Assembly: GCA_000310025.1 (NCBI GenBank)
Contig: FN648552.1
Location: forward strand, 1 to 64,000
DNA from: Ectocarpus siliculosus
Taxonomy: Eukaryota; Sar; Phaeophyceae; Ectocarpales; Ectocarpaceae
DNA length: 64,000 nucleotides
Direction: 5' to 3'
Shown here: one piece after another, positions 1 to 64,000 of the stretch
How positions within the stretch are numbered: position 1 is the first letter of the stretch
Layout of the letters: every line of letters starts with the position of its first letter
Notes under the pieces: model-generated
What the model saw: the letters and a program-made list of their open reading frames with translations, nothing else
What the model was told of the DNA's origin: nothing
The model's database searches: none
Translations under genes and position numbers: made by a program

Positions 1-3000
1 AGACCCTCGTCCTCTCCATGAACAAGTTAGATGGTGAGTTAAACAGACCAAAAAGAGTTTTGTTTTCTTTCGATTTCTGAAAATGCATGAATCCCGCGTG
101 GGTGGGATTCATGCAATGTTGTTTCTAAATGAGTCAAGGGACACCTTCCGGGAATTCCAAGAAACGTAGTACATGTGCCGTACTTGCCGATTTACCTGTA
201 GGCTTGTTATTGCTCAGCCCAAGCACCTTCAGGTCGGTGAGGCCCCCCAGCTCCTTTGGTATCGGGCCTGTCTGAAGCGGCACAGCGGAACACCGAAAGT
301 GACAAAAATCGTCAATTTCCTAGATCAGTCCGGCCCATTTGAAGCATTTGTTCCATCCCGTGAACTAATTTTCGCCCAAGAAACTTCACAACTTGTGGAA
401 GCCTGTCAGGTGCTCGGAAACTGCGCCTATAGAATGAGACAGCACGCAACAAGGGCCTTTGTGACTAGGAAAGTATTATGCCGAGTGAGCGTTTCCCTGA
501 GTGGTCGCGATCTTGTTTCGGAATGCGTGCACGCTTGCTGCTTTCCACTTTTTTTGCATCGAAGTACCAAAACGGTCTCTGGAGGGTTTGACAAATGACG
601 AGATCTGCCTTACCGATTTCAGCTGAATGAATGAGTGGTTGACATGCCTCACCACATTCCATCGTCTAGGAATAAACAAACTCGAAATTCGACGAAAAGC
701 AGAGACCGGTGCCCCCACACGACTAGGAATAAACTGCACATGCTGGAGCTTTGATCAACGGCCGTGTCATTCTTCGTTTTGATACGGGAACAGCCAAGAC
801 TGTCCTCACAGGATTCTCGGTGGGCTTTAAGGCTACAGTCCCGTCGCTGTAGTCGGTGATGCGATCTTGCTTCTGACCTACTTCGCTTTCTGTATCCCGA
901 GGATGCCCACTACCTTACCCTTCGACATCACTCCTAATTTGCTGAATCCATTCACTCCGGTCCGGCTTTGTTTGGCTGCCTGCGTGTATCTCTGTTTGGC
1001 ACTCTCGGTTCGCTTTGCAGCTCTCTGGGACCACACCCAAAATGTTCAAGATGTCCACCACAAGGAGGGAGGTGACATCATGCCAGGTATGCTTACATTA
1101 AGCGATGTGCCCAAAGTGATACCCTTGAGACAATCAATTGTCTGCCTGCGAGTGGACCTAGCGGTAATCGACGTAGGTTGGAAAACCTCAGTGGCGAATG
1201 GGCGTACGTGATGTCTGTTGTCCTCGATGCCAGCAGCAGCTCCATATTGTACTAAATTCTCAGCTTGTCGGAGCTCTATGGGACGTGTACCATGTGAGGA
1301 ATGAATGTTGGAGTTGAAGGGTAGGCTCAGTCTTTTGGGCTAAGGTGGAACCCATGAGGGGCCTGATACATCGCGCCACATCTCGTAGCATACCTGTCAC
1401 ACACCAAGACGTGGGACGTCCGTTGGTGGTACCTACGGCCTTGTGTGTCGATGATGGGACTGCTGCGCGATCCAGCCTGTTAAAGCCTCACTGCTGTCTC
1501 GTTCGGTAACATCTCAACGTGGTCACCCATCGTGCTTCAACCACAAGAAAAAACTGAGTAGGTTACGCGGGGACTGCGAACATTGCCAGAGGTAGCTTAT
1601 TGCTGGAGCCACTACCCTCTGGCCTCGTGATCACTAGTGGCGCGGGCGATGATAATCATCCCATGATGTGCGCGTGCTGTACGTTGCTCGTCAGGTGGAG
1701 CAATGCCCAGCCAGCTGTGCCGGTTGCTTGTCGTCCTCGACCGTTTAAGTGGGGTGAACCTTGCGCTCCTAGGTAACCCATGGGCTGAACCACCAGAGTC
1801 GATCGTGGCCAAAGGTCCGAAGAGTATCAGAGGGTATTTCGAAGACCTGTATGCTGAGCCCTGCTGGATCAAGCGCAGCAGCGTCAAGGTTGTCCTTGTC
1901 GGACAGGAAGGCGCAGGGAAAACCAGGTCAGCGATGTGATGGTCCTGCCGTTACCCACTACTGCACTCTCACCAAATATTGGTTGGTCGGAATCGTTCGA
2001 AACAACCCAGTTGACACAGTGTGGTATCCTATCAAGTTCGATCAACTATACTACAATCAGTTGTCGCTTTTCACCATAGAATCGTTTGTTTTTTTCAAGA
2101 GCGGTAGCCACACATGCCGTTTCACTCCTGAACCTTCTATGCGCGGCTCTGGCTGTAGTTGGTCGTGCACATAGAGAGAGTGAGTGATCGCACCCCCTCT
2201 AGACCGCGACTCTAACAGCTCGATCGCTCCAAAGCCTAAGGCCTGACGAGAGATGGAAGAATGTTCTCAACAAGATCGTCCAAATCTCTCGTTTCGGGAC
2301 TGGTGCTCGCTTAGTTGTGGAATAATTGAGTTTTGAGAGTCGGTCTACGGTGGGAGGGTGCGCGATCACTCGCGCCATCTCGATTTGACATTGGACTGTG
2401 TGCCATGTACAGATTTGCAATATTATACTTTTTGCTCGTTGAGGTTCACTGGGCTCTTCGAGTGAAAATTACGTCATCCGTGAACTATTGAACTTAGGAA
2501 ACGTCGCAACTGGCAGCCGGCGGCCAGCTCTGGGCTCTTTCTGCTACGATCATACTGTTTTTTGTGGCATCTTACATCACACCCCCTGGATGACACTGTG
2601 CTCTTAGTAGCCCACTCCAGAAGGATCCCTTGTAGCAATTGTTACATAGTTGTGCTTTCAGGTCGATCGCCCTGGAGACCGTTCGGGGAGAGGTTTGTCT
2701 ACTTTCAAGCAAGTATTGACCTGTTCAGAGCAGCTTTCGACCGTTTCACCCGAACAGAGCGATTCAAAAACGCACGTCTTTTCTCCGTGGGTTCGCTTGC
2801 TGTTGCCCAGACACACACATCCGCCAGAAGTTTATACCGCTGAGTAATTTAGCCCGCTCAATAAGGCGGGTACCGTATGTGACACAAGATAACACACCCG
2901 CTGAACCGATTTTCAAAGCTCGATTACTCCACGACGAAGAAGATTCATAAACAAGATGATACGTTTTCAAATAGCTCTCGACGAGACGGTTCCAACGCCG

Positions 3001-6000
3001 CCATTTTCGGCGCTGTAGCTCTTCCTGCTGTTGAGAAATCGAGCTTTGAGAATCGGTCAAGGGGGGTATGTTATCTTGCGTCATATACGGTATGACATGC
3101 AAGTAGTAATGTGAGAGATGGGACGCCGTTCTGGCTCTGACAGCTGGTGCTGGTGCAGGTTCTGTCTCTCTAATTGCCCTTCCTTTTGAACACGCCCTGT
3201 TCTCGGTTCTCTACTCTCTTCGCGTCCAATTCCTGCCGCCGTTGCTGCTCCTGTGTATGCATACGTGTGTCCAACTTTCAAATGTTTTATTTTTTGGTAG
3301 AAACCCACACTGCTCCGTCTGGGTTCTATGCCTGTCTAGGTGCTTTTGTGAAATGCCATTCCTCATGTATGTTAGCTTCCTCACCATTTCTGGGTCTGCC
3401 AATTGTCTGTGTTAATGACCCCGGCCGGTGCGCCCCCAACACCCCATTCCATTTGGCACTGGTGAAAGAAGAACATTGGCATCCCCGAGGTTTGGTCGGT
3501 GGAATTCCTGCAAGCCGTCGACGCACCTGGCGTGCCACAACGTACACGACACATAATGGTTGATGTTTGGTCGTCTTCGTTCGCAGTGTCAACGTTGGGA
3601 CGTGCGCCGCCGCCAGCATGGAATAGTTTAGAAGAAGAGATGATGGAGCGTGTCTCCTCAGAGCAATCGCTAGAAAAGCCTTTGGTGACCCAGAACATCA
3701 TGGACAAGTTCATCATGACATTGTCACACACATGCACCACCCAGCCACTTATTTACACCAAACCATCAAACGGCTTCGGATTCAAACCAATATCATCCAG
3801 GGTTCAACCATCTTTACTATTCGCTTCAAGACTAGAGTTATTTAAAACTCGATTCATGGACCGGCGGGATTTTTTTGGGCCTTTCGCTGCTTTGTACATT
3901 TTTGGTGAAAAACTCGAGAATAGATCTTCACAGGATAAAAACACAGGACTGTTAGCCTGCGCCAATACATCCTCGGACAGCTGGTGTTCGGCAGGTGGGC
4001 TGCCGTTGTGGTGCAGCCAAATTTGATCAACCGGAAACAAGCAGCAAGCGAAATTAGAGTGCCTTTTTTCAAGGTGACACGAATATGCACACCCTTACGT
4101 AGTGAACGAATAGCGGACAAGGCGCGTTCGTCTCTGCCAAGAGCGCCCCCAACCCGCGCTAGCTGATACTCTGTATGTTGGCACTCGGGCACGTTGATGA
4201 TAACAAACCGTTGGTCCTTCTTCTCTTTTTATTGTGCCAAAGAGAAAACGAGAGAGGGCTTACAAAAGACAGGCAGACAGGCAGATGCACACACACCCTG
4301 TGCATCAACGGCAACAACAACCTCCAGCCTCCCCGCCATGCCGACTAGGAAGGGCCGCCCTCCCCCCCACAAAAATAACGGGGCAGCCCATAAGCTACGC
4401 GGCGAGCCTTGTGGAACTGTGTCTGTTCGTTAGTTCGTCTGTGCTTGCGTGCGATGGCGGCACCAGAGAAAAAGCGAGAAAGAAAAAGGAGCAAGACGAG
4501 AGAGGAGGGCAGAGGGGAAAAGAGAGGGTGCAGCAGCATGCAGCAACCTCACGTACGCGTTGATACGCATGCAGCACAACAAAAAATCGTCCCGGCAGTG
4601 CCCGAAAGCTTGGTTGGGGGCTGGCGGTGGTGGCGGCGTTGTTATGACTGTGTGCTGTGTCTTTGCTGTCGTGACGGCGGTGATGTTTGCTGCAAAAGCG
4701 AGGAGAGAGGAGAGGGAGATAGAGAGAGTAGTCTGTTCGTCTCGGAACACAAATATATACTTGGGAGCTCTGGAGCCCCAAACATATTTTGCTCACGATT
4801 CATGCATTTTTGCCCAAAAGTCCCCTCCGATATAAAACTCGATTCATCCACTTTTCGGGCTCTTCCACTGGTTTCATGCGTTGGTTCGAGTTTTAAATAT
4901 CTCTACTACCTGTCCGTATGGCTCAACCATCGGCCTACGCTGGTCATGTTGAAAATGCTGCTGCGCCGCAATTGTACGGACTTACCATCGGCCTACGCTG
5001 GTCATGTTGAAAATGCTGCTGCGCCGCAATTGTACGGACTTACCATAGAGGTGGTCATCAATGGCACTCATTTTCCAACCACATGGTTTGTACTACTCTA
5101 CTTTTGACTCCAGTTTACTCCTCCAACCAAACCTGCTCGACACCGTGCTCTAGCCCTACTTTTAATTCGTATTTGTGTTGTCCACGCTGTTTTCCTTTCT
5201 CTTGCATCGCCCCCCGTGTTCAAGCGCATCCGTTTACCCACTCCGAATGGGATTCTTGTATATCTTCCATTTTTTCCGCCTAAATGATGGTGTTGGATGT
5301 CACGGTGTAAACGAATGGTTGAAACGGAACGAGATCGACCCTGTACTCTGTTTGCTCCTCCCGCGCATCAGCATGGTCTCGGGTGTAGGCTGCCGCAAAC
5401 CAACCGCGGCGAGTTCAACCTTGTTACGCCCAAACGACCCTGTTCCTACATCTCTCCGGCGTTCGTTTTGCGTATTTGATGGAAACTCGCCTCTTATTTG
5501 TGGCAGCTTGCGCCAAAGCATGAAGGCCAACAAAGCAACTCCCACGGGCGAGTGGAAGGAGGAGAGCACGGTGTTTGCGGACGTGGAACCCATGGAGCTA
5601 GAAGGCTCATCCGTTCGGGTGTACGACTGCGCTGGACAGGTGACAAGTATTGTTCATACCGAAGCATATATGTTTGGTGCTTGACGGAGGTGTTGCGTGA
5701 GACCGTTCCAGGAGAATTCGCTGTCCGTCTTATATGCGAGTGACCACGACTAGGTGGAGGAACTGTTGCCAACAACAGCGAAATCCTCCCCTCTATATCT
5801 CGAAATGCCTTTCGGGTTCTTCTGTGCCCATTGAGATTTGTCTTTCGCGACACCGAACAAGCTCAGGTACCTGGTATATCATACGTCATACGCTACAGGA
5901 ATTGGTTCACCACAGGCTTGCGAGATGTATCACCCGGGTGGGGGACAGCACGGGTGTAAAGTGCTTGGGGGTCGCGGGGCTGTAATGAATTTTGTGCTCA

Positions 6001-9000
6001 TCGAGGCACGTGCGCCGAAATTGTCCAAGGCGTTTGGCCTCAGTCTCAGGGAACGGAGAACCGCCGACGCCATTTGGGTGCGTTTTTCTTTTCCGCAGTT
6101 TTTCAACACGTTGTTTACGGAGTGCAAAGCTTGAAAATGCCACTTGAGTATGCAGGAATCGCAACGTGCTTCGTAATTGGATCACGCTGTGAATGTACTT
6201 GCTTTAACGCGCCACATGACATCTTAATCTGTCCTCCCTGCCCTACAGCACTGTGGTTTTGCCCACAATGAAGTATTCCCCCTCGCTCTACAGTAGCGTG
6301 GTTTTATATATTGTGCATTCTGGCTGCTAGATCCGGAAGTGCTCCGATCTCGGAGAGCCTCGAACAGTTCGATGAGGTACTGTGTTTAAGTTGGGGAGAG
6401 GTACACTCCGCAACGACGAGAGGCCGCATGGTCGATGCTGCGTGATGTTAAGCTCACTTTGCTCTCCCTCGACAGGTTGCCTACACCGGGCTGCTGCAGA
6501 TGTTCTTGACGCCACGGTCGGTGTGCGTGCTTGTGTGCAACGCGGGGGAGTTCGGACAGCAGCTAGGTAGCGACAACGTTGACCAGGTTGAGGAAGACTG
6601 CCGCAAGCTGCAAGCATTGCGCGTATGCGATTGGCTGCGGTCGATATCTCGTCGCGTTCCCGGCAACGACGTCATTCTCGTCGCTACCAAGTGTGACTTG
6701 GTGAGCGGGAACGCTGAGGAAACTGGCCGACGACTGGAGCATGCCTGTCGGATGTGGCTTTCGACCTGGGTTCGCAATGGTATGGACCCCGTCCGGCTGG
6801 AGCCCCACGTTTCCCTCACGAGTTGCTTCCCGATAGGAGATGGTGAGCATGGCGAGAGCAACACTGGGAGTGATGCGTCGAAGCAGGGTTGGGCGTGCGA
6901 CTGGCGACACGTGGAAGGCGATAAATCCTCGCCCAGTTTGCTTTACCGGCTCGTCAACAAGCCTGACGAAGGTGGGCTCCGAGGCGTCCAGATGGTGCTT
7001 CCTCGCAGCTGGGATATCGCCCTCACTGTTCTGGAAGCTCTCGAGCATGGACGGTGAGCTTGATCATGGCTTTACGGTTGGGCTTTACAACGAGTTTGGA
7101 TACCTTCGTATGTCGAAGCTGGGGCGGATGTGGACACTTTCCTCACCTATCGTTTTGGGTGGGGCTGAATCTCCAGTACGTTAAACACCCACGCTGACCT
7201 CTATTCAGTACGTCCTCTTCGGCGTTGGTCATGGTGACGAAACGTAGCCCCGTGCCCCATTTCCCGTCTATTTCACGTTTTTCGATTCTTGGGCCTACAT
7301 GCCCATATTTTTTTCGCGGATTGCCTTCTTTAGAAATCTCGATAGTTTATGTTTCACCCTACTTGCACTAGTATCCCGTACGATGCAGAGGTATGGATGC
7401 AGTTCTCGAACACTGGCGTACCACGAGCTCCGACGAGATGCACAATCCGGAGATATGAAGTCGTTTGAACCTATTATTTGTGAATGCTGCTTTCCCAGAG
7501 ATCCGGTGGAGATGGTACTGCTCAAGTCCCCCGACAGCGAGAGACGTCCAACGGAAACAGGAGTAGGCAAGACAAACGTGTACCAGGCGATCAAGGTTGA
7601 GGAACTCGGCACCAACTGGCGGGAAACAGTTGATGAGCTTGGGAAGAGAGGGATCGTGGTCACAAACGCCGAGAATGCTTTGGAAGGAGCTCTATCTATC
7701 AGGTAAATGGATCAAATCGACGTTTCGATATGGTGACCTCCTTTTTCACCACACTCTAGCGCCTACGATGGCCAAAATTAGGTACGGCATCGCTGTAGTT
7801 CGGTGTACATGATCGCATAGCACGCTTATATATCTCAGTCTCGAGTATTTGTGTTGGTCCTATCAGGAAAGAAAAGACTGTCGGGAAAGAGATCGCAACG
7901 ATCCTTCCCTTCAAGAGTCCGCATGCAATTTGGACTTCGTATTCCTCCTGGGCGGATTTTCCAACTCGAACCTTTGGCTTCACATTGTTGTGCACGCAGG
8001 GAGTTCGACGGATCCCTCGTTCGCCACGAGAAATTCGTTTTTCTGGACGTCGTTTGGCTGGCGAGAATCCTCAAGCCCTTGCTCAATCACAAGGATCAAC
8101 GGACCTTTGACGGCCGTGTGAATCTTGGGGACACGGGTGACGCACGTATCACACTCGACGATTCATCAGACATCGCTTCGTGGGGCAGGCTCAAGAACGA
8201 GGGCGTGCTTGAACCAAGATTAGCGTATGCGATGTGGCCGGATGGTCTATCCGAGTATGTCCTTCCCACTCTTGCATCCTTGGGTCTCACTTTCCCACTC
8301 GAAGGCGATCCTGATAACGGCCTGGTCGTTCTGCTTAGGCTAGAGCCAAACCGCCCCGCGAGTGTGGGCGAAGCAATAGACACATTCTGCTCGAAGTACA
8401 CGCCGGCATTCAGCGCCAGTTGGGAGATTTTCCTCGGTGTACCGCCTGGTGCGATTGAAAAGGTGCTGACACGGTGCTGCGGTCTTGGTGACGTGCAAAC
8501 TTTCTGGCGATATGGGGTGCTGGTGCATGGTGGCCTCGGCGACCTAGATGGGCGCGGGATATTCGCTGTGGTTACGGAGTACTCATCCACGAACAATGAG
8601 CTTACTGCTCAGATTTTCGGCGATATCAGCACTTCAGCTCCGTGGGTGGCGTTGTCATACGTCACGTCTGCCGTGAGCTTGATGCTGATGGATTTTCCAG
8701 GACTACGCTGGAACGGCTCTCTGAAGTGTCCTCAGCATGGCTACGAGATGCCCTTCGCCACCAAGGTAAGCCTTGTCACACACTTGTGTAGTCTAGGGGC
8801 CCATAGCTGCCCCCAGCAAGGGGTACTCTTGCGACCGTTTGGACGCGCGGTGTACGAAATTTTCCATCTCATGTCGGACCTGGCGGTAATGATTTGTGCA
8901 GATCGCGTGTGTGGCACGCTATACGAAACACTCGATCTTGTGTCGGAGTTGGCGGTACGCGTTTCGTGCAATGTGCACTCGCATCAGGCGGGCGCTGTTT

Positions 9001-12000
9001 CATCATGGGGTTCGTGTTGTACCGTGTCTTCATGTGAATTGTACTTAGGAGATTGTGTTTTCTTGTGTCGATATCCCATAGCTGTAGGCGCTTTCGAGAG
9101 CTGGCAGAACAGCAATGTGCAGAAACAGGAGCCCACCGTAAAATTCTTATCGGTGTTGGATTCTGTGTGGTGTCATCCACGCCATAGCAATTTGCCGGTG
9201 ATTGCTGGAGCTTTTCGCTTTGCCCTGAGGTGTTTCGGAAAGGCGGGGGTGCAGGAATATGAGTTTCGGGTTTCTTGTTGTTTATGGTGGCTGTGTACTC
9301 GTGCATGCGGGAAGGTGCGACTTTGTTATCGTTGTGTTATTCGCTGAAGTCATGCCTGGTGTCCTTTTCATTTGACAATCAAAACCGAAATTCAAGAAAC
9401 AATTGGGGTTTGTCGTAATATTCGGCTCTACATGTAGCTAAGTATCTCAAATCTGCCCACTCCTGGTATACACTTTATCAGGACAACCTCTTGCATGTCA
9501 CCATTTGTTAGGTGAATTGTGCTGGAGACAAGTTTCTGGAACGCAGATGCCCACGTTGCAGTCCTCAAACCAGGGGCCTCGGGGCCGCGGCCATCGATCT
9601 CATCCGCATGGTGGATATCCGACTGGACCGAGGTATGTTTGACCAATGTGAAGGCACGGGTGTGCCAATATATTTCAGCCTAGCCTCTTCATGTCGTATG
9701 TATCCCCTGTATGACAAGTGCGACTGGTGCAATCGCCCCGACCCCTGTGCAGGAATTGAATTCAACCTTTTGGATTCTTTTTTTTTTTTCGGTGTTTGTG
9801 AATCGGATCGGACCGGTACCACGGGTGTATTGCTGTACGGTAGACTGCGTGTGTCACATACTAAGCTACCACAATGCTGCGCTCAGATCTAGAAAACACG
9901 GCAAGATTGCTTCTTGAAACCGGTGGCGTACAAGTGGTGACCAGCAGGGTAGATTGCCAGTGTGGTTTTGGCAATGTACGAAGAACGAAGATCGACCGGC
10001 TCTCTATGAAAGAATATGAGTTTTCTTTCAAGCTCTCGTCCTTTCGGGAGGTCTTGCGTATGGCACGAAAAGTCTTGTGAAATTCAGCGTTTGATCTGCC
10101 ACGCTGGGATGCATACAGACTTGCAATGCATGCGGCGTCAAGACCCCCGATAACAAACCGCGAGAGAATCCCATTGCAGCAAAGCGTTGCAACCCAGTAC
10201 GTCCCCAAGACTCCACTCGCAATGGCACGAAAACCCTCGGTCGGGCCGCTACTGGAGGTTGTTGGAGGCCGTCGCAACCCTGTCCTACAACTCTGGCCCT
10301 TGTGGGAACTGAGTTCAAATTGCTCCGAAATCTTCTTTTTTTCACAATCGTCTTGGATGACTCCGACCCGCGCTTTCCCTCGCATGTTTTCGGCATGTGC
10401 TGGCCAAATTTTTGCTTTGCCTAGTTCGGCGTCTTTTGATGGATTTGGTTTGACCCGTGAGTCCTACACATCCCGCGTTTCAGCCAGCACTCCTAGTTGT
10501 AGTTTGTATACGACGTTCGAATGACAACGAGGTGCTACAATAGTTCCGTTGCGTTGTGTGCGCCATTACGGGGTCAATAGCGGGGGAGAAGGCGGTGCGA
10601 GGAGCAGCAGCAGCAGCAGCCGAAAAGGGAAGCTACCAGAAATGGCAACGTTGTTTCCGTCGTTGGTGCTGGGGTTGTCACCGAGGTTAACGTTCGTGCG
10701 GATGACTTGCGTTGTACATTTCGCAAGAATTAGTGCGGAATCATCAGAAACGTTGCGATCGAGTGCACTTGGTCAGACTCCAGCCCCGTCCGACGTCGAC
10801 CGTTGTCGTCATCCCTCGCTGGCTACGCACGGTCCAACCGCATTGCGGGCATCACGTCATGCGTGAGTGAAGAAATGTTTTGGGAGGCACTGACTAATTT
10901 CCTTACGCTTATTTCGCACGACAGGCGTGATTGACCGCGAGGTGAAGGCCAGGTTTGACGTCCTGGAGAGTCAGTACTTCACCTGCCCGGCGGTGAGAAT
11001 AGATTACGTGTCTTGGATTGATCTCTGGGCTGTTTCAGTAGCCTTGCGAACGTTCGGTGCGTTCTCAGACCAGTAAGGTGATGTGGGTTCCCGCTGCTCG
11101 TAGCGTACGGTGACCGATTGGGTAGTTTCCGCCACGCTTGCTCGGAGTGGCCAGGCAACCCGACTTCCACTTCAGATAGTCTCCTTCAATCTCCTCTATT
11201 TATTTTTGCTTCTCACCCGAGCTTGCGCATCCTTTACCCACCCGTCGTTCCTCCGTTGGCAGAGGGCTTCATCACCCGGCTTTATTTTTCGCGGCGAATA
11301 CCTTCAGTTGCTTGGTCTTGTTTAGGACCGGTAATAAGCGTACCTGGTCCATTGCACATGTCACAATCTTGATATTGCCGTGTTCACCCACTCACCTCGT
11401 GGTGTCTGCACAGACGTACGGCACCATCGCGTCCCGATAGGATACATACGTAGTACCAGCAGCACAACGAAAACTATGGTGTTGTGAATCCTGAGCCCGT
11501 TCGCATGTACATGTGGCACAGCCTAGCCCATGGTTCACCCGCTGCCCGACCCATGTTTCCTCCGCACTCTTGGTGAACAAGTATCGTGGTCCTATTGGTT
11601 GGGGACGAAGAGATTGCACAGTTGCTCGGCTCATATATATCGCTGCTGAGTGGTGCTATCCTGTTCCTGCACTTGCATCATGGTTGTCACAGGGCAGCTC
11701 CACGGATGAGGACGAGTTTGTTCGAAAGATGGACGAAGTGAAGGCTGAGCTGAAGGACACCAAGACTGAGTTGCGTGACGTGAAGGACAGGTTGGGCATG
11801 ATAGCGGGAAGGCTGGACAAGGTGCTAGAGAGCACCCAGGAAAGCCTTGCGCGCCTCAAGAACTTGCAGGCCCCGAACTACCATTACCCTCGCCTTGTGG
11901 TCGTCAAGGAGGTTGGATCTCATGGCACTTCGTCGAAGGCTCATGGAAAGAAGAGTATGCTGAGCAAGCTTCGTGGCTTGGGAAAGAAGGACATGAGATT

Positions 12001-13455
12001 GCACTTCTTGTGCCCGGTCGACATGACTACGGTGCCGTGCGGCTATGGTGGTGAGGGCTATCAGTTCCAAGAGACGCGTGCCTGGGTGAAGAGAGTATCG
12101 CCTGCCCTTCAGGTGAGACCAAGGTTTTGGAAGAGGCCGATAGGAGTAGGTGACACTGACGTTTCTGATGGGGTTCTACACCTCTAACCCCCCCCCCCCT
12201 TCCCCCGGGGTTGCCATCGGGGTTGAGGTTTCGTCGCGTGGCAACGACGTTGGAAAACAAGCTGCCCCCAGCTGGTGTTTGCCATCGGGGTTGGGTTCTC
12301 GTCGCCTTGGCAGCGATGTTGTAACACAAGCCGATCACTTCCGTGAGCGCGGCATACAGGTTACCGCTGTTTTTGCATTTAACTGTGTTTTTTTATTTGC
12401 GGTAACGGTGGTCGAGTAGATCATGTTGTGCGGGGTCGAGAACCCTCATTCCGCGCAAAGGGGACAATCGCACCACGTTGTGTTACATTGGTCAAGCATC
12501 CTCGAGGCAGTTACACACGGCTTACAGCTGTCTCTGGAAGTGAAAGCACTAGAGATTATTAAGTCATACGCAGCTGTCATTCGTACGCAAGGAAGTAAGC
12601 AACAAGATGCCGAACACCCTTAGCAGGATGCAGCGCACCCTTCATGCGACTCGCCGAATACCTCACGGCCCTTCGCGCTTGGTGATGTGAGAGCCTGGTC
12701 CGGTGAGAACCCGGCGTGCTCCGTCCCGGCTTTGTAGGGATGCGAGGTCAATGGTCTAACGACTACGGCATGCACGACTATGAGTACACCCCCCCCTGAA
12801 CAGGCGGACACCGATTGGGCTGGAGTATATGACACTGCTGGTCCTGGTGGGGTTCTACACCTCTTGTCTCCCCCCCCCCCTTATTTTGCATGAGATCGCA
12901 CTGGGAACGACCATTGTCTCCCGGTGAAAAATTCGTTGGTTGTACATAACGCTCCGCATAGCGGGGCTGGGTTGGCGGAGTATGCTTGAACCGTGAGTAA
13001 CGATGAGCTGCGGTGGATTTCTTTGTCCCCCATTATATAATTTTTTGTGATTCTTCCTTTAGGTGACCGTGGTGACCGCGAAGGTGGCGCTAAACGCAGT
13101 GACGGGGCTGAACGTGGATATCTCGGATTTCCTGAAGGACGTGAAAGATGGACTGGTCGAGGAGCTAGTCGACCGCACTCTTGACGAGGACGCGCTACTC
13201 CGTGCTGTTTCGGGTGACGACACCGTCGGCGCGGACTTACAAAGAGATACGAGGGCCTCGTACGAAGCACTGAAGGTTTTCATGGAAAACGAGGAACGCA
13301 GGAGGCGGAAGAACGCCAGAGATGGTGATGGCTACATAGAGTTCAGGGAAGAGATGAAGCGTTTACCCGACGGGAGAGGAGGGGAGGTGTGGGTTCGGAA
13401 CGAGAACGTTCGAAAGTGGCTAGCCTCAAATTCGAGCCCTGCACCATCGCGCTAG
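1..13455 (+). CDS. LRR-ROC-COR (ROCO family) GTPase, 3' part of gene
   Basis: Exons: <1-33, 1695-1926, 5507-5639, 6476-7053, 7391-7702, 8000-8765, 9512-9632, 10925-10992, 11693-12112, 13063-13455 (stop TAG). All intron phases agree across the joins, giving about 1018 visible residues; the 5' end lies outside the window. Exon 1-33 ends an LRR (LVLSMNKLDG). Exon 1695-1926 holds a last LRR-like segment (LALLGNPW), then the Roc P-loop GQEGAGKTS, completed across the 1926/5507 junction. G3 is DCAGQ at the end of 5507-5639, and G4 is TKCD at 6686-6697. COR follows (FVFLDVVWLARILKPLLNHK in exon 8000-8765), then a cysteine-containing stretch (CPQHG, CPRC), a Lys/Glu coiled coil (11700-11850) and a conserved C-terminal segment (LHFLCPVDMTTVPCGYGG). 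ROCO proteins are GTP-dependent dimeric switches. In brown algae this expanded family has been proposed as candidate receptors; that role is inferred here. Introns carry MITEs (3.6-kb intron) and an R1 repeat (last intron). Confidence 0.9.
196..267 (-). other. Intact 72-nt LRR exon on the opposite strand
   Basis: Read on the minus strand, this segment is flanked by a splice acceptor (cag, 270-268) and a donor (gtaaat, 195-190). It is exactly 72 nt long and is phase 1 at both ends. It encodes one plant-type LRR: PIPKELGGLTDLKVLGLSNN followed by KPTG. The sense-strand ROCO exon 1-33 also ends an LRR in phase 1, so this unit has the same modular format but is inverted, inside the ROCO intron 34-1694. 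It has no stop or frameshift. It may belong to another minus-strand gene beyond the left edge, or be an inverted, unused cassette. I found no second minus-strand LRR exon nearby. Confidence 0.8.
2182..2371. repeat. Diverged MITE-like inverted-repeat element
   Basis: The left end begins gagtgatcgcaccc and the right end, reverse-complemented, begins gagtgatcgcgcaccc. Further inward, the left reads gaccgcgactctaacagctc and the right (reverse complement) reads gaccgactctcaaaactcaa. The inverted ends span about 45 bp with mismatches. The inner arm resembles the arms of the MITE at 2873-3090, so the two are probably related. I see no clear target-site duplication. It lies in the 3.6-kb Roc intron. 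Confidence 0.5.
2873..3090 (+). mobile_element. 218-bp MITE with ~50-bp terminal inverted repeats, TA-flanked
   Basis: The left end CCGTATGTGACACAAGATAA matches the reverse complement of the right end, CCGTATATGACGCAAGATAA, and the similarity continues inward to aaagctcgatt. The element is flanked by TA at 2871-2872 and 3091-3092, as expected for Tc1/mariner-type target duplications. There is no coding capacity, so it would be moved in trans. A truncated, inverted relative lies at 26607-26790. It sits in the ROCO intron 1927-5506. Confidence 0.8.
4829..4901. repeat. Short inverted repeat, possible small MITE
   Basis: The left arm gatataaaactcga and the right arm (reverse complement gatatttaaaactcgaa) enclose about 45 bp. 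A related start, aaaactcgattcat, occurs at 3846-3859, near aaaactcgag at 3908-3917. It lies in the same intron as the two MITEs above. No target duplication was identified. Confidence 0.35.
4926..5041. repeat. Perfect 58-bp tandem duplication
   Basis: Two identical 58-bp units start with accatcggcctacgctggtc at 4926 and 4984; the first five bases recur at 5042. The unit is not a multiple of three and lies in an intron. Perfect identity means it is recent, or an assembly or cloning artefact. Confidence 0.9.
12186..12797 (-). repeat. R1 repeat, copy 1 (inverted relative to copies 2 and 3)
   Basis: An approximately 600-bp repeat in the last ROCO intron. The core is shared with 20103-20701 and 23453-23984, for example the reverse complement of tgcatgccgtagtcgttaga and of gtcgcatgaagggtgcgctg. 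It is bounded by C-tracts on this strand (G-tracts in element orientation) at 12187-12196 and 12788-12796. Near the low-coordinate end are two diverged tandem subrepeats of the type gccatcggggttgggttctc. No terminal inverted repeat, LTR or transposase ORF is visible. I do not recognise the family. Confidence 0.8.
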
Positions 13456-15013
13456 ACGTTGTTCTCGTTGGTTTCGTCAACTCCCGCAGAAAGGGAGGGG
13501 GCAGACCCGCGAACCGCGAAAGGGTTGTAGGGTAGGGGCTGCAGAAGCCTCTTGCTCTTGAGCCGTACGTGTGCGTGAGGTCAAGACAACACGTGGGGAA
13601 CGTAAGCACAAAGTGTGCCCCTTATTTTGTTGATGAAATTGACATCGTCAATTCTTTATCATGGAGGTTACGAATGTCATCTGCGACCACCGTGTTTTCG
13701 GGATTTGTTCTTGTCTGCTCGTTCTGTGCAGTCGCACAGGCAACAGCGTGTGTTTGCGTTTGGGTGTCGGGATTTTACTATTTTAGCATTTAGTGGCCGG
13801 ATGAGCGAGCACCTCCGCGCACGAACTTGGTGGCGGGGGGCGATATCCTTGTCTCCCTGCACCATCGAGCTAGATGCCAGACAACTTGGATGCAAAGAAG
13901 TATGCACAACTCAGGACCCGTCACCGCGTGCATTGCCCAACGCAAGGGAGGCAAATGAACGAGCCGTGGACTGTTGTTGGAAACCAAGACGAGAGGAACA
14001 GGGCGAAACCCCAGACTGTACGACAGTCAAAAGTAGGACGATCGAGGCGTCAAATGTTTCCTCATGTTTTTCATGGTGTGGGGAATTTCATATAACGGAA
14101 GAGGCCGCTTCGTCGAGTTTTGCACCTTTTCCAAAGTACCTCCATTCCGGAGCAGATGGTTTTCTGATCGCCGAAGGTCCCGCGAGAGCATTGCGGCAGA
14201 TACGGCGTCCGATAGTGACGTGAGTTAGAATCCATCTTTTTTTTTTGCCCTGTGTGCGAGAGCATATTTACAACACATGCCCGGTGTTGCGAAATATGAA
14301 AAAAAATGGGAAATTGTCAGGTTCCAGTACTGGCGTGGCATGCCGTGGCGTTGTAGCCGTAAAGAGGGGCTTCTTCTTTCAGTAATATTTGTAGGCCTTG
14401 GCTCTGATTTTGTTCTTAAATCGGTGCACCCCTACCTACAGCAGTGGGTGTCCTCGCACTGCCGGGGGGCGGCTGCGAGTCTGTACGTTGCCCCCTTGAA
14501 TTTTGGTTGGGTTTGACTTGCGTGTAGGCCTATCCTCACTGCAACTAAGATAAACTATTGGTTATGTGAGGTCAGTTCTGGTAATAATGTCGACCATACG
14601 GTTTCATTTTGTCCTGAGTGTTTGGTCATATCGGCCACATGGTGCCATTCTGTCTCGAATGTTTCAAAGATAATTGCGTATCGAACGTGTAGGGTCGAAG
14701 ATGCCCTGTTCAGATTTTACTTCTAGACTCAGATTCCGAGTTGGGCAATGTGCTCAACTCCCTACTTCACTACTACCCCATGCAGTCCCCTCCATTGGAA
14801 GCCAGTCGGAGAACGAAAGCAACTACGACTTTGTTCCAGTTGCACCGGCCACGCACCGGAAGAGGTCAGCAATGCTATCAACGAGCTTTGTAGCCAGCAA
14901 AATGAACTGTACAGTACCATTTTATGTACTCCCGCTCTGGGAAGGCACGAGCCCCGTCTCTCGGGTTCATGTATGCAGTTGCAGGAATCGCTTTGCGATG
15001 CCGTCGCTTACAC
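13456..15013. other. Intergenic stretch downstream of ROCO; nothing recognised
   Basis: The open frames here are short and show no recognisable protein family, and no tRNA or other RNA signature was seen. It probably holds the ROCO 3' UTR and the 3' end of the convergent minus-strand gene. Confidence 0.4.
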
Positions 15014-15090
15014 GAGGTAGACGAATGCACTCCATTGCGGCATGCCAGGCCTCCCAGTACTCCCGGTATCATAGGTGCGGGGTCCCCTCC
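15014..15090 (-). CDS. Candidate downstream exon of the EXS-like minus-strand gene
   Basis: The minus-strand acceptor is strong: a pyrimidine-rich tract ending ggttatttcag. The donor is gtgtaagc. The 77-nt exon reads RGPRTYDTGSTGRPGMPQWS then AFVYL. EXS-family proteins have an L-R-R-Y-x-D-T-G-type segment after the conserved domain, and YDTGSTGRP is reminiscent of it. The link to the membrane-protein exons at 20.8-23.1 kb would need a very long intron, so the assignment is tentative. Confidence 0.3.
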
Positions 15091-15230
15091 CTGAAATAAC
15101 CGCAACAGAGAAACAGGAGAATACACTTTGTTTGCGGATTGCTGTGCCTCGAAACCAATCCAGGGAAAGAGAACAAGGGTGGCATACGCTAAGCGGCAAA
15201 ATTAACTCGGGTAGGCCACTGCGCGGCACA

Positions 15231-15424
15231 ATGAATCAGGCGGCGCCGGTGTCCGGCATCTCTTCGTCTTCGCCGTGTGGTCCGCCGCCGGGCGGTACCC
15301 CACCATTTCCTCCGACGGCACCTCGTTCGACTTCGTCACTCTCGGCCGACGGAGAGCGGTTTGGGCCACGTCGCTGCTTCCCTTCTTTCCTCCGCCTGGC
15401 CGAGGCCAAGACGAACAAGAAGCA
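15231..15424 (+). CDS. Possible first exon, Pro/Ser-rich N-terminus
   Basis: ATG at 15231 opens a GC-rich frame, MNQAAPVSGISSSSPCGPPP and onward, which ends at a good donor (gtacgt) at 15425. Composition looks coding, but the opposite strand is also open over the same stretch (ending in EDEEMPDTGAA). I found no following plus-strand exon before the retrotransposon. The strand is uncertain and the function unknown. Confidence 0.25.
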
Positions 15425-16209
15425 GTACGTTAGTCTCCATTGTTTCCAACAAAGGGGTGGATGGTGTTCTCATTTCGGTGTTCCGTGATCATCCCAGATT
15501 GCACAGTCTATCGCAGTTGTATGCATACGGTTGTGTGCTGTCCTCGTTGAATGACGAGCAACAGAAGTCCGGTGCCTCCCACAACGTTGCGATTTTTCAG
15601 GCTACTGGTATTTCTGCGCTGTGGGCCATTCTCTTTTTGCACATCGCTGTCTCTTCGTGTCATCACAATGGTCAACAACACTTTCATTTTGCTGTTCTAT
15701 GCTTCGCAGCGAGTCCAACGAAAAACGCTGCTGGCGTAGACAAGTCTAAGCGTATTCACCCACAGTGTTGAACATGTTGTGCTTTGGTGTTGTTTCAAAT
15801 TCAAACAAGTTCGGTACTCATTAGAAAGCTGCGATCCCAAGAGAACAATCGCCGAACCAGTTTCTGGTTCATTAGTATGAAATTCGCTGGCAACTTACTG
15901 TCCGCTCGAGCTGGTTCCAATGTACGTGTGCAATGTGGTTTGTACGGAATACAAGCGCGATTAATGTGCACATAGGTGCTGCAATACGACACAAAACACT
16001 TCTCTGGCAATGCGCATGTGGTCTTGCGTCACCCGCGGGAGGCTTGACACCCATATCCCGAAGGGAGACCTTGTATTCAACACCTAGTACGCCTTTAGCA
16101 AGCACTCGTCATTTAGATCAACGTCGTGGACATAACTAGTGTCTCCGATTCTTCTTCGTTACATTAGCGTGAAATCGACTCCGCCACTAGCGACGTTTCA
16201 CCATGATGA

Positions 16210-16574
16210 TGTTCGTGAGGTGGTTTATGCCATCCTTACAAAGGCTACTGCGGTAGTACTCATGTGTGGTTTTGAGCTATGCAGGTGCGCAAGTGCGTGA
16301 CCGTCCATCGGTCATTTGGATCTTCGGGGTATCTCCGGTAGTAGGATCTTTGGCAAGTTGTCGCGCATTCCTTGCTGTCATGTATTCCGAGTTCCGAATG
16401 CGTCTTGTGACTGTTGCTCGCGTGCCTCGGTGTTTGTGATGCACCTGCTTGCCCACTCTCTTCCGTTGCTTGTGTCTACGAGGACGACCAATAAAACGAC
16501 TTTACCATCTCTTCACATTGTCAAACGGGACAGCCGTGCTCATCCAGCAGCACTCGGCTTGGGGCCAATCAACA
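16210..16574 (+). repeat. 5' LTR
   Basis: 365 bp, TGTT...AACA. It contains a polyadenylation-type AATAAA at 16490-16495, which recurs at 19472-19477 in the 3' LTR. It differs from the 3' LTR near 16225, 16240 and 16448-16449. Confidence 0.92.
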
Positions 16575-16624
16575 CTCTAGAGTTCTTGTGGCGTTAACGT
16601 CATAGCCTAGTGCGGCAGACACAC

Positions 16625-17878
16625 ATGTCTTCGAACGACTCTGGGAACTCTGGCGGGGGCGAGGCTGGCCCGACTCATGAGGAGCTTAGGACGGCCATCG
16701 ACGACGCCGTGGGCGACGCCAGCACCAGAATGGAGAAGATGGTGACGGAGAAACTGGAAGGCATCATGAACATCTTGTCCCGGTTAGTGCCCGGGACACC
16801 GCCCGCCGGAAGTGCGACCGCAGCGGGCGGCGGGGGGGAGTCACAGGGGAGGACGCACGCCTTCCCTGGCGCGGGTCAGCTAGACCAAGCGCCGAATACT
16901 GGACGAGGGCTCGAGGGAGCGAGAGGACTGCGAGGCCCGGAAACACAAGAGCCTACACCACACGGTGCTATCTCGCGAGAGGGAATCAGCAGAGAGGAGC
17001 AAGCTTCACGGTATGCTTTCAGCTCGCATGCCCGTATCCCACGCCTGAAACAGTTGGACTTCAACGGAGACGAGAAAAACTGGCTGATGTTCCGAAACGA
17101 TTTCATTACGCATGTTCAGACTTGTGGGATGGGTCGCGCCTTGAGCGACAGCAGAGACATTGAGGTCCTAGGCGTAGACGATGATGGCATGATAGAGCAA
17201 GGAGTGGAAGTAGGGGAGATAGCCATGTACCGGGATTTGTGGGGGATGCTGACCGGAGCGATATCCAACAACTCCACAAAAATGCTGGTGTACGATCGAA
17301 AGGGGCCCTCGGCAGCGTGGCGTGCGTTAGAAGAAACATTCACCCCCTTGACCGGCGGCGAGCAGATCTCGCTGATCGGAAAGTTTTATAATGCCCAACA
17401 AGGGAAAAACCAGGAACCCCGAGTGTTTTTCCAGGAGTTCAAGTCCGTAGTGACTAACCTAGAGTTGGCATTCGACCAGCCCATCCCAAAAATGCTCGTG
17501 TATGCACGGTTCCTCGATGCGCTTTCCCCAGAATTCGAGATTCAAAAGCAACAGCTGCTCGCCCAGAAAACACTCGATGAAGAAGAGATTTTGAGAGTGC
17601 TTCGCACACGGGCTGGGCAACTGAAAGCGGAGGAAAAGAAGGGGAAGAGTGAACGGCGAGCGAACCATCATGCGTTCGTAGCAGTAGAGGGGAAGGGGGG
17701 AGGAAAGAGACGTCCGAAACAAAACCGAGGTTACGAAGAGGCGAATTTAGCTAGCGATAAGAGAGTCAAGTGCTACGTCTGTGATGGTGACCACTATGCG
17801 AGTGCATGCCCAGAGAAGCTTTGCCAGAGGTGCGGAAAAAAAGGGGCACAACGCGAAAAACTGCCCATCGAGAACTGA
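16625..17878 (+). CDS. gag: Retrotransposon Gag (copia/UBN2-type) with zinc knuckles
   Basis: A 417-residue frame starts at the first ATG after the 5' LTR. It has an acidic, coiled-coil-like N-terminus, a Gly/Ala/Pro linker, then a Gag core of the copia (Retrotran_gag_2/UBN2) type: LKQLDFNGDEKNWLMFRNDF, AWRALEETFTPLTG and LIGKFYNAQQGKNQEP. A Lys/Arg-rich stretch precedes a knuckle at 17771-17809 (CYVCDGDHYASAC, spacing CX2CX3HX4C). A second CCHC knuckle starts at 17822. Its first two cysteines are in this frame, while its His and last Cys (17847-17849 and 17862-17864) are in the +1 frame after a run of seven A (17836-17842). The +1 frame ends at 17946-17948. Gag assembles the particle that packages element RNA. 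Confidence 0.9.
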   Translation: MSSNDSGNSGGGEAGPTHEELRTAIDDAVGDASTRMEKMVTEKLEGIMNILSRLVPGTPPAGSATAAGGGGESQGRTHAFPGAGQLDQAPNTGRGLEGARGLRGPETQEPTPHGAISREGISREEQASRYAFSSHARIPRLKQLDFNGDEKNWLMFRNDFITHVQTCGMGRALSDSRDIEVLGVDDDGMIEQGVEVGEIAMYRDLWGMLTGAISNNSTKMLVYDRKGPSAAWRALEETFTPLTGGEQISLIGKFYNAQQGKNQEPRVFFQEFKSVVTNLELAFDQPIPKMLVYARFLDALSPEFEIQKQQLLAQKTLDEEEILRVLRTRAGQLKAEEKKGKSERRANHHAFVAVEGKGGGKRRPKQNRGYEEANLASDKRVKCYVCDGDHYASACPEKLCQRCGKKGAQREKLPIEN

Positions 17879-18370
17879 AACTGCAGTCGCCGCGATTGAA
17901 GTTGGAGTCGGTGGTGTCGAGTTGGACGTCGCATACGAAGCACTCTGATGTATAGTCTAGATCTGTTTTCCCAGCGGTGCATCAACGCCCGTTCGCTTTC
18001 GTGCCTTGCGTGCAATTCGGCTCGTCGGCATTTCCCCCTAAAGAGCCGATTTTGATGATACGACTGACGAAAGTACAAAGGGGAATTTTTTCTGGCCTGT
18101 TACTTTTCCGCCGTTCGCTCGTTGTTTTTTTTCTTGTGTGTTCGATCGGGATACGAACGCAGTCCACGAAACTCGATGTTGCCTGTCCGGTATACCATGC
18201 GCATCTCAGTAACTAACCGCGTAGGTTGAGCCATGATGAGGCTTATTGCACGATGAAATACTGAGGATGGTGTGGCATTCCGTTGTCGTCTCACTTTGAG
18301 GAATGGTGATCCGCAGGGCACTGCGGTCACACCAATTTGATTGATGATGTTCGGAATTATTTTGCCTGAA

Positions 18371-18381
18371 ATCAGGGAGGG
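18371..18381 (+). promoter_or_regulatory. Possible central polypurine tract
   Basis: The 11-mer atcagggaggg is identical to the one abutting the 3' LTR at 19181-19191. A second copy inside the element could prime internal plus-strand DNA. The identity is seen; the function is inferred. Confidence 0.35.
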
Positions 18382-18639
18382 CTGATGAATGATGCCTTTT
18401 TCCGTGATAGATGGCTACCAGCGTCTCTCATATTAGCAGGTACCAGCAGGCTGGTTGATGAACTGTTTGTGATTGATATGCTGCTTCGATCGTCCTCTGA
18501 TGTGTAGGCTGAGAGGGGGCACCCTCCCCTAACATGTGGTTGATTGCCCTTTTATATGATCTTTCATTGATGTACAGACCGAGGGGGGCACCCCTCACTG
18601 TCATGTGATCGACAATGGTGATCGGGGTTGGTTGCAGAC

Positions 18640-18962
18640 GCGCCCCGTTGCTAACAGCAGCTGGATACAGGAGTAGGGATCCTGTTGCTGGGAGGGAGTT
18701 ACTTGTGAAGGAGTAGCAAAAAAATGTCTAGGTCCAGTGTCTCTCGAAGCGGGGTACCGTTGTGGTTGAGATACTGCTTGATCTTCCTCTTGGTTGATCG
18801 CCCTCTATAAAAATGTCATTTAGCGATGTAGCGTTAGGTTTTACGTTTTTCCGCTGCAATTTGGCATTGGTGCTTGTGGCCTTAGGCGCGCCGCGGTGCT
18901 GACAGCAACTCGATACAGTAGGGATCCTGTTGGCTGGGAGGGGACTACTTGAAAAGGGGTAG
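18640..18962. repeat. Diverged direct repeat inside the retrotransposon
   Basis: A 75-bp unit at 18640-18716 (contains cagctggatacaggagtagg) recurs at 18888-18962 (cagcaactcgatacagtagg). A shorter pair lies at about 18502-18546 and 18571-18613, both around a gaggggg-cacc motif. The post-gag region therefore grew by duplication and is not a decayed pol. Confidence 0.65.
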
Positions 18963-19182
18963 TACAAATGCCTGACAGTTGTAGACGTGTAGGTTTGCAA
19001 CTTTGTGACTGCTGTGTTGATTGTGTTGACAGTTCAATCAGCAGGATGACCCGTGGGGGCGGAGGGTTTTGATCCGGTGGCCGGGTTTCCCTTCGTTTGT
19101 TTTATTTTTGTTTCTTTTTGGAGTTTTCTATGAGTACCCTGAGCGCTTTGGTTTTGAGAGCATTCGTTATGATGTACAGAAT

Positions 19183-19191
19183 CAGGGAGGG
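19183..19191 (+). promoter_or_regulatory. Polypurine tract of the LTR element
   Basis: cagggaggg lies directly against the TGTT of the 3' LTR, the position where plus-strand DNA synthesis is primed in LTR retrotransposons. Confidence 0.75.
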
Positions 19192-19556
19192 TGTTCGTGA
19201 GGTGGATTATGCCATCCTTACGAAGGCTACTGCGGTAGTACTCATGTGTGGTTTTGAGCTATGCAGGTGCGCAAGTGCGTGACCGTCCATCGGTCATTTG
19301 GATCTTCGGGGTATCTCCGGTAGTAGGATCTTTGGCAAGTTGTCGCGCATTCCTTGCTGTCATGTATTCCGAGTTCCGAATGCGTCTTGTGACTGTTGCT
19401 CGCGTGCCTCGGTGTTTGTGATGCACCTGGGTGCCCACTCTCTTCCGTTGCTTGTGTCTACGAGGACGACCAATAAAACGACTTTACCATCTCTTCACAT
19501 TGTCAAACGGGACAGCCGTGCTCATCCAGCAGCACTCGGCTTGGGGCCAATCAACA
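19192..19556 (+). repeat. 3' LTR
   Basis: 365 bp, the same length and termini as the 5' LTR. It is followed immediately by the GATGA target duplication at 19557-19561. Confidence 0.92.
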
Positions 19557-20102
19557 GATGAAAGCAAAACACCGCTGTGGCAAAGTACACCAACTTCCGC
19601 CGTACCTGGTTAGGGTATCGCCGACGTAGCCCTGAAGGAATCGGACCTTTCCGAATGGCGAGGTGTAGTTGTCCACAGGACTCAAAGGAGCCCCTCCCGC
19701 TCATGCCAAGGCGTCTGATGACAAGGAAGTGTCCATTGTGCAACAAAAAAGGCGATAGTTGGTTGGAGGGGGAGGGAGGCGTCATCAACAAACTTTTCCT
19801 GTCCAGTTGACTCTACCAGCCACCACGCATCGCTTTTCAGGATCGACCCAAAGTACCGTTTCTGCCCCTTTCGGGCATGCCGCTAACGTTCGGGCCTTGT
19901 TCCCGCCACCTTCTGCACAAGACTTGTGAGGGGCAGAGAGGTGACTCAAAAAGTCGATAGATCCTTGTTATGTCTTTTCGTGGGACCCATACAAGACACA
20001 TGCGCTATGGAAGTCAGACATCGTCTTCAAGGCACACACTTATCATACATGTACGTTCTTGGCACGCTCTTGAACGGGGGTCGCCAGAGTGAGGGGAGGA
20101 AG

Positions 20103-20701
20103 AGGGGGGTACTCATAGTTGTGCATGCCGTAGTCGTTTGGCCATTGACCTCGCATCCCTACAAAGCCGGGACGGAGCACGCCGGGTTCTCACCGGACCA
20201 GGCTTTCACATCACCAAGCACGAAGCGCCGTGAGGTATTCGGCGAGTCGCATGAAGGGTGCGCTGCATCCTGCTGAGGGTGTTCGGCATATTGTGCTTAC
20301 TTCCTTGCGTACGGATGACAGCTGCGTATGACTTGATTTATTTTTTGGTGCTTTCACTTCCAGAGACAGTTAAAGCACTGTGTAACTGCCTCGAGGATGC
20401 TTTGCCATTTTGACACAACGTGGTGCGACTATCCCCTTTGCGCGGAGTGAGGGTTCTCGACCCCGCACAAGATGATCTACTCGACCACCATTATGGTTAC
20501 CGCCAAAAAAAACAACCAGACGTAAAAAAGAAACGGTACCCTGGTTGCCGAGTTGACGAAGTGAATTGGCTTGTTTTCCAACGTCGTTGCCAAGCGACGA
20601 AAACCCAATCCCGATGGCAAACACCGAGGGGGGGGCTTGTTTTACAACGTCGTTGCCAAGTGACGAAAACCCAACCCCGATGGCAAACACCGGGGGGGGG
20701 G
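20103..20701 (+). repeat. R1 repeat, copy 2
   Basis: It starts with a G-tract, then tactcatagttgtgcatgcc, and ends in a G-tract at 20692-20701. Its last 130 bp hold two tandem subrepeats (cttgttttccaacgtcgttg and cttgttttacaacgtcgttg), each ending gatggcaaacaccg plus a G-run. A frame of about 60 codons ending FGESHEGCAASC is open here and in the other two copies, but high DNA identity alone could explain that. Confidence 0.85.
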
Positions 20702-20778
20702 CGGAAGAGGGGGGGCGGGGTAGTAGAAACAGAGCGGTGGCGGGTAGGCTGAGGGTTGCTGCGCTCTCCCGCTCTCAC

Positions 20779-23098
20779 CAGGAAGCACAGCAGCATGTAG
20801 AACAGCTGCAGCAGCGGGAAGGTCTGTGCGAACTGTATCGGCACCCACGTGGGGCTGAGCAGGACCCCCTGAGGCACTTGTAGAAGCAGATGAACGACAC
20901 CAGGAAGGCGATGCTCAGGTTGCACCCGGTGTACCACACCTTGTTTGGCACAAAACAAAGTGCAAAAGATGAGGGGGGGAGGGGTGTTATCAGATGGTGG
21001 GAATTGGGGGGAGGGGGGGAGAGAGGTACAGTGCGTTCAGGCATCCATTCACCCGTTAGGTTCTGGTAGAAGCAAATAGCGCTGATCACAACAAGGCTAA
21101 ATTGCGCAGAGTGTATGAGGCCGTTCCACGTCTCACCAGTACAACGGAAGGACGGAGGCATGCGTCTCCATAAAACCACCTTAAACGTCACTCTGAATCT
21201 CTGAGTCTACTGCCGCATGTCACTCTGAATTTCTGAGCCTACTGCCGCACATACAAGCTTTTACCGCTTGGCCGAAAGCAACTACCTGGTAAAGTGCAGA
21301 CCGACCAGTCGCTTGTTTGGACGAAGACGATAATCGAAAGCGGAAGGATTTGGGATCGTCAAACTAGATACCGCAGACACATGAGACGGCACTCTCGATC
21401 AACCTAGGTCATGCAAGATAGGTAATACTCCCTGTTGCTTTTAGAAAAATCTCTCTCGTGTCTTTCTGTCTGTCAAGTCTTTCTCGCTCTCCCCTTCCCT
21501 GGCTGTCACATGTCTATCTGTCTGTCCGTCTACTCCTCCATTATTCTCTTACAGGAGGCCCCACGATCGGGGGGCAGCGCGATGCGCGGCTGGCGTGCTC
21601 TCGTGTGTTTAGGACCTTTCCATACGCCCATAGCGGAACACAACAACATTTTTGGAGGCCTTCCTGTCACCTGCTCGCAAGGATCAACCTGCGGGCCTTC
21701 AGGACCGACCGAGAGGCACCTCTCGTAATCGATACCGAACTTGAAACAAAGACGAAACCATTGAAAAACGAAGTCAGAAAAGAAACCGGTACTCCTTTAG
21801 TGTGTCGACTGAGAATATTACACGCGTTTGGAGGTGAACCCCCGGACGTGTGGTATACACGCAGACCACCTCTACACATCGCAAAAGGGGTGTTTCGCCC
21901 TTAAGATTGGCTCGTGACGCGACACGGAGAGCATGAACACGTTGTGTAAGCTGGACAGATGCGATTGCCTTGGCCTGTTCCAAGTCTTGCCAGCACAAAC
22001 AAATTGACAGTGACAAGAAGTACCATCTACCTCCCTTCTCTGCCTCTGTCACTGGGTGCTGTGTCTCTCTCCACGTGTATCTCTCTGTCTCTCTGGGTAT
22101 GTCTCTCTGCCTCTCTCTTACCCAGATGTTGACCCCCCACATGCACACGAGGAGGACGAGGTTGCCCAGCCCGCGGTAGACACGTCCTGACCGCAAGAGT
22201 CGTCCACGATGCAGTCCCACACTGCTCACGCCTGCCATCGTTCGTTGTCGTCGTTTCAGATATTCTGTCGTCAATTTTTTCATGCTTGAAACCGAACATG
22301 TATCATGTAAACTGTTCTCGATTTATTGTCACATCTAGTGCTATGAGTGCACCCAGCAAAACAAGAGGCGGACACTACGTCCCAAGCAAACGTGCTCTGG
22401 AAATCGATGTCTGTTCGCCTGCTCATGCGGGAACATCGATGTCTTCACGCCTGAAAAGATCGGCATGTTGTTTGTTCTGTTCGTTACATTACAGTTTGGT
22501 GTGCGTGTGCAACTACAATCCAAGGTGGACTCAAACCTAGGGTACTCGTCGGGAATCTTGCCGACGTTTTGTCCCACCTTGCTGGACGGTCCCGGCTGGT
22601 GGTAGTTACTGCCATACTTTGGCGTTTACCGGTACCGCCGGAGGTGGTACCGCCGAAAAATGAAAAACCGCCCTCCGCCAAAAACGTACCGCCATATTCC
22701 ATTTTCCACACCCGCCCCGCCTGTGTCCGCCAAAATAGCGGGAACGACGAGTACCCTATTCAACATCAAATCGTCCGCAAGACCGAGGCAGTCGATCTGC
22801 TGGCGCGATTGGGTCTTTGACGAAGAACACGCTCTCACAGAACAGGGGCGACAGGCTGGCTCGGTAAACGGAAAAGTCTGTTTGACACATGCCAAAAAAA
22901 AACACCGCGAGCACAAAATAGCAGCGTCTCTATACAATGGTCGACCGGAGGCCACCGCAGGTGACCAAACCAACAACAGGCACGTGTAGTGTACTTACCA
23001 GGAGCATCGTGGCAGCACCGAGGCGGTAACCGGAGTCGAAGCGGTTGTTTCCCCAGAGAGAGCTGGACTCCTCAAGGTCAGGGCCGTCCGCGCCACGT
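20779..23098 (-). CDS. Multi-pass membrane protein, probably EXS domain (XPR1/SYG1/PHO1-like)
   Basis: Minus-strand exons, in transcript order: 22999-23098 (ESSSLWGNNRFDSGYRLGAA then TMLL), a probable exon starting at 22877 (DFSVYRASLSPLF), 22122-22186 (RVYRGLGNLVLLVCMWGVNI then W), 21053-21131 (WNGLIHSAQFSLVVISAICF) and 20779-20939. The last exon gives YTGCNLSIAFLVSFICFYKC in one frame and TWVPIQFAQTFPLLQLFYML in another, joined at a G5 run at 20865-20869. The YRGL...W-GVN segment, the pair of later hydrophobic stretches and their order fit EXS proteins, which export inorganic phosphate at the plasma membrane or Golgi. The N-terminal SPX part and the C-terminus are not securely found, and the exon set is incomplete. 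The frame break may be a sequencing error or a real lesion. A non-EXS membrane protein is the main alternative. Confidence 0.5.
22540..22756. mobile_element. 217-bp MITE, perfect terminal inverted repeats, TA-flanked
   Basis: The perfect inverted ends are GGGTACTCGTCG at 22540-22551 and its complement at 22745-22756, with TA on both sides (22538-22539 and 22757-22758). The interior has repeated ggtaccgcc motifs and no ORF. Size and TA flanks match the MITE at 2873-3090, but the termini differ, so it is a second Tc1/mariner-like family. It lies among the exons of the minus-strand membrane-protein gene. Confidence 0.75.
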
Positions 23099-23452
23099 CT
23101 ATGTCGCCGTTGCAGAACAGCGACACGTAGAATAGCTCCGCACCCTCTAGCGTGCTGGGTGCCGTGTCATCATGGAATCGAAAATTCGCGCATAAAGGGG
23201 GGCGGGGGAAGGGGAGGGGCGGTTGAGATAATGGATGTCACGCAATCGTAGCTGGTAGCGGGTACGGGGGCGCACCAATGGGGATCATCAGACGCTGCAA
23301 AAGGAGTCACACCACACAGGTGTTCCGCCCCCGGTGGCGTTTTGGGAAAGGGGGGGGGAGGCAGACAAGCGGTGTGTTGCGAGACTACAAGGGGCCATCC
23401 CAGTGGAACGCATGGGAACTCCCCCAGGCTGGGCGTCAATCTTGGTCGTAAG

Positions 23453-23984
23453 AGGGGGGGGGGGGGAGTCGTGCATGCCGTAGTCGTTAGACCATTGACC
23501 TCGCATCCCTACAAAGCCGGGACGGAGCACGCCGGGTTCTCACCGGACCAAGCTCTCACATCACCAAGCGCGAAGCGCCGTGAGGTATTCGGCGAGTCGC
23601 ATGAAGGGTGCGCTGCATCCTGCTAAGGGTGTTCGGCATATTGTGCTTACTTCCTTGCGTACGGATGACAGCTGCGTATGACTTAATTTATTTTCTGGTG
23701 CTTTCACTTCCAGAGACAGTTAAAGCACTGTGTAACTGCCTCGAAGACGCTTGACCATTTTGACACAACGTGGTGCGATCATCCCCCTTGCGCGGAGTGA
23801 GGGTTCTCGACCCCGCACAACATGATCTACTCGACCACCAGTTTGGTTACTGCCCAAAAAAAAAAAGCAGAGGTAAAAAGAAACGGTAACCTGGTTGCCG
23901 AGTTGACGAAGTGAATTGGCTTGTTTTCCAACGTCGTTGCCAAGCGACGATAACCCAACCCCGATGGCAAACACCGGGGGGGGG
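23453..23984 (+). repeat. R1 repeat, copy 3 (short form)
   Basis: Same orientation as copy 2. It begins with a G14 tract (23453-23466) and then gtcgtgcatgccgtagtcg, and it lacks the tactcata stretch of copy 2. It ends in a G9 tract after a single gatggcaaacaccg subrepeat, so it has one subrepeat against two in the other copies. Confidence 0.85.
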
Positions 23985-24593
23985 CGAGGGGTCTATTATA
24001 TAGAATTTAGGTGGTCCTGTATACTTTGTTGCACGGGATTAGTGGGTACAGTATACTAAAACATACACTCGGAGCATTCTTTATATAGGATTTAGTATGG
24101 CCGATCTCCGAAGGGTTTTTGTTCCCGGGATTTCCAGCAACCTGTATGTTGAAAGCGATCTATTCAAGGGTGTTGGTAAGCAACTTAGGGTTCACGGCCG
24201 ACGAGGGAAAAGGATGACTGAACCCTTCTCGCGATACACACTAAGGCAAGCACCGCAGGGGGAGAGGTGGGAAAATAACACAGAACAGAGAATGAAAAAA
24301 AATCCTGTGTGATCTTCCTCTTGTGTGACCCCGGCCGATACGTCAGGTAAATACGTCTGTAAACCGGCTCCAGAATAGATGGGAAGACCACACACATACT
24401 AAACGCAGCACACCCCGGAATAATACGGGTGTTAGAATGGAACACTATGGCCGATAGGATGTACCCACGTATTGTATGAGTATGGGTTTAAGAATGCGAT
24501 AAAAAAAAACACCATCAACTGTAAGGCCCGCCGCACTGAAAAACCGTTTATCATTCCTGCCCATTAAAAACAGAGGTACATACCGTTGAGGTC

Positions 24594-25649
24594 GCGAGCC
24601 GAGAAGAGGGGTTACTCGAGCAGTCAGACCTGCATCGCCTTCTCCTTTGACAGCGCTCCCGCCCCTCCTCCCCCTCCCCCTACTGCGCCCGCGGCCTTCC
24701 CGCCCTGATGATCCCCCAGCAGCACCACCAACCCCGGTCATATTGGCGGTCTCGGTCTCGGTCTGGGAGGAGCGCCGGTTATACCCGCTGCCTCGGCACG
24801 ACGGCAGTGCAGTTCCATCAGCCGTACAAACGCGCCGCAGTTGAGCTTCTGTCTGCAAGCATATCGTTTTTTGTTTTTCCGGCGGGGGGGGGGAGGAAGA
24901 GAAGAACACTGCTGTGTCGCAATACAGAGGCAGCAGCATATCAGAAAAACAAACATACATACGAAAAACGACATTCTCTGGTGTGTGCTGCAACGTGACA
25001 CGAGCGCTGCACACTAGACATGCTAGATGGAGCAACACGGCAGCGTATCAGTCTGAGGCATGTTCCCAACCCAGGCTGCCCAGCATCACGCCCCCACCAA
25101 ACATTTTGCGGGGCAATCTGAATGGAACGGCCCAGCACAAAGTCATGCATCTTCGCACCCAGGGGAAGCTAAAACGCACTCACAGAATATACTTGAGGAC
25201 ACACTGCTGTAGGACAGAGGTGTACCAACACTCCCCAACACTACCCGCCCCCCCAATGCGGGGAAAAATAACCCGCGCCCAGGCATTTGAGGCGGGTATC
25301 TCACAGCTTGGAGCCTCATACCGCCTCGACAAGAATAACGCGCCATCGACCGTGCAGCAACTAGAGCAAGCAGCAACAAGGCAATCTCGGCTTCGCCTAC
25401 CATGAACGACAGAAGCCGGTTCTCCGCTGCTGTTGCCCATGAAGCCCATGGCGCCGTCCACGTCGCCACCACCACCACCGCTCCCCTGCTGCAGAGACGG
25501 GCCGGGGGGTGTCGAGGAGGAGAGACCCCAGCCGGCGCCCCCCCCGTTCCCGTCCTCGCCCTGCTGTGAAGATGACGTCGTGCCCGCCATCGCGCTCGAG
25601 GCTGACCTGCGCCCGCGGATTCTCGTGCCCCCCCTGCTGCTGCTGTTGC

Positions 25650-25694
<45 letters not shown>

Positions 25695-26340
25695 TCCGGC
25701 CCACGGCAAAATGTTCCTTCTTTGGGGTCGTTCAGTAAGTGTGTTCAAGCTTGAGCCGATAGTGTGGCGAAACCGTCCAAAATGACCAGCTGATTGACAA
25801 CAGTGCGCACAGGAAAATATTCGTTGAGACGAGCGCGCGCGCGGGAGGAGAGATGCTCAAGTGGGGACGGGGGAAGACGGAGGGGATAGGCAAAACACGG
25901 TCGGTCCGCGTGAATACACGATTGTGTGGAACAAGCAAGTAAAACACACACACGACATAGTATGCCTCCTTTGGCAGGTACACCCGTCACGTGGAGGCTG
26001 TACTCTGCTATCATCCAATCTCCTCAAAATCCAACACAGAGCCAACCAATCCCACCTGAGGGGTCGGACGCAGCACCCCGCCAGTCGACCGGGGTGCCGT
26101 ACTGCAGGTCTGGGTCGACCAGGAGAGTCATCGTCGTCGTCGTGGTAACGCCAGGGCAATCACCGCCGCCACCACTGCTGCTGCTCTTGTTGCCGTCACC
26201 GCCGCCCCGATGACCAACGCCGGTGCCGCCCGCCGCGGTGGAAGAAACGTCCTCAGGTGCACCCCTCATCCCGCCCGGCTTCCGGTGGAGCTGGTGTCGA
26301 AGGGAGGTGGAAGTTGAGGGCCGGAAAGCTTGGAGGCGCA
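24594..26340 (-). CDS. Candidate low-complexity exons, minus strand
   Basis: Three GC-rich minus-strand blocks with good donors look coding. One ends at 26056 (TMTLLVDPDLQYGTPVDWRG then AASDPSG). One is 25401-25719 (KEHFAVGRN, then a run of about 15 Gly encoded by a GGC repeat, then Ser/Gly-rich sequence). One ends at 24594 (SQTETETANMTGVGGAAGGS, then Arg/Gly-rich). They may be the disordered N-terminal part of the EXS-like gene or a separate gene. Junction phases could not all be closed. No domain is recognised. Confidence 0.3.
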
Positions 26341-26606
26341 CTTGTCACTCTTGTTCCGATAGAAGGCCCAAATCCGCTCCAGCTCCTGTATGGGCGGGGG
26401 GAGGCGCAGGAGGCATCACCATGGCGGTCGGGGTTATGTACCCATGTGGAGGTGACAGTATCTCGCACCATTGGTGTTGGAGAGGCGGGACACCGGCTGT
26501 CTGTACTTCCGCGCGAGAAAAAGCTCAACGTTTGTGGCATGTGCTTAGTATGAATTTCATGTGTGACTCAGATGCTCCGTTGAGTTCCTGTCAAGAACAA
26601 GCAGTA

Positions 26607-26790
26607 CCGAATACGACACAAGATAACACCCCCCCTGGGTCGAATTCAAAGCTCGATTTCTCAACAGGAGAAAGGGTCACAGCGCCGAAAACGGCGGCGT
26701 TGAAGCCGTCTGGTCGAGAGCTCTCCGAAAACGTATCGTTTTGTTTGTGCATTCTCTTCCTCGTGGAGAAATTGAGCTTTGAAAATCGGT
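26607..26790 (-). mobile_element. Truncated MITE, same family as 2873-3090
   Basis: It begins ccgaatacgacacaagataa next to TA at 26605-26606. It then follows the reverse complement of the 2873-3090 element, for example cagcgccgaaaacggcggcg and gagaaattgagctttgaaaa, up to 26790. The last roughly 33 bp of the other inverted end are missing. Confidence 0.7.
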
Positions 26791-28839
26791 GTCGGCGTCA
26801 ATATTGTTGCTGATCAATAGAAGGTGGTCCTCGTTGGTGCGCCGTTGTGCCTTGCTTGCTGCACGCCAAAGCGCCAACCTGATGAATTAACCCACTAAGG
26901 GACGCAAGAACATGTACGTTTCCGTCCGTCATCCTCCTTTGCTGGGGACCACTTTCACAAGACTAGGTTGCACGCGTGGGAGCAGAACGTGGGCGTCGCT
27001 ACAGCAGCAACACGCTACAAGGCGTAGGGAGCTTTTCGGGGTCGAATACCGCACAATAGAGCATACAACGAGTCGAAACAGGTGGAAGCGCGAAACGCGA
27101 ACATCTACAATAGGTGACGGGATTGTGCGGCGGGCTGGACAAGTTATCGCGATGGTTCCACCGCAAGAGGAGCTGCAAAAGCGGGGTCCTCAAACGGCTT
27201 CGGTCCCTCGGACAGAGCCGCGTGATGGTGAACCCGCACAACTCGCCGGTTTGTTCCGGCTACGCATGTGTAATTCAACTTCGAATTTGCGAACCCTTGC
27301 ACAAGGATGGATTGGGGAAGTTTTGCCAAGGTGTCGTTGATATTCCGAACGGCAGCTACACGTAGGCTAATGTATGCATAACCTTGCGGAAGCTCGTGTA
27401 TTTTTTTTGTTATTTGTCTAACAGAGACAGCAGTTATTAACCTTCCTCAAACTGTAAAACGATTAGCTTTGGGCATCCTTGTCGAGAACATGCGGCGGTG
27501 CATGTGTACTTGAAGTTATACTGCACAGCAGTTCATTGGGTTGCGACAGCTATGTCCCAGGTCCCTCCTCTCTCCGGGCGGTAGCTAGCTGAGCGGGGGG
27601 GGGGCTACTTGTATCACCCATCGACCATCAGCGTGGGAATGGCGCTTATATCAGGCCGTGCTTTTGCCGATACNNNNNNNNNNNNNNNNNNNNNNNNNNN
27701 NNNNNNNNNNNNNNNNNNNNNNNNNNNNNNNNNNNNNNNNNNNNNNNNNNNNNNNNNNNNNNNNNNNNNNNNNGTGATGCTACACCACGCTGATGATAGA
27801 CGGTTTCGACAATGCACCTGATGCTACTCACCTCTGTCCTGTCGCCCTGCTTTCGCTCATCATCATCGTCGCGCTAAAATCGATACCTCCCCTAGCCACA
27901 GAAACCACCGAGGTTCTCCAAGCTCTCTGTGCTTCGGATGCACAGCGATCGTGCACAGCAAGCACGGCTACAGAGTCGCACGTCGCCGTTGGTGAGTTGG
28001 TGGATCGACCCCCAGATATGCGGGGGGATTCAGCACCAAAAGAGTCAACATGTGCACCGTGCTGCTGCTAATGCTACTGCTACTGCTGCTGCTGCTGCTG
28101 CTGCTGAAGTAAACTCTTTACAGCCTCAACTACGAGGCGCGAGCAACCAGTCCACCCTTCTACCTGCCGCCACACGCACAGGCACACCCACTTTGCAGCG
28201 AGGACAGGGCGGGAAAGAGGGTCTGGAAACAGCCCTCTGAGGGGGCTCGCAGATGGCATCCTGCATCCCGGCAGTTGGCTCGAGTGATTGGATTATAAAA
28301 CGGCGGCATCTCGACGAGCCCTGCCGGACGAGAGTGGGTAGCTGCCGCTGCTTCAAGCTCAGGTGAAGGAACGATCATGGAGAACGGTCGCTCTGGGCGC
28401 TTCCCGCCACAGCGACGTCGCTCAGTGTCATCTGCTTCGATTTGGCCTTGGCAGACGACTGCGTCACCTCCCGGGCGACCCAGATCGTCGGCTGCTCAGC
28501 ATTCGAAAAGACCGTACTCAAGGGATCAATGGCGAACACGTGAGAGGACAATACGACATGTATACGGTAGATCATGCACCTTGCGATCTGCGCATGCCGC
28601 ATGCTGCATGCATTACGTGAGCGTTAATCACAACCTGTACAGGCACGGAACTGTTGCTATACTACAGTACGATAGCAGTGTACTCCAGCAACATTTGAAC
28701 AGGCCGGAAGGGCGGAAACATGCGCACTCACTGATCCAGCGGTCGTGCAGCGCACTAGACTATTGTGGATGTTCTTTGGCAACGCCAGTGCACACGGCAT
28801 GCCATATTCAAATTTGGAAAAGTTCGTTGTGAGTGAGTC
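26791..28839. other. Gene-poor stretch with an assembly gap; nothing recognised
   Basis: It contains a 100-N gap, a CTG repeat at 28084-28106 and short open frames without recognisable family. A frame at 27114-27365 (ending FCQGVVDIPNGSYT) is open but unsupported. It is the likely divergent upstream region of TTLL9 (+) and the minus-strand gene. Confidence 0.4.
27674..27773. other. Assembly gap (100 N)
   Basis: Exactly 100 N, the usual placeholder for a gap of unknown length. The left flank has ccatcagcgtgg (27626-27637) and the right flank has ccacgctgatg (27785-27795), roughly inverted copies of each other. Confidence 0.95.
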
Positions 28840-35369
<6,530 letters not shown>

Positions 35370-37247
35370 TGACATGATTGGCGATGGAGGAAAGGAAATG
35401 AGTTGCGAAGAGTGTTGCCGGTGAGCCTGAAGCGAGCTGCCAACGAGTTGTCCCCCTTTAGGGTATAAAGAGCTGCTCATGTGGATTGACGGCATTCTGC
35501 AGTACTTCAGTATTAACAGGTGTTGATGTGCTCCGAAACTGAGCCGGGGGGCATATTGCTGGCGTTCGGCACGGCGGGGCGGCGGGGCCTGAGTAGTGGC
35601 GAGCGAAACCGTTGTGTTGTCAAATTCTGTGTACCTGGGAGCGTCTGATAGTCGAGAGCCGACTATGCAGGAGAGCCGCTTTGGATTGTTCAAAGGTTGG
35701 TTGTGGAAAGTACGCTATTGTTATTGTTTGATATGAGAGATATTGTTTCGTATGAGATATGCTGCTGGCGTTTGGCACGGCGGGACCTGAGGAGTCGTGA
35801 GCGAAACCGCTATGTTGTCAAATTCTGTGTAGCGTCCTTTTGTGGTCGCGGGTTGCCTATTCAAAAAGAGCCGGTTTGGGTTTTCCAAGGTTGTTGTTGC
35901 TTAGCATGAGAGATATTGCCACGAATAAGAGCGACGTGACACTGATGTCGCCTTCGCATTCGATGTACAGTGAGTCCTCTTGGTTTGAGCAGGCGCTGAG
36001 ATTGTTGTAGTCTACAAACACCCTGACACATGCATCCTCTCCCCTCTTCCACGAGTGTGTGCATGTGATCATTCAGTGAGTCAACTTGATTCCTGTTTAC
36101 ATCCCTCATGTTGGTTTGTGGTTCCCGTTTCCTTCGGGACAATTCGCTCGTCGTTTCACTGGCCGAGCTAGGTAGTTTTGAAGCCCTTGCGTTGCTTCTT
36201 CCGGTGGTTTCGAGCTTTCCCCGTAACTCGGGAGGACGAGCACCACAACAACAACGAGCAATCAGTGAAGGGTCTCTGTTTGAGGTACTTGTAGTACATC
36301 GATGATGGTGGTGGTGCCTGCAAATTCTCTAGCGGAGGGTTGGTGTCTGTCCGACTTCGCTTAACGCTCGGGGGGTTGCTACTGACCCGCTCAAGGTGCC
36401 AACCCCCCGTTATGTAGATATTCAACAGTCTATATATGGCCGACCAACACTCACCTGGGCAACGCGATTCCTCCAAGAGACGTGTTCTCGGTTTTTTATA
36501 CGCAAGTCTTTGTTGCGGTAGGCACATGCACACGGGGCCAAAACAGCAGTGTTGCCGTTTCGCCATGGAATGAACTCTTTATACTCGTGGTCAAGGCGTG
36601 GAACTGATAACCGCAGCTGCTGAATCTACGCGAATCTGCCCGGAATCCAGACTATGTAGACTAGACTATGGCCTCGTAAAGACGTTTTTTCCGGATCCAT
36701 CCGGAGATGATCCGCAACCCAGGGTAAGGATATATGATCAGATCAAGATCTATACGTACGTGTGTGCCCGCAGCAGAGGTTGCGTTCCTGGTCGCAACCT
36801 AACCTTGAAGCAATACAGCGATCTCCCTCAATGGACAGATAGCCGAAGTTCGATACATTCCGGCCTGGCTCAAAGATACGACAGCACAGCTGTACAGTAG
36901 TTCTCTATCCATCGAATAGAAAACGAAAATCGGTGCCGTGGGTGCGCCGGGTGTAGTGCTGCTGTAGAATGACCGCAAAATACTTTAGGTTGGTGGGAGG
37001 TGAGAGAGAATCAGAGGCGAGACAAGAGAGCAACAGGGACGGAAGGCTTGTGCAGGCGGGCCTCTCACCAAAATATCAGGACACACCAACCAACATGCCT
37101 TGGTCTCCCGTGGGATCGCACGCCTGTGTCGGATCAACAAACTCCTCCGAACTGCGGAGCCCCCAATGATTTTACGGCGACCCCATGCACGTGTGATCGA
37201 ACTGGCCTCCATGCCTCTCACATCCATCGCGCTGCTTGGCACAGGCG
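35370..37247. other. Intergenic stretch between TTLL9 and PPR-SMR genes
   Basis: No gene recognised. It holds the diverged tandem duplication at 35551-35920 and otherwise AT-balanced sequence. It probably contains the TTLL9 3' UTR and the PPR-SMR promoter; no clear TATA or other box could be assigned. Confidence 0.4.
35551..35920. repeat. Diverged ~200-bp tandem duplication
   Basis: Both units share tgctggcgttcggcacggcg / tgctggcgtttggcacggcg, gagcgaaaccg, tgttgtcaaattctgtgta and atgagagatattg in the same order. The first starts near 35551, the second near 35757. Confidence 0.7.
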
Positions 37248-40200
37248 ATGATCCATTACGCTGCGAGAAGAGCGTGTGTCACGAGATTGAGGCAAGGAGG
37301 AGGAGGCCTCAGCCGATGGAGGGCCCCAGGCCGATCACGCTCTGCAGGGACATTTGCTGTCTACGATGCCGATGCGTCCAACCCCACTACCACTACTAGC
37401 AGCACCGCCGTGTCCGCACAGCGGCAGCAGCAGCAGCATCACGGGCAGCAAGAGCAGGGTGGCGCAGAAGCAACATCACTGGCAGAGGAGCATGGGGAAG
37501 GGAGCTTGGAGTATATGTTCGACCGTAGGCCAGCCACTCTGGGTCGGGATGTGGGGCGTATGGTGCGGTCGGGGCAGGACTTCTTGTCACCAGAGGTATG
37601 TGGTAACCGCGAGGTTCTTCTGACTACAATCACAGCAGCAGCGGTAGAGGTCGCTCATTGTTCGCGGTGACTACCCACCCTGGATTGCCTGCTGTGTGCA
37701 AGACGGTGTTGGGCATGCACTGCTGATGTTCGCGCATTGGAAACAGTATGGTGCGACAAGGGTTCTGCCTCTGTATTTTCCGCTGTAGATTTACAGTACA
37801 AATAGATGTTCTTTGTAGTCTTACCATCTTGGGCTGGCGCCAAATATACGGGCGGTGTGGCTGCGGGGAGCAGGGTCTACAGCAGTAGGTAACGAGGAAG
37901 TCTTGGTGTGCGTTGGGGATGTGGGTCTGGGATGTTAACTCGACTCTGCGGTGAGGTTCTTGGGTTCTTGCCACGATTGTGGTGCCTGTCTGGTGGCTCG
38001 GCATCACGTACATGTAGCAGGTCTCGCCGCAACACAAGGAGAAGGTCAAGGGGCATCACATCCTCCTGATGTGTCCGTGTATCCATGTATCCATGTACCC
38101 ATGTCAAGTCTGTAAATGGGCGTTTATCAAAAGGGCAGACAGAGATATCACATCATGTGACCGTCTACGCCAGCAGCAGCACCGATCAGCCCAACAGCAG
38201 TGTTTCTTGTCGTACTGACTTCGTCAGCGGGGTATTTTTCTCAGACATGAGGTCCAGTTACCCCAGTTGCTGAAGGTTTCGAGTGTTGCCTCCGGCGAGC
38301 GCAGGGAGTATTGTAGACTAAAGCACAGTATGGGGCAGGGCAGGTTCTCATCCTCAATGGTGGGCCGTGGCTTGCTTGCCGTGATCCATACTCGTGCAGG
38401 GGGCATCACATGCGGTGCGGGACTATGTTGTTGTCAAGCAGGGAGTTTCTGCCTGCCAACCTAGTTGTAGGTTTCCTCGCCATTCGCGGTTAGAACATTA
38501 GCATTCATCCGCGAGGAGCATAGCGAAAGTGCGCACTTGCTCTAGCTCTGCGCGCCGTACGCACTCAAGTCTGTGCAGCAAGAGCAGCAGTAGCGATCAT
38601 AGCGGTTCTCTCGACACCGCTTTCCAACCGAGCTTCACTTCTTCTCCCTATTCATGGTCCTATCACCTTCAAGAATCGCCGCTCCATCACGGCTTTGCGC
38701 GTTGCATCTGACGCACACATGCCTCCTTCCCCTTTTGTAACCCACCAGATCGTAGACCTGATGGTTAGCGCTAGCACCAGGAGTACCGTGGGGTCACCGC
38801 CACTCCTTGCGGATACGGCAGGCGTCGACGTGTTCGCGGTCATCGCCAAGGCCTACCACAGGCTCAGGAGGCACGACCTCACGCTGCAGCTGTGCGAGGC
38901 CTTTGAGGAGAGCACGGGGGAGCCTCTCGTGCCGTCGACGCCGCAGGGCTTGGTCTGGCTGCTGGGCGCTATGCGGCGGAGGAGCACAACGGCTCCACGT
39001 TCCGGGAGGCGGCCTGGGAGGCATGACAGGGAGGGGGAGGGGGGACGAGAGGTGAAGGAGGTGCTGAGGCGGTACGAGGAGGGGGGCAAGGTGGGTGGTT
39101 CGCTTTGATCCTCCTTTGCCTCTTGCTCTTGTCAGCTCAGCAATGGATACCGTATGAGGGGGAGTACTCTTTGAATACCAGTATTTACTTGGGTTTGCCC
39201 CCCCCCCTTTCGTCCTCTTTTATTTTGTACCGAGCACCGCTGGGTGGGAGTGTAGTTTAGCAGTTTAGCTGATGGTCACGTGGTATACTGTATCAGGTCA
39301 TGAGGTGTGTCACATGACATGGTTGGCCGCAGTATTTTGGGTCTGGTTCCACACGATACGTTGCATTTTGGTTTCGCTATGGTTGTCCCGCTAGTCTGCC
39401 GGGAGACTCGAGAGAGTCAAGGCGTGTCTCTAAGGTGTGTCCTATGCAATCCTCTATACAAACCACGTTTGGATAGGATGCCGTGGCATTGGCTGTAGCT
39501 TCGACCGGCGGTACACAAGCCACAACCTTTTTGAGTTGTCTGTCCAACACGTTGACCTTCTTTGGTACATTGTCTTCGTTGGCACGGCGGTGACCTTGAT
39601 TGCAACAGTCACCATTTCAGTGTTGCATACATGGGAGAGGTACAACCAAGCAACCAACCCGTGTGTGTGTGACTGACGTAACGGCAGTCGCTTGACAATT
39701 CCAAGGGTGTGTTGGCTTCTCTTCTTCAAGAGTACGATTCGCACGGGCTCGGCTCCTGTCGACATTATCCCACTACAGTATGCCATTCTTCCAGCAGTAT
39801 GACATAATTATTGTTTAAGCTATGGCTTCGCTCTGCTCGAATCTCCATGATTGCCATTAGTGAGGTTTTCGCCCTCCCCATCGCCCCAACTTTTTCGGCG
39901 CCCTAATTCCTAGTTATTCCGATTATGCGCTTTCTCTGCAGCTTTGAACGGTAGAAATGCTTGAAGAGTTTTTCCCTCACGTGTCGTCCACTGCCTTCTA
40001 CCTCTTCGCTTAAGGAAGGATACCTTCGGTAGCACCCGCGGTGAATATCAAGTCCATCACCGGGTACACTTATCGTCATCACGGCGTTGCACTTGCAGTA
40101 GGACCTTGCTGGGATACATGTGTCTACGTCTACAACAAGAGCAGGTAGCGTTGCTGCAAGTTTTGCTCGAGTTGCACGTCGAACCGCGATTTGCTGTCCG

Positions 40201-43200
40201 TTGACTCCCCAGTTCACTCCAATCGGGTTTTGACCGTTATGACAGGACGTTCCTGTGGTAGCGTACAAGGCTGCCGTCGAGGCTCTCGCTGGCTGTCACT
40301 GCACGGTGGCGTTAGAAATGGCCCAAGAAGCCCGCTCGAAGCTCGGAGACTCAGCAGAGGTGGGGGACAATGGACTCAAGCGCGCGTGTGGCCAATCAGA
40401 ATACCAGCCATACCCTTTACGGTGTCTTTTTTTGTAGCTGGGACCCCAGGCCATCGGTCGGCGATTGACTGGGGTTGATGTTTGGCGCCAGCATCTTGGG
40501 AGGCATTCCTGCGTTACACCACGCGAGGGATTCCGAATATCTAGAGCAGTACCCCCCTACAACCCAAACGCGTTTTTCTTTACTTTCGAACATGGTCCAT
40601 TTTATCTTGATGTTTGGAGTTTGGGACACTGCTGTGGGATACTTGGGAGGCCATGAAGAGAGGAGAGCAAACCCTTCATGTCGATATGCGAAAATGGTGC
40701 TTACGAAGTGGCCAAGGGGCAAGAGCTAACGCCTACGTACAGTATTGCTCACAAACTACTCGGAAGTCTTCCGCCTTTCGACCTTTGTTTTTCGTTCTTG
40801 TCACGGTGGAGCTCTGGTAGACGTCAGCAGCTGCAAAGCCCATGGTGGAAGAGCGTATCGCCACACCTATAGTATAATACCAAGCACTCGGAGAGTGAAG
40901 CAATCTCTCGGCGTACCGACCTATTTTGAAGTGGCACCTAGACCAGCACTTCGTATTCGAGAAACGTTGACGTTAACGTACTGCCACCGTTCGAGCTATC
41001 AACTGAGACTGTGTTGAGTCCAACGACACACATCCTTCCCCAACCCCAATGTAATTGTATCGTTCCCCAACCCCAACGTTTTTCGGGGGGACTGTGGTGC
41101 TACCCTCAGGGGCTGTGTGAGGTGTATGTAGCAGTGATGAAGCAGTGTATTGAGCAGCAAGAGCCTGACGTGATGCGAGACGTCCTCGAGGAGAGAATAC
41201 AAGCAGGCGGGACCATGGCTCCGGATGCACGTGCTTATGAGCTAGCCCTGGGATGCCTGGGAAAGGTGTGTCGAGTTGGTAGTGTTGTTGTATCATGGAC
41301 AACGAAGAAAGCTCCCGTGTTGTATTCTGTTAATAGCAGAGCGCATATTCTGTTAATAGCAGAGCGGTGGTTGCACATTTGCCTGAAGGTGTCGGATGCA
41401 AATAGTTTGATAGTTTAGTCTCGTCGTCGGTGGTTGCGGTGGGATGAAGGTTGTGCAGCAGTAGCACTGGATGATCACTTTTCCCGACGTCACCACCTGA
41501 AACACAATTATGCAATGAATCGTGTCATCAGTTTTTGCTGCAGTCGTCAATGCCAGCATGTAACCATGTAAATCATGTTAATTAGTGATTCAATCATGCA
41601 AATCATTCAATGGTGCATTCGTGGAATTATTCAATCGTGCAAGCACTCACGTTGTCATGCTTTGATGCAATCATCAATGCCATCAGGTAATCATGCAATG
41701 ATTCAATGATGAAAATCATTCAATCATCTTGGCAATCATGTGATCCGATCGCTTTTTAACTTTTTAGGCGAGACGCATGTCTGAAGCTCTGGAGCTGTTT
41801 GGCGAGATGCTGGAGTCGGGGGTACAGCCTAACGCCATCGCGATCAACCACATGCTGTCGGGCTGTGCCAGAGACGCGGACAAGTTCTGGAGACATGCCA
41901 ACACCATTTTCGAGGTAACACTAGTGCCAGCGCCAGCGCTAGTACTGTCGTTAGTCTGTGCCAGAAATACTTTCGATCTGAAAGCAGGCTGATTGAATAT
42001 GAAGATTGGGCGTACTTGTGATTTGAAATCCTCGCTTGAAGATCAGTTGAGGTTTTTCAGAGAGCTAGGTATATAAATTTTGAGATTTCGAATTCGCACT
42101 ACAATACCGAAAACATTGAGGTAGTCTCATTCGAGGTTGCAGAGGCCTTTTGGAGTGGACAACTAGCTTAGGAGGTTTTTGCATCCGACGGCCGACTATG
42201 ACATCTAAGGTGAAACGGCGATGGGGCGGTGAGCGTTCGGTAGTGCATGGTCAGTTCCCACGTGCAGGTACATTACTGCTGTGTGGCTCTGCCGCTGCTG
42301 TGTTGCTGCCCTGCGCTACCGCTGCAAAAGCTGCTGCTGGTGCCTTGCTGTGGTATTGCGTCCCCATATCCGAAATTACAATAATACAGTAGCCGGAAAG
42401 GAGAAAGACGACTCACCCAACCCTTGATGTTGCATTGAGGACATGACATGCAGAGTCCTGGCCCCAGTCCTCTATGTCCATCCCTGTACAGCAACACGGT
42501 CACGATGGTGCGGTGTCCTCAGGGTATGGCGCAGCGATGGGGGGTGGCACCAAACGTCTACCACTACACGTCCCTTGTTACCTGTCTTCTGAAGGCCGGC
42601 CAGTGGAGCGAGGCTATCGCATTGACGGATAAGATGGAGGTCGGTGCGCTCGCCGTGCTAAACGTACACGTCTTGGTGTAGGCTTGAAACATACAGCGGC
42701 GTTGTATCGTGCTTGGGCTTCGCAGACGCACGCATCACGACGACAGCAGGGGGTACAGCGACGTCAAGTTTTTTTTTCGCATATAGTATGGTATATACAT
42801 GTACAGCAATGGCGCACTGGGGAGGAGCTTAGGAAAGAGATGCACCACGCGACGTGTGTGTGCCCCTGCATCTGACTAGAGTCCCTCTTGGAAAGGTACC
42901 CTGCGAAACTAGGCGAAGAAGTTCATTTCGAAAGTCTACTGGCATACGTGTGGCTGCTGTGTTCTCCTTTTCCACGAGACACGAGTCGTTTGAGAGAAGC
43001 AAGTCGCCCGTCGCCCTACCGTTGGAACAGATTCCTCACAGCGGAGCTAGGTGTTGTGCACGTGATCCCACGGGGCTGACCCCAAGCGTCTGCAAATGCC
43101 AGCATTTAGGGTTAATGTTTCGAGGGCGCGCGGTGGAGGTACCTCAAGGCAACTGACCGTTTTATTGCTATGATGTGTGTTGTGTGTGTTGTCAGTCCGT

Positions 43201-46200
43201 GCAGATTTCCCAGCACCGCCCGGGTATTGTAATTGTTTGCTCGTTTGAGTCTTGGTGTCCTCAACACGCCTCACCCTTTGCTATTCGATGCGATGCGATA
43301 CGACACGAACGCGGTGCGGCGGCTTGCTTGATGCTGTGCTTTGCAGGGTGAGGGCATTCCCCCCAACTCGCGCTTCCTGGACCACATGATGCAAGCTAGC
43401 GTGGCTGCCAAGCAGTGGGTAACCGCGGAGGCGATATTTCGAGCCATGACGGAGAAGTACGGGCACTCGAACGTCGTCACCCGCCAGAGCACAATGGATT
43501 TCATACAGGTGCGGGTGGGATCGACATCGCAATTAACATGACGGCATGGCTCTACGGTAATGTCGTACCCTGGCTATAGGTGGCAAGTGGAGCTTCTTAC
43601 ATTTTGGCAGAAGCTCTCACGTGGCTTGCCAGATGGTTTTGACGAGCTTCGCTGCTGCAGCGTTTGGTTTAGGCTTTTTTTTTGTCTTCTGCATGCGTCA
43701 GCCGCATGGGCCATGGCATCTTCGAAAGGTCGTTCTCTGTCGGCGGAAATAATCTTGCTGTCGGTACGTCCGTGCTGCTTCATTTCGTGTGCTTCGGACG
43801 GTGACACAGCATTTAACGCTTCGGAACTTTGCATCCCGTTGGCTATCAATCTAAACGGAGCAAGATGGATTTTTTTTTAAGCGCCAAGCGGCGTACTGTA
43901 CCGTTCACGCCTCTGATAATGATGACGGTACCGATGGGACACATGCCTTGAATGCGTTCTGTGTGCTGAACGTTTCGCGTCCTGCATGCGGTTTCTACAC
44001 CAGTTGTCCGGCAGCAAGCTGACCTTAAGAATCATCGTATGTGACGATTCGCCGTTCTGTCGCAATTTGGTGCAAGTTTTTTCCCGTGTTTCCGCCTTCC
44101 TCTGATGCCATACCATTGGACCGCTGGTTTTACCTTGCACGGTTTTTGGTGCACGTGGGGTGTCTGTCCAATCCCAATCCCGCAGTCAATGGTGATGCAG
44201 AAGAAGCTGCGAAAGGTTATTTCGTACGTGGCTAGGATTCAAGACTTGCCCTTGAAAGGACCCTCTCGCTCCAAAGGACGAAAAAACACGATGGACACCG
44301 CTCTTCTCAAGTGGTTCAGGGCCATCCCAGGCGTCAGCTCCGAGGTAAGGACGCCTTCAACAGTAAGAGTAACGGTGCTACTTTTGTCGATTTCGCCCCA
44401 TTCCCCTTGGCCAGTCACCGAAAGCGCTTGTGGAGTTAGCCAAAAACTTGCTTGGTGAACTACACGTTGTTGGACATGCTTCTGCACCCAGTGGGTGAGT
44501 GTGCGCTGTTCGTGTTGTGCGTCATGCTTCATTTAACTTGTCTGCCTGCTGCCTGCCCTGAACCTATGCTGGCTACACTGAAACGACCTTTTTTTATTTA
44601 TTTTTCCCTAACTATTACACAATGAGACATCTCTATCCATAGAAAAAGAGTCCAAGAGGGATAGATTATCAATGAATTCAGAGCGTCAGAGGAAGGTACT
44701 TGTATTTCTGTTTCCGCCATGTCTTATTTTTGAGTTTCCGCCGTGTCTCTGTGTAACTGCCGGGTTTTTTTTTTTTCCAGGCGATGGCGGGTGTCCTGAT
44801 GACAATGCTCGACAAGGGCGTCCGGCTGCACCCGGATTCTTACAGCGTCGTTATCTCCAAAGCTAACCAGGTATTAAGTACGTTCGTTGTTTCGTCCACG
44901 TGGGTTGCTGCTGTCAGCACGTAGCACGACATGTGGGCAGTGGCATGTGTTCGGCAATGGAATAAAACTTAAGGAGACTTGGAAGACGTGGAAGACTTGG
45001 AAGACTTAAGAAGACTTGGGGGATTTATTGGCCGGCGATGGCGCCGCCTTCAATGCAGAGGGGGCTCGCAGATGATGCGGAGCTGATCGCAGCGTTGGTA
45101 ATTCTCTGGGCTTTGTTCTATCAATAGATGACTGATGGTTGTTAGCCGATTTTTCCTGACTCTTGCTTGTGTTGACCATCCCGAACAAAGTCTGGCCACT
45201 AAAAGGTACAAGAGTGCCCTTGTAACAGCGTACATCTGAATCTCCTCATGTGTTGTCCCCATTGGGCCAATTCCATGTATGTCTGAGTTTTGCATTTCCG
45301 TCCGTTGCCGTGAGAGCCATTTTTTATTGGAGCAAGTTGTTGGGTACTTTGGGCTACGCACGACACGGCATTGCGTCGCGAAATACTGTACATTCTTGCA
45401 ACAGACAGGAAGCATTTTTTTAGGGAACAAGCGCTGCTGCGGTCGAAATCGGTCGCGTCTTTCTCCGGAAGCGTTGCAACGTGCATCAAATCATGCATAC
45501 TTATATCCAAACAACAAACAAAAAAACTGGCAGGACGGCAACAAGGAGCTCTCGGGAACGCTGTACAAGATGCTGCTAGCCGCTAATGCCGCTCCGTCGC
45601 TCAGCGCGGCAAACGCGGCTATCAAGGGGAGTGCGACCATCGATGAAGCGCTGGTGAGGCGGTTCGGTGGATTTACACGCCAGTCTGACTTTTTTTTGGA
45701 TTAGTTTCCTCCTATCCTATCCTTCCTACTATTCTGTACATTTGGTTTTGCAGGCCTTGATGGCAACGCCTCGAGAACACCACATGTTATCTTATTTGCG
45801 TGCGTGATGGCGCCGATCCTATCTGCTTTCACTCGCCAAGTTTTATCATGCATCCGATTTAACATGGTCTCTACTAGATGCTTCTTGGAGTCCGTAGTGC
45901 TGTTGAACATCCCGTTGCCGCGCATACGCCATTTTGTCTGTGTAGGCGACGGTGGAGACTTTACGAGAGCAGGGGCTATCGCCGGACAAGTTTACTTTTG
46001 CGGCGCTTCTTCACTGCTGCAGCGCCGCCGTCGGAGACGACCTACAGGGGCAACGAGCAACCGAGGCAAGGGGGTAACGTGTGAATACCAAAGAAAGGAA
46101 ATGAAGCAAAGCAACCTATTGGAAGCATTACTCTGGTCAGACTAGCAGTACCTCGAAACACGAAGCTTTAATAACAGAACCGGGAACGGAGCAAGAAAGC

Positions 46201-49200
46201 AAGAAGTTTGAAGCATTACAGTGGGCAGACTATTGTAGCAGTGCCTCGAAGCAAGAGACAGGGCTTCAATAGCAGAAGAAGGAACCGGAGCAAGAAGCAA
46301 AGTATGTGAAGCATTAGAGTAGTCACAGTCAGACCAACAGTACCTCGAAGCGAGTGGTTCCAAAGGCCGCTCAAGTTATCTCCAAGAAGGATCAGGGAGT
46401 TGAAGGAACATGGGGTGTTTGGGGCAGTGCACGGGTTTCAGGTTGGGCCACGACAGCAGTGCATCCTACTGTACCGTACATGCGGCATCCAGGCAAGACT
46501 TGGCGAGACCAGCGCGTCATCGAACTCATGCTTGCGCGGTTGGGCCCGTGTGCTCGTGCGCACTATATTAATAGATCTAATTGGCAACCGTTTCCACGCT
46601 AAAAAGCTAATCCTACCTCTTGGTTCTCGTGTTCTTTACTGTTGCGGGTGTCGTTTTTTGTTGAAGGTGTGGGAAGCGATGTGCGGCGAGGGTATTCGTC
46701 CCCACGGAGGGATGCTAGCCTCGTACCTCTTGTCCCTCATGAGGTCCGCAGACTGGAAGACTGCTCTCGACGTTCGAGAAAGGTGTGTTGTTGCTGTGCT
46801 GCTGCTGCTGCGGGTGGTGGGCGTTGTTGTTGTCACAGGATGCTATGTATGTAGTTCCTGTGTTTATTATCTTGGCATCAAGAACGCGCTATTACAGTGC
46901 CTCTCGTTGCATTCTGCCTCTCGAGCGAAGTGATTAGGGCGTCAACGAGCTCTTTGCACGCGAGGCAGCTGATGATCGATTGTGTATAGTGGGTTGTTAC
47001 TGAGCGCGAGAGAGGGTATCTCGCCACGTGAACATCATGAATTTCGTGATCCTTATCCTTCCTCATTCCGTTCTAATGTACTGGGGGTTGTTAGGTTACT
47101 CTGATCACTCTGATTTTGCGGTTCTAGCTGGGAGAGTTCACGTTTCAGAACACCCACGCTTTTCTCGAAGCCCTCTTGGTGTGGACCGTTGATTTTTGTC
47201 CTCCGAACGTTAACGGTCGGGCCTGTGCTTGATTCTCTACCGGTGCTTGAACTGCTTTTTTTCTGTCTGCATCACGCCTGCTATGGTATGAAGGTATCGC
47301 GGCGATGAGGAGGAATTTCAGCTGTCTCACGCGGAGAGGCACGTCCACAAGCTGGACTTTGTCGCCAGGGAGGAGGCCGTGGTAGACGGTGTTGTGGCCA
47401 ACGGGCTCGTAGATAACAAACAGCCCGACCTGGCGTTGGCGTACGTGCTGGAAGTCCTCAAGGCTCGGGAGGAGGTGAGTTAGTTGTTCACAGCTTGTCA
47501 TCGCTTGCCATAGCTTGTCATCTTGTGTTGCAAGACTGTTACAATAAGGATTAGGGTGAGGGTTAGGATGTGAGTTCTTCATACTTGTCATGGCTTTCCT
47601 AGCTTGTCATGGCCTGCCATCACTGCCCACTACAATAGGTCCTCGTGTGTAGCATGGTCGTTGCTGTTAATATCAGGTTCTTTTGAGTATGGGAGACGGA
47701 GTTATCGCGATATCCTTGGTACCATCCCTCCCGCTCCATTATGGTGGTCGATCGTATTATAGTCGGAAGCGGTGTATTTCGTATTTTGCTAGCACCATGC
47801 AGGGTACAGGTATATTGGTAGGATGTTGCAGTTGGAAACATGTTGCGCCAATCACACACACCGACCCATTTGGTCGTTGTGTCAAGCTGTATCATTACAA
47901 CTGCGGTTTAGATGCGGTTCCAATCATTGCTGTGCCATGCAGTTTGGAAGGCATGGTGGCACGCATATGTACGCCTATTTATTATGACATTGTCGCTTTG
48001 GGACGTTCATGTAGGCAGTCGAGTCTCTTTGATGCCCTTGTAAGCGCAAGCAGTGATGCCCACATCCATCCGGAGGCGTTGTGTCCATGACAATCTCTTC
48101 CTCCTCAACATGCTTTGCGATCGTTGCTTCATGTCTTGACGAACATGATGCCCTCTTGACAGGAGGGTGCCAGCGACATCGGCAGCGATAGCGACTTGAA
48201 GCACTTCATCGACGAGGACAATCACACTGTTCTCGCGGGCATAAGAGCTTGCAAGCAGGTCGGCTCGTGCGAGACCGCCATGGGTTTGCTAGAGGCCTGT
48301 GAGGCGAGATGGGCGAGGGGGCCTCTGGAGCGGGATGCGGGGAGAGGGGATGGGGGTGAGGAAGGGCAGTGGGCCCAGCACGAGTGGCGACAGATGCTGG
48401 TCAGAACAAGACTCTCCAGGAGGTAGGTCAACCATGTGAACAAACATTAAATAGAGAGAACTAATGATGGAGATGCGAGGCATACCGCAGACACAAAGAC
48501 GAAGAGAATGAAAATACTGACATGAGGGAGGAGCTACGATCCCTGCGGTACAGCGCTAATGAGCTGGGGTCGGCGAAACTGTTGCAATACGATTGATGAA
48601 CGAGGTCCAGGATGTAAAACAGGTCTTGATTGCTTGTTTAGAAGGAACGAGAAAGCAACCAGACGACTGTCGTGTGAACCCTGCTATGACTTCTTCATGC
48701 TTTGACTTTGAGGGAAAAAAGAGACACCCGTAGCAAACGAATTGGGTCCCGGGCTTTACTGTTGAGCGTTGGAAGACATGACTCTTCTTGTTGGAGCTTT
48801 CGAAGGTTTGCCGAAGCCAACCAGGGCTGGCCTTGCTGACACCTGTGGAGGTTCATCTTCCGTACGAGGCTCTCCTTGCAAGAAAAAAGCCCGTCTTCCC
48901 GGCCTATGACTACTGCTGAATGCGAAAGTGATGCGTACGCCGCTCTTCACCGCCGAAAGCTTTGTTTTGATTTCTTCTTGCTTCTCGATGTCTCTTCCTA
49001 CAACCTCTAGGCCACGAAACAAGCCATATGCGCTGCTCCACCGGAATTTTTCGCCTTCGAATAGACGTTGATATGTATGACCTCGCGCCTGAGGATATTA
49101 CACCCAGCTGTGTCCCCTTCGGAGAGACGCCGTGGCTCTAGTTGATCATTTATTGGATGCTCCTTGTGCTGGTGCTCCACCCTACATTGTCGTGTACGTC

Positions 49201-50540
49201 TACTTCCTTTGATGATGTCTGGGCTACCTTGCACCTCCTATTTGTTGTCCTTGTTGCTTGTTGTTGTCGTTCGGTCAGACGGTTGTACGACTGCTTGATT
49301 TCCGTGCTGGATGAGAAGGATCACGACTTTGGCGACATTCGACGGGTGCTGGAGAGAGGCATGAGGAACGGCGCCGTGTCGTTGATGAAAGACGTGAGGA
49401 TGAGCAGGATCAATTGATTACATGGTGTTCGCGCAGGGATAGCAGATAAATAGCTGTCCAGCAGTAGTGTGTCTCCATGTGGTTGGTTTTGTGGTTGCAT
49501 GGAAGACATGTTGGGGATATCTCGGAGATCTGCCGTAGATACCTTGGAAATGCTTGTAGACATCCGAACAGAACCTGATGCTTGTTGGTTAACTAGTTGC
49601 AGCAGAGGATGGAGTCCGGGAGGAAAGACCCTCATCGTACTTGTAGTGGCCGGTTCTACCGTGCGATCGATTTCGCCGCCCCCGTACGCCCCAATCCGAA
49701 TCGAATGATGGAACACTACTCGCGTTGTTCTCGTTTTGTGGCAGCGGCGGCTCGGTTGCCATACATTACATGTGCATGTCCGCAGCTGTAGAGCAACACG
49801 TGAGGGGTTTTTTGAAATTGCGCACTTGGTGAGTCGTGATGCGGCTCCTGGCGAGCAGCTACTTTTACACTGTGGTTTTGCTTGAACCTCTTGCGTCGGA
49901 GTCACCCCCCCCCCCACCCCCTTGCCCGTACTGCGTATCCCTTCACTACCTGCAGCAACAAGGTGGCACGTCGGCGGATCAGGCGGTGGACTTCCACGGC
50001 TGGTCCACGCGAAGCGCCGGGTGCATCGTCCGCTGCATCATCGAAGACCTCACCCTTGGCCAGGACTTCCTCCATCGAACGGGCCAGTACGACCTCGGCC
50101 GAGCGGCCCTCGCACAGGGCCTGCGGGAATTCGGCAACGTCAGCGATAGGTGGCACGTTGACAGTCCCGACCCCAGGGGCAGGCGGCGGGAGTTCGCCGA
50201 CGGTGTGACTCCGGCCCGGTTCGCGGAACGAGAGTATGGTAAAGGCCGGAAACGGAATCCCGAAAGCACGCCGCGTTGGGTGAAACCCGAGGGGGGCTGG
50301 GACGGATGTGGGTCCGACGAGAGTCAAGCCAGGTGGTGGGAGAAGCAGAAGCGCTTGTCCCTGGTTGTGGGGAGGCCTAGACCGCCCCCGTGCATCCGTA
50401 ACGCGGTGGAGGAGTTCTGCATGCTGGGGGTGTCCCCGCCCCTTAGGGTGCAGAAGGCGGCGTCCAACCCCGGGATCTTGACCATCGAGCCGGAGGACGT
50501 GCAGGCGTGGTTGGGGCGAAATCCGCGCATTTTGTCGTGA
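37248..50540 (+). CDS. Pentatricopeptide repeat protein with C-terminal SMR domain
   Basis: Exons: 37248-37595, 38674-39090, 40246-40359, 41122-41265, 41768-41914, 42523-42639, 43347-43508, 44186-44344, 44781-44870, 45534-45653, 45946-46065, 46667-46782, 47294-47474, 48163-48422, 49279-49393, 49956-50540 (TGA). Phases close; about 1064 residues. An extra in-frame 87-nt exon at 40650-40736 is possible. The first 40 residues are Arg/Ala-rich without acidic residues, like a mitochondrial presequence, and no bipartite plastid signal is seen. Many exons are close to PPR-motif size: MSEALELFGEMLESGVQPNA, WGVAPNVYHYTSLVTCLLKA, GEGIPPNSRFLDHMMQASVA, LREQGLSPDKFTFAALLHCC. The last exon has an SMR-like domain (VDFHGWSTRSAG ... 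LSLVVGRPRPP ... EPEDVQAWLGRN). PPR-SMR proteins bind organellar RNA and act in RNA processing or translation; the target is unknown. The intron after 46065 starts with GC. Confidence 0.88.
41565..41755. repeat. AT-rich intronic repeat cluster
   Basis: A PPR-SMR intron segment in which short variants of gcaatcat, gattcaatcatgcaa and aaatcattcaat recur many times. It is degenerate, with no constant period, and is probably old minisatellite material. Confidence 0.5.
46122..46352. repeat. Diverged tandem repeat, ~90-98 bp unit, 2.5 copies
   Basis: gaagcatta recurs at 46122, 46210 and 46308, followed each time by gtcagac or gcagac, then gcagt(g/a)cctcgaa. It lies in the PPR-SMR intron that follows the GC donor at 46066. 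Confidence 0.65.
47549..47567. repeat. Telomere-like G-rich motif
   Basis: ggattagggtgagggttagg holds degenerate TTAGGG units in a PPR-SMR intron. It is flanked by several copies of agcttgtcat/ggcctgccat. Confidence 0.45.
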
Positions 50541-51603
50541 TTTTTTTTTGTTAGTTGTGTTTTTACACGTCGGCGGCGGTGTCCTTGCAAACTGGTGTGG
50601 TGGTGTGTACGTCATGGACGTGGCAACCGAGAATGTGCAGCGTGATGTGATGTGGACAATGAGGCCTATCAAAGTGCTGCTGCCAGACGAGTGTTTTGAA
50701 CGGAGGTTTGGGAGAGTAAACACACCCGTGTGTCTCGTGTGCTTGGTCGAAGGTTTGGACTTGGATTTGCGTGCCTGTGGGCAACGAGTATCCTGTATTC
50801 TGGATGCTTCCGTACGAGCGCTCTGCCGGTTGAAGACTTTGAGATGCATAGCGGGAATTTCTTTTAGAGATGCTGCTGATGGTCGCGAGCGTACCGGGGA
50901 CGTTTGCTGGTGTTGCTGTCTGCTGAGCGTTGGACAATGGACATGACGGTTGGCGATCCCACTACACTATTGATAGGTGCATCGATGGTATCAAAAACTT
51001 GCTCAGGCTGAAGGTTGCCCTGCTGCGTGGTATACAGGCATCAATAAACGCCTTTGTTTTGACGGGGTAGCCATGACGTCGTGAAAGAACCATGGCATTT
51101 CACCTCTAGACTACTGCTGCTCTTCGTCGAGGTACATGTGTAGAGTATCCGTCCGCTGGAGCAAGAGCTACGGTAGTCTTGGTCTTGCGCCCATCCCATG
51201 ATACGACTGCAGCACGTGAAAACCGTGAATACTGCGGTAGGAGGAAACTGATCCCCCACGAACACGGGATCGCGGAAATCGCGTCCAAAGGCCAAGGAGG
51301 CAGATTATTTGCTTCACATCACATCACATCACATCACATCATCAAGATCGTTCAGCAACGAAACTTCTGTAAGCTAGCTGGCATCCAAAGAGAGGAAACA
51401 GGCGGACAACCAGGGTGTCCCGCAACAAACATTCATGGCACCGTTCCCACCAGGAACCAACGTCATCGCCGACAAGCACGGCCTTGACGCCTTGACGCCT
51501 TGACAGGTGGACAGGGGAACAATTTTTGCACTTGTGCGTACCATGTCCCAGAGTTACCTAGCCTTTAGGCTGAATCTACACCACCCCGAGGAGGTGAGTC
51601 AAA
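50541..51603. other. Convergent 3' intergenic region, PPR-SMR and APS kinase
   Basis: No gene recognised between the two stop codons. It carries an acatc microsatellite at 51316-51340. It should contain both 3' UTRs. Confidence 0.5.
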
Positions 51604-54241
51604 CTACATATCGCCGCCACCACTGCTACCAGCAGTCGGCGGTTGTACATTTAGGTAGCCCCGCTCTCTCAAGTACGACAAGAGATTGTCGACGCAGGCT
51701 TCCACCGAACACCCTTCCGCCAGCAGCTGTATCTCGGGGTTCTCGGGAGCCTCGTACGGCGCATCAGCAGCGATGCCAGTCATGTTCGTGATCTCGCCCG
51801 CTCGTGCCTGTTTCGTCGTATCATATCGCAATCACAACATTAAGATATGAGATGCGAAGATCTCTTTGTGGTATCACAAGATTGACATGTAAGTAAGATA
51901 CAAAGATAGCTTTGTCGTATCACAAGAGTATGATGCAAGATAAAAATATTGTGAGATAGCTTTGTCGTATCGTATAATTGGAGGCGCGCAACAGCACGAA
52001 TACACCGTTGTGCGTTGTTGAAATAGTCAATGATTGCCTTCCTGTTTCTTATCGCGCTTGTTATGTCCTCGCTCACGGTGAAGCGATCGCGGATACTTTT
52101 TGCGTCAATTGCACATCAAGCCAGGCAATGAAAACATCGGAATTATTTTTTATTTCTTGTCGTGAAACAGAAGGTATCAACTTGGAAGGTATGACGGGGT
52201 GCGTGCATCTGACTTGACTAGATGGATTCGGCACATTTCACCGGCCCCGATTAACGACTTAGCATGGAACACCGAGAGCATGAAGGTGACAGGAAACTTG
52301 GTGTCGCAAAACCTCTGTAGGGCAAGAAACCGCGGGAAACTTGTGTTTCATGATGTTGCGCTCGGAGCCACTCGTCATCACAACAATCAACCCCAACGAT
52401 CATCAAGTTTCGCATCGTCACCATCACGAAAGCATACCTATGATACCTACGGAGTGCAGCGACTCTTCGACCGCCGACCTCGTATCGATGGTATGCGCAG
52501 AGAACACCCAACACCGTTGCTCACATCCACCTAACACACAACCACATTCTTTTAATACAACACCGCATCAGCCTGTTTGTGCCAGAAAGCAACACGACGG
52601 GCACCACACAACCGAACCTCGGGACGCGGCTTTCCACAGCAACTACGACAACTAACCACCGTTACCGTCTTACCTTCTTGTACAGGTCTTTTGGGTCTCG
52701 CTGTTCGCAAGTCTGCAGCGACGTAGACACGTGCACCTCCACAAACTCCCCGCTGTTGAACCTTCCTCTTGCCCTTTCTCGGTCTTGGCGGTACGGACTG
52801 CTCACGCGACACAAATCGGCAGCCGTCATACGTAGAAACGCAGCAGGATCAACAAAGTTGAGGCAGCAAGAGCGACCGACAGGCAGCGGAGAGACGAGGG
52901 GTTGTCAGCCTTAGGAGACAGCAGACAGCAGACCACCAGTGATGGAACGGAAGGAATAAAGCTGAAAGTGTTCAAAGTTTCCCAGTACCAAGCGAATATC
53001 ATCGTCAGTCAGCAGTGTCCGCCTACGCTCGCGATAGAAAGCGAACCATACTCGTTGCTGCCAGTTGTGTGTGTGTGTGTGTGATACGAGATGCATAATT
53101 CTCGTATTCTACAGATGAACTACTGCTTCTCGCCGATCAGCCCCCACACTCGCTTCCCCTAGTTGTGCGGCAGAACTACTGCTTTATCGCTTCCACCGAC
53201 CTTTCGCCTTTCGTACCGAGGGTGAGACTTCTCTTCTCTACCCTCTTCAGTACCCAGACCGCCGGCGCACACGCCCCTCGCCTCCCTTTCCCTCCCACCT
53301 GATCACCTGATCACCTGATCACCTGATTACTGGGACGAGCACAATGATTCCGAGATCCACCATCAACCTGGCCACCTCCGCCACCCTTCGGACGTTTTCT
53401 CTCCTGTCTTCCGGCGAGAAGCCTAGGCCGCTGTTGAGGCCGTGGCGAACATTGTCCCCATCGAGGATGTACGTGTGCCGGCCCTCTGCCGTAAGCTTGA
53501 CATCCAAGGCGTTAGCCACGGTGCTCTGCCGAAATCGAAGACGGAAAAAAACAAGCAAGCCCGGACTAAGCGTGTTTTATTTATTTTGTTGGGGTGACAG
53601 GCACTACTGTGAAAACTCTCGGACACTGGCATGAAGCTAGGCTGTCCATCCACTATTCCGATGCAAGTTCGTACTGAACAAAAAAGCGTTGGCTTTCCTA
53701 AAATGCTTGCATCTGCTAAAGTGACAGGGCGGTCGGAATGAGTTAGCGGACATCGGGTGCAAGAGGAGGGCGTGCTGGATGCGAAAAAATCAAATATCCT
53801 TCCCAAAGTACTCATCCAACACACAAGTTGGCCACCAACCGTGGTATCATACGCCCGTTACCGACATGAGAACGATCATCTGCACTAGTCTATGTGAGGA
53901 TCAATAGCATCACAGCTTCATTGATACATACCGTAGGTCGTGAAAAACACAATGAACCAATCCCAACGCGGGCTTTGTCGTGTTGAATTAAAACGACGGC
54001 ACAAATGTTTTTCTTGTTCTGGAGAAAACATTGGCCCCGACTGCACAAATGTGAGGACTGACTTTGATTGACCCTACTGCTGCTGCGGTAACGTTGAAGA
54101 CCGCAAGCAGGGCACGGGTGTGGGCGTGTGTCGGGAGCAGCGTGGGATGCTGTAGCCCTTTGTCGATCGTACTGTACCTTTCCTGAACCACTGAGGCCCG
54201 TAAGCCACAACACAACCCCTCGTTGACCCTTGAGCTCCCAC
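51604..54241 (-). CDS. Adenylylsulfate (APS) kinase
   Basis: Minus-strand exons: 54178-54241, 53323-53525, 52674-52797, 51604-51807 (stop TAG); phases close, giving 197 residues. The first located exon enters in phase 2, so a short 5' exon (about 15-25 residues) is still missing. The enzyme phosphorylates APS to PAPS with ATP in sulfate activation; brown algae need PAPS for sulfated polysaccharides. Motifs: P-loop GLSGSGK|S across the first junction, [83 protein letters not shown]. Length and content match a stand-alone APS kinase with no sulfurylase domain. No targeting sequence can be judged because the N-terminus is missing. The 53323 donor lies in a tandem repeat (see 53297-53328). Confidence 0.93.
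51855..51975. repeat. ~50-bp tandem repeat in the last APS kinase intron
   Basis: Units share gctttgtcgtatcacaaga (or the variant ctctttgtggtatcacaaga) followed by about 25 AT-rich bases ending aagata. There are about 2.5 copies. Confidence 0.6.
53297..53328 (-). repeat. Four 8-bp units carrying repeated splice donors
   Basis: On the plus strand: acctgatc three times, then acctgatt. On the coding (minus) strand each boundary reads CAG|GTGATC or a truncation of it, so several GT donors sit 8 nt apart at the end of APS kinase exon 53323-53525. Only the exon-proximal one keeps frame with the next exon (AG + T = Ser of ISPYR). Confidence 0.8.
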
Positions 54242-55197
54242 CTGCAACGGGGAAAGGGGCACACCAACATGCAAATTGCCCACGATGTCGGCACCACGAC
54301 AATGCAAAGTACCAGAAATACGCAATAATTTCCAGGACTGCTGTGAGCCGCATTGGTGTTACAGCAGCACCATGTGGTATTTTTTGTCCTTGGTGCAATA
54401 GGATCGAACGTGCACAGGGACGACCGGACTTTTCTAGGCTACCCGTAGATATCAGTGCGGGGTAGGGCAATGGAGAGAAGGAGAGGTCAGACGGGCCCTC
54501 AAAGCCGGGGCCAACAACCAACAACTGCTGGATACAGGGCACATACGATTGCGGCGGAATAGGTCTGGGAGTTGTTTGGGCCAAGTAGTTCTGCGAGTGG
54601 GTTCCCGCTTGATCAACACGGAGGCAACCGTGCTATATGCATACATGTATGGGTTGACAGAGCAAGCCGATACACCCCTCTTTCTCGTTCCCGTTCTATG
54701 TAGTGTACACCATACTGACTTGACATGGCATGGCAACGGCTTTACCGCGGTAAGCGGTACTACTTACGCAAAGATGTACAAGTAGCTGAAATGGAACAAT
54801 CTTGGATTTCTCACCTTCGTTCTCGCGAAACATGTGTGCAATGCCACACCACATCTTCATGTACAGCACAATCAGGCTTTTCTGTTGTGTCCTCTGCCAT
54901 GCTCCAACTCGTCGGCGGTCTGGTACTGGTGCTGTCGAGCTGTGACACTGCAGCACAGAGCAGGCACAATGCAGTGTGTGAGGTTGATGTAAACTGGGGC
55001 TCCGACGAATGTATCGCGAAAATCAGAAGGGGGGGGTCGCTTGTTCGAGCCTTGGGCCACTCAGCACTGCAGCACACAAAACTAGAGCAGCAGGCAGAAG
55101 ACGGCGGCCAGCAGGCGAAGACAGCTGTGTCGCGGTGATCGTGCATTCCGTGTGGCGTGTATTCCCTCTCCTCAAGCCAAGTTTACCGGCAAGCAGG
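54242..55197. promoter_or_regulatory. Divergent upstream region of APS kinase and WTAP genes
   Basis: About 0.95 kb separates the most upstream located APS kinase exon (-) from the WTAP ATG (+). It must hold the missing APS kinase first exon and probably a shared bidirectional promoter. I could not assign individual elements. Confidence 0.4.
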
Positions 55198-58100
55198 ATG
55201 GCGGATTCTAAGCGCGTCCGGATATCCAAGCGGGAAGGGGCCCTGGTGAGTGGAATCAATCTAACAGTCTCGCACCTTTACAGGACAGCAGTAGTCACGT
55301 TGGATCCTGGTGTGCTTGTCATAGAGACATTGAGACTATTGCATGGTGTATCGCATCCATCGTGTGTCCCAGTAAGACGGTGGCAAGTCTTTGTGTCCGT
55401 CCTGTGTTACATGGCGAGTACCGCTGCTGAAACCTTCACTCCTTCGCTTGCAATAAATACAACACAAATACAACAGGAAGTACCCTCTAGACTTATCAGC
55501 TGGGCCAAGCAATCATGGCTCTGTCTCTTGTCTCTCCCGCACTGCCTCTGCTTTCTATCTCTTGTGGTGCGTGAGAGAGCAGATGGCGCGTCTTTCGGCC
55601 AAGGAGCAGGAGATTTACGAGGTGCAGGCGTCGGCCAGGGACCTGTACAGAGCCAGAAGGTAAATACCGGTTCTTGCCAAAGTTTGCCGTACATGTATTT
55701 TGTAGCGAGCCCGCTTGTGACCAGATCCCAAGCTCAACTTTAACTTTCACGCCCATGTTGCCGATAGGCCCATGGTTGTTGCTGTTCGACAGACTGTTTT
55801 CGCAACACATACCGAGTGTACCGGTGTCTGTGGTCGTCACTGAAACAAAGCCTATCGCGGCTGTATGATATGATAGCTATTAGCTAGCTGCACGAAGGGT
55901 GTCTCGCTCTCCCGTCTATTGGCGGTGGTCGCCTCGCCTGCTCTGCGTGTTGTTACTTACCCGCGTTGGAGCACCCTGTAGCTGTAACCACGCGAGGTTT
56001 TGCAGTTGGACGCGTGCCGGCGATGCGATGCGCAATCACGGCGAGATAGTCCGTCTGTTCGCTTTGCATATAAGGCAGCAACATACATAATTCTATGTTA
56101 AGGCAACCTGGAGTGAAATGAAAGTTGAATCGCGACAGTCTCAGCCAAGAGCAAGAAGATACCCTTTGGTTGCAGAGATTGCATGCATAAACTTTCAGAC
56201 TGGAACTCTACGCAACGAACTCTCTTGCCCGAGAGGGCCAACTCATCTGATAACGAGTCGCAGCGCAGCGGCAAAGACAAGCTTTACTCCACTCTTGTAC
56301 ACGACACATCGGCACACCATACATCCACCGACTAGACCAGCGTGTGGCAGTTGCTGCAAGGCGATGACGCGTCAACTGGCACAAAGAAGCAGTCGAACAC
56401 AGCAGTCCTCTCGTTCATCCGATTGCTGCTGTGCATCCGATTGCTGCTGTGCATTGTATCGATCTACGGAAGCAAATGGTGAGCTTTTTTTTTGCTCTAG
56501 ACCACAATGACGAGGGACAGATGCAACGAGAATCTCTCTTATTCCTCCTGTCCTCGATGCGTTGCCCGACGGGACGGTGACTTGCTACCCAGGCCCGTGA
56601 CGGATTTCGCGCGTCAGGTGTACACCGACCCTGCCATCAACGTGGAGTTTCAGCTCCTCACGGCACAGCTCGCCGAAATGTAAGCCTATCCTCCTTGATG
56701 TGAAACAGGACGTACGCATACTCCGAGAACTTTATTTAAATGTGCACTTGTAGAAGTATTCGTGTGGGGTATTGTTGGGGTGTTGATTCAACGTTAGTGG
56801 CTGTTTCTCCGTCCAATCTTGTTTCGCCCCCTGAGATGTTGGCGGGGCTGTGAGGATTTCATCTCTTTCCTGTTGAACCATACGGTGTGCAATACGAGTT
56901 GGACACTGCTGGCGAAACCACCTTGCCTTCCTACTGCGGCATTCCTCCGCCATTCCGATGAAGGAACCCTGCGAACTCTGCTTGTAACCGTTCCGTGTTA
57001 TTTAGACGATGTGCCTCCCACGTGCTTGGGTACTGCACAAACTGGCATGCTACGTGTATGTAGTACTTCCTGACTGTTGGCCTTCTCCTCACCAGAAGGC
57101 ACGTTCATCCCTCGTATATCGGAACCCTACTTTTGATTCATCATATTCATCTTATTCATCATATTCATCATCCCATCCGGTCTTATCCACTTTTCACATA
57201 TGATGTTGGACAGGGAAAATTCGTTGCGGCTCAAGGAGGCGGAGTTGAAAGAGCTTCGCACCACGGCAGACAAAGCAGACAAGGTATGTCCCGCACCGTG
57301 CCATGTGCTCGCTGGACCAAGAGCTGTGGTATACCGCTGTACGGTTCCACGGTACGTATGACGGCAGACTATGATACCTTCATCGTACAGTACATATGCG
57401 TAGGACAGTAGCAGAGCACGTCAGCCTCGGTCAGTTTTTTTTTCGATCTAGGCGGTTGAGAAATGCACGTGAGGTTGGCTCGTGGTATGGTAGTCGCTTC
57501 ACGCCTTGAGAGGCAACAGTTTCGGTACTGCATTGCGTCACCTCTACTGCTGTGCTGTGCGTCCGGTATGCCTGGCGAGCGACAGTTTTTTCTGTATTGA
57601 CCAACAGCTATGATGACCCACGACATATTTGGCTGGTGTGAGGAAGAACTTGCGTCTCTTTTCACAGCAGCTTCTGTGTTTGACTCTAACCCTCACTCAT
57701 TGCTGCTCATGGCCACAGGACAAGGGGAAAGGTGCTGCGGCCAAAGGTGCCGGGGCTGCAGCCAAACCACCCCCGGCCGGGGGCGCTGGCGGAAACAGCG
57801 GTGGCGCCGTTGCCAAAGGAGAGAGCACGGTGGCACGGGCGTCTGCCCTGGTGGCTCGCTGCCAGCGGCTGGAACAGGAGAACGAGGAGCTCGCCGCCTC
57901 TGCTGACGTCGCGAAAGGTAAGCACACGAGTGGATTGGCATGGCAAAGCGCAAGTTATGGATGCAAGGATTTGGGGGTGCTGTGGTTGCTGTTCTAGAAG
58001 GCGTATCCTTCACGCCTCGTGAAAGAGGCAGGCAGGCTCCGTGCAACCACGGCGAGAGAGCGGCATCCATCTGAACGTGTGCGCGCCCCTTGCTACCGTC

Positions 58101-59002
58101 GTTTTTGTCGCGTTGCACGCTTCGGTTTTTGCAGTGGCGCAGCTGACGAGCGAGAAGGCCGTGGCAGAGGCTTACGCTGGAGAGCTCAAGACTGCCCTCG
58201 AAGAGGCGTACGAGTACATCGAGAAGCTCGAAGAAGAGAGGTAAGCATGTATACATACTACTGTGCTATGCAAAAGCAGCAGCAGCAGCAGCACCACCAC
58301 CACCACCACCACCAGTACCAGCACCAGCACCAGCACCAGAACAGCAGCAGCACCGCCAGAATAGCAGCAAAATAGCAGAACCAGCAGCAGCAGCAGCACA
58401 AGCACCAGCACCAGCAGAATAGCAGCACCAGCACTAGCACCAGCACCAGCAGAAAGGCAACAGTAGCAGCAGCAGAGACAGTGGGGGCAGGGCAGGACGC
58501 GTGTGTTGCGTTTGTCCCGTCGGACAACCCCCTTTAGAGCAACGTCTTCAAAATGATTGCGTTGGCGGGCTGCGGTGGGCTGTTTTTGGCGGATGCATGT
58601 GCTCGTCCTGCCATTCATGTGCTGGTTCTGCCATGTTCATGTGCGAATTTACGTCGCAAGTGTTGAAGAAGGTGGCGCCAAACTCTCACTCAACACGGTA
58701 CGAAATCTCTAGTGTTTCCGTGCGCGGCTCAACCTCGACTTTTCCGTATGCACGCACGTTTGTTTGTTGTTTTTGTTTTTGGGTGTCGTGTCGTGTCGTG
58801 TCGTGTTGGTTTGGGCAGGGAAGTGCACAGCACCAAGGTCTACGCTCTGGAGGAAGAGCTCCGCTTGGTCGCGTCTCAGCCTCACCTACACGGCCAGCAG
58901 CAAGAGCAACAGCAACAACCCCAACAGGGACACGAAGAGCAAGAGCAAGAGCAAGAGCAACAACAACAGCACCACCAACAGCAGCATCAACAACACCACC
59001 AC

Positions 59003-59043
<41 letters not shown>

Positions 59044-59635
59044 CGAAGAACACCACGACCCGCACCAACATCAGCAACACCACCACCAACAGCAGCAGCA
59101 GGACTACCACGCGGCACCACAACAGCGAAGCTTGGGTGCGGCGTCATCAGGCAGCGACATGCCGCAGCAATCCTCCCCCTCGAGCCGTGACGACAAGTCC
59201 TCGTGGAACGAAGCAGTCCAGCAGCAGCATGACTACGATGGGGGACAACGAGAGCGACGGCGTGGTCAGGGTGGCGAAGGGGAGATTGGCAGAAACGATC
59301 ACGATGATGGTGGTAACAGCAGGCCAGGTTCACACGACGAGCCGGCACCACCGCCGCCTCCTCCGCCTGCGGCGGCACTTGAAACGGCTGCTACGGAGGA
59401 CGACATGGATGATCTCTACGGAGATATGGGAGATGCTGTCGGGCAAGCGTTTGAACCTAACTCCGCTGAGGGGCAAGAGGGGCCCGGTGCGGGTGCGTCG
59501 GCGGGGGGTGATCCGATGGAGGAGGAAGAGGCACGGGAGCAGGAGCAGGAGCAGGAGCAAAGGAGGGAGGAAACACCGCCTCCTGTGGCCACGAGGGCCA
59601 GGTCGACTAGAAGAAGCACAAGAAGCAGGAAGTAG
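55198..59635 (+). CDS. WTAP: WTAP/FL(2)D/FIP37 homologue, m6A methyltransferase regulatory subunit
   Basis: Exons: 55198-55245, 55583-55659, 56593-56679, 57214-57283, 57719-57917, 58135-58240, 58819-59635 (TAG); phases close, 467 residues. Family signature: YTDPAINVEFQLLTAQLAEM (WTAP has a DPAIN segment), then VARCQRLEQENEELAAS, AQLTSEKAVAEAYAGELKTA, YEYIEKLEEER and STKVYALEEELRL. This is one long heptad-rich coiled coil. WTAP scaffolds the nuclear METTL3-METTL14 complex that methylates adenosine in mRNA. An Ala/Gly/Pro-rich insert starts exon 57719-57917. The last exon has a long Gln/His/Glu tract encoded by CAG, CAC and GAG repeats (58890-59110), then an acidic stretch and a basic end (RARSTRRSTRSRK) that could serve in nuclear import. 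The core resembles animal and plant members; the tail is unusual. Confidence 0.87.
58275..58470. repeat. CAG/CAC/AGCACC-rich intronic repeat
   Basis: It lies in the WTAP intron before the last exon: CAG5, CAC8, then alternating cagcac and cagcagcac units. It has the same trinucleotide types as the coding repeat about 500 bp downstream. Confidence 0.85.
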
Positions 59636-60640
59636 ACACAGCACCCCACCAGCATCAGCGGTGATCGAACCGTCTACAAGGGCAGGAGGATTTGACTGGA
59701 GGGGGGCTATCGCGCAGAGCTCCCTTTCAGGCTGATGAATGCACGTCGTGTTTTTTTTGTTTCGAGTATTAGTAGGCAGTTTTGGTTCTGTTTGTGTTGT
59801 CGAACAGCAGAAGTTAAAACAAAGCACCAGCAAGAGCAAAAGAGCCTATTTCTTGTGAGGCTTTCTACGTGAGAAAGCAAGAGCCTCGTACTGTATGTAG
59901 AATAGTGCGTGTGGTTTGTCTATGCCACTTGTTAGGATAGCTCTATCATCTCAACGCCCACAGGCACAACCAGCATGAAGTAAACACCGGTGCTTGGAAC
60001 CAACGTGGGGATAGGGGACCAGGCCAACTGGACGTGGTGTTTGTGCCGTGGCTACATTTCAGCAACACAATACATTGAAAGGGCCCTTGGAGCAGCTGTT
60101 GGTCTTAACTAACTTTGGAACGAAGGCACCGCACACCGCACAGCAAAGTGCCTCGTGGAAAATCCCTACACTGCTGTTCATTTGGTTGATTTGACAAAAT
60201 CAAGTTGACCAAGGAGAGGGGTTGTGGCGCAGTTCGGGACATTGTACTTGAACAGCAGAAGTTGATCCTACTTTTATCCTGAAACGAAGAGGATTGAACA
60301 AAAAGCGACGACAGCGCGACGCTGGGCTCCTCGGTCCGATGTCTTTGTAGGAGCAGCATTGCGATCTGGATCTTCAGTTTCACAGCAGTAGGTCATACAC
60401 AAGCCGCATCTGTGGATGTGTGGATGCTGACGGTCGCAACGCAACGTTTATTTGACTCATGTTTAACTCTGCGAAATTTCCGTGCCTCTTCTGGCGACCG
60501 TTCCATGTTCGTGTTCCATGTTACCCGGCGGCACATCCGTGTTGCCAAGCTTGCTGTCGGGGTCAAAAACGGTGCCTACCGCCACGGGGAGAAGACACAA
60601 CGACCCCGCCTGGCGCACCTACCCCCTTAGGCCTCGATCG
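59636..60640. other. Intergenic region between WTAP and ABCA genes
   Basis: No gene recognised. Probably the WTAP 3' UTR and the ABCA promoter. Confidence 0.4.
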
Positions 60641-63465
60641 ATGTCTAAGATACATGACGCTTCAGATGGCTCCACGTTTTCCAAGTCGTCATGGCGTCAG
60701 TTCTGCGTCCTGCTGAGGAAAAACTTTCTCGTCACGAGGCGTACACCCTTCAGCCTTGTGAGTACAGCAGTACAGCAGTGGGGGCTACTGTAGTTCTCTT
60801 GCTAAGAGTGCCGCAAGACAGCGGTGGGAGCAAGCGTGCTGTCAGTCCTGTGTTGCGATTGACTTTGGGGTGATTGTACATTCTGGTGGCTGGTCTACAG
60901 TACAGCATTACAACAACAGCTGCTGCGGGAACCGTGATTCCCGCTGTCGAACGCCGAAGCCTATCGTGTGTACTGCTGTACAGTAGCACCGGTGCAATCA
61001 TACACGAGGCTGCGGGAGACAACACCGGCTCCCATGCACAGCTGAAACGAAGCTGCAGTCGATCTACCTATCTATGCCAATTCACGTATGTTCGCGTTCA
61101 TGCAAGGATCCAGACTGCAGTAGGGACAGCAGTAAGATGCATGAGCGAGGCCCGTGAGCGTTTCGTCATCAACACACATATTTCTTGGTCCTTGCATGAC
61201 TTGCTGCCAGAAACTTCTGTCTGTAGCTCTGGTTTGCCGGCGCGTGTGTATACCGTCCATAACGCAATGGGGTTTCACTGCACTGGTGTCACTACGTCGC
61301 CTTCACTCCATTACGTTTCCAGTGCTAGCCAGCACGAAAGCAGCGTGCTAGCTATCGTAGGTCGCGTAGAGTAGTCTGGTACACACACCAACACCGGCCC
61401 CAAAAGGGATGAATTTATCCATTCGATAGTCCGTGCACTCCACACGAAGAACAAACCCAAAGTTCATCGAATGCTCTCGACAACGTTCCACCGCCGTTCT
61501 CGGCATCGCCACCCTGCTTTTGCGGCAGAGAGAGTAATCAAGCTCTGAAAAGGTCCAAGCTTTTTCACGCAAAGCTACGCATTGCCACGGCGACGCGGCG
61601 ACAGCGACTGCACCGCCGTACAGCACCGACTGTACCGCCGTACAGCACTCCTTATCTGTTTTTTTGGTGGTCGCCTGTTCGACGGAGAAATATCCTACAA
61701 AAAATGTGGTATCAGATTGCCGACATTACGATGGAATACACAAGACTGTTGGAACTAACTCTGTGGTCGGGTCAAAGTTCATCGAATGCTCTCGACGACG
61801 TTCCACTGCCATTCTCGGCATCGCCAACCTGCTTTTGCCGCAGAGAGAGTTATCAAGCTCTGAAAAGGTCCAAGCTTTTTCACGCAAAGCTAAGCATTGC
61901 AACGGCGACGCGGCGACAGCGGCTGTACCGCCGTACAATACAACTTCATGCCTGTTTTTTTTGTGGTCGCCTGTTCGACGGAGAAATATGCACACAAAGG
62001 ATGTATCAGATTGCCGACATTACGAGGGAATAGTTTCCACAAGACAATTTGTGGTCGGGTCATGCCCATATCGCCTCGCCTCATCATGAAGCCCTTGATG
62101 GTCTACACTATGCTTGGTGTATACAGTGTAGGATCCGAGAATGATGGACAGGATATATGGTGTTGTTTCCGTAGGTATTGGGCAGCAACGTTCCTGGGAC
62201 CTGTCCTGGGTGCCAACGGCCACATTTTGTTGTGTGGTAGGTCCAACTACTGCTGCTGTATCTTACAATGTAGTGTAGGTTTGCAAACCGGACCCCCTTG
62301 ATGGTCTACGCTTGCTTGGTGATATAGTGTCAGAATTCGAGATTGATGGATTTGACTATGTTGTCCTTGTTTTCGTAAGAAAAATATAGCAGCAACGTTC
62401 CTGGGACCAGTCCTGGGTGCCGACGGACACATTTTTGTTGTCGGGTGGGTCCAACTATCAGACAACATAGTGTAGATGTGCAAACCGAACCAGGATGGCA
62501 CGTATGTGGATGAAAAAGACAGGAAAACGGCGTTCGGACACCTGAGGACCTTTTCACACGGTGTTATGCACAATGTCTGTGTCCTGTATCTCCTGCCGAT
62601 CATAAAGAATGCGACACTTGATGGTCATGGACGCGATGGCAACTCCGCAACCCTCGCTACCCCGCTTCTTACACTCCGAGTCGCTCGCCATTAGCCAAAA
62701 AATTGATACTCAATGATGATGATAAGATACGTAGGTGTGTTTCACAAGGCACACGGCATCGAAATGAGTTGTACACGAATGAATCGAGTTGGAAGGCGTC
62801 AATGTTGATTGACTTGATTCGCTACCGTGAAGTGCTTGTTATTTTACTGCCGCCACAACCATCTCCCGACGGCGTAGTCTAACTCCCTTCGTCGCCAAAA
62901 CGAAGAAACAGAAAATCACCTGGATCCCGCTGGGGCGCAAGAGAGCCAACCGTCTCACACAAGTTTTCACGTGCTGTACACGCACGTACGGACCGGTATG
63001 AGCATCGCGCACATGGCTTTCTCCATGTGTTTCTTCTGCTGTTGCGTATGCTACAGTAGCTGAATCTCTTCCTCCAGAGGAGCGACCGTGTGCTTCTTGT
63101 TCTTCCTGAATCGATCTCCTGTGTTCCCGCCCCTTTCACTACTGTGCCGTATGCACCCCCCCCCCCCCCCCCCCCCCTCCCCCCATATTTCTGTTTCCCC
63201 TGACCTTTGAAGAAACCAAGCCCACCCCCCCACTGAATCAACTGGGAGTGGCCGGCTTGTTTCTCTACCCGAAGGGGGTGAACCAGGGGGAATTCAAACC
63301 CAAAAAAAATTAAAGAAAAATTTCCTTCCCCCAAACCCCCGTACCCCCCCTTCAAGAACCGGCAANNNNNNNNNNNNNNNNNNNNNNNNNNNNNNNNNNN
63401 NNNNNNNNNNNNNNNNNNNNNNNNNNNNNNNNNNNNNNNNNNNNNNNNNNNNNNNNNNNNNNNNN

Positions 63466-63501
<36 letters not shown>

Positions 63502-63746
63502 CACTTGCCCTCCATATTCATGTTCACCATGACCTTGGATGACACGATGCCTACGCTCCAGCTGATCGAGCTGGCAGTGCCGGCCTTGTTCCTCTACCTG
63601 ATGGGGTTGATCAAGGGCGATTCTAAGCCAACAAGATATGAAGGAGATATTCCCTTCGCCGATACCCCGGTACCCACCTTCGAGGACCTGCAGACGTTCG
63701 CCTCGCACCCCAACGTGCTCTGCTACGACAACAACATCTTCTTCAG
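60641..63746 (+). CDS. ABC transporter subfamily A, N-terminal exons
   Basis: Exon 1 is 60641-60757 and exon 2 is 63562-63746; the phase-0 junction fits and the gene runs off the right edge after a gtgact donor. The sequence across the join is the typical ABCA start: a short cytosolic N-terminus with SWRQFCVLLRKNFLVTRRTP, then the first membrane helix LIELAVPALFLYLMGLIKGD, then the start of the extracytosolic loop (PTFEDLQTFASHPNVLCYDN). ABCA proteins move lipids across membranes; the substrate cannot be told from this part. No ATP-binding domain falls in the window. The 2.8-kb intron holds two tandem duplications and an assembly gap. Confidence 0.8.
61458..62062. repeat. 315-bp tandem duplication, two copies
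   Basis: Units start at 61458 and 61773 with caaagttcatcgaatgctct. They share cagagagagtaatcaagctc / cagagagagttatcaagctc, gtccaagctttttcacgcaa and gtggtcgcctgttcgacgga. The second unit ends near 62062 with tgtggtcgggtca. By-eye identity is high. It lies in the ABCA intron. Confidence 0.85.
62093..62490. repeat. ~203-bp tandem duplication, two copies
   Basis: ccttgatggtctac opens both units (62094 and 62297). Both contain gcagcaacgttcctgggacc, gtcctgggtgcc and gtccaacta, and end in a gtgcaaaccg-type motif. It follows directly after the 315-bp duplication. Confidence 0.75.
63156..63365. other. Low-quality duplicate of the sequence beyond the gap
   Basis: After a C22 run, this stretch reads as an error-rich copy of 63501-63700. 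Compare ggccggcttgtttctctacc here with gccggccttgttcctctacc at 63582, with matching order before and after. It looks like the poor end of a read past a C homopolymer, not a second exon. Confidence 0.8.
63366..63465. other. Assembly gap (100 N) next to a poly-C tract
   Basis: Exactly 100 N, bounded on the right by C35 (63466-63500). Because both flanks carry a C-run followed by the same sequence, the gap is probably a failed overlap and may contain no missing sequence beyond the homopolymer. Confidence 0.9.
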
Positions 63747-64000
63747 GTGACTTCGATCGTGCTCTCGATCGCATCGTTTGGATCGTGTGTGTAACGCGCC
63801 TGAAAAGCGACGTCCTGCACCTTAAGTCGCACGGGATGACGTGCTCCGGGACGGCAACGACCGATCGTACCGGTATGGCAATTGCCGCTGACCGCGTCTC
63901 TCCCTCCGCATGCGTCGTTTCGACGCTTCTGCAGAGAGAGTGTTAGATCAATCATGCGAGGCGTTCCCTCCGTTTTGCTTTCTTGCCGTGGCGCGGTGGA

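Follow-up and report, generated by a model that had tools for sequence, protein, structure and literature searches.

Shuffling of LRR-ROCO exons in brown algae was reportedly described by Zambounis in 2012. According to the main text of a later study (Teng 2024, PMC11378527), brown-algal ROCO genes contain 72-nt exons, nucleotides 3-71 of which encode a 23-residue leucine-rich repeat (LRR), next to Roc; the format is denoted phase 2 there and, in the usual count, corresponds to an intron after the first codon base. LRR exon shuffling and alternative splicing are discussed in the same text, which presents LRR-only sequences as a possible reservoir and notes that somatic recombination of brown-algal immune receptors has been proposed and that, as of 2024, no recombinant ROCO locus or site-specific recombinase had been reported. 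Antisense or inverted orientation, palindromes and transposition are not mentioned in the main text of PMC11378527, and the body text of PMC12477816 mentions neither ROCO nor LRR. The closest layout is that of the lamprey VLR locus, where LRR cassettes, some forward and some reverse, adjoin an LRR receptor gene and act as donor templates that are copied, without rearrangement, into the incomplete gene (relevant sections of PMC3308329). Introners and MITEs are short intronic units with inverted ends (relevant sections of PMC9860276).

Here, the window denotes the whole 64-kb stretch of Ectocarpus siliculosus DNA that was analysed, position 1 of which is base 1 of contig C109. The exon located antisense to a ROCO gene at 196-267 of this window is one of hundreds of small, randomly oriented cassettes beside candidate immune-receptor genes. 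These cassettes share with the published LRR-ROCO shuffling the 72-nt exons, the 23-residue LRR and the position next to Roc, whereas the random orientation, a defined palindromic junction and the enrichment of homology ends at the core of this junction set them apart. As in the lamprey locus, LRR cassettes in either direction, a feature of VLR-type donor banks, lie beside an LRR receptor gene; in contrast to that locus, as far as the sections cited describe it, whole cassettes are found at different places, with their ends at the junction, and intact sense exons are present in the ROCO loci. Terminal inverted repeats, a feature of MITEs and introners, are also present (13-nt half-sites) but, in contrast to those elements as described in the sections cited, the unit carries an exon and is found mostly in LRR arrays, and a target-duplication test gave p 0.10. 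Bacterial shufflons and invertase systems invert cassettes at short symmetric sites, and V(D)J signal joints contain signals joined head to head; compared with these, the half-sites described here are diverse and the cores vary. Neither the palindromic junction nor the random orientation was found in the literature that we searched; the 2012 work of Zambounis, which is outside that search, may describe part of this.

An antisense LRR exon in a ROCO intron

The features of the locus are as follows (splice sites of the window exons are predicted from the sequence).

1-33, plus strand: end of a sense LRR exon (TLVLSMNKLD + g), donor GTGAGT at 34
1-97, plus strand: end of a sense LRR cassette (exon 1-33 and the donor at 34)
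34-1694, plus strand: predicted sense intron holding the antisense cassette (GTGAGT at 34, AG at 1693-1694, same phase)
82-110, unstranded: palindromic junction between the sense cassette 1-97 and the antisense cassette, from half-site comparison
98-110, plus strand: half-site GTGGGTGGGATTC, donor-side end of the antisense cassette, 13.3 bits
98-352, minus strand: antisense LRR cassette carrying the exon, from a four-locus alignment (C109, C234, C9, C4)
196-267, minus strand: intact LRR exon, antisense to the ROCO gene, 72 nt, phase 1, one LRR PIPKELGGLTDLKVLGLSNNKPT
353-1333, plus strand: ROCO-side flank, common to C234 (to 1047, 91%) and C16 (347-1333, 80%)
1695-1926, plus strand: ROCO exon, LRR cap and P-loop (GQEGAGKT)
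5507-5639, plus strand: ROCO exon with DCAGQ, predicted splice sites
6476-7057, plus strand: ROCO exon with TKCD; its 3' limit is the end of the open frame, not a donor

The spliced model of the last three exons matched Pfam Roc at 1.3e-12, among solved structures the leucine-rich-repeat protein 4wnr is closest in sequence (3.6e-6), and 72-nt phase-1 single-LRR exons are located upstream of Roc, as is characteristic of brown-algal LRR-ROCO genes. Unspliced pieces of the window, including those after Roc, had no Pfam match, and the single COR-A match in the genome lies outside this locus. The partial exon 1-33 is the only sense LRR exon within the window. The ROCO intron 1927-5506 contains two inverted-repeat pairs, 2871-3092 (29 nt, 90%) and 2173-2380 (27 nt, 78%), which look like small inverted-repeat elements, and a perfect tandem duplication of a 58-nt unit at 4926-5041.

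The antisense exon (267-196) contains no stop, is flanked by an AG acceptor at 269-268 and a GT donor at 195-194, and yields the LRR given above by translation of its nucleotides 3-71. An nhmmer model of 140 exons from 17 other loci, from which the window exon was excluded, detected it on the minus strand with 44.3 bits (E 7.9e-13 in 64 kb; 46.5 bits with the window exon in the model), so the match is not due to chance. The partial exon 1-33 of the sense gene ranks second in the window (E 0.049), and no further minus-strand LRR exon was found in the 64 kb at E < 0.1. These results confirm the sequence-only reading of a 72-nt, phase-1/phase-1 LRR exon with AG/GT splice sites that lies antisense inside an intron of a gene with a Roc match; calling the repeat "perfect" was too strong, given that the consensus NxL reads NKP (one leucine replaced by proline). 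By itself, the exon falls below the Pfam LRR cut-off.

A DNA search with window 1-700 returned 31 matches, including the window itself. Matches of the segments 1-99 and 95-695 lie at different places, which puts a border at 95-100; in particular, window 1-99 is 98% identical to C15:2425773-2425870, whose neighbour differs. The family of the antisense cassette is sense to ROCO at C9 (L003 5839+) and C4 (L004 1623+) and antisense at C109 and C234. The four copies are alignable from GTGG[GA]TGGGAT onward and, to the left of this motif, continue into four different sequences. The left border of the window cassette is thus marked by the junction half-site at 98; the opposing left half-site of the junction 82-110 is about 6 nt shorter than in the C15 copy, and this junction was not called by our junction scanner (threshold 14). 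Near position 350, C109 and C234 pass into the flank that is common to C16 from window 347, where C16 has other sequence in place of the cassette, and the C9 and C4 cassettes continue for about 20 nt to a half-site. The right border of the window cassette (about 347-353) is therefore imprecise, ending about 20 nt short of that half-site, with TTTG in common with the C16 flank. Both borders of the window's own cassette are imperfect, which counts against the explanation that we favour below.

C109 and C234 are 91% identical from window 95 to 1047, and 3 amino-acid and 3 silent changes separate their antisense exons, one consensus leucine being absent from each. Because the antisense state is common to both, it is older than their duplication, and the cassette would have become joined to the ROCO flank, imprecisely at its right end, before the two diverged. 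The window exon is thus an old antisense passenger, in place since before this divergence. In C234, two further intact exons follow in the same orientation; the paralogue there (L001, C234:41000-46658) is without the stretch equal to window 1047-6598, including the P-loop exon, so its ROCO gene may be broken. Contig C234 ends inside an array, as C109 starts in one. No sign of the suggested re-inversion was seen at the window locus, and reuse of the antisense cassette by re-inversion is hypothetical. A misassembly at 34-300 is unlikely because C234 has the cassette with the same border half-site and because this form of border recurs in 225 junctions, many of them within contigs of 5-8 Mb.

Cassette arrays and the palindromic junction

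We surveyed 17 stretches covering the 30 other matches of window 1-700, 20 stretches upstream of Roc-exon relatives and five holding the palindrome described below; with the first 2 kb of the window, these amount to 36 blocks and 210 kb. Upstream sequence was at least partly covered for 22 of 27 Roc-exon places, the remaining ones being C9:5172314, three on C43 and C2:1348062. In the 36 blocks, 347 exon-like units were identified with an nhmmer model built from 141 intact exons; 275 of these units are intact (72 nt, AG acceptor, GT or GC donor, no stop). Both strands carry exons in 25 of the 36 blocks. Neighbours less than 600 nt apart point in the same direction in 142 of 291 pairs (mean 154 if strands are shuffled within loci), with nearly even counts of the four arrangements (++72, --70, +-74, -+75). 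Thus, neighbour orientation is random, like a coin toss, with no clustering by direction. At one locus (L003, C9:4018500-4026500), sense and antisense exons nearly alternate across 28 units. The ROCO loci in which all exons are sense (C2:741k, C2:800k, C2:684k, both on C33, C20 and C9:5294k) contain 0 or 1 junctions.

The intron ends that flank the exons fall into families, and among the matches listed their likeness tends to end at a short palindrome. This junction consists of two facing half-sites of 13 nt (consensus GTNGGCGGGAYYC) around a short core. With a half-site matrix for which 20 typed seeds were the starting point and the first loci served for refinement (17 stretches were used in training), 225 junctions with cores of 0-6 nt were found in the 210 kb, compared to 4, 4 and 6 in local shuffles; window 8-64 kb has 0 such junctions, and 2 when spacers of up to 8 nt are allowed. 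In 25 held-out stretches (144 kb), five of which (L038-L042) had been chosen for holding the palindrome, a related pattern, there are 94 junctions versus 3, 2 and 1 in shuffles. With strands merged, the cores are GC (125), TA (20), GTA (20), GCA (17), AC (7), GCC (7), GA (7) and rarer others, some of which (GCTA, TACA) read as two ends summed. For cores within 200 nt, the median distance is 91 nt to the acceptor that follows and 66.5 nt to the donor that precedes. A junction is present on both sides of 128 of the 275 intact exons, the median unit being 238 nt, and neighbour intervals shorter than 600 nt contain a junction over threshold in 195 of 291 cases and none in 96. Equal cores on both sides of a cassette, as a test for target duplication, were found in 61 of 164 cases against 55.6 expected (p 0.10, not significant).

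The genome has 76 occurrences of the palindrome in its strict form, compared to 7 of the reversed pattern. Among the 50 listed of these 76, 41 fall in surveyed stretches (10 of them in stretches chosen via the palindrome), C16:2109106 lies in a further array, C20:1521699 beside exons, and C134:88496, C80:31505, C5:1694740 and two on C9 near arrays; C3:761742 and C13:1645824 have no known link to an array. Cassettes were also encountered at four outlying places, on C26, C20, C11 and C16, which were excluded from the unit, orientation, junction, homology and intactness counts. At C26:5699.4k (L046, C26:5697500-5701500, 1931-2144), a lone intact cassette is the only exon-like unit in 4 kb; it has a half-site and a GC core at one end and has lost the other end, and TACTAC flanks it on both sides, a 6-nt match that may be due to chance. 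The other three are two damaged exons with one junction (C20:1521.7k), one exon adjoining N (C11:4819.6k) and a further mixed array (C16:2109k). These places rule out a strict confinement of cassettes to arrays; cassettes can leave arrays and have done so at least once.

Several other sequences were considered along with the cassettes. Exonless units of about 60 nt with junction-like ends (S1 and S2; L002 676-737 and relatives) are present in the arrays; S1 was considered as a genome-wide MITE, which is ruled out by its 36 matches, all inside LRR arrays or at most about 700 nt away from one. A search with a 2.3-kb array gave 325 matches and, among the matches listed, nearly all are in the same arrays, in or near LRR exons. 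The possibility that NB-ARC-TPR genes share the junction was rejected for three loci of this genome, in which there are 0 junctions and nine TPR-like motif matches, all on one strand. One NB-ARC-TPR locus (L045, C27:3070900-3077900) contains six TPR motif matches about 740 nt apart, in tandem copies more than 90% identical and in one direction. At C476:356535-356699, an LRR_8 match falls within a listed open frame of 18,877 residues, a length that a long run of N could cause.

Intactness by orientation and ends of homology

The two orientations differ in their state of preservation. In the 23 ROCO loci, 129 of 145 sense exons are intact, compared to 45 of 76 antisense exons (p 6.6e-7; exons at edges or with N are left out of the sense and antisense counts). 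Restricting the count to the 11 loci with at least 4 junctions, all of which have both orientations, gives 97 of 110 and 42 of 70, respectively; in L003, 15 of 16 sense and 5 of 12 antisense exons are intact. Even among intact exons, framework residues deviate in 10 of 45 antisense versus 8 of 129 sense exons (p 0.008). The orphan arrays (no Roc exon in the fetched stretch) have 101 of 123 exons intact, with 53 of the 123 on the plus strand. For best-match exons, dN/dS is 0.76-1.1 in every class, with no orientation contrast, so the contrast in selection rests on intactness and framework residues.

The ends of similar stretches tend to lie at the palindrome core, where rearrangement ends are more common than elsewhere. 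Among stretches with at least 95% identity, 141 of 291 ends (0.48) are within 6 nt of a core, versus 0.10 for random places in the same stretches; the corresponding values are 306/714 versus 0.11 at 90-95% identity, 246/851 versus 0.09 at 85-90%, and 296/1724 (0.17) versus 0.03 at 75-85%. That half of the homology ends lie away from cores, and that the excess drops with identity, counts against the favoured explanation. Some near-identical copies have both ends at junction cores, such as a stretch of 252 nt shared by C11 and C15 with 100% identity, one of 273 nt shared by C15 and C4:2032.5k (99.3%), and two copies in opposite directions within C4:2032.5k (272 nt, 98.9%). Among the 204 stretches with a length of at least 120 nt and an identity of 93% or more, cores are found at both ends in 46, at a single end in 106 and at neither end in 52. 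Near-identical (at least 95%) cassette pairs in the ROCO loci (n=31) include 15 sense/sense, 12 sense/antisense and 4 antisense/antisense pairs. We also detected 36 cases in which collinear flanks enclose what looks like a gained or lost segment, and in 9 of these cases both borders are at cores; because cassette types recur, some of the 36 are chance and they are hints only.

How the cassettes may move

The survey demonstrates that the junctions exist, that orientation is random and that ends of homology are in excess at the cores. The process that best accommodates these findings, and that we consider probable, is that cassettes of about 240 nt are cut at or near the core and rejoined in either orientation. 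The mobile unit would consist of an acceptor-side intron end, one 72-nt LRR exon and a donor-side intron end, bounded by short inverted half-sites, and joining of such units end to end would create the palindrome with a core of mostly 2-3 nt. Following a cut in the DNA at or near the core, whole cassettes would be rejoined either way round, mostly into the junctions of other arrays; random orientation would follow from the equal inverted ends and, given that like ends would restore the same kind of palindrome in either direction, the process could sustain itself. Sense copies would provide the LRR repeats of the ROCO protein and be kept by selection, and antisense copies would reside in introns, be spliced out and decay unless moved again. 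The earlier proposal that the window exon is left over from cassette shuffling stands, with the shuffling blind to orientation; the exon itself is not exceptional, given the hundreds of such cassettes.

The cutting step could be due to the fragility of palindromes, with no dedicated enzyme: extrusion or a cut by a general nuclease at the centre, followed by random end joining, would give new palindromes and random orientation and would leave the anatomy of the cassette unchanged. The small variants of the core fit such breakage with end joining, as cores vary by small steps and some (GCTA, TACA) equal two ends summed, and the right border in the window has only the TTTG microhomology. However, end joining is usually less exact than a single dinucleotide core, GC, in 125 of 225 junctions, and the half-site has a 13-nt consensus, so that we regard this account as somewhat unlikely.

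A further reading, in which each cassette is a small non-autonomous DNA transposon (MITE- or introner-like) that has terminal inverted repeats and carries an exon, is rather unlikely. The inverted 13-nt ends, the whole-unit copies on different contigs and in both orientations, and the lone intact cassette at C26:5699.4k all fit a transposon, but the 36 spacer matches and the listed array matches (of 325) are in or near LRR arrays, the test for target duplication was not significant, and the TACTAC beside the lone cassette, one end of which is lost, is of a kind often found by chance. These objections would be answered by an element whose targets are mostly its own junctions.

We consider it improbable that the arrays are a donor bank for somatic or germline gene conversion, with cassettes of both directions serving as templates for the sense array, as in the lamprey VLR. 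LRR cassettes in both directions near an LRR receptor gene, the orphan arrays with 101 of 123 exons intact and the 12 of 31 close pairs that cross orientation are consistent with such a bank; against it, conversion ends should scatter by homology, whereas here they are enriched at cores, and antisense exons near ROCO genes are less often intact than sense ones, which is unexpected in a maintained bank. That exon 196-267 is one exon of an independent minus-strand LRR gene extending leftward beyond the window, or results from misassembly at the contig end, is very improbable: the window does begin at base 1 of its contig and C234 has two more intact exons in the same orientation, but C234 carries the same cassette, exons occur on both strands in most blocks, and the window contains no other minus-strand LRR exon at E < 0.1.

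Within the reading of cassettes that are cut at the core and rejoined, the common core and the clustering in arrays fit a recombinase or transposase acting on the junctions. A bolder version, which we put forward as speculation and think unlikely, is that a putative dedicated recombinase or domesticated transposase binds GTNGGCGGGAYYC, cuts the GC/TA core and, acting in the germline and perhaps also in somatic cells, shuffles and inverts single-LRR cassettes between ROCO genes and orphan arrays, amounting to programmed receptor diversification. The proposed somatic recombination of these receptors becomes testable with a junction whose consensus and core are defined. Such a junction also offers a possible reason why exon shuffling in these genes would be blind to direction: cassettes with equal ends give the same palindrome either way.
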